Assembly (NCBI RefSeq): GCF_037975245.1
Contig: NC_092580.1
Location: forward strand, 19,144,501 to 19,208,500
Origin: Apostichopus japonicus
Lineage: Eukaryota; Echinodermata; Holothuroidea; Aspidochirotida; Stichopodidae
Length of the DNA: 64,000 bases
Direction of reading: 5' to 3'
Part shown: positions 1 through 64,000 of the stretch, piece after piece
Numbering within the stretch: position 1 is the stretch's first letter
Layout of the letters: each line of letters starts with the position of its first letter
Made by a program: the position numbers and the translations under genes
Notes under the pieces: model-generated
Told to the model about the DNA's origin: nothing
Seen by the model: the letters and a program-made list of their open reading frames with translations, nothing else
The model's database searches: none

Positions 1-84
1 ATCTCGTTATCTAAACAATTTACTGGAAAATGTCAACTTATAGGGCAAAGTTTTTCTTATGTTGATGACACTTTTAAGCTTCCG
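1..84 (-). mobile_element. End of a TA-flanked MITE (cut by window edge)
   Basis: Same sequence as the right end of the element at 17443-17860. It ends 'ttaagcttccg' followed by a TA dinucleotide. The rest lies left of the window. Confidence 0.7.
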
Positions 85-1052
85 TAGTTATATATTTGCA
101 TATTTGCAACACGTCTTTGACACGGTATAACGGTAATTGATATAGTTTTAATTTCACCTTATGCATGGGTAAACCCGATGCCTTTCAATGGCAAAACAAG
201 TGAGTCAGCCAGCGTGCAACTATCACATGCACCTGTTTCTTTCAAGTTTGCTTTCGTTGCACCTGTTAAATTAAAGTTAGCTTTCGTTGTGTGTGTGTGT
301 GGGGGGGGGGGAGGGAACTTATGGACATGTACCTTTATGGACGGGCTGTGCGCGGATCCAAAATTGTATGAATAAGTTCATCTGTTAAAGTGACTGGACT
401 ATCTAGTCTAATACACATACCTAGTCTAATACACAGGTTAATTCTTCAATGTACGGCCTTTTAAATGACATGTTTGTTACGTATTACCACTTTTTCACAG
501 ACAAATGATTTGAATATATCCAAGGGGGGCTCATTTGTTGGAAATGCTTGGTTAGAGATATTTGAATTTCTAAAACAATGAAATTAAGGTTTGGACTGTG
601 GAGCGGACTTCGATTAGCCTTAAAGGAGCATATGTTACCATATGTTGGTGGTTGCCAGGTAAACTGGAATAGGTAGAAACATTATACTAGGGTTAATTTT
701 GTTGTTGTTGAATATGACATATCAAGACTGAACTAAATTCATCCTTTAAAATAAAAGTATTAAAATTGTAACATTAAAGAATTACTATGAACCAGTAGCA
801 AGTTATATTACCCTTTTACTTACGGGCCTAAATAGGGTATACGTTGCCTAGGTATACTCGGTATTTTAAAATCAATATTTTGTTTTCGTCACACAGAATT
901 ATTAATAACCCACGTTTTTTTTTGGGGGGGGGGAGGGGGTATGATGGAGCTTGTAATGGATGATCAAGTTGTTTAAAGGTAGAGCCACAACATGCATGAG
1001 TGTTTATTTTAATATTTATTTATATTCTGTGATATCAAATACACTTTCACAG

Positions 1053-4000
1053 AAGATCGACAACCTCCAGTTATTTCGAATTGTCCTGCCTCGCCGATTA
1101 CCGTGGTATACGAAGTGGGTCTCACCGGTCATGCCGGCGCGGAATGGGTAGAGCCATCTGCTACGGATAACACAGGAGAAGTTATACTTGTTGAGAGAAC
1201 GGCGTTTCCAGGGGAACCATTATATGTTGACGCACATCCAACATTTGATGTTACATATGCATTTGAGGATCCCTTTCAAAATCGAGCCTACTGCCAGTTC
1301 CAGATTCGATTCGAAGCTGGTAAGTAAAGTGACATTACACCGACGTGTATGGAAGGTGGGGGGGGGGGATGGGGAGTAGGGGACGGGGAATGGATCGGTT
1401 AAGTTCCATTTAAGTATTGAAGTAACAACGATTATTTGACACATCGTCAATGCCATACAGTAATAGAAACTGGCCACCAAGAGTAATCGCACTGATAATC
1501 GATGCAATTGTTCAAATAAGGCCAAATCATTCTTATAGCTACTTTGGTGGAGATGATGAACAAACGATCGCCTATTACAAAATGTGGAATGATAGCTACA
1601 TTTACTTGATCCAGTGGTTCATAATCTTATTTACGAAAAGTTTAAGGGAGGGGAAGTTAAAGGCTAGTAAATCACTTGAAACCCTATTTGTTTGCAAATC
1701 TTAACCGAACATATTAACTCCTCTGTTTTCTAATGAGCTCATTGAGAGAATTAGCAGACCTCTGGGGTGTCAACCGACGGACAAGAGTACACCCCAAAGA
1801 AACTTAAATTTATTCTTAAATACTGCAGTGATGGAGATCAAGGCCACCCTCATGACTCCTCTTCTATCTAATCCTACACAAACAACACCCCCCCCCCGGC
1901 CTCCGTTCCTTCCCTCCACGCCTGATCAACACCAGTACACTGCGGCGTTAACGAACTCACTTCGAATCCGCTCAACAACACTGCTGAAGAGCAACTTTCA
2001 GTTTTGATATATTAAGAGAAACTGCACTTGGTAGAGTTTGATTTGAGAACCAAGTTATTTATTTGGGGTGGGGTGGGGTGATGTGGGGCGGTTAGGGGTA
2101 TTTTAACTGCTACACTTGCTCGTGATCATTATTGTTGTTTTATCTCTCTTCGTCTCTCTCACGCCTTCCCTCTTTTGTAAAGTTGACACTACGCCACCAA
2201 CCATCCATAATTGCCCTAATATAGTCACCAAAGTAATTCCCCTACAGCAGAATGGAACATTCGTGTCGTGGGACGCACTGGAAGTGACGGATAATTCTGA
2301 ACGATTTATTCTACGCATAGAACCAGAAATCCAAAGCAACTATTTCACGACGGGATTAACTGAAGTACAATATATATATACAGATTTAAGCGGCAACTCA
2401 GCTTCATGTTTTGTGAATATTCATGTCATTGAACGTAAGTACATGTATTGCGCATGCGCACAGTGAAATGCTGTGAATGTTGTAGCACATATAAATTGCT
2501 CTCCTACGTATGTAGAGTCACGAGGTTTACTAAATATCTGTCTCAATTTATGAACGATGCTAACAGTAGAAGGAACTAATTTCAGAGGCTTCCTCATCAT
2601 TGATAATAACGTAGCTGTTGGCTAAGTACGGAGACACTGAAATAACTCACCGAAAGTGAGAAACTGACTGGCCAATAATCCCCTACGTTATTCTCTGTGG
2701 AACTGCACGACGTCATGTTTGCATGGTGATAAGAATTTTTAAGGCATAATCTGACTTGATTTCTTGCACCTGGGAACAGAAGAATGGAAGAAATGGCCGT
2801 CACAAAAACAGCGAACTGATCTTGCACAATTCATGAGTGTGCGTGCGTGCGTGGGTGGATGTTTGTGTGCGTGTGTGTGGTGATAGTGCGGTGTCCTTTT
2901 CAATGCATAAGTACACTTTGACGATGCAGCCTAGTGATAGTATTAGTTAATCGCTGAATGCTGGATCAGGCTCCCCCTCCCCTCCCAATGATACATTGAT
3001 TGACGAAGATGTGCATATCCGCTGAGCAAGAAACTTGTGATACTCATTTAGAGTGGCGTAACCAGACATTTCAATCTTGGGGGTACAGGGATGGGGCCAC
3101 ATCACTTAGTTAGGGGGAACAATGTTTATTTGTGAATGCCGTACTGGGGAAGGGGTCTAAGGTGAGGGGTGAGAAATTTTAAGAATAATTAAGGGTCCTT
3201 AGATGCAATCTGGTGCTATATTTTGCAACTTCATGTAACTTTATGTTCAAGAAGTTTCGGGCTTAGTCTGTCCGATATTTATGTTTTTAATTGAGGCAGA
3301 TATAGTTTTGTTTGAGTATTTTTTTTAACACTTCAAGTCGCATCTGGGGGGTAGGGCACGATTGGGGGGGAGGGGACATTCCCCTAAGCCACCCCTTGGC
3401 GACGCCACTGCTCATTCGACTTAACATCGTCTTGATCACACTGTTACTGTCTCGATAGAAGGGTACTGGGATTGAAGGTGACTTGTCTTAAAACAAGTAT
3501 CAGTGATTAACATAAATGATAATCATAATAGAGGGCGACATAATTTTAAAGCTATGTCACATCCGTACATATATGTAGTGAAAGCGACAACAATCCATTT
3601 GACTTCCAACAACATGCTTTATCAAATATGCAAAATTTAGTAGAAGGAAATATTATTAATAATATTATATGTATTAACTCGTTTATCAAATCTATATCTA
3701 TTTTATATATCTACCCCTTTTGGGGGAGAGGGAATGGATTTTAAACTATTGAATAAAAAACATATATAGAAAAGAAGAAACAATCAAACGGTTATACATA
3801 AGGAAAATACAGTGGTGACTTTTGTATCTTAACTGTCATTTTCAGGGGACGTAACACCACCCGATATCACCCATTGTCCAACCTCTATTATCTTTGGTGT
3901 CAAACCTGGTATCATGGAGACCTTTGTTCATTGGGACCCGCCAACGGCCACCGATAATTCCGGAACTGTGTTCACAGAGGTGCACGAAAGAGAAGGAATT

Positions 4001-6916
4001 TACTCAGTTGATACAGTGCTGGTAGTTGTGTACAAGTTTTATGATGCAAATTACAATGAGGCAGTATGCACTTTTCAAGTCAGTGTCGTGGAAGGTGAGA
4101 TAAAAGTAAAAACTTTGAAGGAAGAAAGACATTTTTACGACTCGATTGTGATGATGATGACGATGACTAAAGATGATGATGATGATGACGATGACGATGT
4201 CAATGACGATGACGATAACGATAACGGTGGCGATAATGATGACGAGGACGATGATGATGATAATGATGATTTTCATTTTGATATTTTACAATATTGATTC
4301 GCGTACATGATATATTTATTTTCCTTTCTTATAAATTATTTGCAAACATCATCACAGTCTACCTTTTGTCAATTTCTCGCACCTCCTTAAGAGAGAACAC
4401 TAAGCGAATGTCATCATTGGAAATGTACATGTGTTTACCTTGTCAATGAGACATTGCATTTTCTTCTGGTTACTCTCCAGATGACGAAAACCCCATTATT
4501 GTAGGATGTCCGACAGAAGATATCAGTGACGTCATACGCTCAGATGATAAGAATGCCACTGTTAATTGGATGGATCCTATTGGAGAAGATACTACTTTTA
4601 TCGCAAATGTGATACAGTCTCACTACCCAGGCAACAACTTCCGTGTTGGGAATACCACAGTGGAATATCTGTTCATCGACAGCGCAGGAAATAATGCATC
4701 TTGCAAGTTTAACGTGGTGTTAAAATACGAGCAAACTGAAGGTATGCTGCAGTAATTTATTTTAGGCGTAATCGTCTGCGGATTTTGACCAAGGGTAACG
4801 TACATGGTGGTGACGGATGGAAAGAGGGGGGGGGGGGGAGGTGGTTTCAAGGGTGAAATATGTGAGGGCTTGGATCCAATATCTTGAAGTATTACAATAC
4901 TTGATAACAATAAAACATACAATATGTAATACATAAAGATGGACCGTTCCCCCATCTCATCCATACCTTCAAATTTTCCGCCATGTTCTTGGACATAATG
5001 TATAAGGCCAATTTGATAATTCTGGATTCGCTTCCTTTCATTCAAAGTGTGCAAATTGCCTTGGTATGGCGAGAAATTGGGTATGGTGACATCACTATTA
5101 AAACAAATCTCAACAGTTTTTTTTTCTTCAAAATTGGAGGTTATACTCATTATGAGAGGAATGCCGTGACACATAACTAGAGCTCTCCATATTGGATATA
5201 ACCTACACATGGATTCGTAGAGGGTGTCGTATGTTTGGGTATGGCTTTGACAAAGGCTCATTCTAAGTATGGAAAGTTAACCCTTTTCAAGTCGGTTATG
5301 ATCACATGAAAAATCCGGTTTTCCCGTTGCGGTTGGGAGCCCCCGCCCCACAACCTTTGTATAGAGCTACAGTACGAACACAAACCTTTCGAAAATGATG
5401 GCAATTCTTTGGAATGTAGTATATATACATGAATACTATTAAACACTGGTTTCAGGCGCGTAGCCAAGGGGGTGGCGAAGGGGGCAACCGACCCATCCCC
5501 CTTTGAACATATTTTTTTATATTTCTTTTATGATATCCCTAGTGTCATATCCAAGTTCATGAGTATTCATATGTTGTCCGGTAAACAATTCCAATCATAC
5601 ATCATTCAATGTAGCGAATGACTTGGAGTTGATTGAGGAGTGAGAAAATATAGAGAATGTAATTCGTTACACACGTATACTCTTGCTGTCGTACTTACTT
5701 ACGTACATGTACATCCTACCGTCTAACGGTGTATTGCGAGAACTGCTATTTCGGGAGCCTAACCAATTGTTCGCCTGTGCATTAATACTAATACTACAAA
5801 TAAACCATCCGATATAATACCTATTAATTGCAAAATAGAAAATGCTTAGATGCAACTTACAAGGCCTGGGAAGTGCCATTTCCAGCGATCTGGGAGGCAT
5901 TTTCGGCCAAAACTTTCTTGTACGCTTCGCGCCAATAAGGCGCTACGCTACGCCTAGATAGTTTGCCTGCAGGCTTCCGCCCCTGCCTTGGAAAATCCTC
6001 GCTACGCGCCTGACTGGTTCAAACAATGCTCCTCTCCTCTTGGATAGTTTTACAGCAGAAGATCCTTAAGGACTAATTCAATCAGCTGGAATGTGTTTCT
6101 TGTGATGGACAAAAGATCTGGTAATTTTTTCAATAAGAAAAACCAACAAAAGTCTTACAAAATGAGAGCCTACGGACCACTCGCATCCCCATTGTCCCGC
6201 TACATTGGGACTTTTTTATGGAAAAGGTCGCCCAGGAAAGAACCTGGGCACGAAAACCAAACTACCAAAACGACTGATCCGCTTTCAGCCCTAGTCCCCT
6301 TGCATCGGGACTGTGGCTGTGTGATCATCATCGGGTGTGCATCACCATTCCCCTCGAAAGGGAACAGATATTACACATGATCTTAGCTAAAAGGCCGAGA
6401 AGGTCACATTGGGACTGTAACCAAGTGGTGTTTTGTCTAGTGTATTGTAGCACGATTTCCTTGAAAGGAACGTGTATTTCACATGATTTGAAATAGGAAA
6501 GGTCGATAGTGGAGGCGACTGTAGTTCAAATCATGTATCCTGACCTTGATGGTCCATGAAAGGACAAATACTACATTATCATGAAGGCAAAAGACCGTTC
6601 AGGGAATTTCACTCTTAATGGAATATATGAATATGTATAATAGGTTGTCTTCTTCTTTTTTCTTGCAGTTTCATCTGGAAATGATATCATCATCATAGTT
6701 TTGATCGTCTGTCTGACAGTAGTTATCGTCGTTGTCGTTTTGGTTCTTGCTTTCGTCATTAACTTACGTCATAGCAAGGAAGTCAACACCCCTCGGCCTA
6801 ATTCTAAACTTCCGGCAACACCAGGCATTCCCAATGAAAGCTACACAGCTCTTTCTGCAAGACGGCCACTACCACCATCCGACAATGCAGGCTACTTAAC
6901 TCCGAGTCCCAACTGA
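1053..6916 (+). CDS. HYR-domain single-pass membrane protein, copy 1 (5' end outside window)
   Basis: Five exons, all joined in phase 1: 1053-1319, 2183-2434, 3846-4094, 4481-4741 and 6669-6916 (TGA at 6914). The first four each encode one HYR (hyalin repeat) domain, an extracellular Ig-like fold used in adhesion. They show the family marks: a 'PP.I..CP' start, a central 'W..P.ATDNSG'-type motif and a closing 'D..GN.A.C.F' strand, for example TTPPTIHNCP and TDLSGNSASC. The last exon encodes a hydrophobic membrane segment (DIIIIVLIVC and following) and a 50-residue cytoplasmic tail with two NxxY motifs (NESY, NAGY) and a YTAL motif. Signal-peptide and first HYR exons are presumably left of the window, as in the complete paralogue at 15191. 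The ligand is unknown. Introns carry MITEs and a GAT/GAC microsatellite. Confidence 0.88.
3051..3410. mobile_element. MITE, hAT-like, in HYR gene intron (copy 1)
   Basis: Ends in short inverted repeats (gagtggcgt at left, gacgccactg at right) and is G-rich inside. Flanks 'ctcattta' and 'ctcattcg' look like a decayed 8-bp target duplication. The same insertion is at 20822-21183, so it predates the segmental duplication. Confidence 0.6.
4149..4290. repeat. GAT/GAC trinucleotide microsatellite
   Basis: Runs of gatgat and gatgac about 55 bases after the splice donor of the third HYR exon present here. The tract is shorter in the paralogue (about 21924-22016). It produces spurious Asp-rich and Met-rich reading frames. 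Confidence 0.9.
5453..6012. mobile_element. MITE, hAT-like, last intron (copy 1, with extra 300 bp)
   Basis: Inverted ends 'caggcgcgtagcca' and 'gctacgcgcctg', flanked by 'actggttt' and 'actggttc' (7 of 8 bases), an 8-bp duplication typical of hAT superfamily elements. About 300 bp at 5520-5833 are missing from copy 2 (23543-23775), either a later insertion here or an internal deletion there. Confidence 0.75.
6213..6405 (-). mobile_element. Retroelement with a U2 snRNA-derived head
   Basis: Read on the minus strand from 6405, the first ~45 bases follow the 5' end of U2 snRNA (CTTCTCGGCCTTTTAGCTAA, then GATCATGTGTAATATCTGTTC; canonical U2 has GGC for AGC, AAG for ATG and GTAG for GTAA). About 145 bp of unrelated body follow, including a perfect 7-bp hairpin (gcccagg/cctgggc), then a short A tail. 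It is flanked by a perfect 11-bp direct repeat, acattgggact (6202-6212 and 6406-6416). The paralogous site near 23965 has a single acattgggact and no insert, so this is a true insertion. The layout matches snRNA-headed SINEs (SINEU class). Confidence 0.8.
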
Positions 6917-7080
6917 TCCAACCCGGGAGGCCCGGGTGGAGGCTGGAAGTTTTTTCATTGTTCTGGATTTTCCTTCTCATTACGTTTTCAATTATATATA
7001 TTCATTCGCGTTTGTCGTTTACCTCCATTTCATAACATAAAGTCGGTTCAAAATATCTCTTTCAAGATCCCGCTTTAGGA

Positions 7081-7104
7081 ATATATATATATATATATAT
7101 ATAT
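7081..7104. repeat. (TA)n microsatellite in 3' flank
   Basis: Pure AT dinucleotide tract after the HYR gene. In copy 2 (about 24664-24750) it has become (TA)n blocks separated by 'ggctata'. Confidence 0.9.
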
Positions 7105-7396
7105 CTTTTATCTTATATCTCATATCTCACTACGATTTCCAATTATATACATATTCATTTGCCTTTGTCGTTTACCTCCATTTCATTAACTAAGTCGGTT
7201 CAAAGTATCTCTTTCAAGATCCGGCTTTAGGAATCACAAATGATTTTCGAGTTGGTAAGCATCATGTTTGATCTATAGAGTAAGGCTCATATGTCACCAA
7301 AACAGAAGTAGTATTCTTAGATACAGGTGAACAACGATCGCCTTCAGTGGAATTACGACCTTCCTTATCGGTTTCGAACCTCTGGACATATAATCA

Positions 7397-7467
7397 GCGT
7401 CCATAGTCTAATTGTTAGGGTGTCCGCTTATAAAGCGGGAGGCCCGGGTTCGAATCCCGGTGGAAGC
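7397..7467 (+). tRNA. tRNA-like sequence, anticodon loop ATA (probably a pseudogene)
   Basis: 71 bases fold as a tRNA: a 7-bp acceptor stem with one mismatch, a D arm of Glu/Asp type, a 5-bp anticodon stem (TCCGC/GCGGG) with loop TTATAAA, and a perfect T arm with B box GGTTCGAATCC. The anticodon would be AUA, which animals do not normally use for tyrosine, and no oligo-T terminator follows closely. A degenerate tRNA copy or SINE head is likelier than a working gene. Confidence 0.4.
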
Positions 7468-7940
7468 AATAGCTAAAACAATAATAGTAACACTGGAATC
7501 AATCTTTAATCTTTGTGATTGGTTCATTACGTTCACAGATAATTCTCTTGGGGGACTGTCTGCTGTAAGATAAATAAGAAACCAAAGGTCACATTTTTTA
7601 AATCTCATTATGAAAGGAATATTTCAACCCTTTTTTTTAAATACACTAAAAAACTGAAGCTGTGATATCCTTTTATTGCAATAATTTGTCAAAACAGATG
7701 TTATGAAATATATATCTTTGAGCAAGTTTGTTACGTTTGAAACACAAAATATAAACATATATATGGCTAATCCTATTACATACTCAGCCTTCTTTTGCTT
7801 ATCAGAATGAATGCAAAAGGTATTTAATCAACAGTTTCAGAGTCATCCCACCCTTTCAGACAAGAACAGTTCGAGCAGAACTTTGAATGAGTCAGTAACT
7901 GAATCTGGAATTTGAGTACACAACCAGCTGCCCAACAGTT

Positions 7941-9032
7941 GATACTACGTTGATCACAGATGTATGAAAAATCACTTTCAGTTTTTTAGGTATGCTTTGC
8001 CCAGTGCGATAAATCACACTTCTCAGTCATGTGAGGCGCGGTGGGCTTGGATTGTACTTTCACACGGTCTGTCAGCTACACAACCTTTAATAATACAACA
8101 AAATACTAACTGTAAGTCTTTAACTTTTGTAGTTCTACTTCTGTAACAGCAAATTCAGACCTCATTTGTCACTTTTGAAAACTTTCAATGATGGATCCAA
8201 AAACTACACAAGTGTATCAGCCTAAACAGTTCCCAGATTATAGTCTTGTGCACAAATTGGTTTATCATTAATACTCCCTGGTAAATTGTGTTTTTTTTTT
8301 CCTTCTTCATTTGGGTATATTATTCTATGGTGCAGGTTAATGTACTGAATAAACATGAGTTGCAAGGAAGACAAAATGTATCGTTCTCCAAGTTATGTGT
8401 GGCTAATGGAAGTAGAGTATACCTGGCATTCATATGCTCCTTTTGTTTTGTTTACAATAAATACTACAAAAATCTTGCTGTAAACATTTTGGATTTTCTT
8501 CACTTGTTAAACTGTTTTTACATATTGGTCACAAACAGTATAACAAAACTAATGACATATTGGCTTCAATCCTGTAAAGGCAAGCTAGTGAGAATTGAGA
8601 ATACTTGGAATTACTTTCACTGTAATCACCAATCAACAGTTTCTTAAACCATTTTCTGGGGATGTAATTTATGATGTTTCCATTCTTGAATGCTATGCTC
8701 CTGCTTCTTGAAGCTTTTGAAAAGCTGTCAGGTGAAAATTGGATAACCAGAAACTAATTGAATATTTTGTCTGTTCATCTTTATGTTCTTTCACAGATTA
8801 ATGTCACTTTTTTATGATTTTTATGCCTGTTTGTGTAATAGGTTTTGCAAAAGATAGGACATAATATCCATCATCCCAACAATGGACTCTGCTTTTTCTG
8901 TAACTATCTACGCTCACTGCGTTTCACTGGGAACGGACGATTCATCTCAAATGACCTTTGGCAGCATCTAATTACCATTTCATTATTTTGGCATTTATTG
9001 TCATATCCTCATGACAAACATAATTTATATCT

Positions 9033-9064
<32 letters not shown>

Positions 9065-9359
9065 CACATATATACATTATATATATATATATATATATAT
9101 ATTAGATATAAATTATGTTTGTCATATATATATATATATATATACCCTCCATTTAGTTTACCCTCCATTAAGTTCATCAAAGCAGATACCCTAGATCTGT
9201 CTTGTCAGACAACTTTTACTCCTTAAAAACCAAAAATACTTCCTCGCAAAACAACAGAAGTAAATTTCAGAAAGGTCATCCAAAATGTTCATCTTCTAGA
9301 GGTTTCATGGGCCTACTGTTACACTTTGTTCTTTAAATTTTATTTATAAGTTTACTCAC
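7941..9359. other. Non-coding stretch
   Basis: No supported gene. Mostly AT-rich unique sequence. It contains the palindromic (TA)n structure at 9011-9125, listed separately. Confidence 0.6.
9011..9125. repeat. Perfect 25-bp inverted repeat around a (TA)n core
   Basis: Arms 9011-9035 (starting atgacaaacataattt) and 9101-9125 are exact reverse complements, separated by 65 bp of TA-rich sequence. This can form a long hairpin or cruciform. Confidence 0.9.
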
Positions 9360-9497
9360 CTTTTCGGCTAAAACATCAACTGCAGCCTCATTGATCGTCA
9401 CCTCATCACAGTTCTCTGCATTAAACTGACTGGATTCCCTAATTGGTAGAGGCAACTTATCAGTTCCATTTAAGCTCATCAGCATGCTGATAAACAT
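9360..9497 (-). pseudogene. First exon resembling queuosine salvage protein QNG1 (rest missing)
   Basis: Minus-strand exon with an ATG at 9497 (in-frame ATGs also at 9485 and 9479) and a good donor GTGAGT after 9360; 46 codons, phase 0. The segment PIRESSQFNAENCDEVTI followed by NEAAVDVLAE resembles the N-terminus of QNG1 (DUF2419, queuosine 5'-phosphate N-glycosylase), which begins with a 'PRESA.F.AE' type motif. QNG1 releases queuine from queuosine nucleotides for tRNA modification. No following exon is visible at lower coordinates; the sequence there is the HYR gene's 3' flank. It may be the orphan first exon of a gene broken by the segmental duplication, or the gene may continue beyond the HYR copy. 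The family match is from memory and moderate. Confidence 0.5.
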
Positions 9498-10768
9498 GTC
9501 AGTCAAACGACAATTAACAACTGTTCACAGGCAACAAATTGACAAATTTAGCTAATTGTCCTGTTAAGTTCAAGAAAATATAATACTTTTGCCTTATTAT
9601 GACAAAGCAACATTAGTCAGTTCAAACTGGACGACAAGTTTGACAAAAGTATCTTTTACAAGCTTAGACATTGTACTAAAAATTTAATGAAAAAATTCTG
9701 TAGAAGTATATATGTTACTAATGGTGGCATATATTATGGCACAGTCTAAGAGTGGAATGTACAGTCTCTGAAATAATACTCGTGTTCAGCTTCTATGGAG
9801 TTAGGCCATAAATACAGTCCTAACCATATTCAGTGAAACAAGGTAGACACAAGAAATTTTACTAGATACTTTGCGGCTATAGGTTGCAAATTGAATTGTT
9901 TGTTCCCATTATTTTTGTGTAAAACACTTTAAGACACCAACTAGTGCTGTTCAAGTGACTCTCATTTTGCATTTATTGCTATGGTAAAGTGGCCAAAGTG
10001 GTAGGATTAAAAGCTTCCATGCTACTTAGCCTGCAGGTGAAAGTATGATGACTGTAACTAGTGTAACAGGAATGATTTAGGCCTGTCATGAATCATCTTC
10101 CTCCGTCAATAACGATTGTTTTTGACATAAAATTTTTACGTTTTACATATTTTTTGGCGTATTCAACGTGCCAAATATCAACTTATTCTAGGTCTAACGT
10201 CACAAGACGTTATTTCTGACAAAAGTTTGAAAGGCTAAGCCTTTTGGGAGGTTCTGGATGCTTGCAGACATTTTAACAGGGTTGTCCTAGACAGTAGGTA
10301 CGTAACCCACAATCCCGTTCTAAGTTACATATTACCTAGCTTCTTTATACATGAGCGAAGCAATGACCCGCACTTGCCAACCGCACAATTAATTTTTGTG
10401 GTGCCAACAGTAACTTTAGAATAGATAACACTTTCGATCTGCCCGGAACGTGTCGAACTAATAACATACTCAGTCTTCCATGGTGACGTCTAAAATATGC
10501 CCCGCCCATAGGAACATACGTTCATCACAGCTTTTTCCTTACTTGGGGTGTCTGTAATAGTCCCATAATAGTCCCACAGTACAGTTTCATATTACAAGGC
10601 GGGGCTTAAGAGGTATGGAACACTCATAGTTTATCTTCCGACTGCGCACATTTCAAACCATTACGTGCAACCTGCTGCCTGGAAGGTTGCACATAATTAA
10701 CTAACAACGTTATGCAAGTAAAAAAACTTTACCATTGCCTAAGGGACAAGTGTAATGAATGCTCGTCT
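9498..10768. other. Non-coding stretch
   Basis: AT-rich, no exon or repeat I can support. Confidence 0.5.
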
Positions 10769-11176
10769 ATGGTAGGCCATACGGCAAATAATTGCTGATT
10801 TAATGTCCGTATGAACTAAAATTATTACCGGTATCAATTCTATTTATAACCGGCATTAATTCTCAGCCAATCACCATGTAGCTTCATATGCCGGTATTAA
10901 ATATTATTAAAACCGGCATTAAATATAATTAATACCGGCATTAAATAAAATTAATACCGGCTTTAAATAAAATTAAAACCGGCATTAAATAGACCCAATC
11001 ACATTAGCGAATTTTGAAGCTGTTATCATGCTCTGAGCTAGTGTTAATCCCTCTTGCTGTAGCGTGAATGCAGCGCAGTTATTTCTGCTGTAGAAACAGG
11101 GGTAGGAGCCGGGGCACTGGGGACACGTGCCCCCCCCCCATTTTCTTCCAAATAGCAAATGTGCCCTACTTGCAAG

Positions 11177-12459
11177 CAGGGACGTCGCTAGAGGGGGTGT
11201 TGTGGGGTGTCTCACCCCCCCCCCCAATCTTGGTAAAACTGACGATAGCTGTAAAACTAGAGTGTGACAGTCGGAATATCCGACTGCCGCACTCTTATTT
11301 ACCTAGGCCTATTCCGATATTCTTGTGATTGTGAATGACCTAAAAATTTCGGTCAAATTGACCTTTAATCAGTCATATTTACCACGTTTTCCTTGCCACT
11401 TTGAGAAATTGTATCTCAAGATCCTTATACTTCACCGTGATTTCTTCGAATTCTCTAAAAAAAAATGCCTAATAGAACTACTGTACAATGTTCGCCAGCT
11501 TCAATTCGGTTATTTATGTACTAATTTTGCTATTGGGTGGGGTGACACTGTTCGCTAGCTTCAAGTAAGTTCAGGATATATAGGTCTAATGTCTCTATGG
11601 AATACAGTAAAAAGCTCAATGCTAATCTACGGAAGCTTAAAAGTGCCATCAACAACCTTGCCCTATTAGTTGACATTTTTCAGTAAATTATTTAGATAAC
11701 AAGATAAAATCTTATCAAGAATCAGCAAAATGTTGGATTACTCAGTTGCATTAACTGAGCAATTGATCAATTTTCTGCAAAATGTTTAACTGACAACTTA
11801 TCATATCTCATCATTTGGACATTTTTCTGCAAAATGTTTAATTGACAACTAAGCATATCTCGTTAATTGGACATTTTTCTGCAAAATGTTCAATTGTTCA
11901 CTTCATTCCATCTGAGCAATTGAAAATTGTCTGCAAAATGTTTAATTGACAACTTATCTTATCTCGTCAATTCAACACTTTTCTTCCAAAAGTTCAATTG
12001 TTCTTTTCATTCTAACTGAGCAAATGGAAAATTGTCTGCAAAATGTTTAATTGACAACTTATCGTAACTCGTCAATTCAACATTTTTCTGCCAAAAGTTC
12101 AATTGTTCACTCATTCCAATTGAGCAATTGAAAAATTTTCTGGAAAATGTTTAATTGACAACTTACCTTATCTCGTCAACTCAACATTTTTCTGCAAAAT
12201 GTTTAATAACCAGAGTGATTAATAAGTTTGTGAAGTGAGGGCCAGTGGTACAAATATATCGAAAAAAGTTGAAAAGTGCAGTCGCGAAAGATGGGGTGTC
12301 TGACTGACATGACCGTATCGATGACGAGTTGCGCGGGGAGGGGGGGGGGAGGGTTGGTACAAGGCAGCAGTCTGAATTTTCTGGCTCCATAAGCCATCCA
12401 GTTGGAATTTCAGCCACTACCCCCCTCCCCCCAATCATCAGGCCTTAGCTACGTCCCAG
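11177..12459. mobile_element. hAT-like element nested inside the previous MITE
   Basis: Ends 'cagggacgtcgctag' and 'ttagctacgtcccag' are inverted repeats (12 of 15 bases), flanked by a perfect 8-bp duplication, cttgcaag (11169-11176 and 12460-12467). Most of its interior is the ~104-bp subrepeat array at 11630-12211. Confidence 0.8.
11630..12211 (+). mobile_element. TA-flanked MITE arm with ~104-bp subrepeats
   Basis: Starts 'cggaagcttaaaagtgcca' directly after TA, like the termini of the element at 17443-17860. It contains at least four ~104-bp subrepeats anchored on 'tttaattgacaactta'. The other inverted end is missing, so the copy is one-ended. Confidence 0.7.
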
Positions 12460-13525
12460 CTTGCAAGCATACTAACAGTTCATACATATTTAAGTGATAT
12501 GGCCGGTGTGTATCGCTTTATAGCATAACGAGTGGTGGTTGTGGAATGAGAAAGTGCCCCTCTGATGTTGTGCCTCCTCCCCCACTTTTTGGAAGCTTCC
12601 TACCCCCTGTGTAGAAAGCAACGTACAACGTAATGACACGCATGACAGACATAGTACATTATCTGCGTGCTTTTTGTCGAGAAGCGAACGATACTTATGT
12701 TATTGACAAATGTTGACTCCCAATCCCACACAATCCGATGTTTTACCAGTTCGCAATGCTTTGAACCATTACGCTATGCAAGCTTGGAAGACTCCTGAAT
12801 GATGACGAGTACAATGTCGCACCAGTGTCTGGGTGAACTAACGGGGGAAGTTTCACGCCTGGCACAATAGCTGGAAACTTATTAATAACATTGCATATTA
12901 CACGGTAGCGCAACTAAAGTTGCAGTGCCAACTTAACAAATATGGTCTATTTAATGCCGGTATTAATTCTATTTAATGCCGGTATTAAATATATATTTAA
13001 TGCCGGTATTAATTATATTTAATGCCGGCATATGAAGCTGCATGGTGATTGACTGAGAATTAATGCCGGTATTACATAGAATTAATACCGGTAATAATTT
13101 TAATTCGTATGGACACTAAATCAGCAATTATTTCCCGTATGGCCTACCACACTCGTCGTCGTTATATTACTGATCCACGCATGAACAGATCAGCAACGTA
13201 TGTGTGTGATCGACCTCCCTAATAGTTTTTCTCATTTACCTATATATCTATCCAAAAATGAAATAACATTTTACTAGTAAATTTATATACTGTAAGTGTG
13301 TATAGTTATCAAATGAATAACAAACCCACTATTGGTCTATGTAATATTCACAACTGTCATTCACAACTTTCCGAATAGCAAACATCTTATTCTATTTGGG
13401 AGATATCACGGATTTAATGTTTCTTTACATACAATGTTCAGACTTGATCAAGTCTAAATATGACATACCGGTAAGCGAATCACAATGTGCTTCATTTTTC
13501 CAAAAAAAAATTCTTTCCTTCTTTT

Positions 13526-14940
13526 GCAATGTTTGTTTTCTATAATGGTGATGGGTTTAACAAATACTGAACCTAACAAGTTGGAGCCGATTATATAATA
13601 CATTGTTGACCAAGGGTCAAATTCAAAGTCAAGCCTGTTAACATATATCGTGTTGAAAATATGAACAGAACAACAATGAGAAAGTATAAGGTATCAGATC
13701 CTAGTGGCACTATGACATCACACATTTACAAAATGGCAGCTCTCACACGCAATTTTTAAACTACGGTATCTCCCAAACAAAGGAAGATGTTTCATAGCTA
13801 CTTGGGGCAGTTGGACTTCAAACAGATCTCTGTGATACCAGATAAACGAGCATGGATGGGTTTGTGTCCACTTTAAATCTCCCTGATGTAAGGGCTTGAC
13901 GGTGCACACAGAACAGTAAAACAGCTGAGTCAATGTTGACAAAAAGCCATGATCATGCGTTATTTCGCTTTCAACTTAAGTCACAAATCAGTTAAGTTTG
14001 ACAATTGGAAATTCGGCAAAATGCTGTGCGTTAATCTTTAACAAATAAAAATGTATTATTCTCTGTCAATATCTTATTAGAAAATGAATTGTGTAAATTC
14101 GTCCAGAATTTTCCCGTTCGGTGCACACTCTACTGGTTTTCAATACTATCAGATATTTGTATAACCTTGCAAATAAGCAAGCTTTTCATCAAATAGCGTT
14201 TGAAAAAAAATGAGATTGGCTGTTCATTCAAAAGAGTATTTATCAAGTTATTCAATAAACTACTGCTTATAACTGCAGTCAGAGGTAAACCGCACAGAGA
14301 AACAAAAAGCAAACCGTGAATAAAGACGTACAATACATCTATGACGAAAATTTTGCAATGTTTGTTTTCTATAATGGTGATGGTTTTAACAAATACTGAA
14401 CCTAACAAGTTGGAGCCGATTATATAATACATTGTTGACCAAGGGTCAAATGCAAAGTCAAGCCTGTTAACATATATCGTGTTGAAAATATGAACAGAAC
14501 AACAATGAGAAAGTATAAGGTATCAGATCCTAGTGGCACTATGACATCACACATTTGCAAAATGGCAGCTCTCATCTTCAACTGTTAATCTTTAACAAAT
14601 AAACATGTATTATTCTCTGTCAATATCTTCGCTAGGAAAATGTATCATATAAATTCGTCCAGAAATAGGGCGCTCGGTGACTGGCATTAAAAAATGCACA
14701 CTCTACTGGTTTTCAATACTATCAGACATTTTTATAACCTTGCAAACAAGCAAGCTTTTCATCAAATAGCGTTTTAAAAAAAAATGATATTGGCTGTTGA
14801 AAAGAGTATTTATCAAGATATTCAATAAACTATTGCATACAACTGCAGTCAGACGTAAACCGCATAGAGAAACAAAAAGCCAACCGTGAATAAAGACGTA
14901 CAATACATCTATGACGAAAATTATTGTACATAGAGTTAAA
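13526..14940. repeat. Local tandem duplication
   Basis: 13526-13745 recurs at 14353-14575 and 14039-14350 recurs at 14598-14922, in the same order and orientation with only a few differences. The second copy lacks roughly 270 bp (about 13746-14010). No coding capacity is supported; paired ORFs of 100 and 66 aa on the minus strand are parallel shadows of the repeat. Confidence 0.85.
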
Positions 14941-15190
14941 AAGTGACTTTGTTCAATTTTATAGCCTTAGAACCTTAATAACAAACACGGAACGACAGGT
15001 TAACTTGTTGTGTCGGTGCTGTCATGTCTGCCAGAAGTATATTCTGAAAGTAGTTTATTTATTGAAACAATGATTGTGCAGAATACAGCGTAAATTAGTC
15101 AGTAAATTTAATCATCTCTCAGTATATCATCGTCCATACCACGCACAGCACTTCTCTCGTACGCCGGGGTACTGACCAGCAAGTTCATAG

Positions 15191-18100
15191 ATGGATCAAC
15201 AGTTGAATTGGAGGGTGTCTTTCTCCGTTTTATTAGTACTTGTACACGGTAAGAGATATTACCTAGGTCTCAAACAGTCAATGTACTTTCATGAGATAAA
15301 CTAGTAGCTTACACTGGGCTATACTTCACAAATTCTTTGACATAGGTTATTTATAGGAAACTGTTAAAATGGCTCAATTTTCAATGTCAACTTTACATAT
15401 GGTTGAAAGTCAACGAAAAGGCCGCATGTATTTGGGGAGGAGGGGGGGGGGGGAGAGATTGTAACTGTACAAAGTAGAGATCATACATGTGTGTATTGGG
15501 CCTAACTTTCGGTTAGATATACGGTAGAGCTGATCCCTCGACGATGCCAATCGTTACCGTTGGATGACTAGACGAGGTTTCCCTTTTTTGCTCATTTTGT
15601 TATTATATGTCATGATTATTACACATGAAGAAATCATACCGCTAATTCCAGAATTTGAATGTTTTTCAGCAAAACCGTACATGTTGTTCTTTTTTTTCAA
15701 CTTTACGACAAAAGAGCATTGTCTTATTCCATGTTTTCTTAATTTTCTCAATTAAAGGTCTACTTTTTTATTGGATTCAAAACGGCATTTTTGGCATTAC
15801 AGAAATGGATAAGGGTTGTAACAAAATGGGGCACTCTTAATTTCTGAAAAAGGGTACCTTTGAAGCTTCAAAAAATCGCCCAACTGCCCCTGGCTCAAGG
15901 CATCTTGAAGAGGTTGATTCTTCGAAAACCAAATAATGCCTTTTAAAACATTACTTTCGGGATTTGTTTCAACTTTATTTTTCACGACTTATTTTATCCT
16001 ACGACTGATTTTTTGGTCTCTACTTTTAACATCATCATTGTTTTGGTACAGTGACATATAGCCAGCTACAATGTCCAAGTGACATATATACCAATATCCA
16101 ATATGGTGCAACGGAAACGATTGTCCAATGGGAAGAGCCGAGGCCACCTCCTGATTACATACTAGTCTTCCAAAGTTACAGCCAAGGGACATTTCGTGTA
16201 GGAATCTCTTATGTGGAGTACATATATGAACATCCAATAACAACATTTGACCGCTTGTCGTGTTCATTCCAAGTGATAGTGGAAGTAGGTAAGTCATTTT
16301 TTTTTTTTGGGGGGGGGGGTATTCGCATCGGTTGTACTTCGACCAGTGGTCATGTCCGACCAACCATAATGCACCTGTAGTGAGGTTGCTCAAATGAAGT
16401 CCCCGTCCCGCCCGCCCTCCTCCCCCTCCCTCAAAACAACCCACTCTGTTTGGATTATTGTTCCCCACATATAATTTCTGAAGATCACAAACGTGGGAAC
16501 AGGTACAATAAAATGATATTACGAAGGTCTAAGTCATTCGTCTGCCTCAGCGTGCATGGAACACCTATTATTAAATGGAAAGCAATGGGTGTTTGCAGTG
16601 GGTGTTTTGGTGTTTGCGATGGGTGTTTGCAAAGCAAAGCAATGGGTGTTTGCAATGCAAAGCAATGGGTGTTTGTGATCAATGATCACTTTCGTGAAAT
16701 TTGTATCTTTGTTGAGCAATTCCGAGCCAAATTTAGATTAATTTATGCATGAGGTCAAAAGCCGAATGATTGCCTTGTTTTTTTTTCAGCTATCAAAGAA
16801 ATGCATCCAGATGAATGATTTGCACTGTCGTATACACTGTATCTCTGAATGATTGCAAATGTATAATGGGGTATAGAAACATGTTCTTCTCAAAGTACCG
16901 GGTGTAGGGGCAGGTGCCCGTGCATTACCACTGTTCTTATACACACCCAGTGAGAACTCTTGTTCCCCACTTTAGCTCACCAATCAAGTTCGATTTGGGA
17001 AGTTTTAAAAATTGTCAATCATTAGAGCAGCACATATATAGTAGGACTGATAATGAATTCAACAGAGACGTGTTCACATGACCGATCTTGGAGATGTCAA
17101 GTTTAAACTTGTTAATGTTCCATAAAATTGCAAAACACAATATGAAGTGAAATGTAAAATTGCCTAATTTTTCGGTAAAGAACCACGTCCGCTCCCCCTT
17201 GAAACGTAATAGGTTATTCTATAATGTGCTTACCCACCAACCCAGTCGTCCGTCCTCGTTTTCTCTTCCATTTTACCCCTCCCCCTCTCCCTCCCCCTCT
17301 CCCTCCCCCACACCAATGGAAAATACTGGTTACGTCACCGTATCTTACGAAATCGTAGCAAAATTACATAAGCAGGACGTATACTGATAGTCTGGTGATA
17401 AATTCTTTTGCTGTAAACAAGCCACGACGCAAGAGTTATGTACTGAAGCTTAAAAGTGCCATCAACATAAGAAAAACCTTGCCTCATAACATATGATAAG
17501 TTGTCAATTCAACATTTTTGCAGAAAATTGTTCAATTGCTCAGTTGGAATGAAGTGAACAATTAAACATTTTGCAGAAAAATATTGAGTTGACGAGATAC
17601 GATAAGTTGTCAATTAAACATTTTGCAGAAAATTGTTTGAATTGCTCAGTTGGAATGAAGTTGTTGAATTGACGAGATATGATAAGTTGTCAATTAAACA
17701 TTTCGCAGAAAATTGTTCAATTGCTCAGTTAAAGCAACTGAGCAACCCGGCATTTTCTGATTTTTGATAAGATATTATCTCGTTATCTAAACAATTTACT
17801 GGAAAATGTCAACTTATAGGGCAAAGTTTTTCTTATGTTGATGACACTTTTAAGCTTCCGTAGTTATATATTTGCATATTTGCAACACGTCTTTGACACG
17901 GTATAACGGTAATTGATATAGTTTTAATTTCACCTTATGCATGGGTAAACCCGATGCCTTTCAATGGCAAAACAAGTGAGTCAGCCAGCGTGCAACTATC
18001 ACATGCACCTGTTTCTTTCAAGTTTGCTTTCGTTGCACCTGTTAAATTAAAGTTAGCTTTCGTTGTGTGTGTGTGTGGGGGGGGGGGACTTATGGACATG

Positions 18101-21100
18101 TACCTTTATGGACGGGCTGTGCGCGGATCCAAAATTGTATGAATAAGTTCATCTGTTAAAGTGACTGGACTATCTAGTCTAATACACATACCTAGTCTAA
18201 TACACAGGTTAATTCTTCAATGTACGGCCTTTTAAATGACATGTTTGTTACGTATTACCACTTTTTCACAGACAAATGATTTGAATATATCCAAGGGGGG
18301 CTCATTTGTTGGAAATGCTTGGTTAGAGATATTTGAATTTCTAAAACAATGAAATTAAGGTTTAGACTGTGGAGCGGACTTCGATTAGCCTTAAAGGAGC
18401 ATATGTTACCATATGTTGGTGGTTGCCAGGTAAACTGGAATAGGTAGAAACATTATACTAGGGTTAATTTTGTTGTTGTTGAATATGACATATCAAGACT
18501 GAACTAAATTCATCCTTTAAAATAAAAGTATTAAAATTGTAACATTAAAGAATTACTATGAACCAGTAGCAAGTTATATTACCCTTTTACTTACGGGCCT
18601 AAATAGGGTATACGTTGCCTAGGTATACTCGGTATTTTAAAATCAATATTTTGTTTTCGTCACACAGAATTATTAATAACCCACGTTTTTTTGGGGGGGG
18701 GGAGGGAGGGGGTATGATGGAGCGTGTAATGGATGATCAAGTTGTTTAAAGGTAGAGCCACAACATGCATGAGTGTTTATTTTAATATTTATTTATATTC
18801 TGTGATATCAAATACACTTTCACAGAAGATCGACAACCTCCAGTTATTTCGAATTGTCCTGCCTCGCCGATTACCGTGGTATACGAAGTGGGTCTCACCG
18901 GTCATGCCGGCGCGGAATGGGTAGAGCCATCTGCTACGGATAACACAGGAGAAGTTATACTTGTTGAGAGAACGGCGTTTCCAGGGCAACCATTATATGT
19001 TGACGCACATCCAACATTTGATGTTACATATGCATTTGAGGATCCCTTTCAAAATCGAGCCTACTGCCAGTTCCAGATTCGATTCGAAGCTGGTAAGTAA
19101 AGTGAAATTACACCGACGTGTATGGAAGGTGGGGGGGGGATGGGGAGTAGGGGACGGGGAATGAATCGGTTAAGTTCCATTTAAGATTATTTGACACATC
19201 GTCAATGCCATACAGTAATAGAAACTGGCCACCAAGAATAATTACACTGATAATCGATGCAGTTGTTCAATTAGTAAGGCCAAATCATTCTTATAGCTAC
19301 TTTGGTGGAGATGATGAACAAACGATCGCCTATTACAAAATGTGGAATGATAGCTACATTTACTTGATTCAGTGGTTCATAATCTAATTTACGAAAAGTT
19401 TAAGGGAGGGGAAGTTAAAGGCTAGTAAATCACTTGAAACCCTATTTGTTTGCAAATCTTAACCGAACATATTAACTCCTCTGTTTTCTAATGAGCTCAT
19501 TGAGAGAATTAGCAGACCTCTGGGGTGTCAACCGACGGACAAGAGTACACCCCCAGGGAACTTAAATTTATTCTTAAATACTGCAGTGATGGAGATCAAG
19601 GCCACCCTCATGACTCCTCTTCTATCTAATCCTACACAAACAACACCCCCCCCCCGGCCTCCGTTCCTTCCCTCCACGCCTGATCAACACCAGTACACTG
19701 CGGCGTTAACGAACTCACTTCGAATCCGCTCAACAACACTGCTGAAGAGCAACTTTCAGTTTTGATATATTAAGAGAAACTGCACTTGGTAGAGTTTGAT
19801 TTGAGAACCAAGTTATTTATTTGGGGTGGGGTGGGGTGGGGTGATGTGGGGCGGTTAGGGGTATTTTAACTGCTACACTTGCTCGTGATCATTATTGTTG
19901 TTTTATCTCTCTTCGTCTCTCTCACGCCTTCCCTCTTTTGTAAAGTTGACACTACGCCACCAACCATCCATAATTGCCCTAATATAGTCACCAAAGTAAT
20001 TCCCCTACAGCAGAATGGAACATTCGTGTCGTGGGACGCACTGGAAGTGACGGATAATTCTGAACGATTTATTCTACGCATAGAACCAGAAATCCAAAGC
20101 AACTATTTCACGACGGGATTAACTGAAGTACAATATATATATACAGATTTAAGCGGCAACTCAGCTTCATGTTTTGTGAATATTCATGTCATTGAACGTA
20201 AGTACATGTATTGCGCATGCGCACAGTGAAATGCTGTGAATGTTGTAGCACATATAAATTGCTCTCCTACGTATGTAGAGTCACGAGGTTTACTAAATAT
20301 CTGTCTCAATTTATGAACGATGCTAATAGTAAAAGGAACTAATTTCAGAGGCTTCCTTATCATTGATAATAACTTAGCAGTTGGCTAAGTACGAAGTCAC
20401 TGAAATAACTCACCGAAAGTGAAAAACTGACTGGCCAATAATCCTCTACGTTATTCTCTGTGGAACTGCACGACGTCATGTGTGCATGGTGATAAGAATT
20501 TTTAAGGCATAATCTGACTTGATTTCTTGCACCTGGGAACAGAAGAATGGAAGACATGGCCGTCACAAAAACAGCGAACTGATCTTGCACAATTCATGTG
20601 TGTGCGTGCGTGTGCGTGGGTGGGTGTTTGTGTGCGTGTATATGGTGATAGTGCGGTGTCCTTTTCAATGCACAAGTACACTTTGACGATGCAGCCTAGT
20701 GATAGTTTTAGTTGATTGCTGTATGCTCGATCAGGCTCCCCCTCCCCCTCCCCTCCTCATGATACATTGATTGATGAAGATTTGCATATCCTCTGAGCAA
20801 GAAACTTGTGATACTAATTTGCAGTGGCGTCACCAGACATTTCAATCTTGGGGGCACAGGGATGGGGGCACATCACTTAGTTAGGGGGAACAATGTTTAT
20901 TTGTGAATGCCGTCCTGGGGGAGGGGTCTAAGGTGAGGTGTGAGAAATTTTAAAAATAAGTAAGGGTCCTTAGATGCAATCTGGTGCTATATTTTGCAAC
21001 TTCATGTAACTTTTGTTCAAGAATTTTCGGGCTTAGTCTGTCCGATATTTATGTTTTTAATTGAGGCAGATATAGTTTTTGTTTGAGTATTTTTTTTAAC

Positions 21101-24100
21101 ACTTCAAGTCGCATCTGGGGGGTAGGGCACGATTTGGGGGGGGAGGGGACATTCCTCTAAGCCACCCCTTGGCGACGCCACTGCTCATTCGACGTAACAT
21201 CCCCTTGATCACACTGTTACTGTCTCGATAGAAGGGGACTGGGATTGAGGGTGACTTGTCTTAAAAACAAGTATCAGTGATTAACATAAATGATAATCAT
21301 AATAGAGGTCGGCATAATTATAAAGTTATTGTCACATCCGTACATACATGTAGTGAAAGCGACAACAATCCATTTGACTTCCAACAACATGCTTTATCAA
21401 ATATGCAAAATTTAGTAGAAGGAAATATTATTAATAATAATATATGTATTAACTCGTTTATCAAATCTATATCTATTTTATATATCTACCCCTTTTGGGG
21501 GAGAGGGAATGGATTTTAAACTATAGAATAAAAAACATATATAGAAAAGAAGAAACAATCAAACGGTTATACATAAAGAAAATACAGTGGTGACTTTTGT
21601 ATCTTAACTGTCATTTTTAGGGGACGTTACACCACCCGATATCACCGATTGTCCAACCTCTATCATCTTTGGTGTCAAACCTGGTATCATGGAGACCTTT
21701 GTTCATTGGGACCCGCCAACGGCCACCGATAATTCCGGAACTGTGTTTACAGAGGTGCATGAAAGAGAAGGAATTTACTCAGTTGATACAGTGCTGGTAG
21801 TTGTGTACAGATTTGTTGATGCAAATTACAATGAGGCAGTATGCACTTTTCAAGTCAGTGTCGTGGAAGGTGAGATAAAAGTAAAAACTTTGAAGGAAGA
21901 AAGACATTTTTACGACTCGATTGTGATGATGATGACGATGACGATAACGATAACAATAACGATATCGATGACGATAATGATGACGAGGACGATGATGATG
22001 ATAATGATGATTTTCATCATGATATTTTACAATATTGTTTCGCGTACATGATATATCTATTTTCCTTTCTTATAAATTATTTGCAAACATCATCGCAGTC
22101 TACCTTTTGTCAATTTCTCGCACCTCCTTAAGAGAGAACACTAAGCGAATGTCATCATTGGAAATATACATGTGTTTACCTTGTCAATGAGACATTGCAT
22201 TTTCTTCTGGTTACTCTCCAGATGACGAAAACCCCATTATTGTAGGATGTCCGACAGAAGATATCAGTGACGTCATACCCTCAGATGATAAGAATGCCAC
22301 TGTTAATTGGATGGATCCTATTGGAGAAGATACTACTTTTATCGCAAATGTGATACAGTCTCACCACCCAGGCAACAACTTCCGTGTCGGGAATACTACA
22401 GTGGAATATCTGTTCATCGACAGCGCAGGAAATAATGCATCTTGCAAGTTTAACGTGGTGTTAAAATACGAGCAAACTGAAGGTATGCTGCAGTAATTTA
22501 TTTTAGACGTAATCGTCTGCGGATTTTGACCAAGGGTAACGTACATGGTGGTGACGGATGGAAAGAGGGGGGGGGAGGTGGTTTCAAGGGTGAAATATGT
22601 GAGGGCTTGGATCCAATATCTTGAAGTATTACAATACTTGATAGCAATAAAACATACAATATGTAATAAATAAAGATGGACCGTTCCCCCATCTCATCCA
22701 TACCTTCAAATTTTCCGCCATGTTCTCGGACATAATGTATAAGGCCAATTTGATAATTCTGGATTCGCTTCCTTTCATTCAAAGTGTGCAAATTGCCTTG
22801 GTATGGCGAGAAATTGGGTATGGTGACATCACTATTAAAACAAATCTCAACAGTTTTTTTTCTTCAAAATTGGTAGTTATACTCATTATGAGAGGCATGC
22901 CCTGACACATAACTAGAGCTCTCCATATTGGATATAACCTGCACATGGATTTGTAGAGGGTGTCGTATGTTTGGGTATGGCTTTGACAAAGGCACATTCT
23001 AAGTATGGAAAGTTAACCCTGATCAAGTCAGTTATGATCACATGATTACTGTAGGATGACCGGGTTTGAGAGTGGATCAAGCTAGCTGCTGCCATGTTTG
23101 TGACCAGAATCTCTCCTAGGTAACTTTCTCTTAAAATGTATTACAGTGCTCTTTTGTAGGCTGTACGTATTCCAAGTGTATAAGCATGCACTGTGTAATA
23201 AATATTCTTTCCTTCCTCAATGAGATGTATAGGTGCAGTTGCTATTTACTACATGATCTTACTAACTTGGCATTTATTTTTTTATTTTGTTTTCTTTTAT
23301 AAACCATGAAACCTTCATCATTACGCATTCTACGTTACATGCGAATACATCCTGTGCGCGAGCCAGTACCTGCATAATGAACTAGTAATGTGCGTTCGCA
23401 TCTATTTCTTGTGCATATTTCTTGCTCTCCGAGCTTCGATTGAACATGTTCCACACCTTTGCATAAAGCAACAGTACGAAGACAAACCTTTCGAAAATGA
23501 TGGCGATCCTTTGGAATGTAGTTTACTATTAACCACTGGTTTCAGGCGCGTAGCCAAGGTGGGGGGGGAGGGGGCGACCGCCCCCCCCCCCCATTTGAAC
23601 ATATTTTTATGAAAAATAGAAAATGCTTAGATGCAACTTACAAGGCATGGGAAGTGCCATTTCCAGCGATCTGGGAGGCATTTTCGGCCGGAATTTTCTT
23701 GTACGCTTCGCGCCAAAAGATAGTTTGCCTGCAGGCTTCCGCCGCTCCCTTGGCAAATTCCTCGCTACACGCCTGACTGGTTCAAACAATGCTTCTCTAG
23801 TCTTGGATATTTTTTACAGCAGAAGATACTTAAGGACTAATTCAATCAGCTGGAATGTTGTTTCTTGTGATGGACAAAAGAGCTGGTAAATTTTTCACTA
23901 AGAAAAACCAACAAAAGTCTTACAAAATGAGAGCCTACGGACCATTCGCATCCCTATTGTCCCGTTACATTGGGACTGTAACCAAGTGGTGTTTTGTCTA
24001 GTGTATTGTATCACGATTTCCTTGATAGGAGGAACGTGTATTTCACATGATTTGAAATAGGAAAGGTCGATAGTGAAGGCGACTGTAGTTCAAATCATGT

Positions 24101-24484
24101 ATCCTAACCTTGATGGTTCATGAAAGGACAAATATTACATTATCATGAAGGCAAAAGACCGTTCAGGGAATTTCACTCCTAATGGAATATATGAATATGT
24201 ATCATAGATTGTCTACTTCTTCTTTTTTTCTTGCAGTTTCATCTGGAAATGATATCATCATCATAGTTTTGATCGTCTGTCTGACAGTAGTTATCGTCGT
24301 TATCTCATTGGTTCTTGCTTTCGTCATTTACTTACGTCATAGCAAGGAAGTCAACACCCCTCGGCCTAATTCTGAACTTCCGGCAACACCAGGCATTCCA
24401 AATGAAAGCCACGTAGACCTTTCTGCAAGACGGTCGCTACCACCATCCGACTATGCAGACTATTTAACTCCGAGTCCCAACTGA
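15191..24484 (+). CDS. HYR-domain single-pass membrane protein, copy 2 (complete)
   Basis: Seven exons, every junction in phase 1: 15191-15248, 16052-16288, 18826-19092, 19946-20197, 21621-21869, 22222-22482, 24237-24484. They sum to 1572 nt, 523 aa. Exon 1 starts at an ATG and gives a 20-residue signal peptide (VSFSVLLVLVHG) before GTAAGA. Exons 2 to 6 each encode one HYR domain; the first (79 codons) is shortest and most diverged (QLQCPSD at its start, LSCSFQVIVEV at its end). Exon 7 encodes one membrane helix (IVLIVCLTVV and following) and a ~50-residue cytoplasmic tail ending YLTPSPN. Expected at the cell surface in adhesion or recognition; ligand unknown. Exons 3 to 7 duplicate the gene at 1053-6916. 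Relative to that copy the tail has lost NESY (now NESH) and NAGY (now YADY). A further small exon could be missed, but the frame closes without one. Confidence 0.9.
16561..16674. repeat. Short irregular tandem repeat in intron 2
   Basis: Several copies of 'aagcaatgggtgtttgca' and shortened variants. Minor. Confidence 0.7.
17443..17860. mobile_element. TA-flanked MITE (418 bp)
   Basis: About 40-bp terminal inverted repeats: left 'gaagcttaaaagtgccatca', right complement 'gaagcttaaaagtgtcatca', extending through 'acataagaaaaac'. Flanked by TA on both sides, as in Tc1/mariner-type MITEs. The interior carries copies of 'gataagttgtcaattaaaca'. It spans the left end of the segmental duplication. 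Confidence 0.8.
20822..21183. mobile_element. MITE, hAT-like, in HYR gene intron (copy 2)
   Basis: Paralogue of 3051-3410 with better-kept ends (cagtggcgt at left, acgccactg at right). Confidence 0.65.
21924..22016. repeat. GAT/GAC/GATAAC microsatellite (copy 2)
   Basis: Contracted form of the tract at 4149-4290, in the same intronic position. Confidence 0.85.
23543..23775. mobile_element. MITE, hAT-like, last intron (copy 2)
   Basis: Ends 'caggcgcgtagcca' and 'gctacacgcctg', flanked by actggttt and actggttc. Shorter paralogue of 5453-6012. Confidence 0.75.
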
Positions 24485-24489
24485 TCCAA

Positions 24490-24525
24490 CCCGGGAGGCC
24501 CGGGTTCGAATCCCGGTGGAGGCTG
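24490..24525 (+). repeat. tRNA 3'-half fragment just after the HYR stop codon
   Basis: Contains 'gggttcgaatcccggtgga', the T arm and part of the acceptor stem of the tRNA-like sequence found ~560 bp downstream. Copy 1 (about 6922-6945) keeps only the outer parts; the T loop is deleted there. Confidence 0.6.
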
Positions 24526-24663
24526 GAAGTTTTTTTCATTGTTCTGGATTTTCCTTCTCATTACGTTTTCAATAATATGTATTCATTTGCCTTTGTCGTT
24601 TACCTCCATTTCATAACATAAAGTCGGTTCAAATTATCTCTTTCAAGATCCGGCTTTAGGAAT

Positions 24664-24696
<33 letters not shown>

Positions 24697-24750
24697 GGCT
24701 ATATATATATATAGGCTATATATATATAGGCTATATATATAGGCTATATA
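24664..24750. repeat. (TA)n with 'ggctata' interruptions
   Basis: TA blocks separated by several 'taggctata' units, expanded relative to copy 1. Confidence 0.9.
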
Positions 24751-25047
24751 TATCTTATATCTTATTTCCCTTATCTCATATTTCACAACGATTTCAATTA
24801 TATACATATTCATTTACCTTTGTCGTTTACCTCCTTTTCATTAACAAAGTCGGTTCAAAGTATCTCTTTCAAGATCCGGCTTTAGGAATCACAAATGATT
24901 TTCGAGTTGGTAAGCATCAAGTTTGATCTCTAGAGTAAGGCTAATATGTCACCAAAACAGAAGTAGTATTGTTAGATACAGGTGAACAACGCCTTCAGTG
25001 GAATTACGACCTTCCTTATCGGTTTCGAACCTCTGGACATATAATCA

Positions 25048-25118
25048 GCGTCCATAGTCTAGTTGTTAGGGTGTCCGCTTATAAAGCGGGAGGCCCGGGT
25101 TCGAATCCCGGTGGAGGC
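25048..25118 (+). tRNA. tRNA-like sequence, copy 2 (probably a pseudogene)
   Basis: Same fold and ATA anticodon as 7397-7467, with perfect A- and B-box-like segments and a T arm. The acceptor stem has a mismatch at its third pair. Confidence 0.4.
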
Positions 25119-25601
25119 AATAGCTATAACAATAACAGTAACACTGGAATCAAGCTTTACTCTTTGTGATTGGTTCATTACGTTCACAGATAATTCTCTT
25201 GGGGGACTGTCTGCTGTAAAATAAAAATTAAAACCAAAGGTCACATTTTTTAAATCTCACTATGAAAGGAATATTTCAACCCTTTTTTTAAATACACTAG
25301 AAACTGAAGCTGTATCCTTTCATTGCAATAATTCGTCAAAACAGATGTTATGAAATATATATCTTTGAGCAAGTTTGTTACGTTTGAAACACAAAATATA
25401 AACACATATATGGCTAATCCTATTACATACTCAGCCTTCTTTTACTTATCAGAATGAATGCAAAAGGTATTTAATCAACAGTTTCAGAGTCATCCCACCT
25501 TTTGGGACAAGAACAGTTTGAGCAGAACCTTGAATGAGTCAGTAACTGAATCTGGAATTTGAGTACACAACCAGCTGCCCAACAGTTCCTAAATTACTTA
25601 C

Positions 25602-25724
25602 CTCCACGGCCCTTTTAATAGCAGCGCATAATGCCCAGTAACCGCTGTGCTTCTCGTTGAATTCAACTAAGTACCTCTTGTCGTTGCTTTCGCTCCAAAA
25701 GGAAAAGTTAAGTGTGTCAATCAT
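25602..25724 (-). pseudogene. QNG1-like exon fragment
   Basis: Minus-strand reading of 41 codons ending at a good donor (GAG then GTAAGT). It contains IDTLNFSFWSES and GYWALCAAIKRAVE, matching the signature 'VDTLNFSFWS ... GYWSLCAAINRAL' of queuosine 5'-phosphate N-glycosylase (QNG1, DUF2419). The ~40 residues that normally precede this motif are absent: upstream sequence is a palindrome interrupted by a MITE, with no acceptor AG in a usable place. The only first-exon candidate (9360-9497) lies downstream in transcription order, so the two cannot form one minus-strand transcript. Most likely a broken copy made with the segmental duplication, whose edge lies 15 bp past the donor. Confidence 0.7.
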
Positions 25725-25758
25725 AATTTTATAGAGAAGATTGTCGGCATGGTTGTAA

Positions 25759-26129
25759 CAGTGGCGTAGGAAGGTACTTTTGAGTGGGGGGGGGGGGGGG
25801 CTGAAGACTGATGGCCGGCCTTGGGGAGGGGTCTAAGGGGAGGGGGTGTCCCCTAACAATGGAATTTGTTTGCATTTCCAGGTGGCCTCAGATGCAATTT
25901 GGTGCAATATAGCACACTTCAACACCCACTCCATTTTGTAAATAATTTTGCATTTTCACCTGGCCTAAGATGTAATTTGGTGCTCCATATGAGATTTTTT
26001 TCTCATTTGGAAATGAAAAAGAGGTTTTCTGACTTGCGAAGCGGGGGGGGGGGGGCGGAATGATACTTCCGCCTCCATATTTTTCACTGGGGGGCTGGCG
26101 CCCCTAGCCCCCCGGTTCCTACGCCCTTG
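25759..26129. mobile_element. hAT-like MITE (G-rich family), full length
   Basis: Begins 'cagtggcgtaggaagg' and ends 'ttcctacgcccttg', flanked by a perfect 8-bp duplication, ggttgtaa (25751-25758 and 26130-26137). It interrupts one arm of a palindrome. Relatives are at 42201-42375 and 48974-49264. Confidence 0.85.
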
Positions 26130-26330
26130 GGTTGTAAAGTCAAAGCGATTTACTGATTTACTGACTACTGACTTTACAACCATGCCGACAATCTTCTTTA
26201 TAAAATAGTTTCAATTCCTGCTACTCCTTGTCACTTTCGCGGTGATCATGCACTGAAGAAGAGCTAGTTTTGCTCGAAAGCTCTGCAAATCCAAAACATT
26301 GGCTGTTTTACTTCCAATCACTTACCTAAT

Positions 26331-26526
<196 letters not shown>

Positions 26527-26529
26527 CAG

Positions 26530-29500
26530 CTTCCGGGCACTCCCCCACGTACCCCCATCATTAGATATATCATACCCCACCCACACCACATTTTGACATG
26601 TTCTACACATATTTCAAGATCGTGACATGCCATTGTACATACTAAAAAGGCATCAACATCAGCCCCCCCCCCCCCAACCACTTCACCCCAACGCCATTCT
26701 TCTATTTATTGTGTCTATTTTGCTTCACGTACAATAAAACACCTTCATATTGATGAACAGTTTCAAAATTGGACTATCCCTTTAACGTAATGAATATTCG
26801 GTTTACAATTTGCAGACGTTATTGATCGATTTCTGACAAACTCAATCGATTGATCAATAATTTATACGCGTTCTACAAATACTGACATCAAATTGACAAA
26901 AGTAAAATTTCCATATTTTATGATTTACTTATTCAGATAAAGGAGATAATATCTCATCTCTTTTATGCATAATTAATTTCTTTAGTCCAGTATAGCTCTT
27001 ATATTGAATGCATTCTTCCACCTGTAGCGTTAAAATGCATTTGCGAGTCCACTTGTAAATCTTGGTAAAGCCAAATTGGTCACCAAAATCAATTTACTTT
27101 CAGTTACCCTGAAGGATTTGTTTGCGTTATTGAAAATTTCATAACTTCATTTCGTCTCAAATCCGATCGAATATACCCGTTGTGCAATTTAAGCTAAAGA
27201 ATTCAGACCGGCGGACAATGTGATTGAGGAATTAACTTTATTATCACAGGCTGAAGGCGATGCCTACGAGGACTCTTCCCAAAAGCCGAAAGAGAACTTG
27301 TATTAGCATTTGTAGTGTGTTAGTATCATATTTGGTTTATAAAAAAGCATTTATTTGATATATTAGCTTAGAATTTTCCAAAGGTTTGCCTGTTTTATAA
27401 GTTGAATTATTTGGTGCATTAATCTTCCTAAATAAATAAATAAATACGTTAAACAGAAACTAAAATAACTTGTTCTATTTGTAATGTTGTTAATGTCTAT
27501 ACAGAATGTTGAGTTTTTGATTATTCATGACAACTTCGTTATTACCTCACTATGACATCATAACTTGTTTGACTGATGTGTTCTACTGAAAAACGTTATT
27601 TCCAACAGTGTCTTACCATTTCTAATTAGGCTTATTGTGCTAACCACGCACAAATGGAATTAGCATGCATTATAATTGTATTGAATTGGTTACACTTATT
27701 GCAAGGTATAGCCTACTGAACGGTATGGCTACGCTGTGTAGGGATAATTACTTATAACAGGGACCGCTGACAACTGGTATCTCAGTAGATTGAATATAAT
27801 TCTTTTAATCCGGGATGGTTCTAAGCAATGATACATTTGCACTTTTAAATTGAGTAATAACTATTTCTTGGTAGTGTTCTTCCGAAACAAACGACTCAGC
27901 AACAGACTCATTACTGTTCCCCACCTGTGTTTTTGCATAAGCAGTCTAGTAGTTACTCGAGGTTATGTCACGTGACCAGGATACAACAATACAACTACTA
28001 CTACGACGTTCGTGGTACTAAATCATCATAGTTGCAGGCCTTAAACTACGTCCCTCCTCCACCCCCCCCCCCCCGTGCAAACTCCCCCTCCCCCTCCACA
28101 CCATCTGATCCACTATCATGTGTGAAAAAAAACTTCACAGGACACGAGTAAGAACAGGCAGGGGCAGGATTGATAACTGAAAGTGGGGGGGGGGGGGGGT
28201 GGGGGGCTCTGGGAAGGTTCTAAGGGGAGGGAGTGTCGCCCCGAATTTTCAGATTAAAAAAATATGTAAATAGAAACCTAGATGTAACATCGTGCAAAAT
28301 GTATAGAATATTACCCAGTATATAATTTGTGTATTGGAAAATGTAATTATGTTATCTGCATACTTTAGAAGAGTTCCCAGATTTATTAAGCGACATGAAA
28401 AATGACAAACGGTCAATCTTATCGTTTCTAATATAGGGCTGGACTGCGCCCGTTGACACTCTCGTAGGTGGCGAACCGACTTATACCTTCTCCAAGACAA
28501 TAATATCAGTGTTTCTCTCAATGTTTAAATCAGCCAAGCTGGATAATCTTAAAGAGCATATGCCTATATGACACTGTCACATTGGTACTAAAGCAGTATT
28601 ATGCTTGTACTAGTTCGTTACGGATTTAAATAAGAATCGTCACAATGGGTCGATCTGTTTTATAGCCTATGTAATGACAATATAAGTAAATATAAAAGTA
28701 TCGCAGAGTTTTAAGTATTACTATTACATGACCAACCAAATTACCGACCGAAACGGATAAAAAAACCTCATGGTCTGTGGAAAAGTTGGGGGCGGGAGGG
28801 GGGTGCCCCTTGCCCTCTGCAATCTCGCCTACTGAAAAACATGGGGCAGAGGGGCCGCTTCCTCTTCCCGTTTTGAAAAATGTTGGTCAGGAATATCTTT
28901 TTCTGTCCCTCACTTCTTTTAACTATGAAATGCACACCATGGCAGTGCGAAATCGTTCAGCTGGATCCTGACCTTCTGATGATGTGTATGTCATACATAC
29001 ATCATAATACGCACGCATGCACGTCTAATTATCGACTTTTTCTAAAAATTTCGTACAGTTTATAAAAAGTAGAACTTTGGAAATAAAATACTCGAAATTT
29101 GTAGTGTCTCATCTGGATGTATGAATGCATCTACAAAACTAAACTAAACTTTTTTTTTGGTGAAGATTCCATACCCCACCGGTTTACACCCCAATCATTT
29201 TTGGTAGTATCACACACCATTGTAGACCTCCATATACGTTTAATAACACTTGAAGTACGGGTCGATTTGTGTGATTAGTGTCGTTGACTGATAATGGCTT
29301 CATTTTGTTACCCCTTGCAACAAAACTAACATATTACGTAAAACGCCCAAATGCATGGCAGACTACTTTATTCAACAATAAATGCAAAACAGATGTGTAT
29401 AACGTTTAGTGTGACTTTACAAATCGTAAAAACGTTCGACTTTAATAAATTATACAACGGGGAGGTAGTATTTGTTCTACTCTCCTTTTATATTTGTTTC

Positions 29501-30673
29501 CCTTTAAAATATATCTACATAAATTTCACCGTTTATCAACAGCTGGAACATTTATTTCTTGACAAATTTAACTTTGACAAAATATGGTAAATAACAAGTC
29601 AAGTCTCGTTAGAAAGGAATCTTTGGCAGCTTTATTATACCATTTTCATAAAGTCAAAATTTCTGTAACATGTCTTCTGCTAAATCTTCAATGCAAACTG
29701 TAACAGGAAAACAGTGAGAGGTTGAAGGGGGGGGGGGGTGATTGGGAGCCTTCTTTATAAGCGTTCTTATTATTTATCAGCACAGTATTGCTTTATCATT
29801 TATTCAAAATATACATCACAATGCACCATTTGACGTCCAACCTTTGACTTGGTTACGTGGGAGGACCCCCAGATCCCCCCTATACGGGAGTCGGAGCCAA
29901 CAACCTTAGGACCACACCCCTTCCTTGATAAAATTCTGGACCCACCTTTGTACCTTCCATAGAGGTTTATCCCCTAAAGATATATCATCCGGGGTAAAAT
30001 GACAACCCCACTCCTCCTTGCCACCCAGTGAAACATGCATGTGCAGGCCACATGGTTTTTCAATGTTCTTTCTACTTAATCTTTAATGTAAATTACAAGG
30101 GGAATATGTCCCTTGAACACGTTACATTTACTCATCACCTGTTACATTACTCCACCCATGTTGCCTAACTTGGAAAAGGCGTAAACACGTTTAGAAAGAT
30201 ATACGTGGTTTAAGCAATTCTCATAACATGTTAAACACGTAAAATTATTCATAAGATAAATAAAAAATCGTTACATTTTCTGTACAGCTGTTTTATGTTC
30301 TAAGATTGGTTAATATAAAAAAAATACATTAACTATTTGTGAGGGGTTTTCGTTAAGTTATGAAATTTCTAGCACAGCTGTCTCTAGCTGGCGTATGTAA
30401 AACTGTCTCATTTAAAATGTTAATTAAACTTTTATTTCCATTGTAAGATAAGGTAAAATTCTTTGAAACGAGAACATCTGTTGTAGATTAGAAAATCAGT
30501 TTGAACATATGATTTATGTTATGGTTATTACTGATCATGTAAAATATGAATATTTTATCATACAGATTCACCACAAACGATTCACTTCTACTCATACCTT
30601 AGATATCTGTGGACGTAGACAGAACTCAAGCGTTTGTTTTTTAATACAAGTTAACCAGCTGTAACTAAAAATC
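26530..30673. other. Non-coding stretch
   Basis: No supported exon. Contains poly-C/G runs (28066, 28187, 29728) and a G-rich fragment near 28180-28240 resembling the 'ggttctaaggggaggg' part of the MITE family at 25759. AT-rich otherwise. Confidence 0.5.
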
Positions 30674-33600
30674 ATGTCTTCCAAACTATTTAGTAGTGTT
30701 TGTCTGCTATTTGTGTTATTGGCGTTCCAAGGAACGCTCGGTAGACCTTTGAAGGAGGAGCGAAAACTAATTCTAAAACGAGATCCGGTAAGTGTTTGCC
30801 ATTCATTCAGCTATGATATGTTTTGATTTTCTACCCCATTTTGTAAAAGGAAAAAAAAATACAATAGGTATGATGAGGCAATGATTGTTTTCAATGTCAT
30901 CATCAAAGAAACGTATATTCCACTCTTAAAACATATATAACGAAAGGAAACCAAAAGGAATAAACCACCATGATGTTAACAACTTAAAACAGTATATTCG
31001 TTCTCTTAATCTTCATACCATTTGATTAATAAATGTGTTCTGTTTAAACGTTAACATAGTTCGCATCAATGACATCATGGAATGACAGTTTTGATTCAGC
31101 CTGTTGGTGAAGAACGGTTTTACGTTCAGTACCTTTGTTTTCTTTCGTTGCTAATTTCATCGTCCTGTGTTTGGATTTCTGGTGCCCCCGCATGTTTTAT
31201 GAACACCATATGTGTCTTTTAATACGCTTTTAATGCATGGGATAAAATACCAAAAAAGGCTGGGGTCACTGGGTAAGGAGTAAATTTGACCACTTCATAT
31301 AATTGAAAACATCGTCGTTATTTAAGATAATTCAGACCACCGCCTATATGTCCCTTCCCACTGTGACACCCTTTGATAAGATGAGGTGTCTTTTCGAAGA
31401 ATTAATTGCTCCGTTGACTTAGACACTAAACTTCGCCACATTCCAACGTCGCTAGAGCATAGAGAGAAATTTCAACCCATCATAAATATAACAGCTGATG
31501 ACGTGAACTATTATGACACCCGTAAATTTACCAAACATGAGCTTTCAGATAATAAGCTAGACTGAGATGTAAGTGTAGCTTAGGACTCCCAAACCCATGC
31601 GTCAGCTCTCGTTACGAAATCTTCCGGATTTCGTCCTATCGAAAAGTACCTTATTTAGCAGTAGTTGTTTATTTCATCCTCTTCATCATGCAAAATAATG
31701 ATAATGTTAACTGAAACATGTAAAAAATTAACTTCAGTATAACACCGCTATATTTGATATTCTAACGTTTAAAGTAGTCTTTCGACATCATATTCAAGTC
31801 CAAGCATGTAGTATGTCAGCGTTTTAGTTCCACCTCAACGACTGGTGCCGTTACTCCAAGCCTTCACAAACTAGACTGATGATAATGTGACGCGCTAGTA
31901 TAACACAGGACTAGTACTAACTGATGGTACCGATGCCAATCTGCCGTCGATGCCCCTACCACCTGTCGTAGTGCCCTGAAAATTAGCCCTTAACTGCCGT
32001 GCCTCTTTCATGAAGTTTCCGTTTGCGATGTGATCATTATTTCGGTCAGGGCTCAAGATTTGTCTGAAGCTCCATCGGTATTGTCTCCGGAAAACAGCTA
32101 TTAAGCAACTGCTGGAAACGATCCAATGAACCATTCCTAATTTCTGTTATTCTGTACTTGATTTCCTCCATGTGGGGAAAAATGCCTTGGTGCCCATCAA
32201 TTCTTTGGAAAGTCCTTGGTGTCCTTTTGAAAGATGAAAAATTACAGTGGTATGTGTAATTTCAACGAAGACCCGTAACAATGTCTAACTTTCCCTAATT
32301 CTTTCACGGACTTCCAGTGTAATACATGTGAAAAACATAAACTGAAACGGCAACAAGTACGTGTCCAGTCACAAAGAATGGACTTTCTGTAGAATGTTGG
32401 GCCCTTTAACATCCGCCCATCCAAATTGTTACCTTTTCCGAATAACAAGTCCGTTGGTCAAATTTTATCTTGACCGAATACGGCACATATTCAATTGATC
32501 TTTCTGTGATTTTTGTTCCTCTCAGAGTTCCTATCCTGTTCTAACAAACAGTGATCAAGTTCCGGAAACGGTAGACAAGACCAACGAGAAAAAGGAAGCA
32601 GAAAACGACGAAGACGAAGGTACATTTGCCGAAGAACTTCGACAAACAAAGGCAGACGGAAAAGAAGTTGATGATTCATCTCATGATATCGAAGAATATG
32701 TAACGAATGTCGAGGAAGAGAAAAAAGAAAACGATGGACATGAAGACGTATTTGACGAAGAACCCCGACAAACAAAGGAAGACGGAAAACAAGCTGATAA
32801 ATCATCTTATGATATCGAAGAAGAAGTAACGAATGTCGAGGAAGAGAGAAAAGAAAACGATGAAGACGTATTTGACGAAGAGCCGCGACAAACAAAGGAA
32901 GACGGAAAACAAGCTGATGAATCATCTTATGATTTCGAAGAAGAATATGCAACGAATGTCGAGGAAGAGAGAGAAGAAAACGATGAAGACGTATTTGACG
33001 AAGAGCCGCGACAAACAAAGGAAGACGGAAAACAAGCTGATGAATCATCTTATGATTTCGAAGAAGAATATGCAACGAATGTCGAGGAAGAGAGAGAAGA
33101 AAACGATGAAGACGTATTTGACGAAGAGCCGCGACAAACAAAGGAAGACGGAAAACAAGCTGATGAATCATCTTATGATTTCGAAGAAGAATATGCAACG
33201 AATGTCGAGGAAGAGAGAGAAGAAAACGATGAAGACGTATTTGACGAAGAGCCGCGACAAACAAAGGAAGACGAAAAACAAGCTGATGAATCATCTTATG
33301 ATTTCGAAGAAGAATATGCAACGAATGTCGAGGAAGAGAGAGAAGAAAACGATGAAGACGTATTTGACGAAGAGCCGCGACAAACAAAGGAAGACGGAAA
33401 ACAAGCTGATGAATCATCTTATGATTTCGAAGAAGAATATGCAACGAATGTCGAGGAAGAGAGAGAAGAAAACGATGAAGACGTATTTGACGAAGAGCCG
33501 CGACAAACAAAGGAAGACGGAAAACAAGCTGATGAATCATCTTATGATTTCGAAGAAGAATATGCAACGAATGTCGAGGAAGAGAGAGAAGAAAACGATG

Positions 33601-34553
33601 AAGACGTATTTGACGAAGAGCCGCGACAAACAAAGGAAGACGAAAAACAAGCTGATGAATCATCTTATGATTTCGAAGAAGAATATGCTACGAATGTCGA
33701 GGAAGAGAGAGAAGAAAACGATGAAGACGTATTTGACGAAGAGCCGCGACAAACAAAGGAAGACGGAAAACAAGCTGATGAATCATCTTATGATTTCGAA
33801 GAAGAATATGCAACGAATGTCGAGGAAGAGAGAGAAGAAAACGATGAAGACGTATTTGACGAAGAGCCGCGACAAACAAAGGAAGACGGAAAACAAGCTG
33901 ATGAATCATCTTATGATTTCGAAGAAGAATATGCAACGAATGTCGAGGAAGAAAGAGAAGAAAACGATGAAGACGTATTTGACGAAGAGCCGCGACAAAC
34001 AAAGGAAGACGGAAAACAAGCTGATGAATCATCTTATGATTTCGAAGAAGAATATGCTACGAATGTCGAGGAAGAGAGAGAAGAAAACGATGAAGACGTA
34101 TTTGACGAAGAGCCGCGACAAACAAAGGAAGACGGAAAACAAGCTGATGAATCATCTTATGATTTCGAAGAAGAATATGTAACGAATGTCGAGGAAGAGA
34201 GAGAAGAAAACGATGAAGACGTATTTGACGAAGAGCCGCGACAAACAAAGGAAGACGGAAAACAAGCTGATGAATCATCTTATGATTTCGAAGAAGAATA
34301 TGCAACGAATGTCGAGGAAGAAAGAGAAGAAAACGATGAAGACGTATTTGACGAAGAGCCGCGACAAACAAAGGAAGACGGAAAACAAGCTGATGGATCA
34401 TCTTATGATTTCGAAGAAGAATATGCAACGAATGTCGAGGAAGAAAGAGAAGAAAACGATGAAGACGTATTTGACGAAGAGCAGCGACAAACGAATAAAG
34501 AAGGAGATGTATCGCCATATGATATCGAGGATGAAGCAACAAATGACGAGTAA
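30674..34553 (+). CDS. Secreted acidic protein with 16 tandem ~41-aa repeats
   Basis: Two exons in phase 0. Exon 1 (30674-30787, 38 codons) encodes a signal peptide (LLFVLLAFQGTLG) then RPLKEERKLILKRDP before GTAAGT. Exon 2 (32526-34553, stop TAA) follows the acceptor ttcctctcag. The total is 713 aa. Exon 2 is one continuous frame without a methionine. Sixteen RQT anchors mark the repeats: two divergent first units (42 and 40 aa), then a core of 41-aa (123-bp) units nearly identical in DNA, then a diverged end. The unit reads EDGKQADESSYDFEEEY, then ATNVEEEREENDEDVFDEE, then PRQTK. It is very acidic, cysteine-free in the repeats and probably disordered. No family recognised; a secreted matrix, mucus or mineral/metal-binding protein, or a peptide precursor, are possibilities only. 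Confidence 0.85.
32623..34500 (+). repeat. Coding 123-bp tandem repeat
   Basis: Anchor 'cgacaaac' recurs every 123 bp from 32886 to 34485, after two earlier copies at 32640 and 32766. Because 123 is a multiple of three, wrong frames on both strands also stay open. A gga-to-gaa variant recurs three units apart (near 33270 and 33640), suggesting block duplication. Confidence 0.95.
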
Positions 34554-36880
34554 GATACTGCAAACGGTAAACACAACGGAGGTGAATTTACATATTAGAT
34601 GTATGTCTCCGCTATGTATATGCTCCTAAGTTGTGAGTTTTAACCGTATAATAGACAGTTGTACGGTTTTCCGAAGAATTGGATTTAATGCTTTATTGCT
34701 CCTTTCGCAAAACTCTGCAGTTTATGTGACCTCGTTCACTTTTCCTTGGGAGATTTTATCTGGATTAAATAATATTATAAGTTTAAAGTAGACCTATATC
34801 ATATTTTTACTTAAATTGTAGGCTTTAGCTGCTAATTAATCTTTCTATAAAGGATCTGTTTGATAGATTTAGTATATGGAAAAGGGCAGTTTTCAGGGCA
34901 CTTTTTAAACGTTCTCCCTATGTCCCCATTCCCCTCAACCCCATTGATGTAATCTCTTCAATCGGTGACGGTAATATTCTTTCATAAATGAATTGCTCTA
35001 AATCGTAATTGGTACATTTTTAATTTATATCTAAGCACTGGTATCGGTAGTAGATTTCTTCTACAATGCCTGAGTACGAGTGCTTATCCATGTCGTCCGA
35101 ATTACAGGCAAAATCAAGCTATAACAAGATTACGATTACAGAGACAAGTCTGGTCATGTGACATCATGCATGGTGCAGTATCATGATTCCCAAAAAGAAC
35201 TAGATACTATACACATGTTTGGTGGCAGGCGGTGGGTTGGTGGTGGGGGTGGGGGATTGTAAAGTGTCGGTGTGAATACATCTTGCAGTTTTCGCTTTAT
35301 CTATTTTTGCGGTTGTAAAGGTTACGGCTTTATTGCTTATATTTTGCACTTCACAGCTTGTCAATCTTTTTGCCAACTCTATCAGTAATATATTTATTAA
35401 TTCCCTTCTTTTATGTGTCTTAGTAGTCATTACCAGCAACATCGCTTTAACAAACAAAGAAAAATGTTAGTCCAATAGACCCCAAATTAATCAAATAAAA
35501 AAACATCCCAATATCTTTGGTCCTCGAAGTTGGACTGCATGGTTAGTTTTTAATTGCACGTGAAATATTTATCATGAAAATTCCTAACCACATTATTAGC
35601 AAAGCTAGGCTTAATTGTAAGTTAAAAATCCAACAGAAAATACATTTCCACAAACAACGGGAGGTATATCCTTCGCATGTATCCTTCAAAAGGAAAACAA
35701 TTTCAATCAGTGTGGATATGTCCTAGCGGGGACCGGAATGCTAATTTCATACGAACAGTCATTTAAATTTTACTTTTCTGTAAAACAATACATTTATTTG
35801 ATAACATTTCTGAAAACGAACAACTGGTCATAGAATAGCATATAAGAGCCATTCCCAGATTAATATGTAGTAATTGAAATGAAAAGCAAAGACAAAATTA
35901 AAAAAAAAAAATGGTTAATTTTAGAATATAGAAATGATTTCTTTGACAGCAGAAACACAAATGTCATTTCCAGCCACATGGGATTTTAGTTTGAAATAGA
36001 GTCGAAATAATTATGAAAATCAACACAAAAATTCACCAAATCACAGAAGATCAACATTGGCTTCCTTCATATTCTCCTACTACATCAGAAGTGTGCATAT
36101 TTGACCATTGTACTCAAACATGGTGATGTCAGACAATATTATTATAAACCGTTATATGCATACAGGATGGAAAATCGAGGTAAAATATCTAATATATTTT
36201 CGATGTTGGTATTCATGTCGTCGTTTTTTTGCTGAACTTTGCTGGACAAAAATAAACTATAAATATGTATTAATACACGCAAACAATCATCTCGCACCCC
36301 TAACCTACGTTTGCATGAGCCCAAAATCAAATAATATATTATATTTTGTTTAATTTACCCCAAAACTCGTCCGATGCGACCCTCCCCTTCTCCCCGTCCA
36401 GTTTGGAACAATGCACATATGGGTTAACAAAATTAAGCTTGCATCTTGTTTAAAGTACCACATAAGAAGTGATTTAGAACAGCGGGCCCTCCTCCCAAGG
36501 ATTTGCCCTGTAACGTTATTTATTTATATATACATATATTCCTTTGAATAATCGAATCCTTATAACTGCGTGTATTTGAACGCCCCGAAAGCTTCTCTTC
36601 GCTTTAGTACTGTTTGCCAACGGAGCTGTATTATCCAATCAACTGCAAGTCTCTCCTGTGACGTAGCCATCGTATCATCACTAATTATATGTAAACATGA
36701 GTTCGTAGGGAAATGCACTAAGCACAGCAGTACTTTTCAAGAAAAGTCTACATAGACTCTGGACAGGAACCCAAACTAGTTAACTGATCCACTCTCAATC
36801 CCTGCAGTCTTCTTCCATCGTCGAGACTATAGTGTCATGATCGTCAAATGTGTATAACCATGGGGCTAAAAACAAGACCG
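34554..36880. other. Non-coding stretch after the acidic repeat gene
   Basis: Contains a possible poly(A) signal ATTAAA near 34763. No other gene or repeat supported. Confidence 0.5.
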
Positions 36881-36884
36881 TGGC

Positions 36885-37545
36885 TATTCTTTGGACCAGG
36901 AGTAACAATTATTTATCAACTATTCTTACGACATCGGCGAATTTCCGGTTTCGCACGAGCAGTAAAGTAAATAAAGCAACTGCGCATGCAGTAGGGGTAA
37001 CCCTAACCCTAAACCAGGGTTGTCCAACCTTTTGCAGAGGAGGGCCACATGGAATGATTATGATGAAGGAGGGGGCCGCATGAACCCCACGCTCGATTTT
37101 TCGATTTTTTGCCCGGAGCCCAAGGCAAAAAAATGTGAGCACTGCGCACGGAGCGCACTGATTTATTTTCCTTCCTGATAGAACAGATGAATAAAGTCCA
37201 GCCGCCCCCCCCTCCCCTCCGCTGAGAGAGTGTCACACAAACTGACCTGTATGCAGTTTTTTGGACCCAGAAGGTTCGAATGATTGATTCTATAGCTTCA
37301 AATTGTTATCAATAAACCTGCTCACTAAAATTTCGCACCGTAGAGCACCTCTGGCGGGCCGGACGCAACCCTGCGGCGGGCCGGACTGTGGCCCGCGGGC
37401 CGTAGGTTGGACAACCCTGTCCTAAACCCTAACCGGAAATTATTGTTACTCCTGGTCGTAAAAATAGCCACGTTAAAGCAACTGCGCATGCGTAACCGGA
37501 AATTATTGTTACTCCTAGTTGTAAAAATAGCCACTTTGTAAGAAC
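36885..37545. repeat. Short inverted and direct repeats around a MITE
   Basis: The unit 'aaccggaaattattgttact', ending in an atagccac motif, occurs at about 37430 and 37493. A related inverted stretch is at about 36887. The hAT-like element at 37015 sits between them. Confidence 0.6.
37015..37419. mobile_element. hAT-like MITE inserted in CCCTAA-type sequence
   Basis: Ends 'cagggttgtccaacct' and 'aggttggacaaccctg' are perfect 16-bp inverted repeats. Flanks ccctaaac and tcctaaac are an 8-bp target duplication with one mismatch. The flank itself is 'taaccctaaccctaaac', a short telomere-like run. Confidence 0.88.
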
Positions 37546-37923
37546 AAAGCTCCATGGATAACCAGTCCATTAGAAAGAAAATAGATACTACGTAAATACG
37601 CATACTTGTATACGGGTGCGTAGTTTGTTTCGAGGACTTCTCTCTACGGAAGAAAATCTATTTAACTTAACTATCGCAAATAAAGTGAATACACTGAAGT
37701 TAGGCCTACATCTAATTATATAGGAGATATTGCATGTAAGTTGCATCCACAAAAGTGAAGCTCGAGCTATTTCATAACTGGCTAACTATTCGATCGGTTT
37801 GATTTATGATAAAGGAATACAGGTCAGATATAGTATGTGCTAGCTCAGGCTAAAGACGACGTTACCCAAGGATGTTCTTTAACGCCGTAACATATCGCTG
37901 ACATTGCCACACTAATGTCACGT

Positions 37924-38579
37924 CAAGGGCGGCGGAACCGGGGGGCACAGGGGGCAGGTGCCCCCCACTTTTCCTCAGGTTAAAAATGTGCCCTTTTTCT
38001 ACATAAAAATTGAGGTGTCTCAAGTTAGCAAGAGGCCAGGGAACCAGAATGAACACTCGGGAAGGGCCGTTTCCGGCCATCTGAGGGGTTTGTAAAACCA
38101 AAAATTTTCTTGTACGCTCCGCGCCAACCGATTGTGGCGCTCCGCTCAGATAGTCGTGCATACAACTTTGCAAATCCTGGCTACGCCCCTGACTTTTTAA
38201 TGAGTTTCTGTGGGTCAAACTCAAAGCTATTTCGAATGGAAATTTTTTTAAAGATATTAACAAGAAATAAACTCTAATTCGGAAGATTCCTACATTAGCA
38301 ACTTGCATGATTTCACCTCATTTTGTCTCAAAAGAAAACTTGTTCCTTGTTTCCCAATTTGCACATTGGATATTACAGTGCTAGTATGCATATTTTCCTT
38401 CGGGGGGGGGGGGGGGGGGTGGGCGTTGATGGAGTGATGTGTATACGTAAATAAGATAATACAATAAGAGTTATAAAGGGTACTAAATATAAGGCTGCAT
38501 CAGTCCAATCGAATTTCTGCAAAGTGCCCTTTAATGTCGGTGCCCCCCCCCCCAGATTAAAGTGCTTCCGCCGCCCTTG
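37924..38579. mobile_element. hAT-like MITE (656 bp)
   Basis: Ends 'caagggcggcggaa' and 'ttccgccgcccttg' are perfect inverted repeats. Flanked by a perfect 8-bp duplication, tgtcacgt (37916-37923 and 38580-38587). The 'ttcttgtacgctccgcgcca' stretch inside is shared with the MITE at 5453/23543. The 148-aa minus-strand ORF here is not credible. Confidence 0.9.
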
Positions 38580-39634
38580 TGTCACGTACATGTCAGTCTC
38601 AAACTCGCGGCAAGAACCAAACCTATAGTAAACAGTTACGTTAACCTTTGACATATGATGATATACAGAAAACTACAAAATCCACATATATGAACATAAA
38701 GAAGTTATGAACGTAAGGAAGCATCAGACACTACACATGCAGGCAATGATTTGCGTTTCAGTACTTAAGGAAGTAAATGCAATTGTTGAAATGCCTTTCA
38801 TGAAATTTACCCTAGTACAGATATATAGCCTACCTGCAAAATATCTATCTGTAGTAACAATATCTTAGTTTTTGCATTTTATTATGAACATTTATAAAAT
38901 GGTTGACTCTGGTTGGTACATAATACTGAAACAATTCATTAAAAAATATCCTTTTTTTTCATTTGAACACTTTTAGCGGGTAAAAGATTTTCAGCAAGCA
39001 AGCAGGCCTTCTAATGTTTTTCCATCCATTCTATATTTTATCATTTTTTGGAGATAAAGTCTATCTTGCTTTTTCAGACTATGACGTACAAATATATTTA
39101 AGAAGACTGAATTCATCAACAGCAAGAAAGTCAGTGCGTAACTCATTGTATAAAAAACTTTACTTTGGTTTCCGCGTACAACTGTGTTTTGTTGAATAAG
39201 AGGGAAAATGAAAGGGGGGGGGGGGGCGTGGAGGGTGGCATGAGGGTTGACTTTTATCAAATTCTTGATTCGATTTAATACGAAAATAGCAATGGAAATT
39301 ATCAGGATGAACCAAATAAAATTTTCATTTCAAATAATTACTTTGGTCAATATTTCCCATGCCCTCCTTCTTTCTTACTCATAATGTTCAGCTTTTGTCA
39401 ATAGCACTTTCATTGATCTTTCGAAAGCTTTTGACAGCAATAGCCAATTAAAAATGTTGTTTGTGTCGTGCCACAGGGGGTCAATATTTTGGTCATCTTC
39501 AATTTATTATTATTTGTGTTGTCAACCTTCGCCGTTCAAGTGATGAGATCTCACTGATTCCTTACGCCTCACGACACGAACATGTTGTGTCCTGGGACTC
39601 AGAGCCTTTGTGGCAACAAAAAATTAAACATGTC

Positions 39635-40083
<449 letters not shown>

Positions 40084-40292
40084 AATATTAGTCTTTTTGC
40101 ATGTAACCAAATCTTGGAGTGATGACGTATTTAGGCAGTGGTTTAAGACTACAAATACACGATATCGAAGTAAGGGTATGCAAGAGACATAACGAAAGTC
40201 ATTAAAAGAAATATTTCAATCTTACTTAAATGACTCCTTTTTATTATTCTGGCCTTAGTTTACTTGGATCTTGGATTGGTAAAGACATCACA

Positions 40293-43200
40293 ATGTATGC
40301 TTCACCGGTGATAATTTGTGTACTGTTTACGGTTACCGTGGTATTTTCGATTCCGGTAACTGAAAGGACCAACGAGGATGACAACATGATCAGGAGGGTA
40401 AGTTGTAATATTTGACAGTTTTCAACGTATAGCTGACTCTATGTTTGTCTTATGGCTGACTTTATGTCTGTCGTATACCTGACTCTATGTTTGTCTTATA
40501 GCTGACGCTATGTTGGCCTTTTAGTTGAATCTATGTTTGTCTTATAGCTGACGCTATGTTTGTCTTATAGCTGACTCTATGTTTGTCTTATAGCTGACGC
40601 TATGTTTGTCTTATAGCTGACTCTATGTTTGTCTTATAGCTGACTCTATGTTTGTCTTATAGCTGACTCTATGTTTGTCTTATAGCTGACGCTATGTTTG
40701 CCTTTTAGCTGACTCTATGTTTGTCTTATAGCTGACGCTATGTTTGTCTTATAGCTGACTCTATGTTTGTCTTATAGCTGACGCTATGCTTGTCTTATAG
40801 CTGACTCTATGTTTGTCTTATAGCTGACGCTATGTTGGCCTTTTAGATGACTCTATGTTTGTCTTATAGCTGACTCTATGTTTGTCTTATAGCTGACGCT
40901 ATGTTTGTCTTATAGCTGACTCTTTGTTTGTCTTATAGCTGACGCTATGTTGGCCTTTTAGCTGACTCTATGTTTGTCTTATAGCTGACGCTATGTTTGT
41001 CTTATAGCTGACTCTATGTTTGTCTTATAGCTGACGCTATGCTTGTCTTATAGCTGACTCTATGTTTGACTTAAAGCTGACTCTATGTTTGTATAAGGCA
41101 CTGAAAAGAGGCAAAATTTTCTAATCATTCTGGGCGATACCGCGGTAACGATATGTATGTATGTATGTATTTTAGATCCTCCTGCAAGCGGGAACTCGCG
41201 AAGAAGCCTCATTGGCTTATCAAAGCTGCAAGCTGACCGAAGTCAGTCTCTTACATTCATATTTAACGTCCATGATCATGAATTGTCAATTGTCAACAAC
41301 TCTGTAGGCCTAACTGGACGATATACATTAATCTTGGAGTGACTCGAACCGGGGACCTTATGATTGGAAGGCACCGGCGTTAACCACTGAGCTGACACTC
41401 CACTTTTGAAATATTGAAATATATTGAAATTTATTTGAAATTGAAGATTTTGAAATTTACAAGCTAAATATGACTCATTGAGATTTTTAAGGCCGGTAGG
41501 AGCAAAATAAAAAGCATTGCTTGGGGCACAGGGCTTTGCCTAGATTGAGGAATATGAAGGGTAAAGACGACCATAAGTGCAAGATAAGAAAAATGATATT
41601 ATTATTAATAATAATATTTCCACAAAAAAAGAGATTTTTTTATGAAATTATAAGTATTGAGAAACTTGAACAGCTAAAAAAAAAAAAAAAAAAAAAAATC
41701 CAAAGATTACGATTGCCTAAATAAAGCTATGGAAGAGCATTTGTTTCTGGTATGAATATTGTGACAGAATAAGCTATTTAAATTTATTTTGTTTTAAGTA
41801 TGTCTGTTTATTGATTGATTGACTTTTTGATTGATTGATTTTTTGAAACAAAATTTGACTTATAAAGTACAACTTTGAATTCCCTTATTATTTGATATCT
41901 TAGTAAATTCACAGACAAAGTAGCCCCAAAGTTCGAATATTTAAGTAAAGAAAAAAACTTGTAGTCCTTGTATCATATATAGACATCTTAAAACTCGAAT
42001 TATCTTTGTCAGAATGAAAAGAAAGTAATATACGCCATCCTGGCACAAGTGACCAAGTATAATTAAGAGGAACATTGGTTGCATGGTAAAGTGTTCGATT
42101 AAAACCTGATGTGGATATGTAAGCAAAATCACGTGAGTGGAGTAGGGTTTATGTCTCTTAACGAGATGGATACACTCTCCCCCGCTCCTCACACTTTTTT
42201 GCATTTCCAGGTGGCCTCAGATGCAATTTGGTGCTCCAAATGAGATTTTTTTTTCTCATTTAGAAATGAAAAAAGGGTTTTCTGACTTGCAAAGCGGGGG
42301 GCGGAATGATACTTCCGCCCCCATATTTTTCACTAGGGGGCTGGCGCCCTCAGCCCCCCGGTTCATACGCCCTTGTGCATGGTGGTTGGGGGTGGTTGAG
42401 AAGGCTTAAATAGAAAAATCAGTATCAGATCAAAGGAGTGGTGTGATGTTGGAATGCTGAGAACATTATGATATAGTTTATGTGCCTGGTGATGAAAAAC
42501 AGAAAGTATAAAACCGAAGATTAAACGGCACGAACACACTTTCGGTGGAAAACCATCAGTACCGGTAATTGTCAGTAAATCGTTTGCAATTAAATTCATC
42601 GAAAATGCTAAAGGTTTGTTATTGTCACCGTAAGTACAGTCTTTGAAGCTCAGATATATATCCGAAGGAGCTATATACTGAAAGATGTATAGATTAGTGG
42701 TGTTAACATATTTACAATAAACTATTTGCCAATTTTTTCGAATACTTAATTTGTATCATTTCAGGAGGATTCCGTTAGTGATTATTCTAGTTTTTCCTTT
42801 GACTACAGCTTCCTTGTTAAAAGTGAAACTTTCGAAAACATGAGGGGAAAGATTTTGTTCGTTCAGGAGAGGGGTCTCAGAGAATTTTTCTTTGGTTGAA
42901 AAATTGAGCGTACTCAGATGCAACTTTTAAAACAATGTTGAAGAATTTGGTTGAGTTTGTCATGTCATCATGGCAGACAATTCCAAAAACTTATTCTTTT
43001 TTACAATAAACTATGTGCCAATTTATCTTGATAAATTTCCGAATGTTTTATTTGTATCATTTCAGGAGGATCCCGTTATTGATTTTGACGGTTATAGCTG
43101 CGTCTGCGGCTTCACTCGTGAACCAAAACCACCACGGGTCAGTAGAACCGTTTGCAATTAAATTTGCATTGAAATATTATCTCTTCAAGACATTCTAACT

Positions 43201-46200
43201 ACAGGGAACATTGACATCACAGCAAACATGCCAAATTTTTCACATTTCATGGACAATGAACAATAAAATTTTAGTCGGGGAAAGCGAAGCTTTCGAAAAC
43301 ATGGGGGGAAGATGTTATGTCGTTCAGGGAAGGGGTCTCTTAACATTTTGTTTGTAAACTTGAGCGTGCTCAGATGCAACTTTTAAAACAATGTTGAAGA
43401 ATTTGGTTGAGGTTGTCATGTCATCATGGCAGACAATTCCAAAAACTTATTCTTTTTTACAATAAACTATGTGCCAATTTATCTTGATAAAATTCCGAAT
43501 ATTTTATTTGTATCATTTCAGGAGGATTCCGTTGATTATTCAAGTTATAACTGCGTCTGCGGCTACACTGAAGAACCAAAACAACGGGTCAGTAGAACCG
43601 TTTGCAATTAAATTTGCATTGAAATATTATCTCTTTTTTTGGCATCTTCAAGACATTCTAACTACAGAGAATATTGACATCAAAGCAAGCATGCCAAATT
43701 TATCACATTTCATGGACAATGAACAATAAAATTTTAGTCGGGGAAAGTGAAGCTTTCGAAAACATGGGGGAAAGATGTTATGTCATTCAGAGAAGGGGGT
43801 CTCTTAACATTTTGTTTGTAAACTTGAGCGTGCTCAGATGCAACTTTTGAAAACAATGTTAAAGAATTTGGTTGAGGTTGTCATGTTATCATGGTAGATA
43901 AATTCCAACAGCTTATTTTTTTTTACAATAAACTATGTGCCAAGTTATCTTAATTTATTTTCGAATATTTTATCTGTATCATTTCAGGAGGCTCCCGTTA
44001 GTGATTATGCTAGTAATTTCTTCGACTACAGCTTCCTTCGTAAACCAAAACCAATGGTCAGTACAACCGTTTGCAATTAAAGTTGCATTGAAATATTATC
44101 TCTTTTTTTTGGCATCTTCAAGACATTCTAACTACAGAGAACATTGACATCAAAGCAAGCATGCCATATTATCACATGTCAAGGACAGTGAACAATCAAA
44201 TTCTAAACGAAAAGTGAAGCTTTCGAAAACATGAGGGGGGGGATGTTATGTCGTTCAGGGAAGGGGTCTCAGAGAATGTTTTTGTCAAATTGAGCGTACT
44301 CAGATGCACCTTTAAAACAATGTTGAAGAATTTGGTTGAGGTTGTCATGTTATCATGGTAGATAAACTCAAAAAGCTTTTCTCTGTTTTTTACAATAAAC
44401 TATGTGCCAATTTATCTTGATTTATTTTCGAATATTTTATCTGTATCATTTCAGGAGGATTCCGTTAGTGATTATGCTAGTAATTTCTTCGACTACAGCT
44501 TCCTTCGTAAACCAAAACCAATGGTCAGTACAACCGTTTGCAATTAAATTTGCATTGAAATATTATCTTCTTTTTTTTTTGGCATCTCCAAGACATTCTA
44601 ACTACATAGAAATTGACATCAAAGCAAGCATGCCAAATTTATCACATGTCAAGGACAGTGAACAATCAAATTCTACACGAAACGTGAAGCTTTCGAAAAC
44701 ATGAGGGGATGATGTTATGTCGTTCAGGGAAGGGGTCTCAGAGAATGTTTTTGTCAAATTGAGCGTACTCAGATGCACCTTTAAAACAATGTTGAAGAAT
44801 TTGGTTGAGGTTGTCATGTTATCATGGTAGATAAACTCAAAAAGCTTTTCTCTATTTTTTACAATAAACTATGTGCCAATTTATCTTGATTTATTTTCGA
44901 ATATTTTATCTGTATCATTTCAGGAGGATTCCGTTAGTGATTATGCTAGTAATTTCTTCGACTACAGCTTCCTTCTTAAACCAAAACCAATGGTCAGTAC
45001 AACCGTTTGCAATTAAATTTGCATTGAAATATTACCCTTTTTTGTTGTTGGCATCTTCAAGACATTCTAACTACAGAGAACATTGACATCAAAGCAAACA
45101 TGCCAAATTTATCACATTTCATGGACAATGAACAATGAACAATAAAATTCTAAACGAAAAGTGAAGCTTTCGAAAACATGAGGGGATGATGTTATGTCGT
45201 TCAGGGAAGGGGTCTCAGAGAATGTTTTTGTAAACTTGAGCGTACTCAGATGCACCTTTAAAACAATGTTGAAGAATTTGGTTGAGGTTGTCATGTCATT
45301 ATGGCAGATAAATTGAGCTTATTCTCTTTTACAATAAAATATGTGCCAAGTTATCTTAATTTATTTTCGAATATTTTATCTGTATCATTTCAGGAGGATT
45401 CCGTTAGTGATTATGCTAGTAATTTCTTCGACTACAGCTTCCTTCGTAAACCAAAACCAATGGTCAGTACAACCGTTTGCAATTAAAGTTGCATTGAAAT
45501 ATTATCTCTTTTTTTGGCATCTTCAAGACATTCTAACTACAGAGAATATTGACATCAAAGCAAGCATGCCAAATTTATCACATTTCATGGACAATGAACA
45601 ATAAAATTCTAAACGAAAAGTGAAGCTTTCGAAACGTGAGGGGGGAGATGTTATGTCGTTCAGGGAAGGGGTCTCAGAGATTTTTTTATGTAAACTTGAG
45701 CTTGCTCAGATGCACCTTTAAAACAATGTTGAAGAATTTGGTTGAGGTTGTCATGTCATTATGGCAGATAAATTGAGCTTATTCTCTTTTACAATAAACT
45801 ATGTGCCAAGTTATCTTAATTTATTTTCGAATATTTTATCTGTATCATTTCAGGAGGATTCCGTTAGTGATAACGGTAGTAATTACTTCGACTACAGCTT
45901 CCTTCGTAAACCAAAACCAATGGTCAGTAGAACCGTTTGCAATTAAAGTTGCATTGAAATATTATCTCTTTTTTGGCATCTTCAAGACATTCTAACTACA
46001 GAGAATATTGACATCAAAGCAAGCATGCCAAATTTATCACATTTCATGGACAATGAACAATAAAATTCTAAACGAAAAGTGAAGCTTTCGAAACGTGAGG
46101 GGGGAGATGTTATGTCGTTCAGGGAAGGGGTCTCAGAGATTTTTTTATGTAAACTTGAGCTTGCTCAGATGCACCTTTAAAACAATGTTGAAGAATTTGG

Positions 46201-47677
46201 TTGAGGTTGTCATGTCATTATGGCAGATAAATTGAGCTTATTCTCTTTTACAATAAACTATGTGCCAAGTTATCTTAATTTATTTTCGAATATTTTATCT
46301 GTATCATTTCAGGAGGATTCCGTTAGTGATAACGGTAGTAATTACTTCGACTACAGCTTCCTTCGTAAACCAAAACCAATGGTCAGTAGAACCGTTTGCA
46401 ATTAAAGTTGCATTGAAATATTATCTCTTTTTTGGCATCTTCAAGACATTCTAACTACAGAGAATATTGACATCAAAGCAAGCATGCCAAATTTATCACA
46501 TTTCATGGACAATGAACAATAAAATTCTAAACGAAAAGTGAAGCTTTCGAAACGTTAGGGGGGAGATGTTATGTCGTTCAGGGAAGGGGTCTCAGAGATT
46601 TTTTTATGTAAACTTGAGCTTGCTCAGATGCACCTTTAAAACAATGTTGAAGAATTTGGTTGAGGTTGTCATGTCATTATGGCAGATAAATTGAGCTTAT
46701 TCTTTTTTACAATAAACTATGTGCCAAGTTATCTTAATTTATTTTCGAATATTTTATTTGTATCATTTCAGGAGGATTCCGTTAGTGTTTACGCTAGTAA
46801 TTTCTTCGACTACAGCTTCCTTCGTAAACCAAAACCAAAGGTCAGTACAACCGTTTGCAATTAAATTTGCATTGAAATATTATCTTTTGAACTTGTGAAA
46901 CAATATTCTAGAATGTGGTTGACGTTGTGATGTCATCATGGCAGATCAACTCCAAACGCTTTTGTGTTTTAATAATCTTTTCTCTAATTTTGATAAGTAA
47001 TGGTTTACATATAATGAAAAAAAAATACTATGTTTTTAACTCAAGTCACCTCCGGGATGGGGACGGGAGGTGGAGAGGAGAGGGAATTGGAGGGGAAGGG
47101 AGGTGGAGAGGAGTGGGACGGGGAGATGGCAGACAAAATTTAGTTTTTCTCTCGGTAAGGGGGTTAAATGCTATCATTTCCATTATTGCAACTACATTTA
47201 CAAGGGTTCACGACTTTGCGTGTGTTTACAATTGATATCGTCCCTGCAAACTCTGCGTGGGGGTGGGGGCTGGGATTTTGGAGGGGGTACTTTTCACCTG
47301 CACCTGCACATGTGAACAGAATGAATGGCATCTTTATTGAGAAAAGTTTACATCGACGAACATCTGTACGGCAATTAGTAGCTGTAATAAAATATTATTG
47401 ACCACTATAGTGAAAGATCACTGTAATGTTTACTAGATTCATGTTATCTTGTTTACTTCATCTCATATTTTTATACTAATTTTATTGAAGTAAATATATT
47501 GCAAACAAATAAAGTTTAGGAAATCGTTTATTTTGATTTTCTCAATTTAAATCCAATGAAGTTTCTACATCTACCTTTTTGATACTTTCTCGTTTAATAT
47601 TTTTGTTTCTTCTTCCTCTTCTTCAGATTGGTACAAATATTGGAATTTGGAAGAAACTGTCAAAACAAAAAAATTGA
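40293..47677 (+). CDS. Secreted multi-repeat precursor built from tandemly duplicated mini-exons
   Basis: Exon 1 (40293-40397) encodes a signal peptide (VIICVLFTVTVVFS), then IPVTERTNEDDNMIRR and donor GTAAGT. The upstream in-frame ATG at 40230 would put a long leader before the hydrophobic core. Nine phase-0 mini-exons follow, each after 'tatcatttcag' and before GTCAGT: 43066-43137, 43522-43587, 43988-44056, 44455-44523, 44924-44992, 45394-45462, 45854-45922, 46313-46381, 46772-46840. A strong acceptor (ttcttcctcttcttcag) introduces the last exon, 47627-47677 (NIGIWKKLSKQKN, stop). Total about 258 aa. Seven repeats read EDSVSDYASN then FFDYSFLRKPKPM with small changes; the first two differ and carry CVCG. 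RR, R or RK at or near the junctions could be processing sites. No family recognised. A peptide precursor or secreted structural protein is an inference. Splicing is inferred from sequence only. Confidence 0.72.
40428..41092. repeat. 23-bp minisatellite in intron 1 of the mini-exon gene
   Basis: About 29 copies of 'gctgactctatgtttgtctt' plus 'ata', many alternating act and acg in the fifth to seventh bases, giving a partial 46-bp higher-order period. A few 'ggcctttta' variants. Confidence 0.95.
41151..41402 (-). mobile_element. tRNA-derived SINE with (TACA)n tail
   Basis: Read on the minus strand from 41402: a tRNA-like head with an A box (CAGCTCAGTGG) and B box (GGTTCGAGTCA), anticodon-loop region CTTCCAA as in a Gly-type tRNA. 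A body follows with 'gaggcttcttcgcgagttcc' and 'cgcttgcaggaggatc', then a short repeat tail seen as (atgt)n on the plus strand. It lies in intron 1 of the mini-exon gene, antisense to it. Confidence 0.75.
42201..42375. mobile_element. 5'-truncated copy of the G-rich hAT-like MITE
   Basis: Matches the right half of 25759-26129, from 'gcatttccaggtggcctcag' to 'cgcccttg'. Confidence 0.8.
42700..46890 (+). repeat. Tandem array of ~460-bp units, each with one exon
   Basis: Exon starts are spaced 301, 456, 466, 467, 469, 470, 460, 459 and 459 bp. Each unit has an AATAAA about 60 bp before the acceptor, the exon, then an intron with 'gaagctttcgaaaacatgag' and 'gaatttggttgaggttgtca'. The units starting at 45854 and 46313 are almost identical over 459 bp, the most recent duplication or gene conversion. 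Confidence 0.95.
42765..42899 (+). other. First, deletion-bearing mini-exon unit (possible alternative last exon)
   Basis: It has the normal acceptor and begins EDSVSDYSSF, but a deletion joins the exon directly to downstream intron sequence and removes the GTCAGT donor. The open frame continues for 44 codons to a TGA at 42897. Skipping gives the main model; use would give a short secreted product, with an AATAAA near 43004 in the next unit. Confidence 0.55.
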
Positions 47678-48973
47678 CAATATTAGGAACTCTGACATCC
47701 TAATGTCGAACCATCGACGGATTTTTTTGGGGGGTGTTGTTGTAATCTTTCATTTTATTGAAGTCCTCAAGGACCATTTATATAGCTTGGTGAAGGGAAC
47801 AGGCGATGACGTGAAGTGAGCGGGAGGGGGGGGGGAAGTAAGTGGGAGGGAGGGCGGGAGGATTCGGGAATGGGGGAGGGAGGTATATGAGATGAGCTGA
47901 GTTGGTTGGGCTTAGTAAGATGGGGTGCACTGGATTTAGTAAGATATGGTAGGTTAATTTTTGCAGGAGCTAGGGCAGAAGAAATTGCTTTTGATGACTA
48001 ATACTGATGACTGTATAAGACATGCAGTTTACATGCACTCACGTTTGATCTGTATTCTGAATCACCAAACCTCTGTGATGTTTATAACCTTGCCTTCTAG
48101 AAAGTGCCATTGTATGTACCAGGCTCCAGCTAACATATAACAACTGGATAGCTAAGAACAGCTAGAACTAAATCCGAACCTCTTCATTTACTGAAGCCTT
48201 GACACAAATAATCCGAGCTGCTCTCGAATGTGATAAGAGGTCTGTGAACCATTATAAGAACTGGGCAAATATAGGAGGATCAATGATTTCATAAAGGAGG
48301 GGTGTGGCCATGGGGTGTTTGAAGACATAATATATTCAGACATATATGATAAATTAGGACTAAGCGCAAGGTTGTACCAATCAGTACACTTTAATATTTG
48401 AGGTAAGTTGAAGCGGGGAGGTTGGGGGCGGGGGGGGGGGGTGGAATGGACTGACGAAGCCAAAGCGGGAATTCCACTTCCCCTTTGAGCACGCAACTGC
48501 ATCCAATCCCACGTTTAAAAACACAGGGAGCACCAGCCGTGTCTTAAATATATTCAACATTCACATTTAGTTTATAAGCTTGGAGTTCAACAGCCCGTAA
48601 CCACAAATTGCCTTCTTTAATTTTATCCAAACCTTTCCGGCACTAAAACCCAGAAAGTTGCGTGGGGCACTTCTGATGGTTTGGGCACTGACAGTGATCA
48701 GCAAACATCTGTCTTTCTGTCTATTGATCGATATGTCGCTCCATCAATCTAGCAATTGTAATGCCTTCTTATGATAGGTTTTATAATTCGAATCTTTAAC
48801 ATGTCCCTTTTAGTTTTAACGTTAACTGTCTTCAACACTTATCATAATATATGCTAAATACCGTGTTCTGCAATCTAAAAAGTACCGGTACATAGTCAAC
48901 ACTGCATGAGCATGCGTCAATATCTTTTAGTTTCATAAAAATCAAGCAAAGTTACGACATTTGACATGACATG
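47678..48973. other. Non-coding stretch after the mini-exon gene
   Basis: Purine-rich 'gggaggggg' tracts at 47820-47890 and a G-run near 48430. No gene supported. Confidence 0.5.
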
Positions 48974-49264
48974 CAGTGGCGTAGGAAGGTACTTTTGAGT
49001 GGGGGGGGGGGCTGAAGACTGATGGCCGGCCTGGGGGAGGGGTCTAAGGGGAGGGGGTGTCATTTGCATTTCCAGGTAGCCTCAGATGCAATTTGGTGCA
49101 ATATAGCACACTTCAACACCCACTCCATTTTGTAAACTTAATTTTGTATTTTCACCAGGCCTTAGATGCAATTTGGTGTTCCAAATGAGATTTTTTTCTC
49201 ATTTGGAAATGAAAAAGGGGTTTTCTGACTTGGCGCCCCCAGCCCCCCGGTTCCTACGCCCTTG
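48974..49264. mobile_element. Copy of the G-rich hAT-like MITE with internal deletion
   Basis: Begins 'cagtggcgtaggaaggtac' and ends 'cctacgcccttg', as at 25759-26129. The flanking 8 bases do not match well, so the target duplication has decayed. Confidence 0.8.
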
Positions 49265-50965
49265 ATGAATGAATGGGATCATGCGGAAGTAGAGGGGAGT
49301 ACAAACGTGTACAAAATGTGTATTCTGAAGCATATTTGGACTATTAATTGCGTCCATTGCAAGGTCTTAACGCAAAGTTGTGCTAAGAAATACTCTGGTA
49401 TTTTCGGGTGAGGTTGAAAAGTAGTGTACACCCCCGAACGAGTGGTCTAACTCTTCAACCGACTGAAGTAAACATCCCCGACTGCACCAATTTCCCCCGA
49501 GTGAACGACGGATGTGTTAGCCATGCCCCCTCTAACCCGATCAGTGTATTTATGTACGTTTGTCGTAGGGTCCACATGGCAGGCCATAACGACAATCTAT
49601 ATACTACAGTACGTGCGTTGAGGCGTTGTTCCAGGGAGCAGCATCTTAGATGTCAAATACATACACGTATACCCTCTTTATTGTTAAAAGGGTGCATATT
49701 TTAACAAGTTTGAAGAAACTACAAAAATCATAGCAAAAGTTCCACTACTTTTAACGCCGTCGCTTCTTTATTAAAGAGACGAGACACGGAAGGAAATGGT
49801 GCACCTCTACGGCATTACCCCTCCTCCACCCCCCTCCCCCAACACTCCCGGTCTCCCACACTTGTTCTTATTAAATGTATTGCTTATTTACCATTGTATA
49901 CCAGGCGTACGACACATTATTGTAATACATCTACATGAAAGCTCCTCTTTCCCCCCATCCTCTGTTTTTATTGTTGTTGACGCCACTGTTCATACATAAG
50001 TAAACATGGTATCTTTTGTTGGTCAGTCTTCAGTTTCATGACCCAGTTAAAGAAATCATCCCGTCTTGACGTCGTTACCTGATAATGAGTGGCACTTCAA
50101 CAAATACAATAGACGATAACGGGACCTATTCTTTCTCATTTCTTTTCATATATTTAAGGAGTCATCGATTTCTTTTCGCATCCATTTTCTCTTTCTATAA
50201 AGACCCCCAAGAGACTCCCTGTGAATTTAAAATACCATGAGTTATCAAAAAAGGCCTTCAATTGATCGATACTATCATCCCCCTAAGAACCAAAATAATG
50301 ATCGGATATCAATGCTTCTTCTTTGGAATAACTTCATGGGCCACCTTTGTGTCTGGTGTACCTTTAATGGGATGGAGAGGCTGGTTGTTTGAGGGGGGCG
50401 CCTATATATATATATATATATATATGGTATTGATTCGCCCACATCTGTCGCTAGGCAAAACACGGTTCATATGTCGCTGAGAAAGACATGCCCAGATATA
50501 TGACCAGTATATGATTCTGTTGCTTAAGTTTTGACGAACCGCAAGAAAAGGCTAACTAGAAATACAAACCACGTGATTGAATATTTTGTTCTTGTTTTGT
50601 AGTCCATACTGTGCCAGTGTTTTAAAAACCAATGACGCAAATATTTGGTGGATCTTAGACACAATCCGTTAGACTGAAGTTTTTTTTTTTCTTCCGCGGA
50701 TACGTTGGAGCATGTTTACTTTTGCCTCTCGAGTTTGCCATGGAATTTGGTCGGTAAAATTAAACCAATAGTATAAAGTTTTACAACATGTTAGTATGAC
50801 CCAAATTATAAAGTAGATGATGGAGTGAATGAACCGTGAGTTAAATATTATGTGATTTTTAAAGAATCAACTAACTAGAAATTTTAAAAATCTAGACTTT
50901 ATGATTCGTCGGGATAACTTGGAAATGTTTAAAGACTTTACTTGTGAGGATCAATTAATTCGAAA
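49265..50965. other. Non-coding stretch
   Basis: Contains a short (TA)n at 50403-50425. No exon supported. Confidence 0.5.
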
Positions 50966-52084
50966 ATGGACGGTGCAAGAGCGGGAACGTCATTGACCAG
51001 ATCGGAAGACGACGAAAAACCCCGTAAACGAAAACATCGCGATGCTGGAGCGGTGCTTGCGCGAAAACGGTTCGAGAATATCGTAAAGCGTTCTGCTTAT
51101 TTAAGGAAATGGACTGGGATTATCAACAATGCGGAGAAGAATAAATTAATCAATTGTGAGAAACAAATGCTAAAAACTCAGAAAATTAACGAACTGAAGA
51201 TATCGCGGTATAAAGAACAGCTGAAACAGGAACTCTACGAAATGGCGGCCGCGAAGAAAGCACTAAAACTTCATTCGGTGCTGGAAGAGGACGATCGCGC
51301 GGAGCAACGACGAAAAGTAGAGCGATACGCAGCACGGGGACGATATCAGTACGCCATAAGAAACGAGACCAAAGTCCAAAAGGAAACGATGGAATCTTTT
51401 AACGAACGCAAAGATACGGCAAAGAAGCTTCTAGCGCCGGCTAGACGGCAAAGTATGGTCGCACTCACAAATGGCGAGTTGATGGGTTCCGCCGACCCAG
51501 AGAATTATTTGAAAGTTGGTCGGAAATTGAGCAAAATCGACATTAGGGACGATTTATATTATTCCAGCTCCGATGAGGAAGATACCGAACTCGTCGGGGA
51601 AGTTAAGATGAGTAGTTTGCTGACTCAACAAAATTTTGACACGGAGGGAAGACGGCGGCGACAAAAATCGTCGAAATCCGTCGGAACATCACCGGGAATA
51701 AATTTGACGAAATTACGTCACGAACTCGGTCCCGAATTACGTAAACAACTCGACGCTATTTTCATCGACGATCCGGATTACCAGATGTCACCGCTTATGC
51801 GAGTCGGTACCGCCTCGGCAGATTCAACCGGTCAGATACCGACCTCTGACGATACCGCGACATCGTCCACGATAAGGATAGATGCAGACGAAGGTGAGAT
51901 GGAGGACGAGACTGACTTGAATGTGATACAGGAAGATAAAGAAAAGACACCGAGATTAAAGCTTCCTCCTCTCAAAGCAGATAGAAATATTCTGTCATCT
52001 ATAGTGTCTAGACCAAATGTTGCCAAGCCAATGTTGAGTACGGTTGCGGAAAGCGAGACTATTCAAAGTAGTACTTACAACTGA
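50966..52084 (+). CDS. Intronless basic coiled-coil protein of unknown function
   Basis: A single open frame of 372 aa from an ATG in a good context (ttcgaaaATGG). The N-terminus holds a nuclear-localisation-like stretch (KPRKRKHRD). Residues ~30-160 are rich in Lys, Arg, Glu and Leu with heptad-like spacing (KTQKINELKISRYKEQLKQE, later EDDRAEQRRKVERYAARGRY), so probably helical coiled coil. Near 197-206 is an acidic serine cluster (YYSSSDEEDTE) of casein-kinase-2 type. The C-terminal third is Ser/Thr/Asp-rich and low in order. No signal peptide or membrane segment. CpG-rich codon use differs from the AT-rich flanks, which supports real coding. I do not recognise the family. It could be a single-exon gene or an old retrogene; no poly(A) scar or target duplication was noticed. 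Confidence 0.8.
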   Translation: MDGARAGTSLTRSEDDEKPRKRKHRDAGAVLARKRFENIVKRSAYLRKWTGIINNAEKNKLINCEKQMLKTQKINELKISRYKEQLKQELYEMAAAKKALKLHSVLEEDDRAEQRRKVERYAARGRYQYAIRNETKVQKETMESFNERKDTAKKLLAPARRQSMVALTNGELMGSADPENYLKVGRKLSKIDIRDDLYYSSSDEEDTELVGEVKMSSLLTQQNFDTEGRRRRQKSSKSVGTSPGINLTKLRHELGPELRKQLDAIFIDDPDYQMSPLMRVGTASADSTGQIPTSDDTATSSTIRIDADEGEMEDETDLNVIQEDKEKTPRLKLPPLKADRNILSSIVSRPNVAKPMLSTVAESETIQSSTYN

Positions 52085-54140
52085 TTCTGTTTGGGAGTAT
52101 TTTTTTTTGCCCACAATTGCAACTCAAACACCATACCGCTTTAACATGAGGACGAACGGTGCCAATATAGTTACTAATCTGTACTTTCGAGAAGTTTGTA
52201 AACCGAAGACGATTGTGTTTTTTTTTTTTTTTTTGGTATTCTGCACATACCTAGTGCTACCCGTTGATTTACTGGGAAGTATTGTCTATGACGCTACTAC
52301 TTTTTCTCGTGGTAAAGGATAAAATAGTATGGACTTGTTTAACGTCATAAACACACAAATGAATAACCAGTTGCAAGCTTTGAAAAAGAAAAAAATGGTA
52401 AATGACCTTGTTAACTAATATTTATTTATTATTCAAATACTCTTTTTTTCAGGCAACTTTGGAACTAATAACTGTTACGATGCGGAGTTAAGACACACTG
52501 GATGGGAGAGCAATTGGTCAGGGACAGGAAAAGCTACGGGGTGGGGGAGGGGGGGGGGGTTGCGACTGCCATATCTACTGATTATGATAGTAGGACTTTT
52601 GTTGCAAGATAAATTCATTAAGTAAATAATAGTAATAATATCATGACTATTTATTTCTTTTCAACAGTAGATTATGGGGGGATAAAAGAGAACACCTTTC
52701 TGAAAATTGACATTTTTAATTAATCACAGACTTTACAATGTAGGCAACACCATATCATCAAACATAATTATTTTAAAACAAGTGTTCTTCTCCATATCTA
52801 TCTTATTGATCTTAGAACTTAGTGTGAGCAAATGAGATGCTTTTCAGTGAGATGCAAGACATTTGAAGTGGGAGGAGGGAGGGGGTTACTTTTCTGGTTA
52901 CTGTCCTCCTTGGGAACTTTGGTATGGTTCCTTTACAGTTTTTCTTTTCTTGGTTGAAAAACTGCTTTGTACTGAGTTTTAGTCTGATATGCCATTACCA
53001 TTTGTCCAAAAATAAAATTGGGGGGGGGGGGGGGTTGAAAAGCTACTAATTTTTCGTAAAAGTATATTGATGTTTAAATCATTCACCATTAAAATTGTTT
53101 CAATCAATTAGAATTTACTGCATATTTCAGGCCAAACAGTTTCAGTTAATTCATTCTTTTTATAAATTCAAATAAAAGCTATTGTAAGCAGCTTCGTTAA
53201 TTTATTGTGATGGGGTGTTCACTTTGGGGAATATTTTGCCTCTCCATGATAAGGGTTACACTGTCTGCCATTAAAATATATCTCTCTAAATAGGCTTCCA
53301 CCTAATTTGTCTTCTATAAACCCTAGAGTCATCTTCATAGGAAACTTAACCAATACAACAACAACACAAAAAGGTGAATCAAAAACAACTGTATAATTGG
53401 ATTGAATGCAGAATACTTCTGGCTATTTTTCTTTGTTTTTTTAAAGCAATCAACTTCAGACAATTAGAATATCCTTTTATATCTATTACAATAAACAGAA
53501 AACAGTTCAGAAAAGTTTGACCTGGCTAATAAATATCAGCAGCTAACTGCATTGCATTCTTTTATCACCATTTCTAATGTGGACAATTTCAGATCTTCCT
53601 TTGTGAATTGGGATGGGGGGTGTGGTGGTGGGGGCACAGTTGGTGGCTGTCGTGACCAAATCCATTGTTACAGCTGCAATACATCTCATTATACCTAGAT
53701 ATTCATCCGTCGTGATAATTCGTGTAGATTTTTTTGGCTTTTTCACCCAAAACAGGTTTTTCAACCTCATTCAAATCTCAGATATTAAAATTAAACCCTA
53801 TAAATACCATTTACAGATATCATTTTAAGAACTGAAAGTCCTATACAGTATCCTCATGTACAAGACTAATTTGAATCTTGCATTTAACTTAGCTGACTAG
53901 CACCTTCAAACTCATGTGCTGTTATGGGCACCTCTTACCCCAAATACCTCACACAGTGTTTTTTTATTATTTTTTTTATTATTGTCATCTTTAATGAGGG
54001 TAGTCCTGCAGAAGCTTTACCATCAACTGTTGTGATTATCTTTTTGGCAGGCCTCCCCATCTTCAGATCCTCAGCACTGGACAACAGCCCACCGTAACCT
54101 TTGCCCTTTTCAAATATCCGTCAGTACTATTTTTGCAGGA
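52085..54140. other. Non-coding stretch between convergent genes
   Basis: 3' flanks of the coiled-coil gene and of REXO4. Poly-T and poly-G tracts (52219, 52550, 53020) and AT-rich sequence; no exon supported. Confidence 0.5.
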
Positions 54141-57100
54141 CTAGATTTCTGTATTTGGTAAACCGCTTGGTGCTGATATCAATACTTCTGCCTCCTGGTT
54201 GGTTTTGATCTTAAGTTTCCTCCAGCCTTGCTTGGCTAATTCTTTCTCCCAGTTGATTCGATGTAGCATAAACAGTTTCATCGCTGCCTGGGCATCTTGC
54301 ACCTGTTAGATGAGAGAAATGAAAATTCATAGTGAGATGACCGCCTGTCAGATACAATTGTGACTTATTCATGATATGCAGAGATATTATAAACAGTTTC
54401 ATCACTGCCTGAGCATTTATTTATTCCCTCATGGGAAGCACTCTGAATATATTGCTTAGAAAAATGAATTGCCAAAAATCTCACTAACATTGACTCAGTA
54501 ACTATTCACATTTCTAATTCTAATAAATGCTACTGATTTTCATAACAATAATAATGCTTTTGACAAATCACACATGATCTAGAAAATTATATTTATCATG
54601 GTATTAAGCCAAACGTCACTTGTAAGAAAGTTTTACGATGAATCTGATTTCAGCAATGCACTAAACTCTAAAAGATCTGCCCTGCCGATATTCAGTCTTA
54701 ATATCCAATAAATTCAGTAACATTTTGTCACCTCTATCGATTGAAACTACAGCATAATTGCCATGTAATTCTCTTGACATAAATAGGTGCATGTAGTAAT
54801 GTGTTGACTTCTCATCCAACATCAAAACAGATGTGACTGTGCTGGTACATTTTCTTAAAAATTTCTCTTTGTTTATTCAGTGTCAAGCAGAAACAATGTC
54901 GATGAAACGATAACTTACGGAATTATGTGCCCCCTCCTGTATTCGAACTTTCAAAACCATCTCAGAGAGCTTTTTCAGCTTTGGCTTATTTCCCTGTGAT
55001 GCAAAATCGTAAGGATTAAAGACATTTCAACAATAACATTTCAACATTATCTTATATATATATTTCATTCTTAGTAACCTCTAATCATGGCACATCTTTG
55101 CTTCTTAAGAGGTGGCCTAGTAAAGATAGTAACAAATAAGGACATGACCACATAAAATCTGGATGTATGGTGACCATAACCCTCACCAGGTAATGAAATT
55201 AATGAGACGTGGAATGAATTGATGCTAGTTAACAGAAGTTGACACAGGGTTTGTCATTCAGAGATAAAATGGAACCAGATGCTCCAAATGCTACCTCACA
55301 GAGAACATTCATGTAGAACTTTTTTTAAAGGTTTTCTTTCATCTTTGCCTGTTATAATATCATAAAGATACACAGATTCTGAATACAAGATCATTGCCAT
55401 TTTATCATATTATTTAGCATAGCATTTTTGATGAGTTTTTAGGATATAAATAATTTTCTGTGAGAGGCTTTTTTGTTATATTAGAGTACAAACAATACCT
55501 TGCTCATCTCTTTAAACTTCTTGTAGGTCGATGTATCCCGAATCATCGACTTAGGGTGAGTTAAGAATAGTACCTGGAAGAAAACACAGAAGAAGATTAG
55601 TATTGAACGGTTTAATTTATACACTTGCAGTACCTCGGTCACAACATCCAAAGTGTATACGATAATCTTATAGAACAAGCTTGTAGGGACGATGCTCTTA
55701 AAGAGAATATGATGGACCCATCAGAAGTAAACTATACAGCTGGATGGAGAAGGCGTGAATAGTAGAACTTGTGGTATGTGAAGTATTGTGTACAACAACA
55801 TGGGGTGCAAGTACAATTCTCCTTGGTATGAGTACAAGGCTCTAAGTGTGAGTATGGGTACTTAATCTTGCACTAATACCTGTACTAGAGTTCCAGAATG
55901 GCCCGAGTATGAGGACCAATCCGCCTACTCAAGTACCTCCAGTCTCAGAGCATCTACAACCTGTATACACAATTCATGTTTTGAAGACGTGACTGTTGGT
56001 TTTAGTCAAATATATTCAGAAGATTAAATTGTGAAATGTAATGTAGTTGACTGACCTTCAAGTCATTGTGTAAGGCATGACCCACTAGAATTCTACCTTT
56101 CAAAATGCTGGACACTTCCTCCTGAACCAATGAGAAATTATCAGCTGTAGAGAAAATAAAAAAATCAATGACAAGTATAGTCATACCCTTGAAAACAAAA
56201 CGTGACAATTTCTGTGCAGTTTGAGGCATACCGATGCGCGACATGGCTCGCGAAATACAAAACCGCGGTGCGAAATGGCGGTGGGAAACAACAATGAGAA
56301 GAAAAAAAAGAGAATTATAAAACTTAATAACAGATGGTTAGTTTGAACACTACTCGAAAATAATCCACTTGCCCATTTTTGCCCAAACAGTCAACTGATA
56401 TTAAAATATTGCAATTTTTCTGTGCAAACGCTCAGAAATATTTCATGCGCACAAACAGTCCTTTGTGGTGGTTCAATACTTTCAGTTTAACATATTTCCC
56501 CTTGTTAGTTTTATCTAAATAGTGTGACTATTAGGATGTGGGTAAAAACAACTAGAAAGTACTTCTCTTCACCTCAACAACTGTAACTACTGTAGCTCAT
56601 AATTAGTTACTAAATTCTAATTAAAAGTTTTGAAGGAGAACTGTAGTTTGAATGCACTCATTATCTTCTTACCTATATCATGAACACCGAATTTCAAAAT
56701 TTAATTTAACGGTGCTGTAATATCTCTGTGTTTGTATGAAACTTTGTTGGGACTTGCCAAATGAAAAGGATCAAACAATTTTTTTAAAAATGACAAATTG
56801 TAGAATATCTTATGAGCTTGCAACAACAAAGAACAGAAGAGTTAATGAATCATTTAGACCAACCGTTTTGCAGATCCTTGGAGGTGATGCCGGTCACCTC
56901 ACTCCGAAAGTTGGTGACTTCCTCTTGTGGAGCAACAAACTTGTCGTAAATGCAGAGTCCATGTTGGTTCACGATGGAGACTCGAGCTAGCATGTTTTCT
57001 TTGCCGTTGGGACCGATACCAACCATCTCACAATCTAAACCGACATACTTTGTCAACCTACCGAGAAAAAAAAAAAGTTGTTGTGACAATTATATTGATT

Positions 57101-60100
57101 GTCTGGAGGAGAGGGGACAGGGATGGTAGGGAGGATAGAGGGTGGGAAGGCCACTGCAATGTAAAATAATAATGCTCAAATGTCAAAATGCAACCAAATT
57201 TTTGATTTTGATACACACTTTTCCAGTGTGATGTATTCACCTCTCAAATATAGGTTATGTCTTGAGGCCAAAATGACGATGATATCAGCTCCTGTTGAAA
57301 TGTTAATGTCAAATCACGGTTTCATAAACTCTAAACAACCCCATTTAATATTCTTCCTTTTAGCTTCAGGCAAACAACAGGGCAATGGTGGGTGATATTT
57401 GAAATCAGTTGCCCTTGAAAAATCCATTACAGACATGGTACTCCGGTCCAGTGTTCTGTTATAGTGTAATCCGATACAGACATGGTACTCCGGTCCATGG
57501 TGTTCTGTAATTGTGTAATTGATTACAGACATGGTACTCCGGTCCATAGTGTTCTGTAATTGTGTTATTGATATACAGACATGGTACTCCGGTCCATGGT
57601 GTTCTGTAATTGTGTAATCCATTACAGACATGGTACTCCGGTCCATGGTGTTCTGTAATTGTGTTATCGTTTACAGACATAGTACTCTGGTCCATGGTGT
57701 TCTGTAATTGTGTAATCGTTTACAGACATATTACTCTGGTCCATGGTGTTCTGTAATTGTGTAATCGATATACAGACATGGTACTCCGGTCCATGGTGTT
57801 CTGTAATTGTGTAATCGATATACAGACATGATAGTCCGGTCCATGGTGTTCTGTAATTGTGTAATCCAATACAGACATGGTACTCCGGTCCATGGTGTTC
57901 TGTAATTGTGTAATCGATAACAGACATGGTACTCTGGTCCAGTGTTCTGTTATAGTGTAATCCATTACAGACATGGTACTCCAGTCCATGATGTTCTGTA
58001 ATTGTGTAATCAATAACAGACATGGTACTTCAGTCCATAGTGTTCTGTAATTGTGTAATCGATAACAGACATGGTACTCTGGTCCAGTGTTCTGTTATAG
58101 TGTAATCCATTACAGACATGGTACTCCGGTCCATGGTGTTCTGTAATTGTGTAATTGATAACAGACATGGTACTCTGGTCCAGTGTTCTGTTATAGTGTA
58201 ATCCATTACAGACATGGTACTCCAGTCCATGATGTTCTGTAATTGTGTAATCAATAACAGACATGGTACTTCAGTCCATAGTGTTCTGTAATTGTGTAAT
58301 CGATAACAGACATGGTATTCTGGTCCAGTGTTCTGTTATAGTGTAATCCATTACAGACATGGTACTCCAGTCCATGGTGTTCTGTAATTGTGTAATCGAT
58401 AACAGACATGGTACTCGGGTCCGTGGTGTTCTGTAATCCATGTACTTAAATCGTCCGTCCATATTGATCGACCAGCATCTCAAAATTTCTCAAAGAATCA
58501 TAATGGTATAGCAAAAAAAAATCAGTATCAATGCGAAAAAAAACAATTTGGCAGTAACAAGACTGATTGTGTGCATACAGTCATCCTTCACGTAAAAGCG
58601 ATTTGGAACTTTGGGGAGAATGACCGACTAAAGGATTTAACAAGACTGCCACCACACACAGGTACACTTGTGATGACATGAACAGTTTGCGTAGTATAAT
58701 TAAAGACCTACCCGGCTGATTCGGATCCTTTGTTTAGATTTGGATTTCCCTTCCCATGATGCAATACTTTATTCAAATCATCCGACAATCCCTGTCTATC
58801 TTCCTCGTCCATCAGCTCAGGATCAACATCATCAAACCAGATCTCCGGTTTGCTATTAAGATAGAACATTAAAATTAAATGAATAGAACTATAGTGTAGG
58901 TTGTGCTCTGAACTCATGAAGATTGGTCTGGATATAATGTACACAGTCTGTTCTATGTATATCAACTCAACAAAACTAAGTGTCAGTCATCTATGGTTTT
59001 AAACTGTTGACAGAGAACTGCAGGGTACAGTAACTACAGTACTGAATTGGTTTCAAAGTTTATTTTCTCCAAGAAGGTACTGTAAATGTACTTACTGGTC
59101 CATGGCTTTGGCTAATTTTTTCTTCTTTTCAGGTGGTTGATAATTGATGCTCTAAGGGATGTCAAAACAAGAGATCAGAGAGAGTTTACAAACTATTTTA
59201 ACAATGTTTTTTGTGAAAAACGAATTTCAATTATGGAGTTGAAAGTCTTTGATACCTCAAACAAAAAACATTAATAACATTAGTGCAAATATCTAACAAT
59301 GGGTGGAGTTTTATCAAAAGCAACTCACTTTAATAAAAGGAAAAACACAACCAAAATGCACTAACAGTTTTGCTACCCTTAAAAACAAGTCACAGACCGT
59401 ATTTTTTTCCTCAAATCTTACCCTTCTCCTCCCCCCCCCTACCTCTTCTTTTGCCAACCCTACCCTAACAAAAAACAGGGAAGAAAATAAAAAGGCAGGA
59501 AAGACTACTAAAAAGGTTGTTAAAAAATCGGCAGAGACTGACAAACACATATATCTCAATTGAAACATTGGTATCTGCAAGAATAAGTTTACCGCAGCTA
59601 AGAAAGCTCAAGTTTATCAAACTTTATTTCATCCAAGAATCACCTAATACTGGGAGTTCAATAAAATGTTGAACATATGACCGTAACAAATTATATTGAA
59701 CATTCATCTAATAAAAACAGCACAATGAATTAATTTGAGATTATATGAAGTTTATACAAGTTTAACTTGATTTTGAAACAAATACACACATTAAAAATGG
59801 AAGAGTACTAACATCTTATTTGACAAAAATAATCCAACTAACCATTGCAAATAATTTTCCAAAAAAGCCCTGTACCTTGTCAAGATTGCAAATTGCTAAA
59901 GCTCTGATCAGACAGTTAAATCGGTTCCAATGATCTTCTGCAATTAGTGTATCATATTCACACTCAAATACAGTACTTCCATACAGAAAGATCAAAATGC
60001 AAGTTTGAAACTTGCAGTATGCATGCAAATGTAAAAGAAAAGGACTGCACTGATTTTTGGATGAAGATTTTCTCAATGAAATTTGACGATTTTACCTTCA

Positions 60101-60746
60101 TTAGATTTCTCCAGTTGCTATCAATTTCTGGTGTTGTCTCCGAGTCAGCTGACCTATCACCTGATATCTCTACAGAAACTTTCCCACCGTCCACATCTTT
60201 GACCGCCTTCTTCTCAGTTTTTCCATTCAAATGAGCACCTTTTCTCTTGCTACTTCTTTCTAACTTTTCAACATCTTTCTGCCCTTTACGGTCAGGAGTC
60301 TTACCCTCTTCATTACCTCCTTCTTCAATTTTCATCTTCTCTTTGCTATCCGTCTCTGTATTCTTGCCAACTGTCTCCTCCTCCTTTCTCTTCTTTTTCT
60401 TGAACTGCCTCTTTCTCTTCTTGAGTTGTTTATCTGACCGTAATTTATCTTTTGTCTCCAATTTTTGGTTCAGTTTTTCTTGACGTTTCTGTTTCCTTTT
60501 CCTGGCTTGTTTGCTCACGTATTTGTCAGTTTCTTTACCACTGGCAACCTGTGCCTCGCCTTCAGTTTTCTTTTCAACGTCTTTACCAGATGTCACCTGA
60601 TCGGTCAAACTGCTCTGTGGGTCCTTTCCGGCTACTTTTGCGCCTTTACGCTTCTTCTTCTTCTTCAATGTCTCATTCTTCCTCTTCTTCAAAATCCACC
60701 AAGGTTTGCCACTTCTTCCTGTTCTGGTTTGGATGACATCACCCAT
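54141..60746 (-). CDS. REXO4: REXO4-type RNA 3'-5' exonuclease (DEDDh family)
   Basis: Eight minus-strand exons: 60746-60096, 59151-59096, 58852-58712, 57057-56864, 56144-56056, 55573-55499, 54993-54919, 54302-54141. They sum to 1443 nt, 480 aa, stop TAG at 54141-54143, and every junction keeps frame with GT-AG sites. Exon 1 (217 aa) is a Lys/Glu-rich tail suited to nucleolar targeting. Exon 3 holds KPEIWFDDVDPE, characteristic just before the nuclease domain in REXO4. The exonuclease domain follows: Exo I in exon 4 (YVGLDCEMVGIGP, Asp and Glu ligands), Exo II in exon 5 (GHALHNDLK) and Exo III at the exon 7/8 join (AHNSVQDAQAAMKL, His and Asp). Human REXO4 is about 422 aa; the excess is in the basic N-terminus. 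Homologues act in the nucleolus on rRNA processing (as yeast Rex4). Intron 3 carries a 48-bp minisatellite. Confidence 0.95.
57423..58440. repeat. 48-bp minisatellite in REXO4 intron 3
   Basis: About 21 copies of a unit containing 'acagacatggtactccggtc' and 'catggtgttctgtaattgtg'. A variant 'ccagtgttctgttatagtgt' appears at regular places, and a block of five units repeats about 240 bp apart (57931 and 58171). ORFs on the minus strand here are repeat shadows. Confidence 0.95.
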
Positions 60747-63699
60747 TGTTACTTTGTACCATGGACACTTAAGATAAAAAAAGGAAAGCCAAACCAGAGC
60801 TGTCAGATGACAAGCATGTCCAAGTTGGGAGACTTAACAAAACTCTTCCTCAATTATGTTAAAAACTACACAGTGAAATTTCTGAAGCCCACTGGCTACT
60901 ACTCTAAGTCTTGCACGATAAGAACATGTCCAACTGTCCTATGGGTTGTATTCTTTTCGTTTCTATCCATAAGATGAGGGGAAGCTGTTTCGTAGCACAT
61001 TAGGGTACCATTACATCCATGGATCTGAAGATAAAAATTGAAGAAACATTAAATTCATGTGCGAAGAGAGATTTTTACTCTATACTACATATCCAGACAG
61101 TTATGAGAATTCCAAGTACTACGGGATGACCTGGTAATTATTAGTAATGATAGCAGTGGGCTTACTATATTGAATACTGCTCATTTTGTATATCACTGCT
61201 CAGATTAGCCTCTGCTCAAATATGGGGAGAGATTACGAGGTACAGTATAACTATATTGCTCACTCACAGGTACTGTTGGCATTTCAATGCACTAGGACAG
61301 GAAATAGTTCAGTGTTCAAATTTTGTGCAGCAGTTTTGCAGGATCTGAATTTTGTCTCTAAAAAATTAAAAATATATACTATGGTTTCTGTGTAAAAGAA
61401 AAATGCCAGACATATTTTGACTTGTATATACAGCAATTTGAAAATTTTGCATCTATAGGACTTTGCAATGCAATACAGGGTTAAATTATTCGCTGTATTC
61501 CCGGTTTCTTCTTCTTGATTCCTTTCATAAACTAATGGAGTTAATACAGCAATGTTTAATACTAGGATTTGAAAATTGCTTATCGGTGACGCAGGAACCT
61601 CACAAATGCCTTCTGCCATGAGTACCTGCATTTTAAAATTCCTCTATAGGAACAAACAATACTTAGTTATAATTGCCCCTGCTGGCACACACGCTTGTGC
61701 GCAATGGAATCATTCATACCGTCGTTGGTCTATAAAGTGAACAGGAAATCAAATGCAATGTATAACAGAACTTAAAATGTGTGCATTGTCTAAAATCATA
61801 ACCATTGTTCAGTGTTGGATTTTCAGGAATTTGAGAAGGTTGTCCGAAGGACTACCAGTTTCAAAGATTTTCAAAGATTTGGTAGTCCTGCAAAAAACTT
61901 GGTAGTCCTTCCAAATTTTCCACCAAATTTGAAAATGAACACTTTTTGACACTAAAATGTGTAGGTGCGAAATGCAGCATGCATGTGTTAAAAATTAACT
62001 TTAAAAACAGACAACCGCTATCCAATATGTAGGAGTAGTCTAATATAGCCTACTTTGTTGTTTTTACAGTGGTATGTGTTCTGCCGTTACGTTCATGTCA
62101 TTCAAAATACACTTTCACATAACTACACAAGTTTTTGGCGCCATTCACGTAACTGAGTTACAGTATCTGTAAGTTTCCCACCCTGTGTTGGGTTATGCTA
62201 CGTACACTCACAGCCAATCACAGTTTCGAAATCTTAAGTGTATTGATTAACGTTACTGGACAGTATTTAACGGTCAGACCACTTTGTGGAAGGGTTTATA
62301 TCGTTCAACTGCATTGCGTGGTTTACAAGTATTATATGGGTTTCACGGTTTTGTATATTGACTGACTTGTCTGTGATATTGCTCTCTAGTAATTACTATA
62401 GGCCTATAATAAATAATTACCATAAAAATTTAGGTTTAACACATGTTCACAGCATGCATGTGTTTACGTGATATATCCGAATTGCCTGTAACGACGCTAC
62501 ACGTGCGCCGCATACAAACAGTATTGTTTATGATGTACAATATAAATCCTACCGACTAGAATGATAAATAATTTATCGTTCAAGTAGATAGGATTTAGAT
62601 TGTTTACTACTGCTCAAGTGCGTACGTCCAGCAATGCATTTTCACTCGGCGTAGGTCTATAGACTGTCAGTGTCTGATCGACTGTTGTTACAACCAGGAT
62701 AGGAATTAAGATTTGGCTTTGGGGGGCTATTTTGGAAAATGTAAAGTTAAAAACGCCCCTCTTACGGTAAAATGTATTTACAAGGGCTTTTTTAAGGTTA
62801 AATATGCTGTTTATGGAAATGATTGTAAGCATTCAATAGGATAAATTATGCACAATTACCCTCTTTCTAGTGCTGCGATCGTAAAGCAAATTCAATTAAT
62901 TCACCCAATATGGGAGTGTTTAGATACTAGCCTAGGCTCCGATGTTACTCGTTACTCACACGTGTATAGTTTGTAATTTCGCAAAACTAGTTATTTTGCG
63001 CATTAACATTAAGTTGTATATACTAAGCTTATCAACCGATTTTTTATTTCTATAAGCGGTATTTAAGAAGCCAAAATACAATTGTAATGCTTCTGAATAA
63101 ATTGGATAGCGTTAACCATAAATACCAACGCAAACGTCCAAAATAAATAATTGAAAATCAAACTGGATACGGGATTTTTACCTCGGAGTTCAACAACATG
63201 CCGCAGAAACGTTGTGCGAAAATGCTAGCCAGCTTACAACAACTGTTGAGTGTTCCATGCATGAGGAAGCAGCAGTTTATAACGCTTCTGTAAATGGATA
63301 GCATAACTCTTGAGTGTTTCATACCTTTGCCAAAGGCTAGAGTCTATGGCAAGCCACATGTGCAATAAACCGAGTTCATCGCCGTAAAACTCTCTTTTTC
63401 GATCGATAAACTGAGTTTATCGACAGGATAACCATGTTTTTCACGATAAACTCAGTAAATGAGTTTATCGATAAAAAGAGATTATCGATAAACTAAGTTG
63501 GTGGGGGACTGAGACCCCTGTTTTATATTTTCTAGAGTGATAAAGCCCTCCTCGCCCTTAATTTGTTATAGTTCATATGGTACTATTTAACTAGTAAAAG
63601 AAATAAGTATACCGCTAGAACATGAGTACGAGTACGGACTCAAATATACAATTATACGTTTGCTTTGCAACTCAATGCTTTCAATTCTCACTTTTGCAG
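60747..63699. other. Non-coding stretch: REXO4 upstream and sulfotransferase-like gene intron or upstream
   Basis: No exon with a recognisable domain on either strand. Contains the palindrome cluster at 63391-63480. The REXO4 promoter should lie just above 60746, but I see no clear core element. Confidence 0.5.
63391..63490. repeat. Palindrome cluster on 'gataaactgagtttatc'
   Basis: 63403-63423 has 10-bp perfect arms around one base. 63444-63470 has 11-bp arms (cgataaactca and tgagtttatcg) around five bases. Outer 'ctctttttcgat' and 'atcgataaaaagag' also pair loosely. Confidence 0.8.
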
Positions 63700-64000
63700 C
63701 TATTCGTGGGTGAAAGACAATTTAGGGATTTCCAACCAGAAGTATATTTTCGTGAAGGCAATGACTTACGCGATTGAGGGAGTACCGATGACGCAATACC
63801 TCCCAGATGTTCCATTCTTAGAAACTTTTGTCATCCGGCACCCGAAGAAAGTTTTCAAATCTTTCAAAAAGGCAACAACTGTCGAATTCGATGTCGATAT
63901 ATCGAAAATGGAAAGGTCCGATATGGTGAATGATATACCGATTTTATCGTCCGCAGTACTTTTATCATCAGTTGTACGAAAAATGGCAAACCGTGAAAAG
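63700..64000 (+). CDS. Sulfotransferase-like protein, internal exon (runs off the window)
   Basis: The acceptor 'tcacttttgcag' is followed by an open frame of 100 codons to the window end, with one base completing the previous codon. It reads YSWVKDNLGI, then KYIFVKAMTYAIEG, then YLPDVPFLETFVIRHPKKVF and KSFKKA. The 'IRHPKKVFKS' segment fits the 3'-phosphate-binding motif (R-x-P ... S) of P-loop sulfotransferases, and 'FVKdM.Y' with 'LPD' before it is typical of the invertebrate cytosolic sulfotransferase-like family (some database entries carry a misleading aminotransferase-like name). The P-loop exon should lie upstream but I could not find it. The substrate cannot be predicted. Confidence 0.7.

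What the first reader, a model, noticed from the sequence alone, without database searches (positions are those of the whole stretch)
40293..47677. A secreted precursor made by duplicating one mini-exon nine times
Seen: a signal-peptide exon, nine in-frame phase-0 exons of 66-72 bp each inside a ~460-bp tandem unit with conserved 'tttcag' acceptors and GTCAGT donors, then a strong acceptor and a 16-codon stop exon. The exons are more constrained than their introns except in the youngest units. Because every unit is phase 0 at both ends, copy number can change without breaking frame, so unequal crossing-over directly edits protein length. I know no family with this motif set (EDSVSDYASN, FDYSFLRKPKP). 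Inference: a lineage-specific secreted peptide precursor or structural protein.
Basis: partly seen in the sequence, partly recalled or inferred. Interest (0 to 1): 0.88.

Follow-up and report, generated by a model that had tools for sequence, protein, structure and literature searches.

The report
Sea cucumber mini-exon repeat gene

Summary
The exon array is really there and very probably codes. Nine phase-0 exons (72, 66 and 7 x 69 bp) with TTTCAG acceptors and GTCAGT donors lie in a 459-bp unit behind a signal-peptide exon. A tenth unit (42765) has lost its donor. The genome is Apostichopus japonicus, a sea cucumber. No second locus was found in the genome and no family in Pfam or the PDB. 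Synonymous sites alone support selection only weakly (omega 3.2, p = 0.055). The last exon is uncertain: no AATAAA between it and 51140. A second secreted repeat gene lies next upstream. Best reading: an orphan secreted repeat protein whose gene works like a schistosome micro-exon gene. A neuropeptide precursor is less likely, since the main units lack good cleavage sites. No transcripts could be examined, so splicing is inferred.

The parts
40293..40397 (+). Signal-peptide exon, MYASPVIICVLFTVTVVFSIPVTERTNEDDNMIRR, ends in phase 0 at gtaagt; ends with a dibasic RR
   Evidence: U1 pairing -10.0 kcal/mol; one of two hits of the signal-exon scan
40428..41092 (+). 23-bp minisatellite, 28.9 copies, inside intron 1
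42571..42604 (+). Remnant of a donor flank (unit 0) without a recognised exon
   Evidence: 32 of 37 columns identical to the unit 2 donor flank
42765..42899 (+). Unit 1: acceptor intact, exon 3' end and donor lost in a ~170-bp deletion; reads EDSVSDYSSFSFDYSFLVKSETFENMRGKILFVQERGLREFFFG*; skipped or alternative last exon (AATAAA at 43005)
43066..43137 (+). Mini-exon u2, CVCG type, EDPVIDFDGYSCVCGFTREPKPPR (72 bp)
43522..43587 (+). Mini-exon u3, CVCG type, EDSVDYSSYNCVCGYTEEPKQR (66 bp)
43988..44056 (+). Mini-exon u4, EAPVSDYASNFFDYSFLRKPKPM
44455..44523 (+). Mini-exon u5, EDSVSDYASNFFDYSFLRKPKPM
44924..44992 (+). Mini-exon u6, EDSVSDYASNFFDYSFLLKPKPM
45394..45462 (+). Mini-exon u7, same peptide as u5
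45517..45633 (+). Intron stretch of the unit (unit bases 124-240) that matches 31 further places in the genome: probably transposon-derived; not found in the last intron
45854..45922 (+). Mini-exon u8, EDSVSDNGSNYFDYSFLRKPKPM
46313..46381 (+). Mini-exon u9, same peptide as u8
46772..46840 (+). Mini-exon u10, EDSVSVYASNFFDYSFLRKPKPK
47627..47677 (+). Candidate last exon, IGTNIGIWKKLSKQKN*; strong acceptor but no AATAAA near
30674..30787 (+). Upstream neighbour gene: signal exon, MSSKLFSSVCLLFVLLAFQGTLGRPLKEERKLILKRDP, phase 0
32526..34553 (+). Upstream neighbour gene: exon with about 15 copies of a 41-aa acidic repeat (123 bp)

Best explanation
This is a gene of the sea cucumber Apostichopus japonicus, found at one locus only, for a secreted, probably disordered protein of about 258 residues (if all nine complete units and the 47627 exon are used). 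Each repeat of 22-24 residues is one symmetric (phase 0) mini-exon carried in a 459-bp exon-plus-intron unit. Shown by sequence: the unit copies, open frames, splice signals, mosaic similarity between units, and an excess of exon over intron change between the two exon classes. Inferred: unequal crossing-over and gene conversion change unit number and spread variants; selection keeps new amino-acid variants; any mini-exon can be skipped without a frame shift, and any retained unit intron ends the protein after seven more residues (VS[RT]TVCN*). So the locus could make many length and sequence variants, in the way described for schistosome micro-exon genes. The product most likely works outside the cell as a repeat-built polyampholyte (EDSVSD acid end, aromatic core, RKPKP basic end; two leading units with a CxC pair), in a secretion or extracellular layer exposed to other organisms. 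One propeptide cut (MIRR|ED) is likely.
For: Array, frames and splice signals. Exon indels are in frame (2 of 2 gap runs are 3 bp), while 14 of 16 intron gap runs are not multiples of three. Divergence peaks in the exon: u2, u3 against u4-u9, 11 of 66 fixed differences against 9 of 375 in the intron, Fisher p = 2e-5; 1 of 20,000 site shuffles as extreme; no equal window wholly in the intron has more than 6. With u10 added (left out because its intron is incomplete) the exon count is 10 of 66. All lie in codons whose amino acids differ between the classes; one, the first base of codon 24, may have been a silent step (codon tables). Codon model omega 3.2. Signal exon is one of two hits in a scan of about 84 kb. 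One locus. No Pfam match over its cut-off, no PDB match better than E 0.61. Mosaic units: u5/u7 exon identical with intron 38/389 different, u7/u8 the reverse. Schistosome MEGs: small symmetric exons, signal peptide, raised dN/dS, transposon enrichment (passages).
Against: No RNA or protein data. Inside the exons alone the test is weak: 31 nonsynonymous to 4 synonymous changes by parsimony, p = 0.17 at the simple site ratio (0.09 or 0.04 if 22% or 25% of changes are expected silent); omega free against omega 1: lnL -244.47 against -246.31 (MG, seven distinct exons), p = 0.055. The exon-intron contrast could be distorted by gene conversion. GTCAGT donors are moderate (-6.4 to -8.9 against -10.0 for exon 1). 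Last exon uncertain. Mini-exons (66-72 bp) are longer than the 6-36 bp given for most MEG exons. Disorder and exposure to other organisms are inferred from composition only.
Confidence: 0.6

Rival explanations
1. Neuropeptide or peptide-hormone precursor: the units are cut apart to give many copies of related peptides.
For: Signal peptide, dibasic RR right before the first unit, repeats of peptide size; u2 and u3 each end in a single Arg and carry a CxC pair. A. japonicus uses monobasic sites in several precursors, and stichopin is a 17-residue peptide with a disulphide bridge (PMC6586643, passages).
Against: None of nine units ends in KR or RR; the six R-K sites are followed by proline; u6 has LK instead. 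No Gly amidation signal at any unit end. The string FDYS does not occur in the main text of the A. japonicus neuropeptide paper; its figures and supplements were not seen.
Confidence: 0.15
2. Structural or adhesive secretion protein (mucus, cuticle, tube-foot glue, egg coat), partner of the strongly acidic repeat protein next door; the repeats give length and stickiness, and opposite charges let the two condense.
For: Neighbour mature product has net charge about -230 over 690 residues; this protein has alternating acidic and RKPKP blocks. Tandem-repeat adhesive proteins without orthologues are reported in Holothuria leucospilota (PMC12472103, passage).
Against: The Holothuria proteins belong to Cuvierian tubules, which A. 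japonicus lacks (recalled). The array protein itself is acidic overall (-7.3), so charge pairing is not evident. No expression data.
Confidence: 0.2
3. Not a functional gene: a decayed or chance open array whose exon-like stretch is simply part of a satellite-like repeat.
For: Unit 1 and the remnant unit 0 are decayed; the unit contains a dispersed, probably transposon-derived stretch; no transcript was examined.
Against: Nine of nine complete exons open and in frame; indels in frame; the divergence peak lies in the exon and changes amino acids; signal exon in phase.
Confidence: 0.08
4. The gene ends elsewhere than proposed (compatible with any of the functional readings): u10 read through its donor to VSTTVCN* with AATAAA at 47386 or 47508, or unit 1 used as an alternative last exon giving a 79-residue short protein.
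For: AATAAA at 47386, 47508 and 43005, none between 47677 and 51140; unit 1 has an acceptor and, down to 43040, only one weak donor-like GT, out of phase.
Against: u10 has the best donor among the FDYSF-type units (-7.9) and the 47627 acceptor tract is fully pyrimidine. ATTAAA occurs at 49770.
Confidence: 0.4

Closest known systems
Schistosome micro-exon genes (MEGs), including the tandemly repeated 81-base exons of Davis et al. 1988 (title seen in a reference list; the paper is not held)
   Same: Signal peptide; short symmetric exons making about 80% of the coding part (here 621 of 777 bp, summed); long introns; raised dN/dS; transposon pieces (passages).
   Different: Other phylum; free-living animal; one gene found, not a family; exons 66-72 bp and all copies of one another; alternative splicing not shown.
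Titin PEVK region
   Same: Short repeat exons duplicated in tandem, differential splicing, some codons under positive selection, LINE elements linked to exon duplication (PMC6469411, passages).
   Different: Intracellular muscle spring (recalled), not secreted; no titin match in the Pfam and PDB searches of the predicted protein.
Cuvierian organ outer-layer tandem-repeat proteins of Holothuria leucospilota
   Same: Sea cucumber, adhesive secretion, no orthologues, long tandem repeats (PMC12472103, passage).
Neuropeptide precursors of A. japonicus
   Same: Small secreted precursors, some with several peptides (PMC6586643, passages).
   Different: Canonical cleavage sites between repeats are missing here.

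Membership tests
Schistosome micro-exon genes | Signal peptide on the product | tested here: met
   Hydrophobic core in the first exon; no dedicated signal-peptide predictor was available
Schistosome micro-exon genes | Most of coding region in short symmetric exons | tested here: met
   Nine phase-0 exons, 621 of 777 bp; but 66-72 bp, above the 6-36 bp range quoted and inside the maximum of 81 bp quoted
Schistosome micro-exon genes | Accelerated amino-acid change in the mature part | tested here: inconclusive
   Strong against the intron, weak by synonymous sites alone (omega 3.2, p = 0.055; parsimony p = 0.17); between repeats of one gene, not between species
Schistosome micro-exon genes | Variants by alternative splicing | not testable with these tools
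   No RNA data
Schistosome micro-exon genes | Sequence homology to MEG proteins | not tested
   No animal protein collection at hand; Pfam and PDB gave no relative
Neuropeptide precursors | Dibasic or monobasic cleavage sites flanking each peptide | tested here: not met
   No KR/RR between units; RK-P in six of nine; single Arg at the end of two
Neuropeptide precursors | Signal peptide | tested here: met
Cuvierian tubule repeat proteins | Sequence similarity or expression in Cuvierian tubules | not testable with these tools
   Sequences not held; A. japonicus has no Cuvierian tubules (recalled)

The most novel reading that the evidence does not exclude
An independent, deuterostome invention of a micro-exon variation system: a cassette array in which one symmetric exon is copied, mutated under diversifying selection and mixed by gene conversion and optional splicing, with built-in stop units (unit 1 and every retained unit intron), to make a changing set of secreted proteins for contact with microbes, parasites or gametes. 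The neighbouring 41-residue repeat gene would be a sister that kept its repeat inside one exon (alignment score reached by 19 of 3,000 shuffles; single-unit tests were not significant).
Probability: 0.22. Interest if true: 0.82.

Novelty: new variant of a known kind. Interest (0 to 1): 0.52.

Why it matters
If transcribed as proposed, it is a clear case in an echinoderm of a protein whose length and sequence are edited by copying one exon with its intron, with the introns inside the array serving as a yardstick for selection on the exons. It would show that the micro-exon design, best known from parasitic flukes, also arises in a free-living deuterostome. The species is farmed and has a reference genome with RNA data, so the claim can be tested at once.

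Tried and rejected
Paralogues elsewhere in the genome: none found by DNA (42 matches, 11 in the array and 31 elsewhere that touch only the intron stretch) or by protein (best off-locus hit had E 0.28). These searches score only the best candidates, so distant relatives could be missed. The query held 6 of the 9 units, that part of the 15 repeats. Pfam DUF4806 (E 0.0007) rejected: below its cut-off and no single stretch passes. PDB: a phospholipase homologue at E 0.61, taken as chance. Extra in-frame exons: none in 40400-42764 and two low-complexity candidates in the last intron, at the thresholds. Common origin of the two repeat genes: suggestive only (19 of 3,000 shuffles for the joined protein, 608 of 3,000 for the propeptide stretch; 144, 118 and 1,325 of 2,000 for single units, 46 of 2,000 for the signal exons). 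Cuvierian-tubule reading rejected for the species (recalled anatomy). Literature searches: listings only, and several list a small part (15 of 279, 12 of 74, 12 of 2,948, 12 of 634). No echinoderm micro-exon gene appeared in what was listed; sequences cannot be searched there, so the gene may well be in print or annotated as hypothetical. Also looked at and not used: PMC8786786 (passages; fungal repeat proteins without exon-per-repeat structure in what I saw) and PMC13228809 (abstract and outline). Structure prediction was not run: the spliced protein is not letter for letter in the window and has no relatives to align.
Full report
WHAT IS THERE. The window is a piece of contig 20 of a 671.58-Mb genome in 35 contigs. 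Signal exon 40293-40397 encodes MYASPVIICVLFTVTVVFSIPVTERTNEDDNMIRR and ends in phase 0 at gtaagt. Ten TTTCAG|GAGG acceptors follow; nine open an exon of 72, 66 or 69 bp closed by GTCAGT. Tandem Repeats Finder sees one array, 42819-46885, unit 459 bp, 8.8 copies, 92% matches. Two exon types exist: CVCG type (u2, u3) and FDYSF type (u4-u10). Unit 1 (42765) is FDYSF-like but lost its last codons, donor and first intron bases in a deletion of about 170 bp; it reads on to a stop at 42899 with AATAAA at 43005. A donor-flank remnant at 42571-42604 suggests a still older unit, and the last intron holds two pieces of the unit without its transposon-like stretch.

WHICH ANIMAL. A vasopressin/oxytocin-type exon elsewhere in the genome reads CFITNCPLGGKR, the A. 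japonicus holotocin (PMC6586643, passages). The 37-residue AjOX1 peptide given in the same paper (passage) matches at 100% over 37 of 37. The A. japonicus assembly is reported as 671.60 Mb, 23 chromosomes of 18.21 to 46.02 Mb (PMC10344927, passages); contig lengths seen here include 18.20 and 46.04 Mb. The scaffold number (34 there, 35 here) and the base total differ slightly.

IS IT MORE THAN CHANCE. Copies of one unit share signals by descent, so nine matching splice sites are not nine proofs. Three other things count. First, exon indels: both gap runs are 3 bp, while 14 of 16 intron gap runs are not multiples of three. Second, an ATG-hydrophobic-core-strong-donor scan over the window and about 20 kb beside it, both strands, gave only two hits, both phase 0: this exon and the one of the upstream repeat gene; its thresholds were set after both exons had been seen. 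Third, divergence between the two exon classes (u2, u3 against u4-u9; u10 left out because its intron is incomplete) peaks in the exon: 11 of 66 exon sites fixed against 9 of 375 intron sites (Fisher p = 2e-5). One of 20,000 site shuffles was as extreme, and no intron window of equal size has more than 6. With u10 the exon count is 10 of 66. All lie in codons whose amino acids differ between classes; one of them, the first base of codon 24, may have been a silent step. A non-coding satellite has no evident reason to do this.

Exons are not in general more constrained than introns. CVCG against FDYSF pairs: exon 0.26-0.32, intron 0.08-0.12. u7 against u8: 4 of 69 against 1 of 390. The opposite is seen for u5 against u7: 0 of 69 against 38 of 389. 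u7 thus looks like a mosaic, u8-like in its intron and u5-like in its exon, best explained by conversion or unequal exchange. This same mixing weakens simple rate tests. Inside the exon the synonymous yardstick is short: 31 nonsynonymous to 4 synonymous changes, p = 0.17 at the simple site ratio. The codon model gives omega 3.2 and improves by 1.84 log units over omega 1 (MG, seven distinct exons), p = 0.055. So diversifying selection is strongly suggested by the introns and only weakly by synonymous sites.

THE ENDS. Donor strengths in U1 pairing: exon 1 -10.0, u2 and u3 -8.9, u4-u9 -6.4 to -6.6, u10 -7.9 kcal/mol; 5% of all GT in the window reach -6. Each of the nine complete units, if its intron is kept, ends after VS[RT]TVCN*. 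The 47627 acceptor tract is all pyrimidine, but AATAAA is missing from 47677 to 51140 and present at 47386 and 47508. The last exon must be settled by RNA.

WHAT IT MAY DO. The predicted protein (258 residues, all nine complete units, 47627 exon) is hydrophilic, rich in Ser, Asp, Pro, Phe, Lys and Tyr. It has no Pfam match over its cut-off and no PDB relative. FDYSF units run from acidic (EDSVSD) through aromatic (FFDYSF) to basic (RKPKP). Cleavage sites of a peptide precursor are lacking in them. I therefore favour a secreted repeat protein acting outside the cell, with a gene built and evolving like schistosome micro-exon genes (PMC4350168, PMC5825161, PMC10526429: passages) or titin PEVK (PMC6469411: passages). 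The likeness is of design, not shown descent.

SURROUNDINGS. The next gene upstream on the same strand (30674-34553) has the same layout, a phase-0 signal exon and then repeats, but there about 15 repeats of 41 acidic residues lie in one exon. A local alignment of the two proteins through [FY]xxEP[RK]Q..ED..SSY is reached by 19 of 3,000 shuffles; single-unit tests are not significant. Common origin is a lead only. Further upstream are duplicated HYR-domain genes (two stretches of the first copy tested, both HYR; the second copy by its near-identical reading frames). Downstream is a REXO4-like gene on the other strand, recognised by eye in the ORF list; Pfam gave no match for the two stretches tested.

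VERDICT. Real, very probably coding, without a known relative in what could be searched, of a known design in an unexpected animal. Function in detail is unknown; expression data would decide quickly.

Noticed in passing
30674-34553: Second secreted repeat gene: phase-0 signal exon plus one exon with about 15 copies of a 41-residue, very acidic repeat (123 bp, 97% matches), net charge about -230; only this locus matched in the genome.
   Followed up: partly
1-25120: HYR-domain gene with a membrane-spanning end (by eye), duplicated in tandem at an offset of about 17.8 kb, each copy with a tRNA gene (7397 and 25048).
   Followed up: no
39630-40095: A TA-rich core flanked by inverted copies of the same sequence (fold-back element, seen by eye) about 200 bp before the signal exon.
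   Followed up: no
45517-45633 and its copies in other units: Intron stretch related to 31 further places in the genome; the last intron lacks it, so the main amplification may have followed its insertion, or the last intron lost it.
   Followed up: partly
43066-46883, the 43 bases after each donor: Between the two exon classes these bases differ by 1-2 of 43, against 0.08-0.12 for the whole intron; could be a splicing element.
   Followed up: no
57421-58437: 49-bp minisatellite, about 21 copies.
   Followed up: no
50963-52081: Uninterrupted basic open frame of 373 residues without a Pfam match over its cut-off.
   Followed up: no
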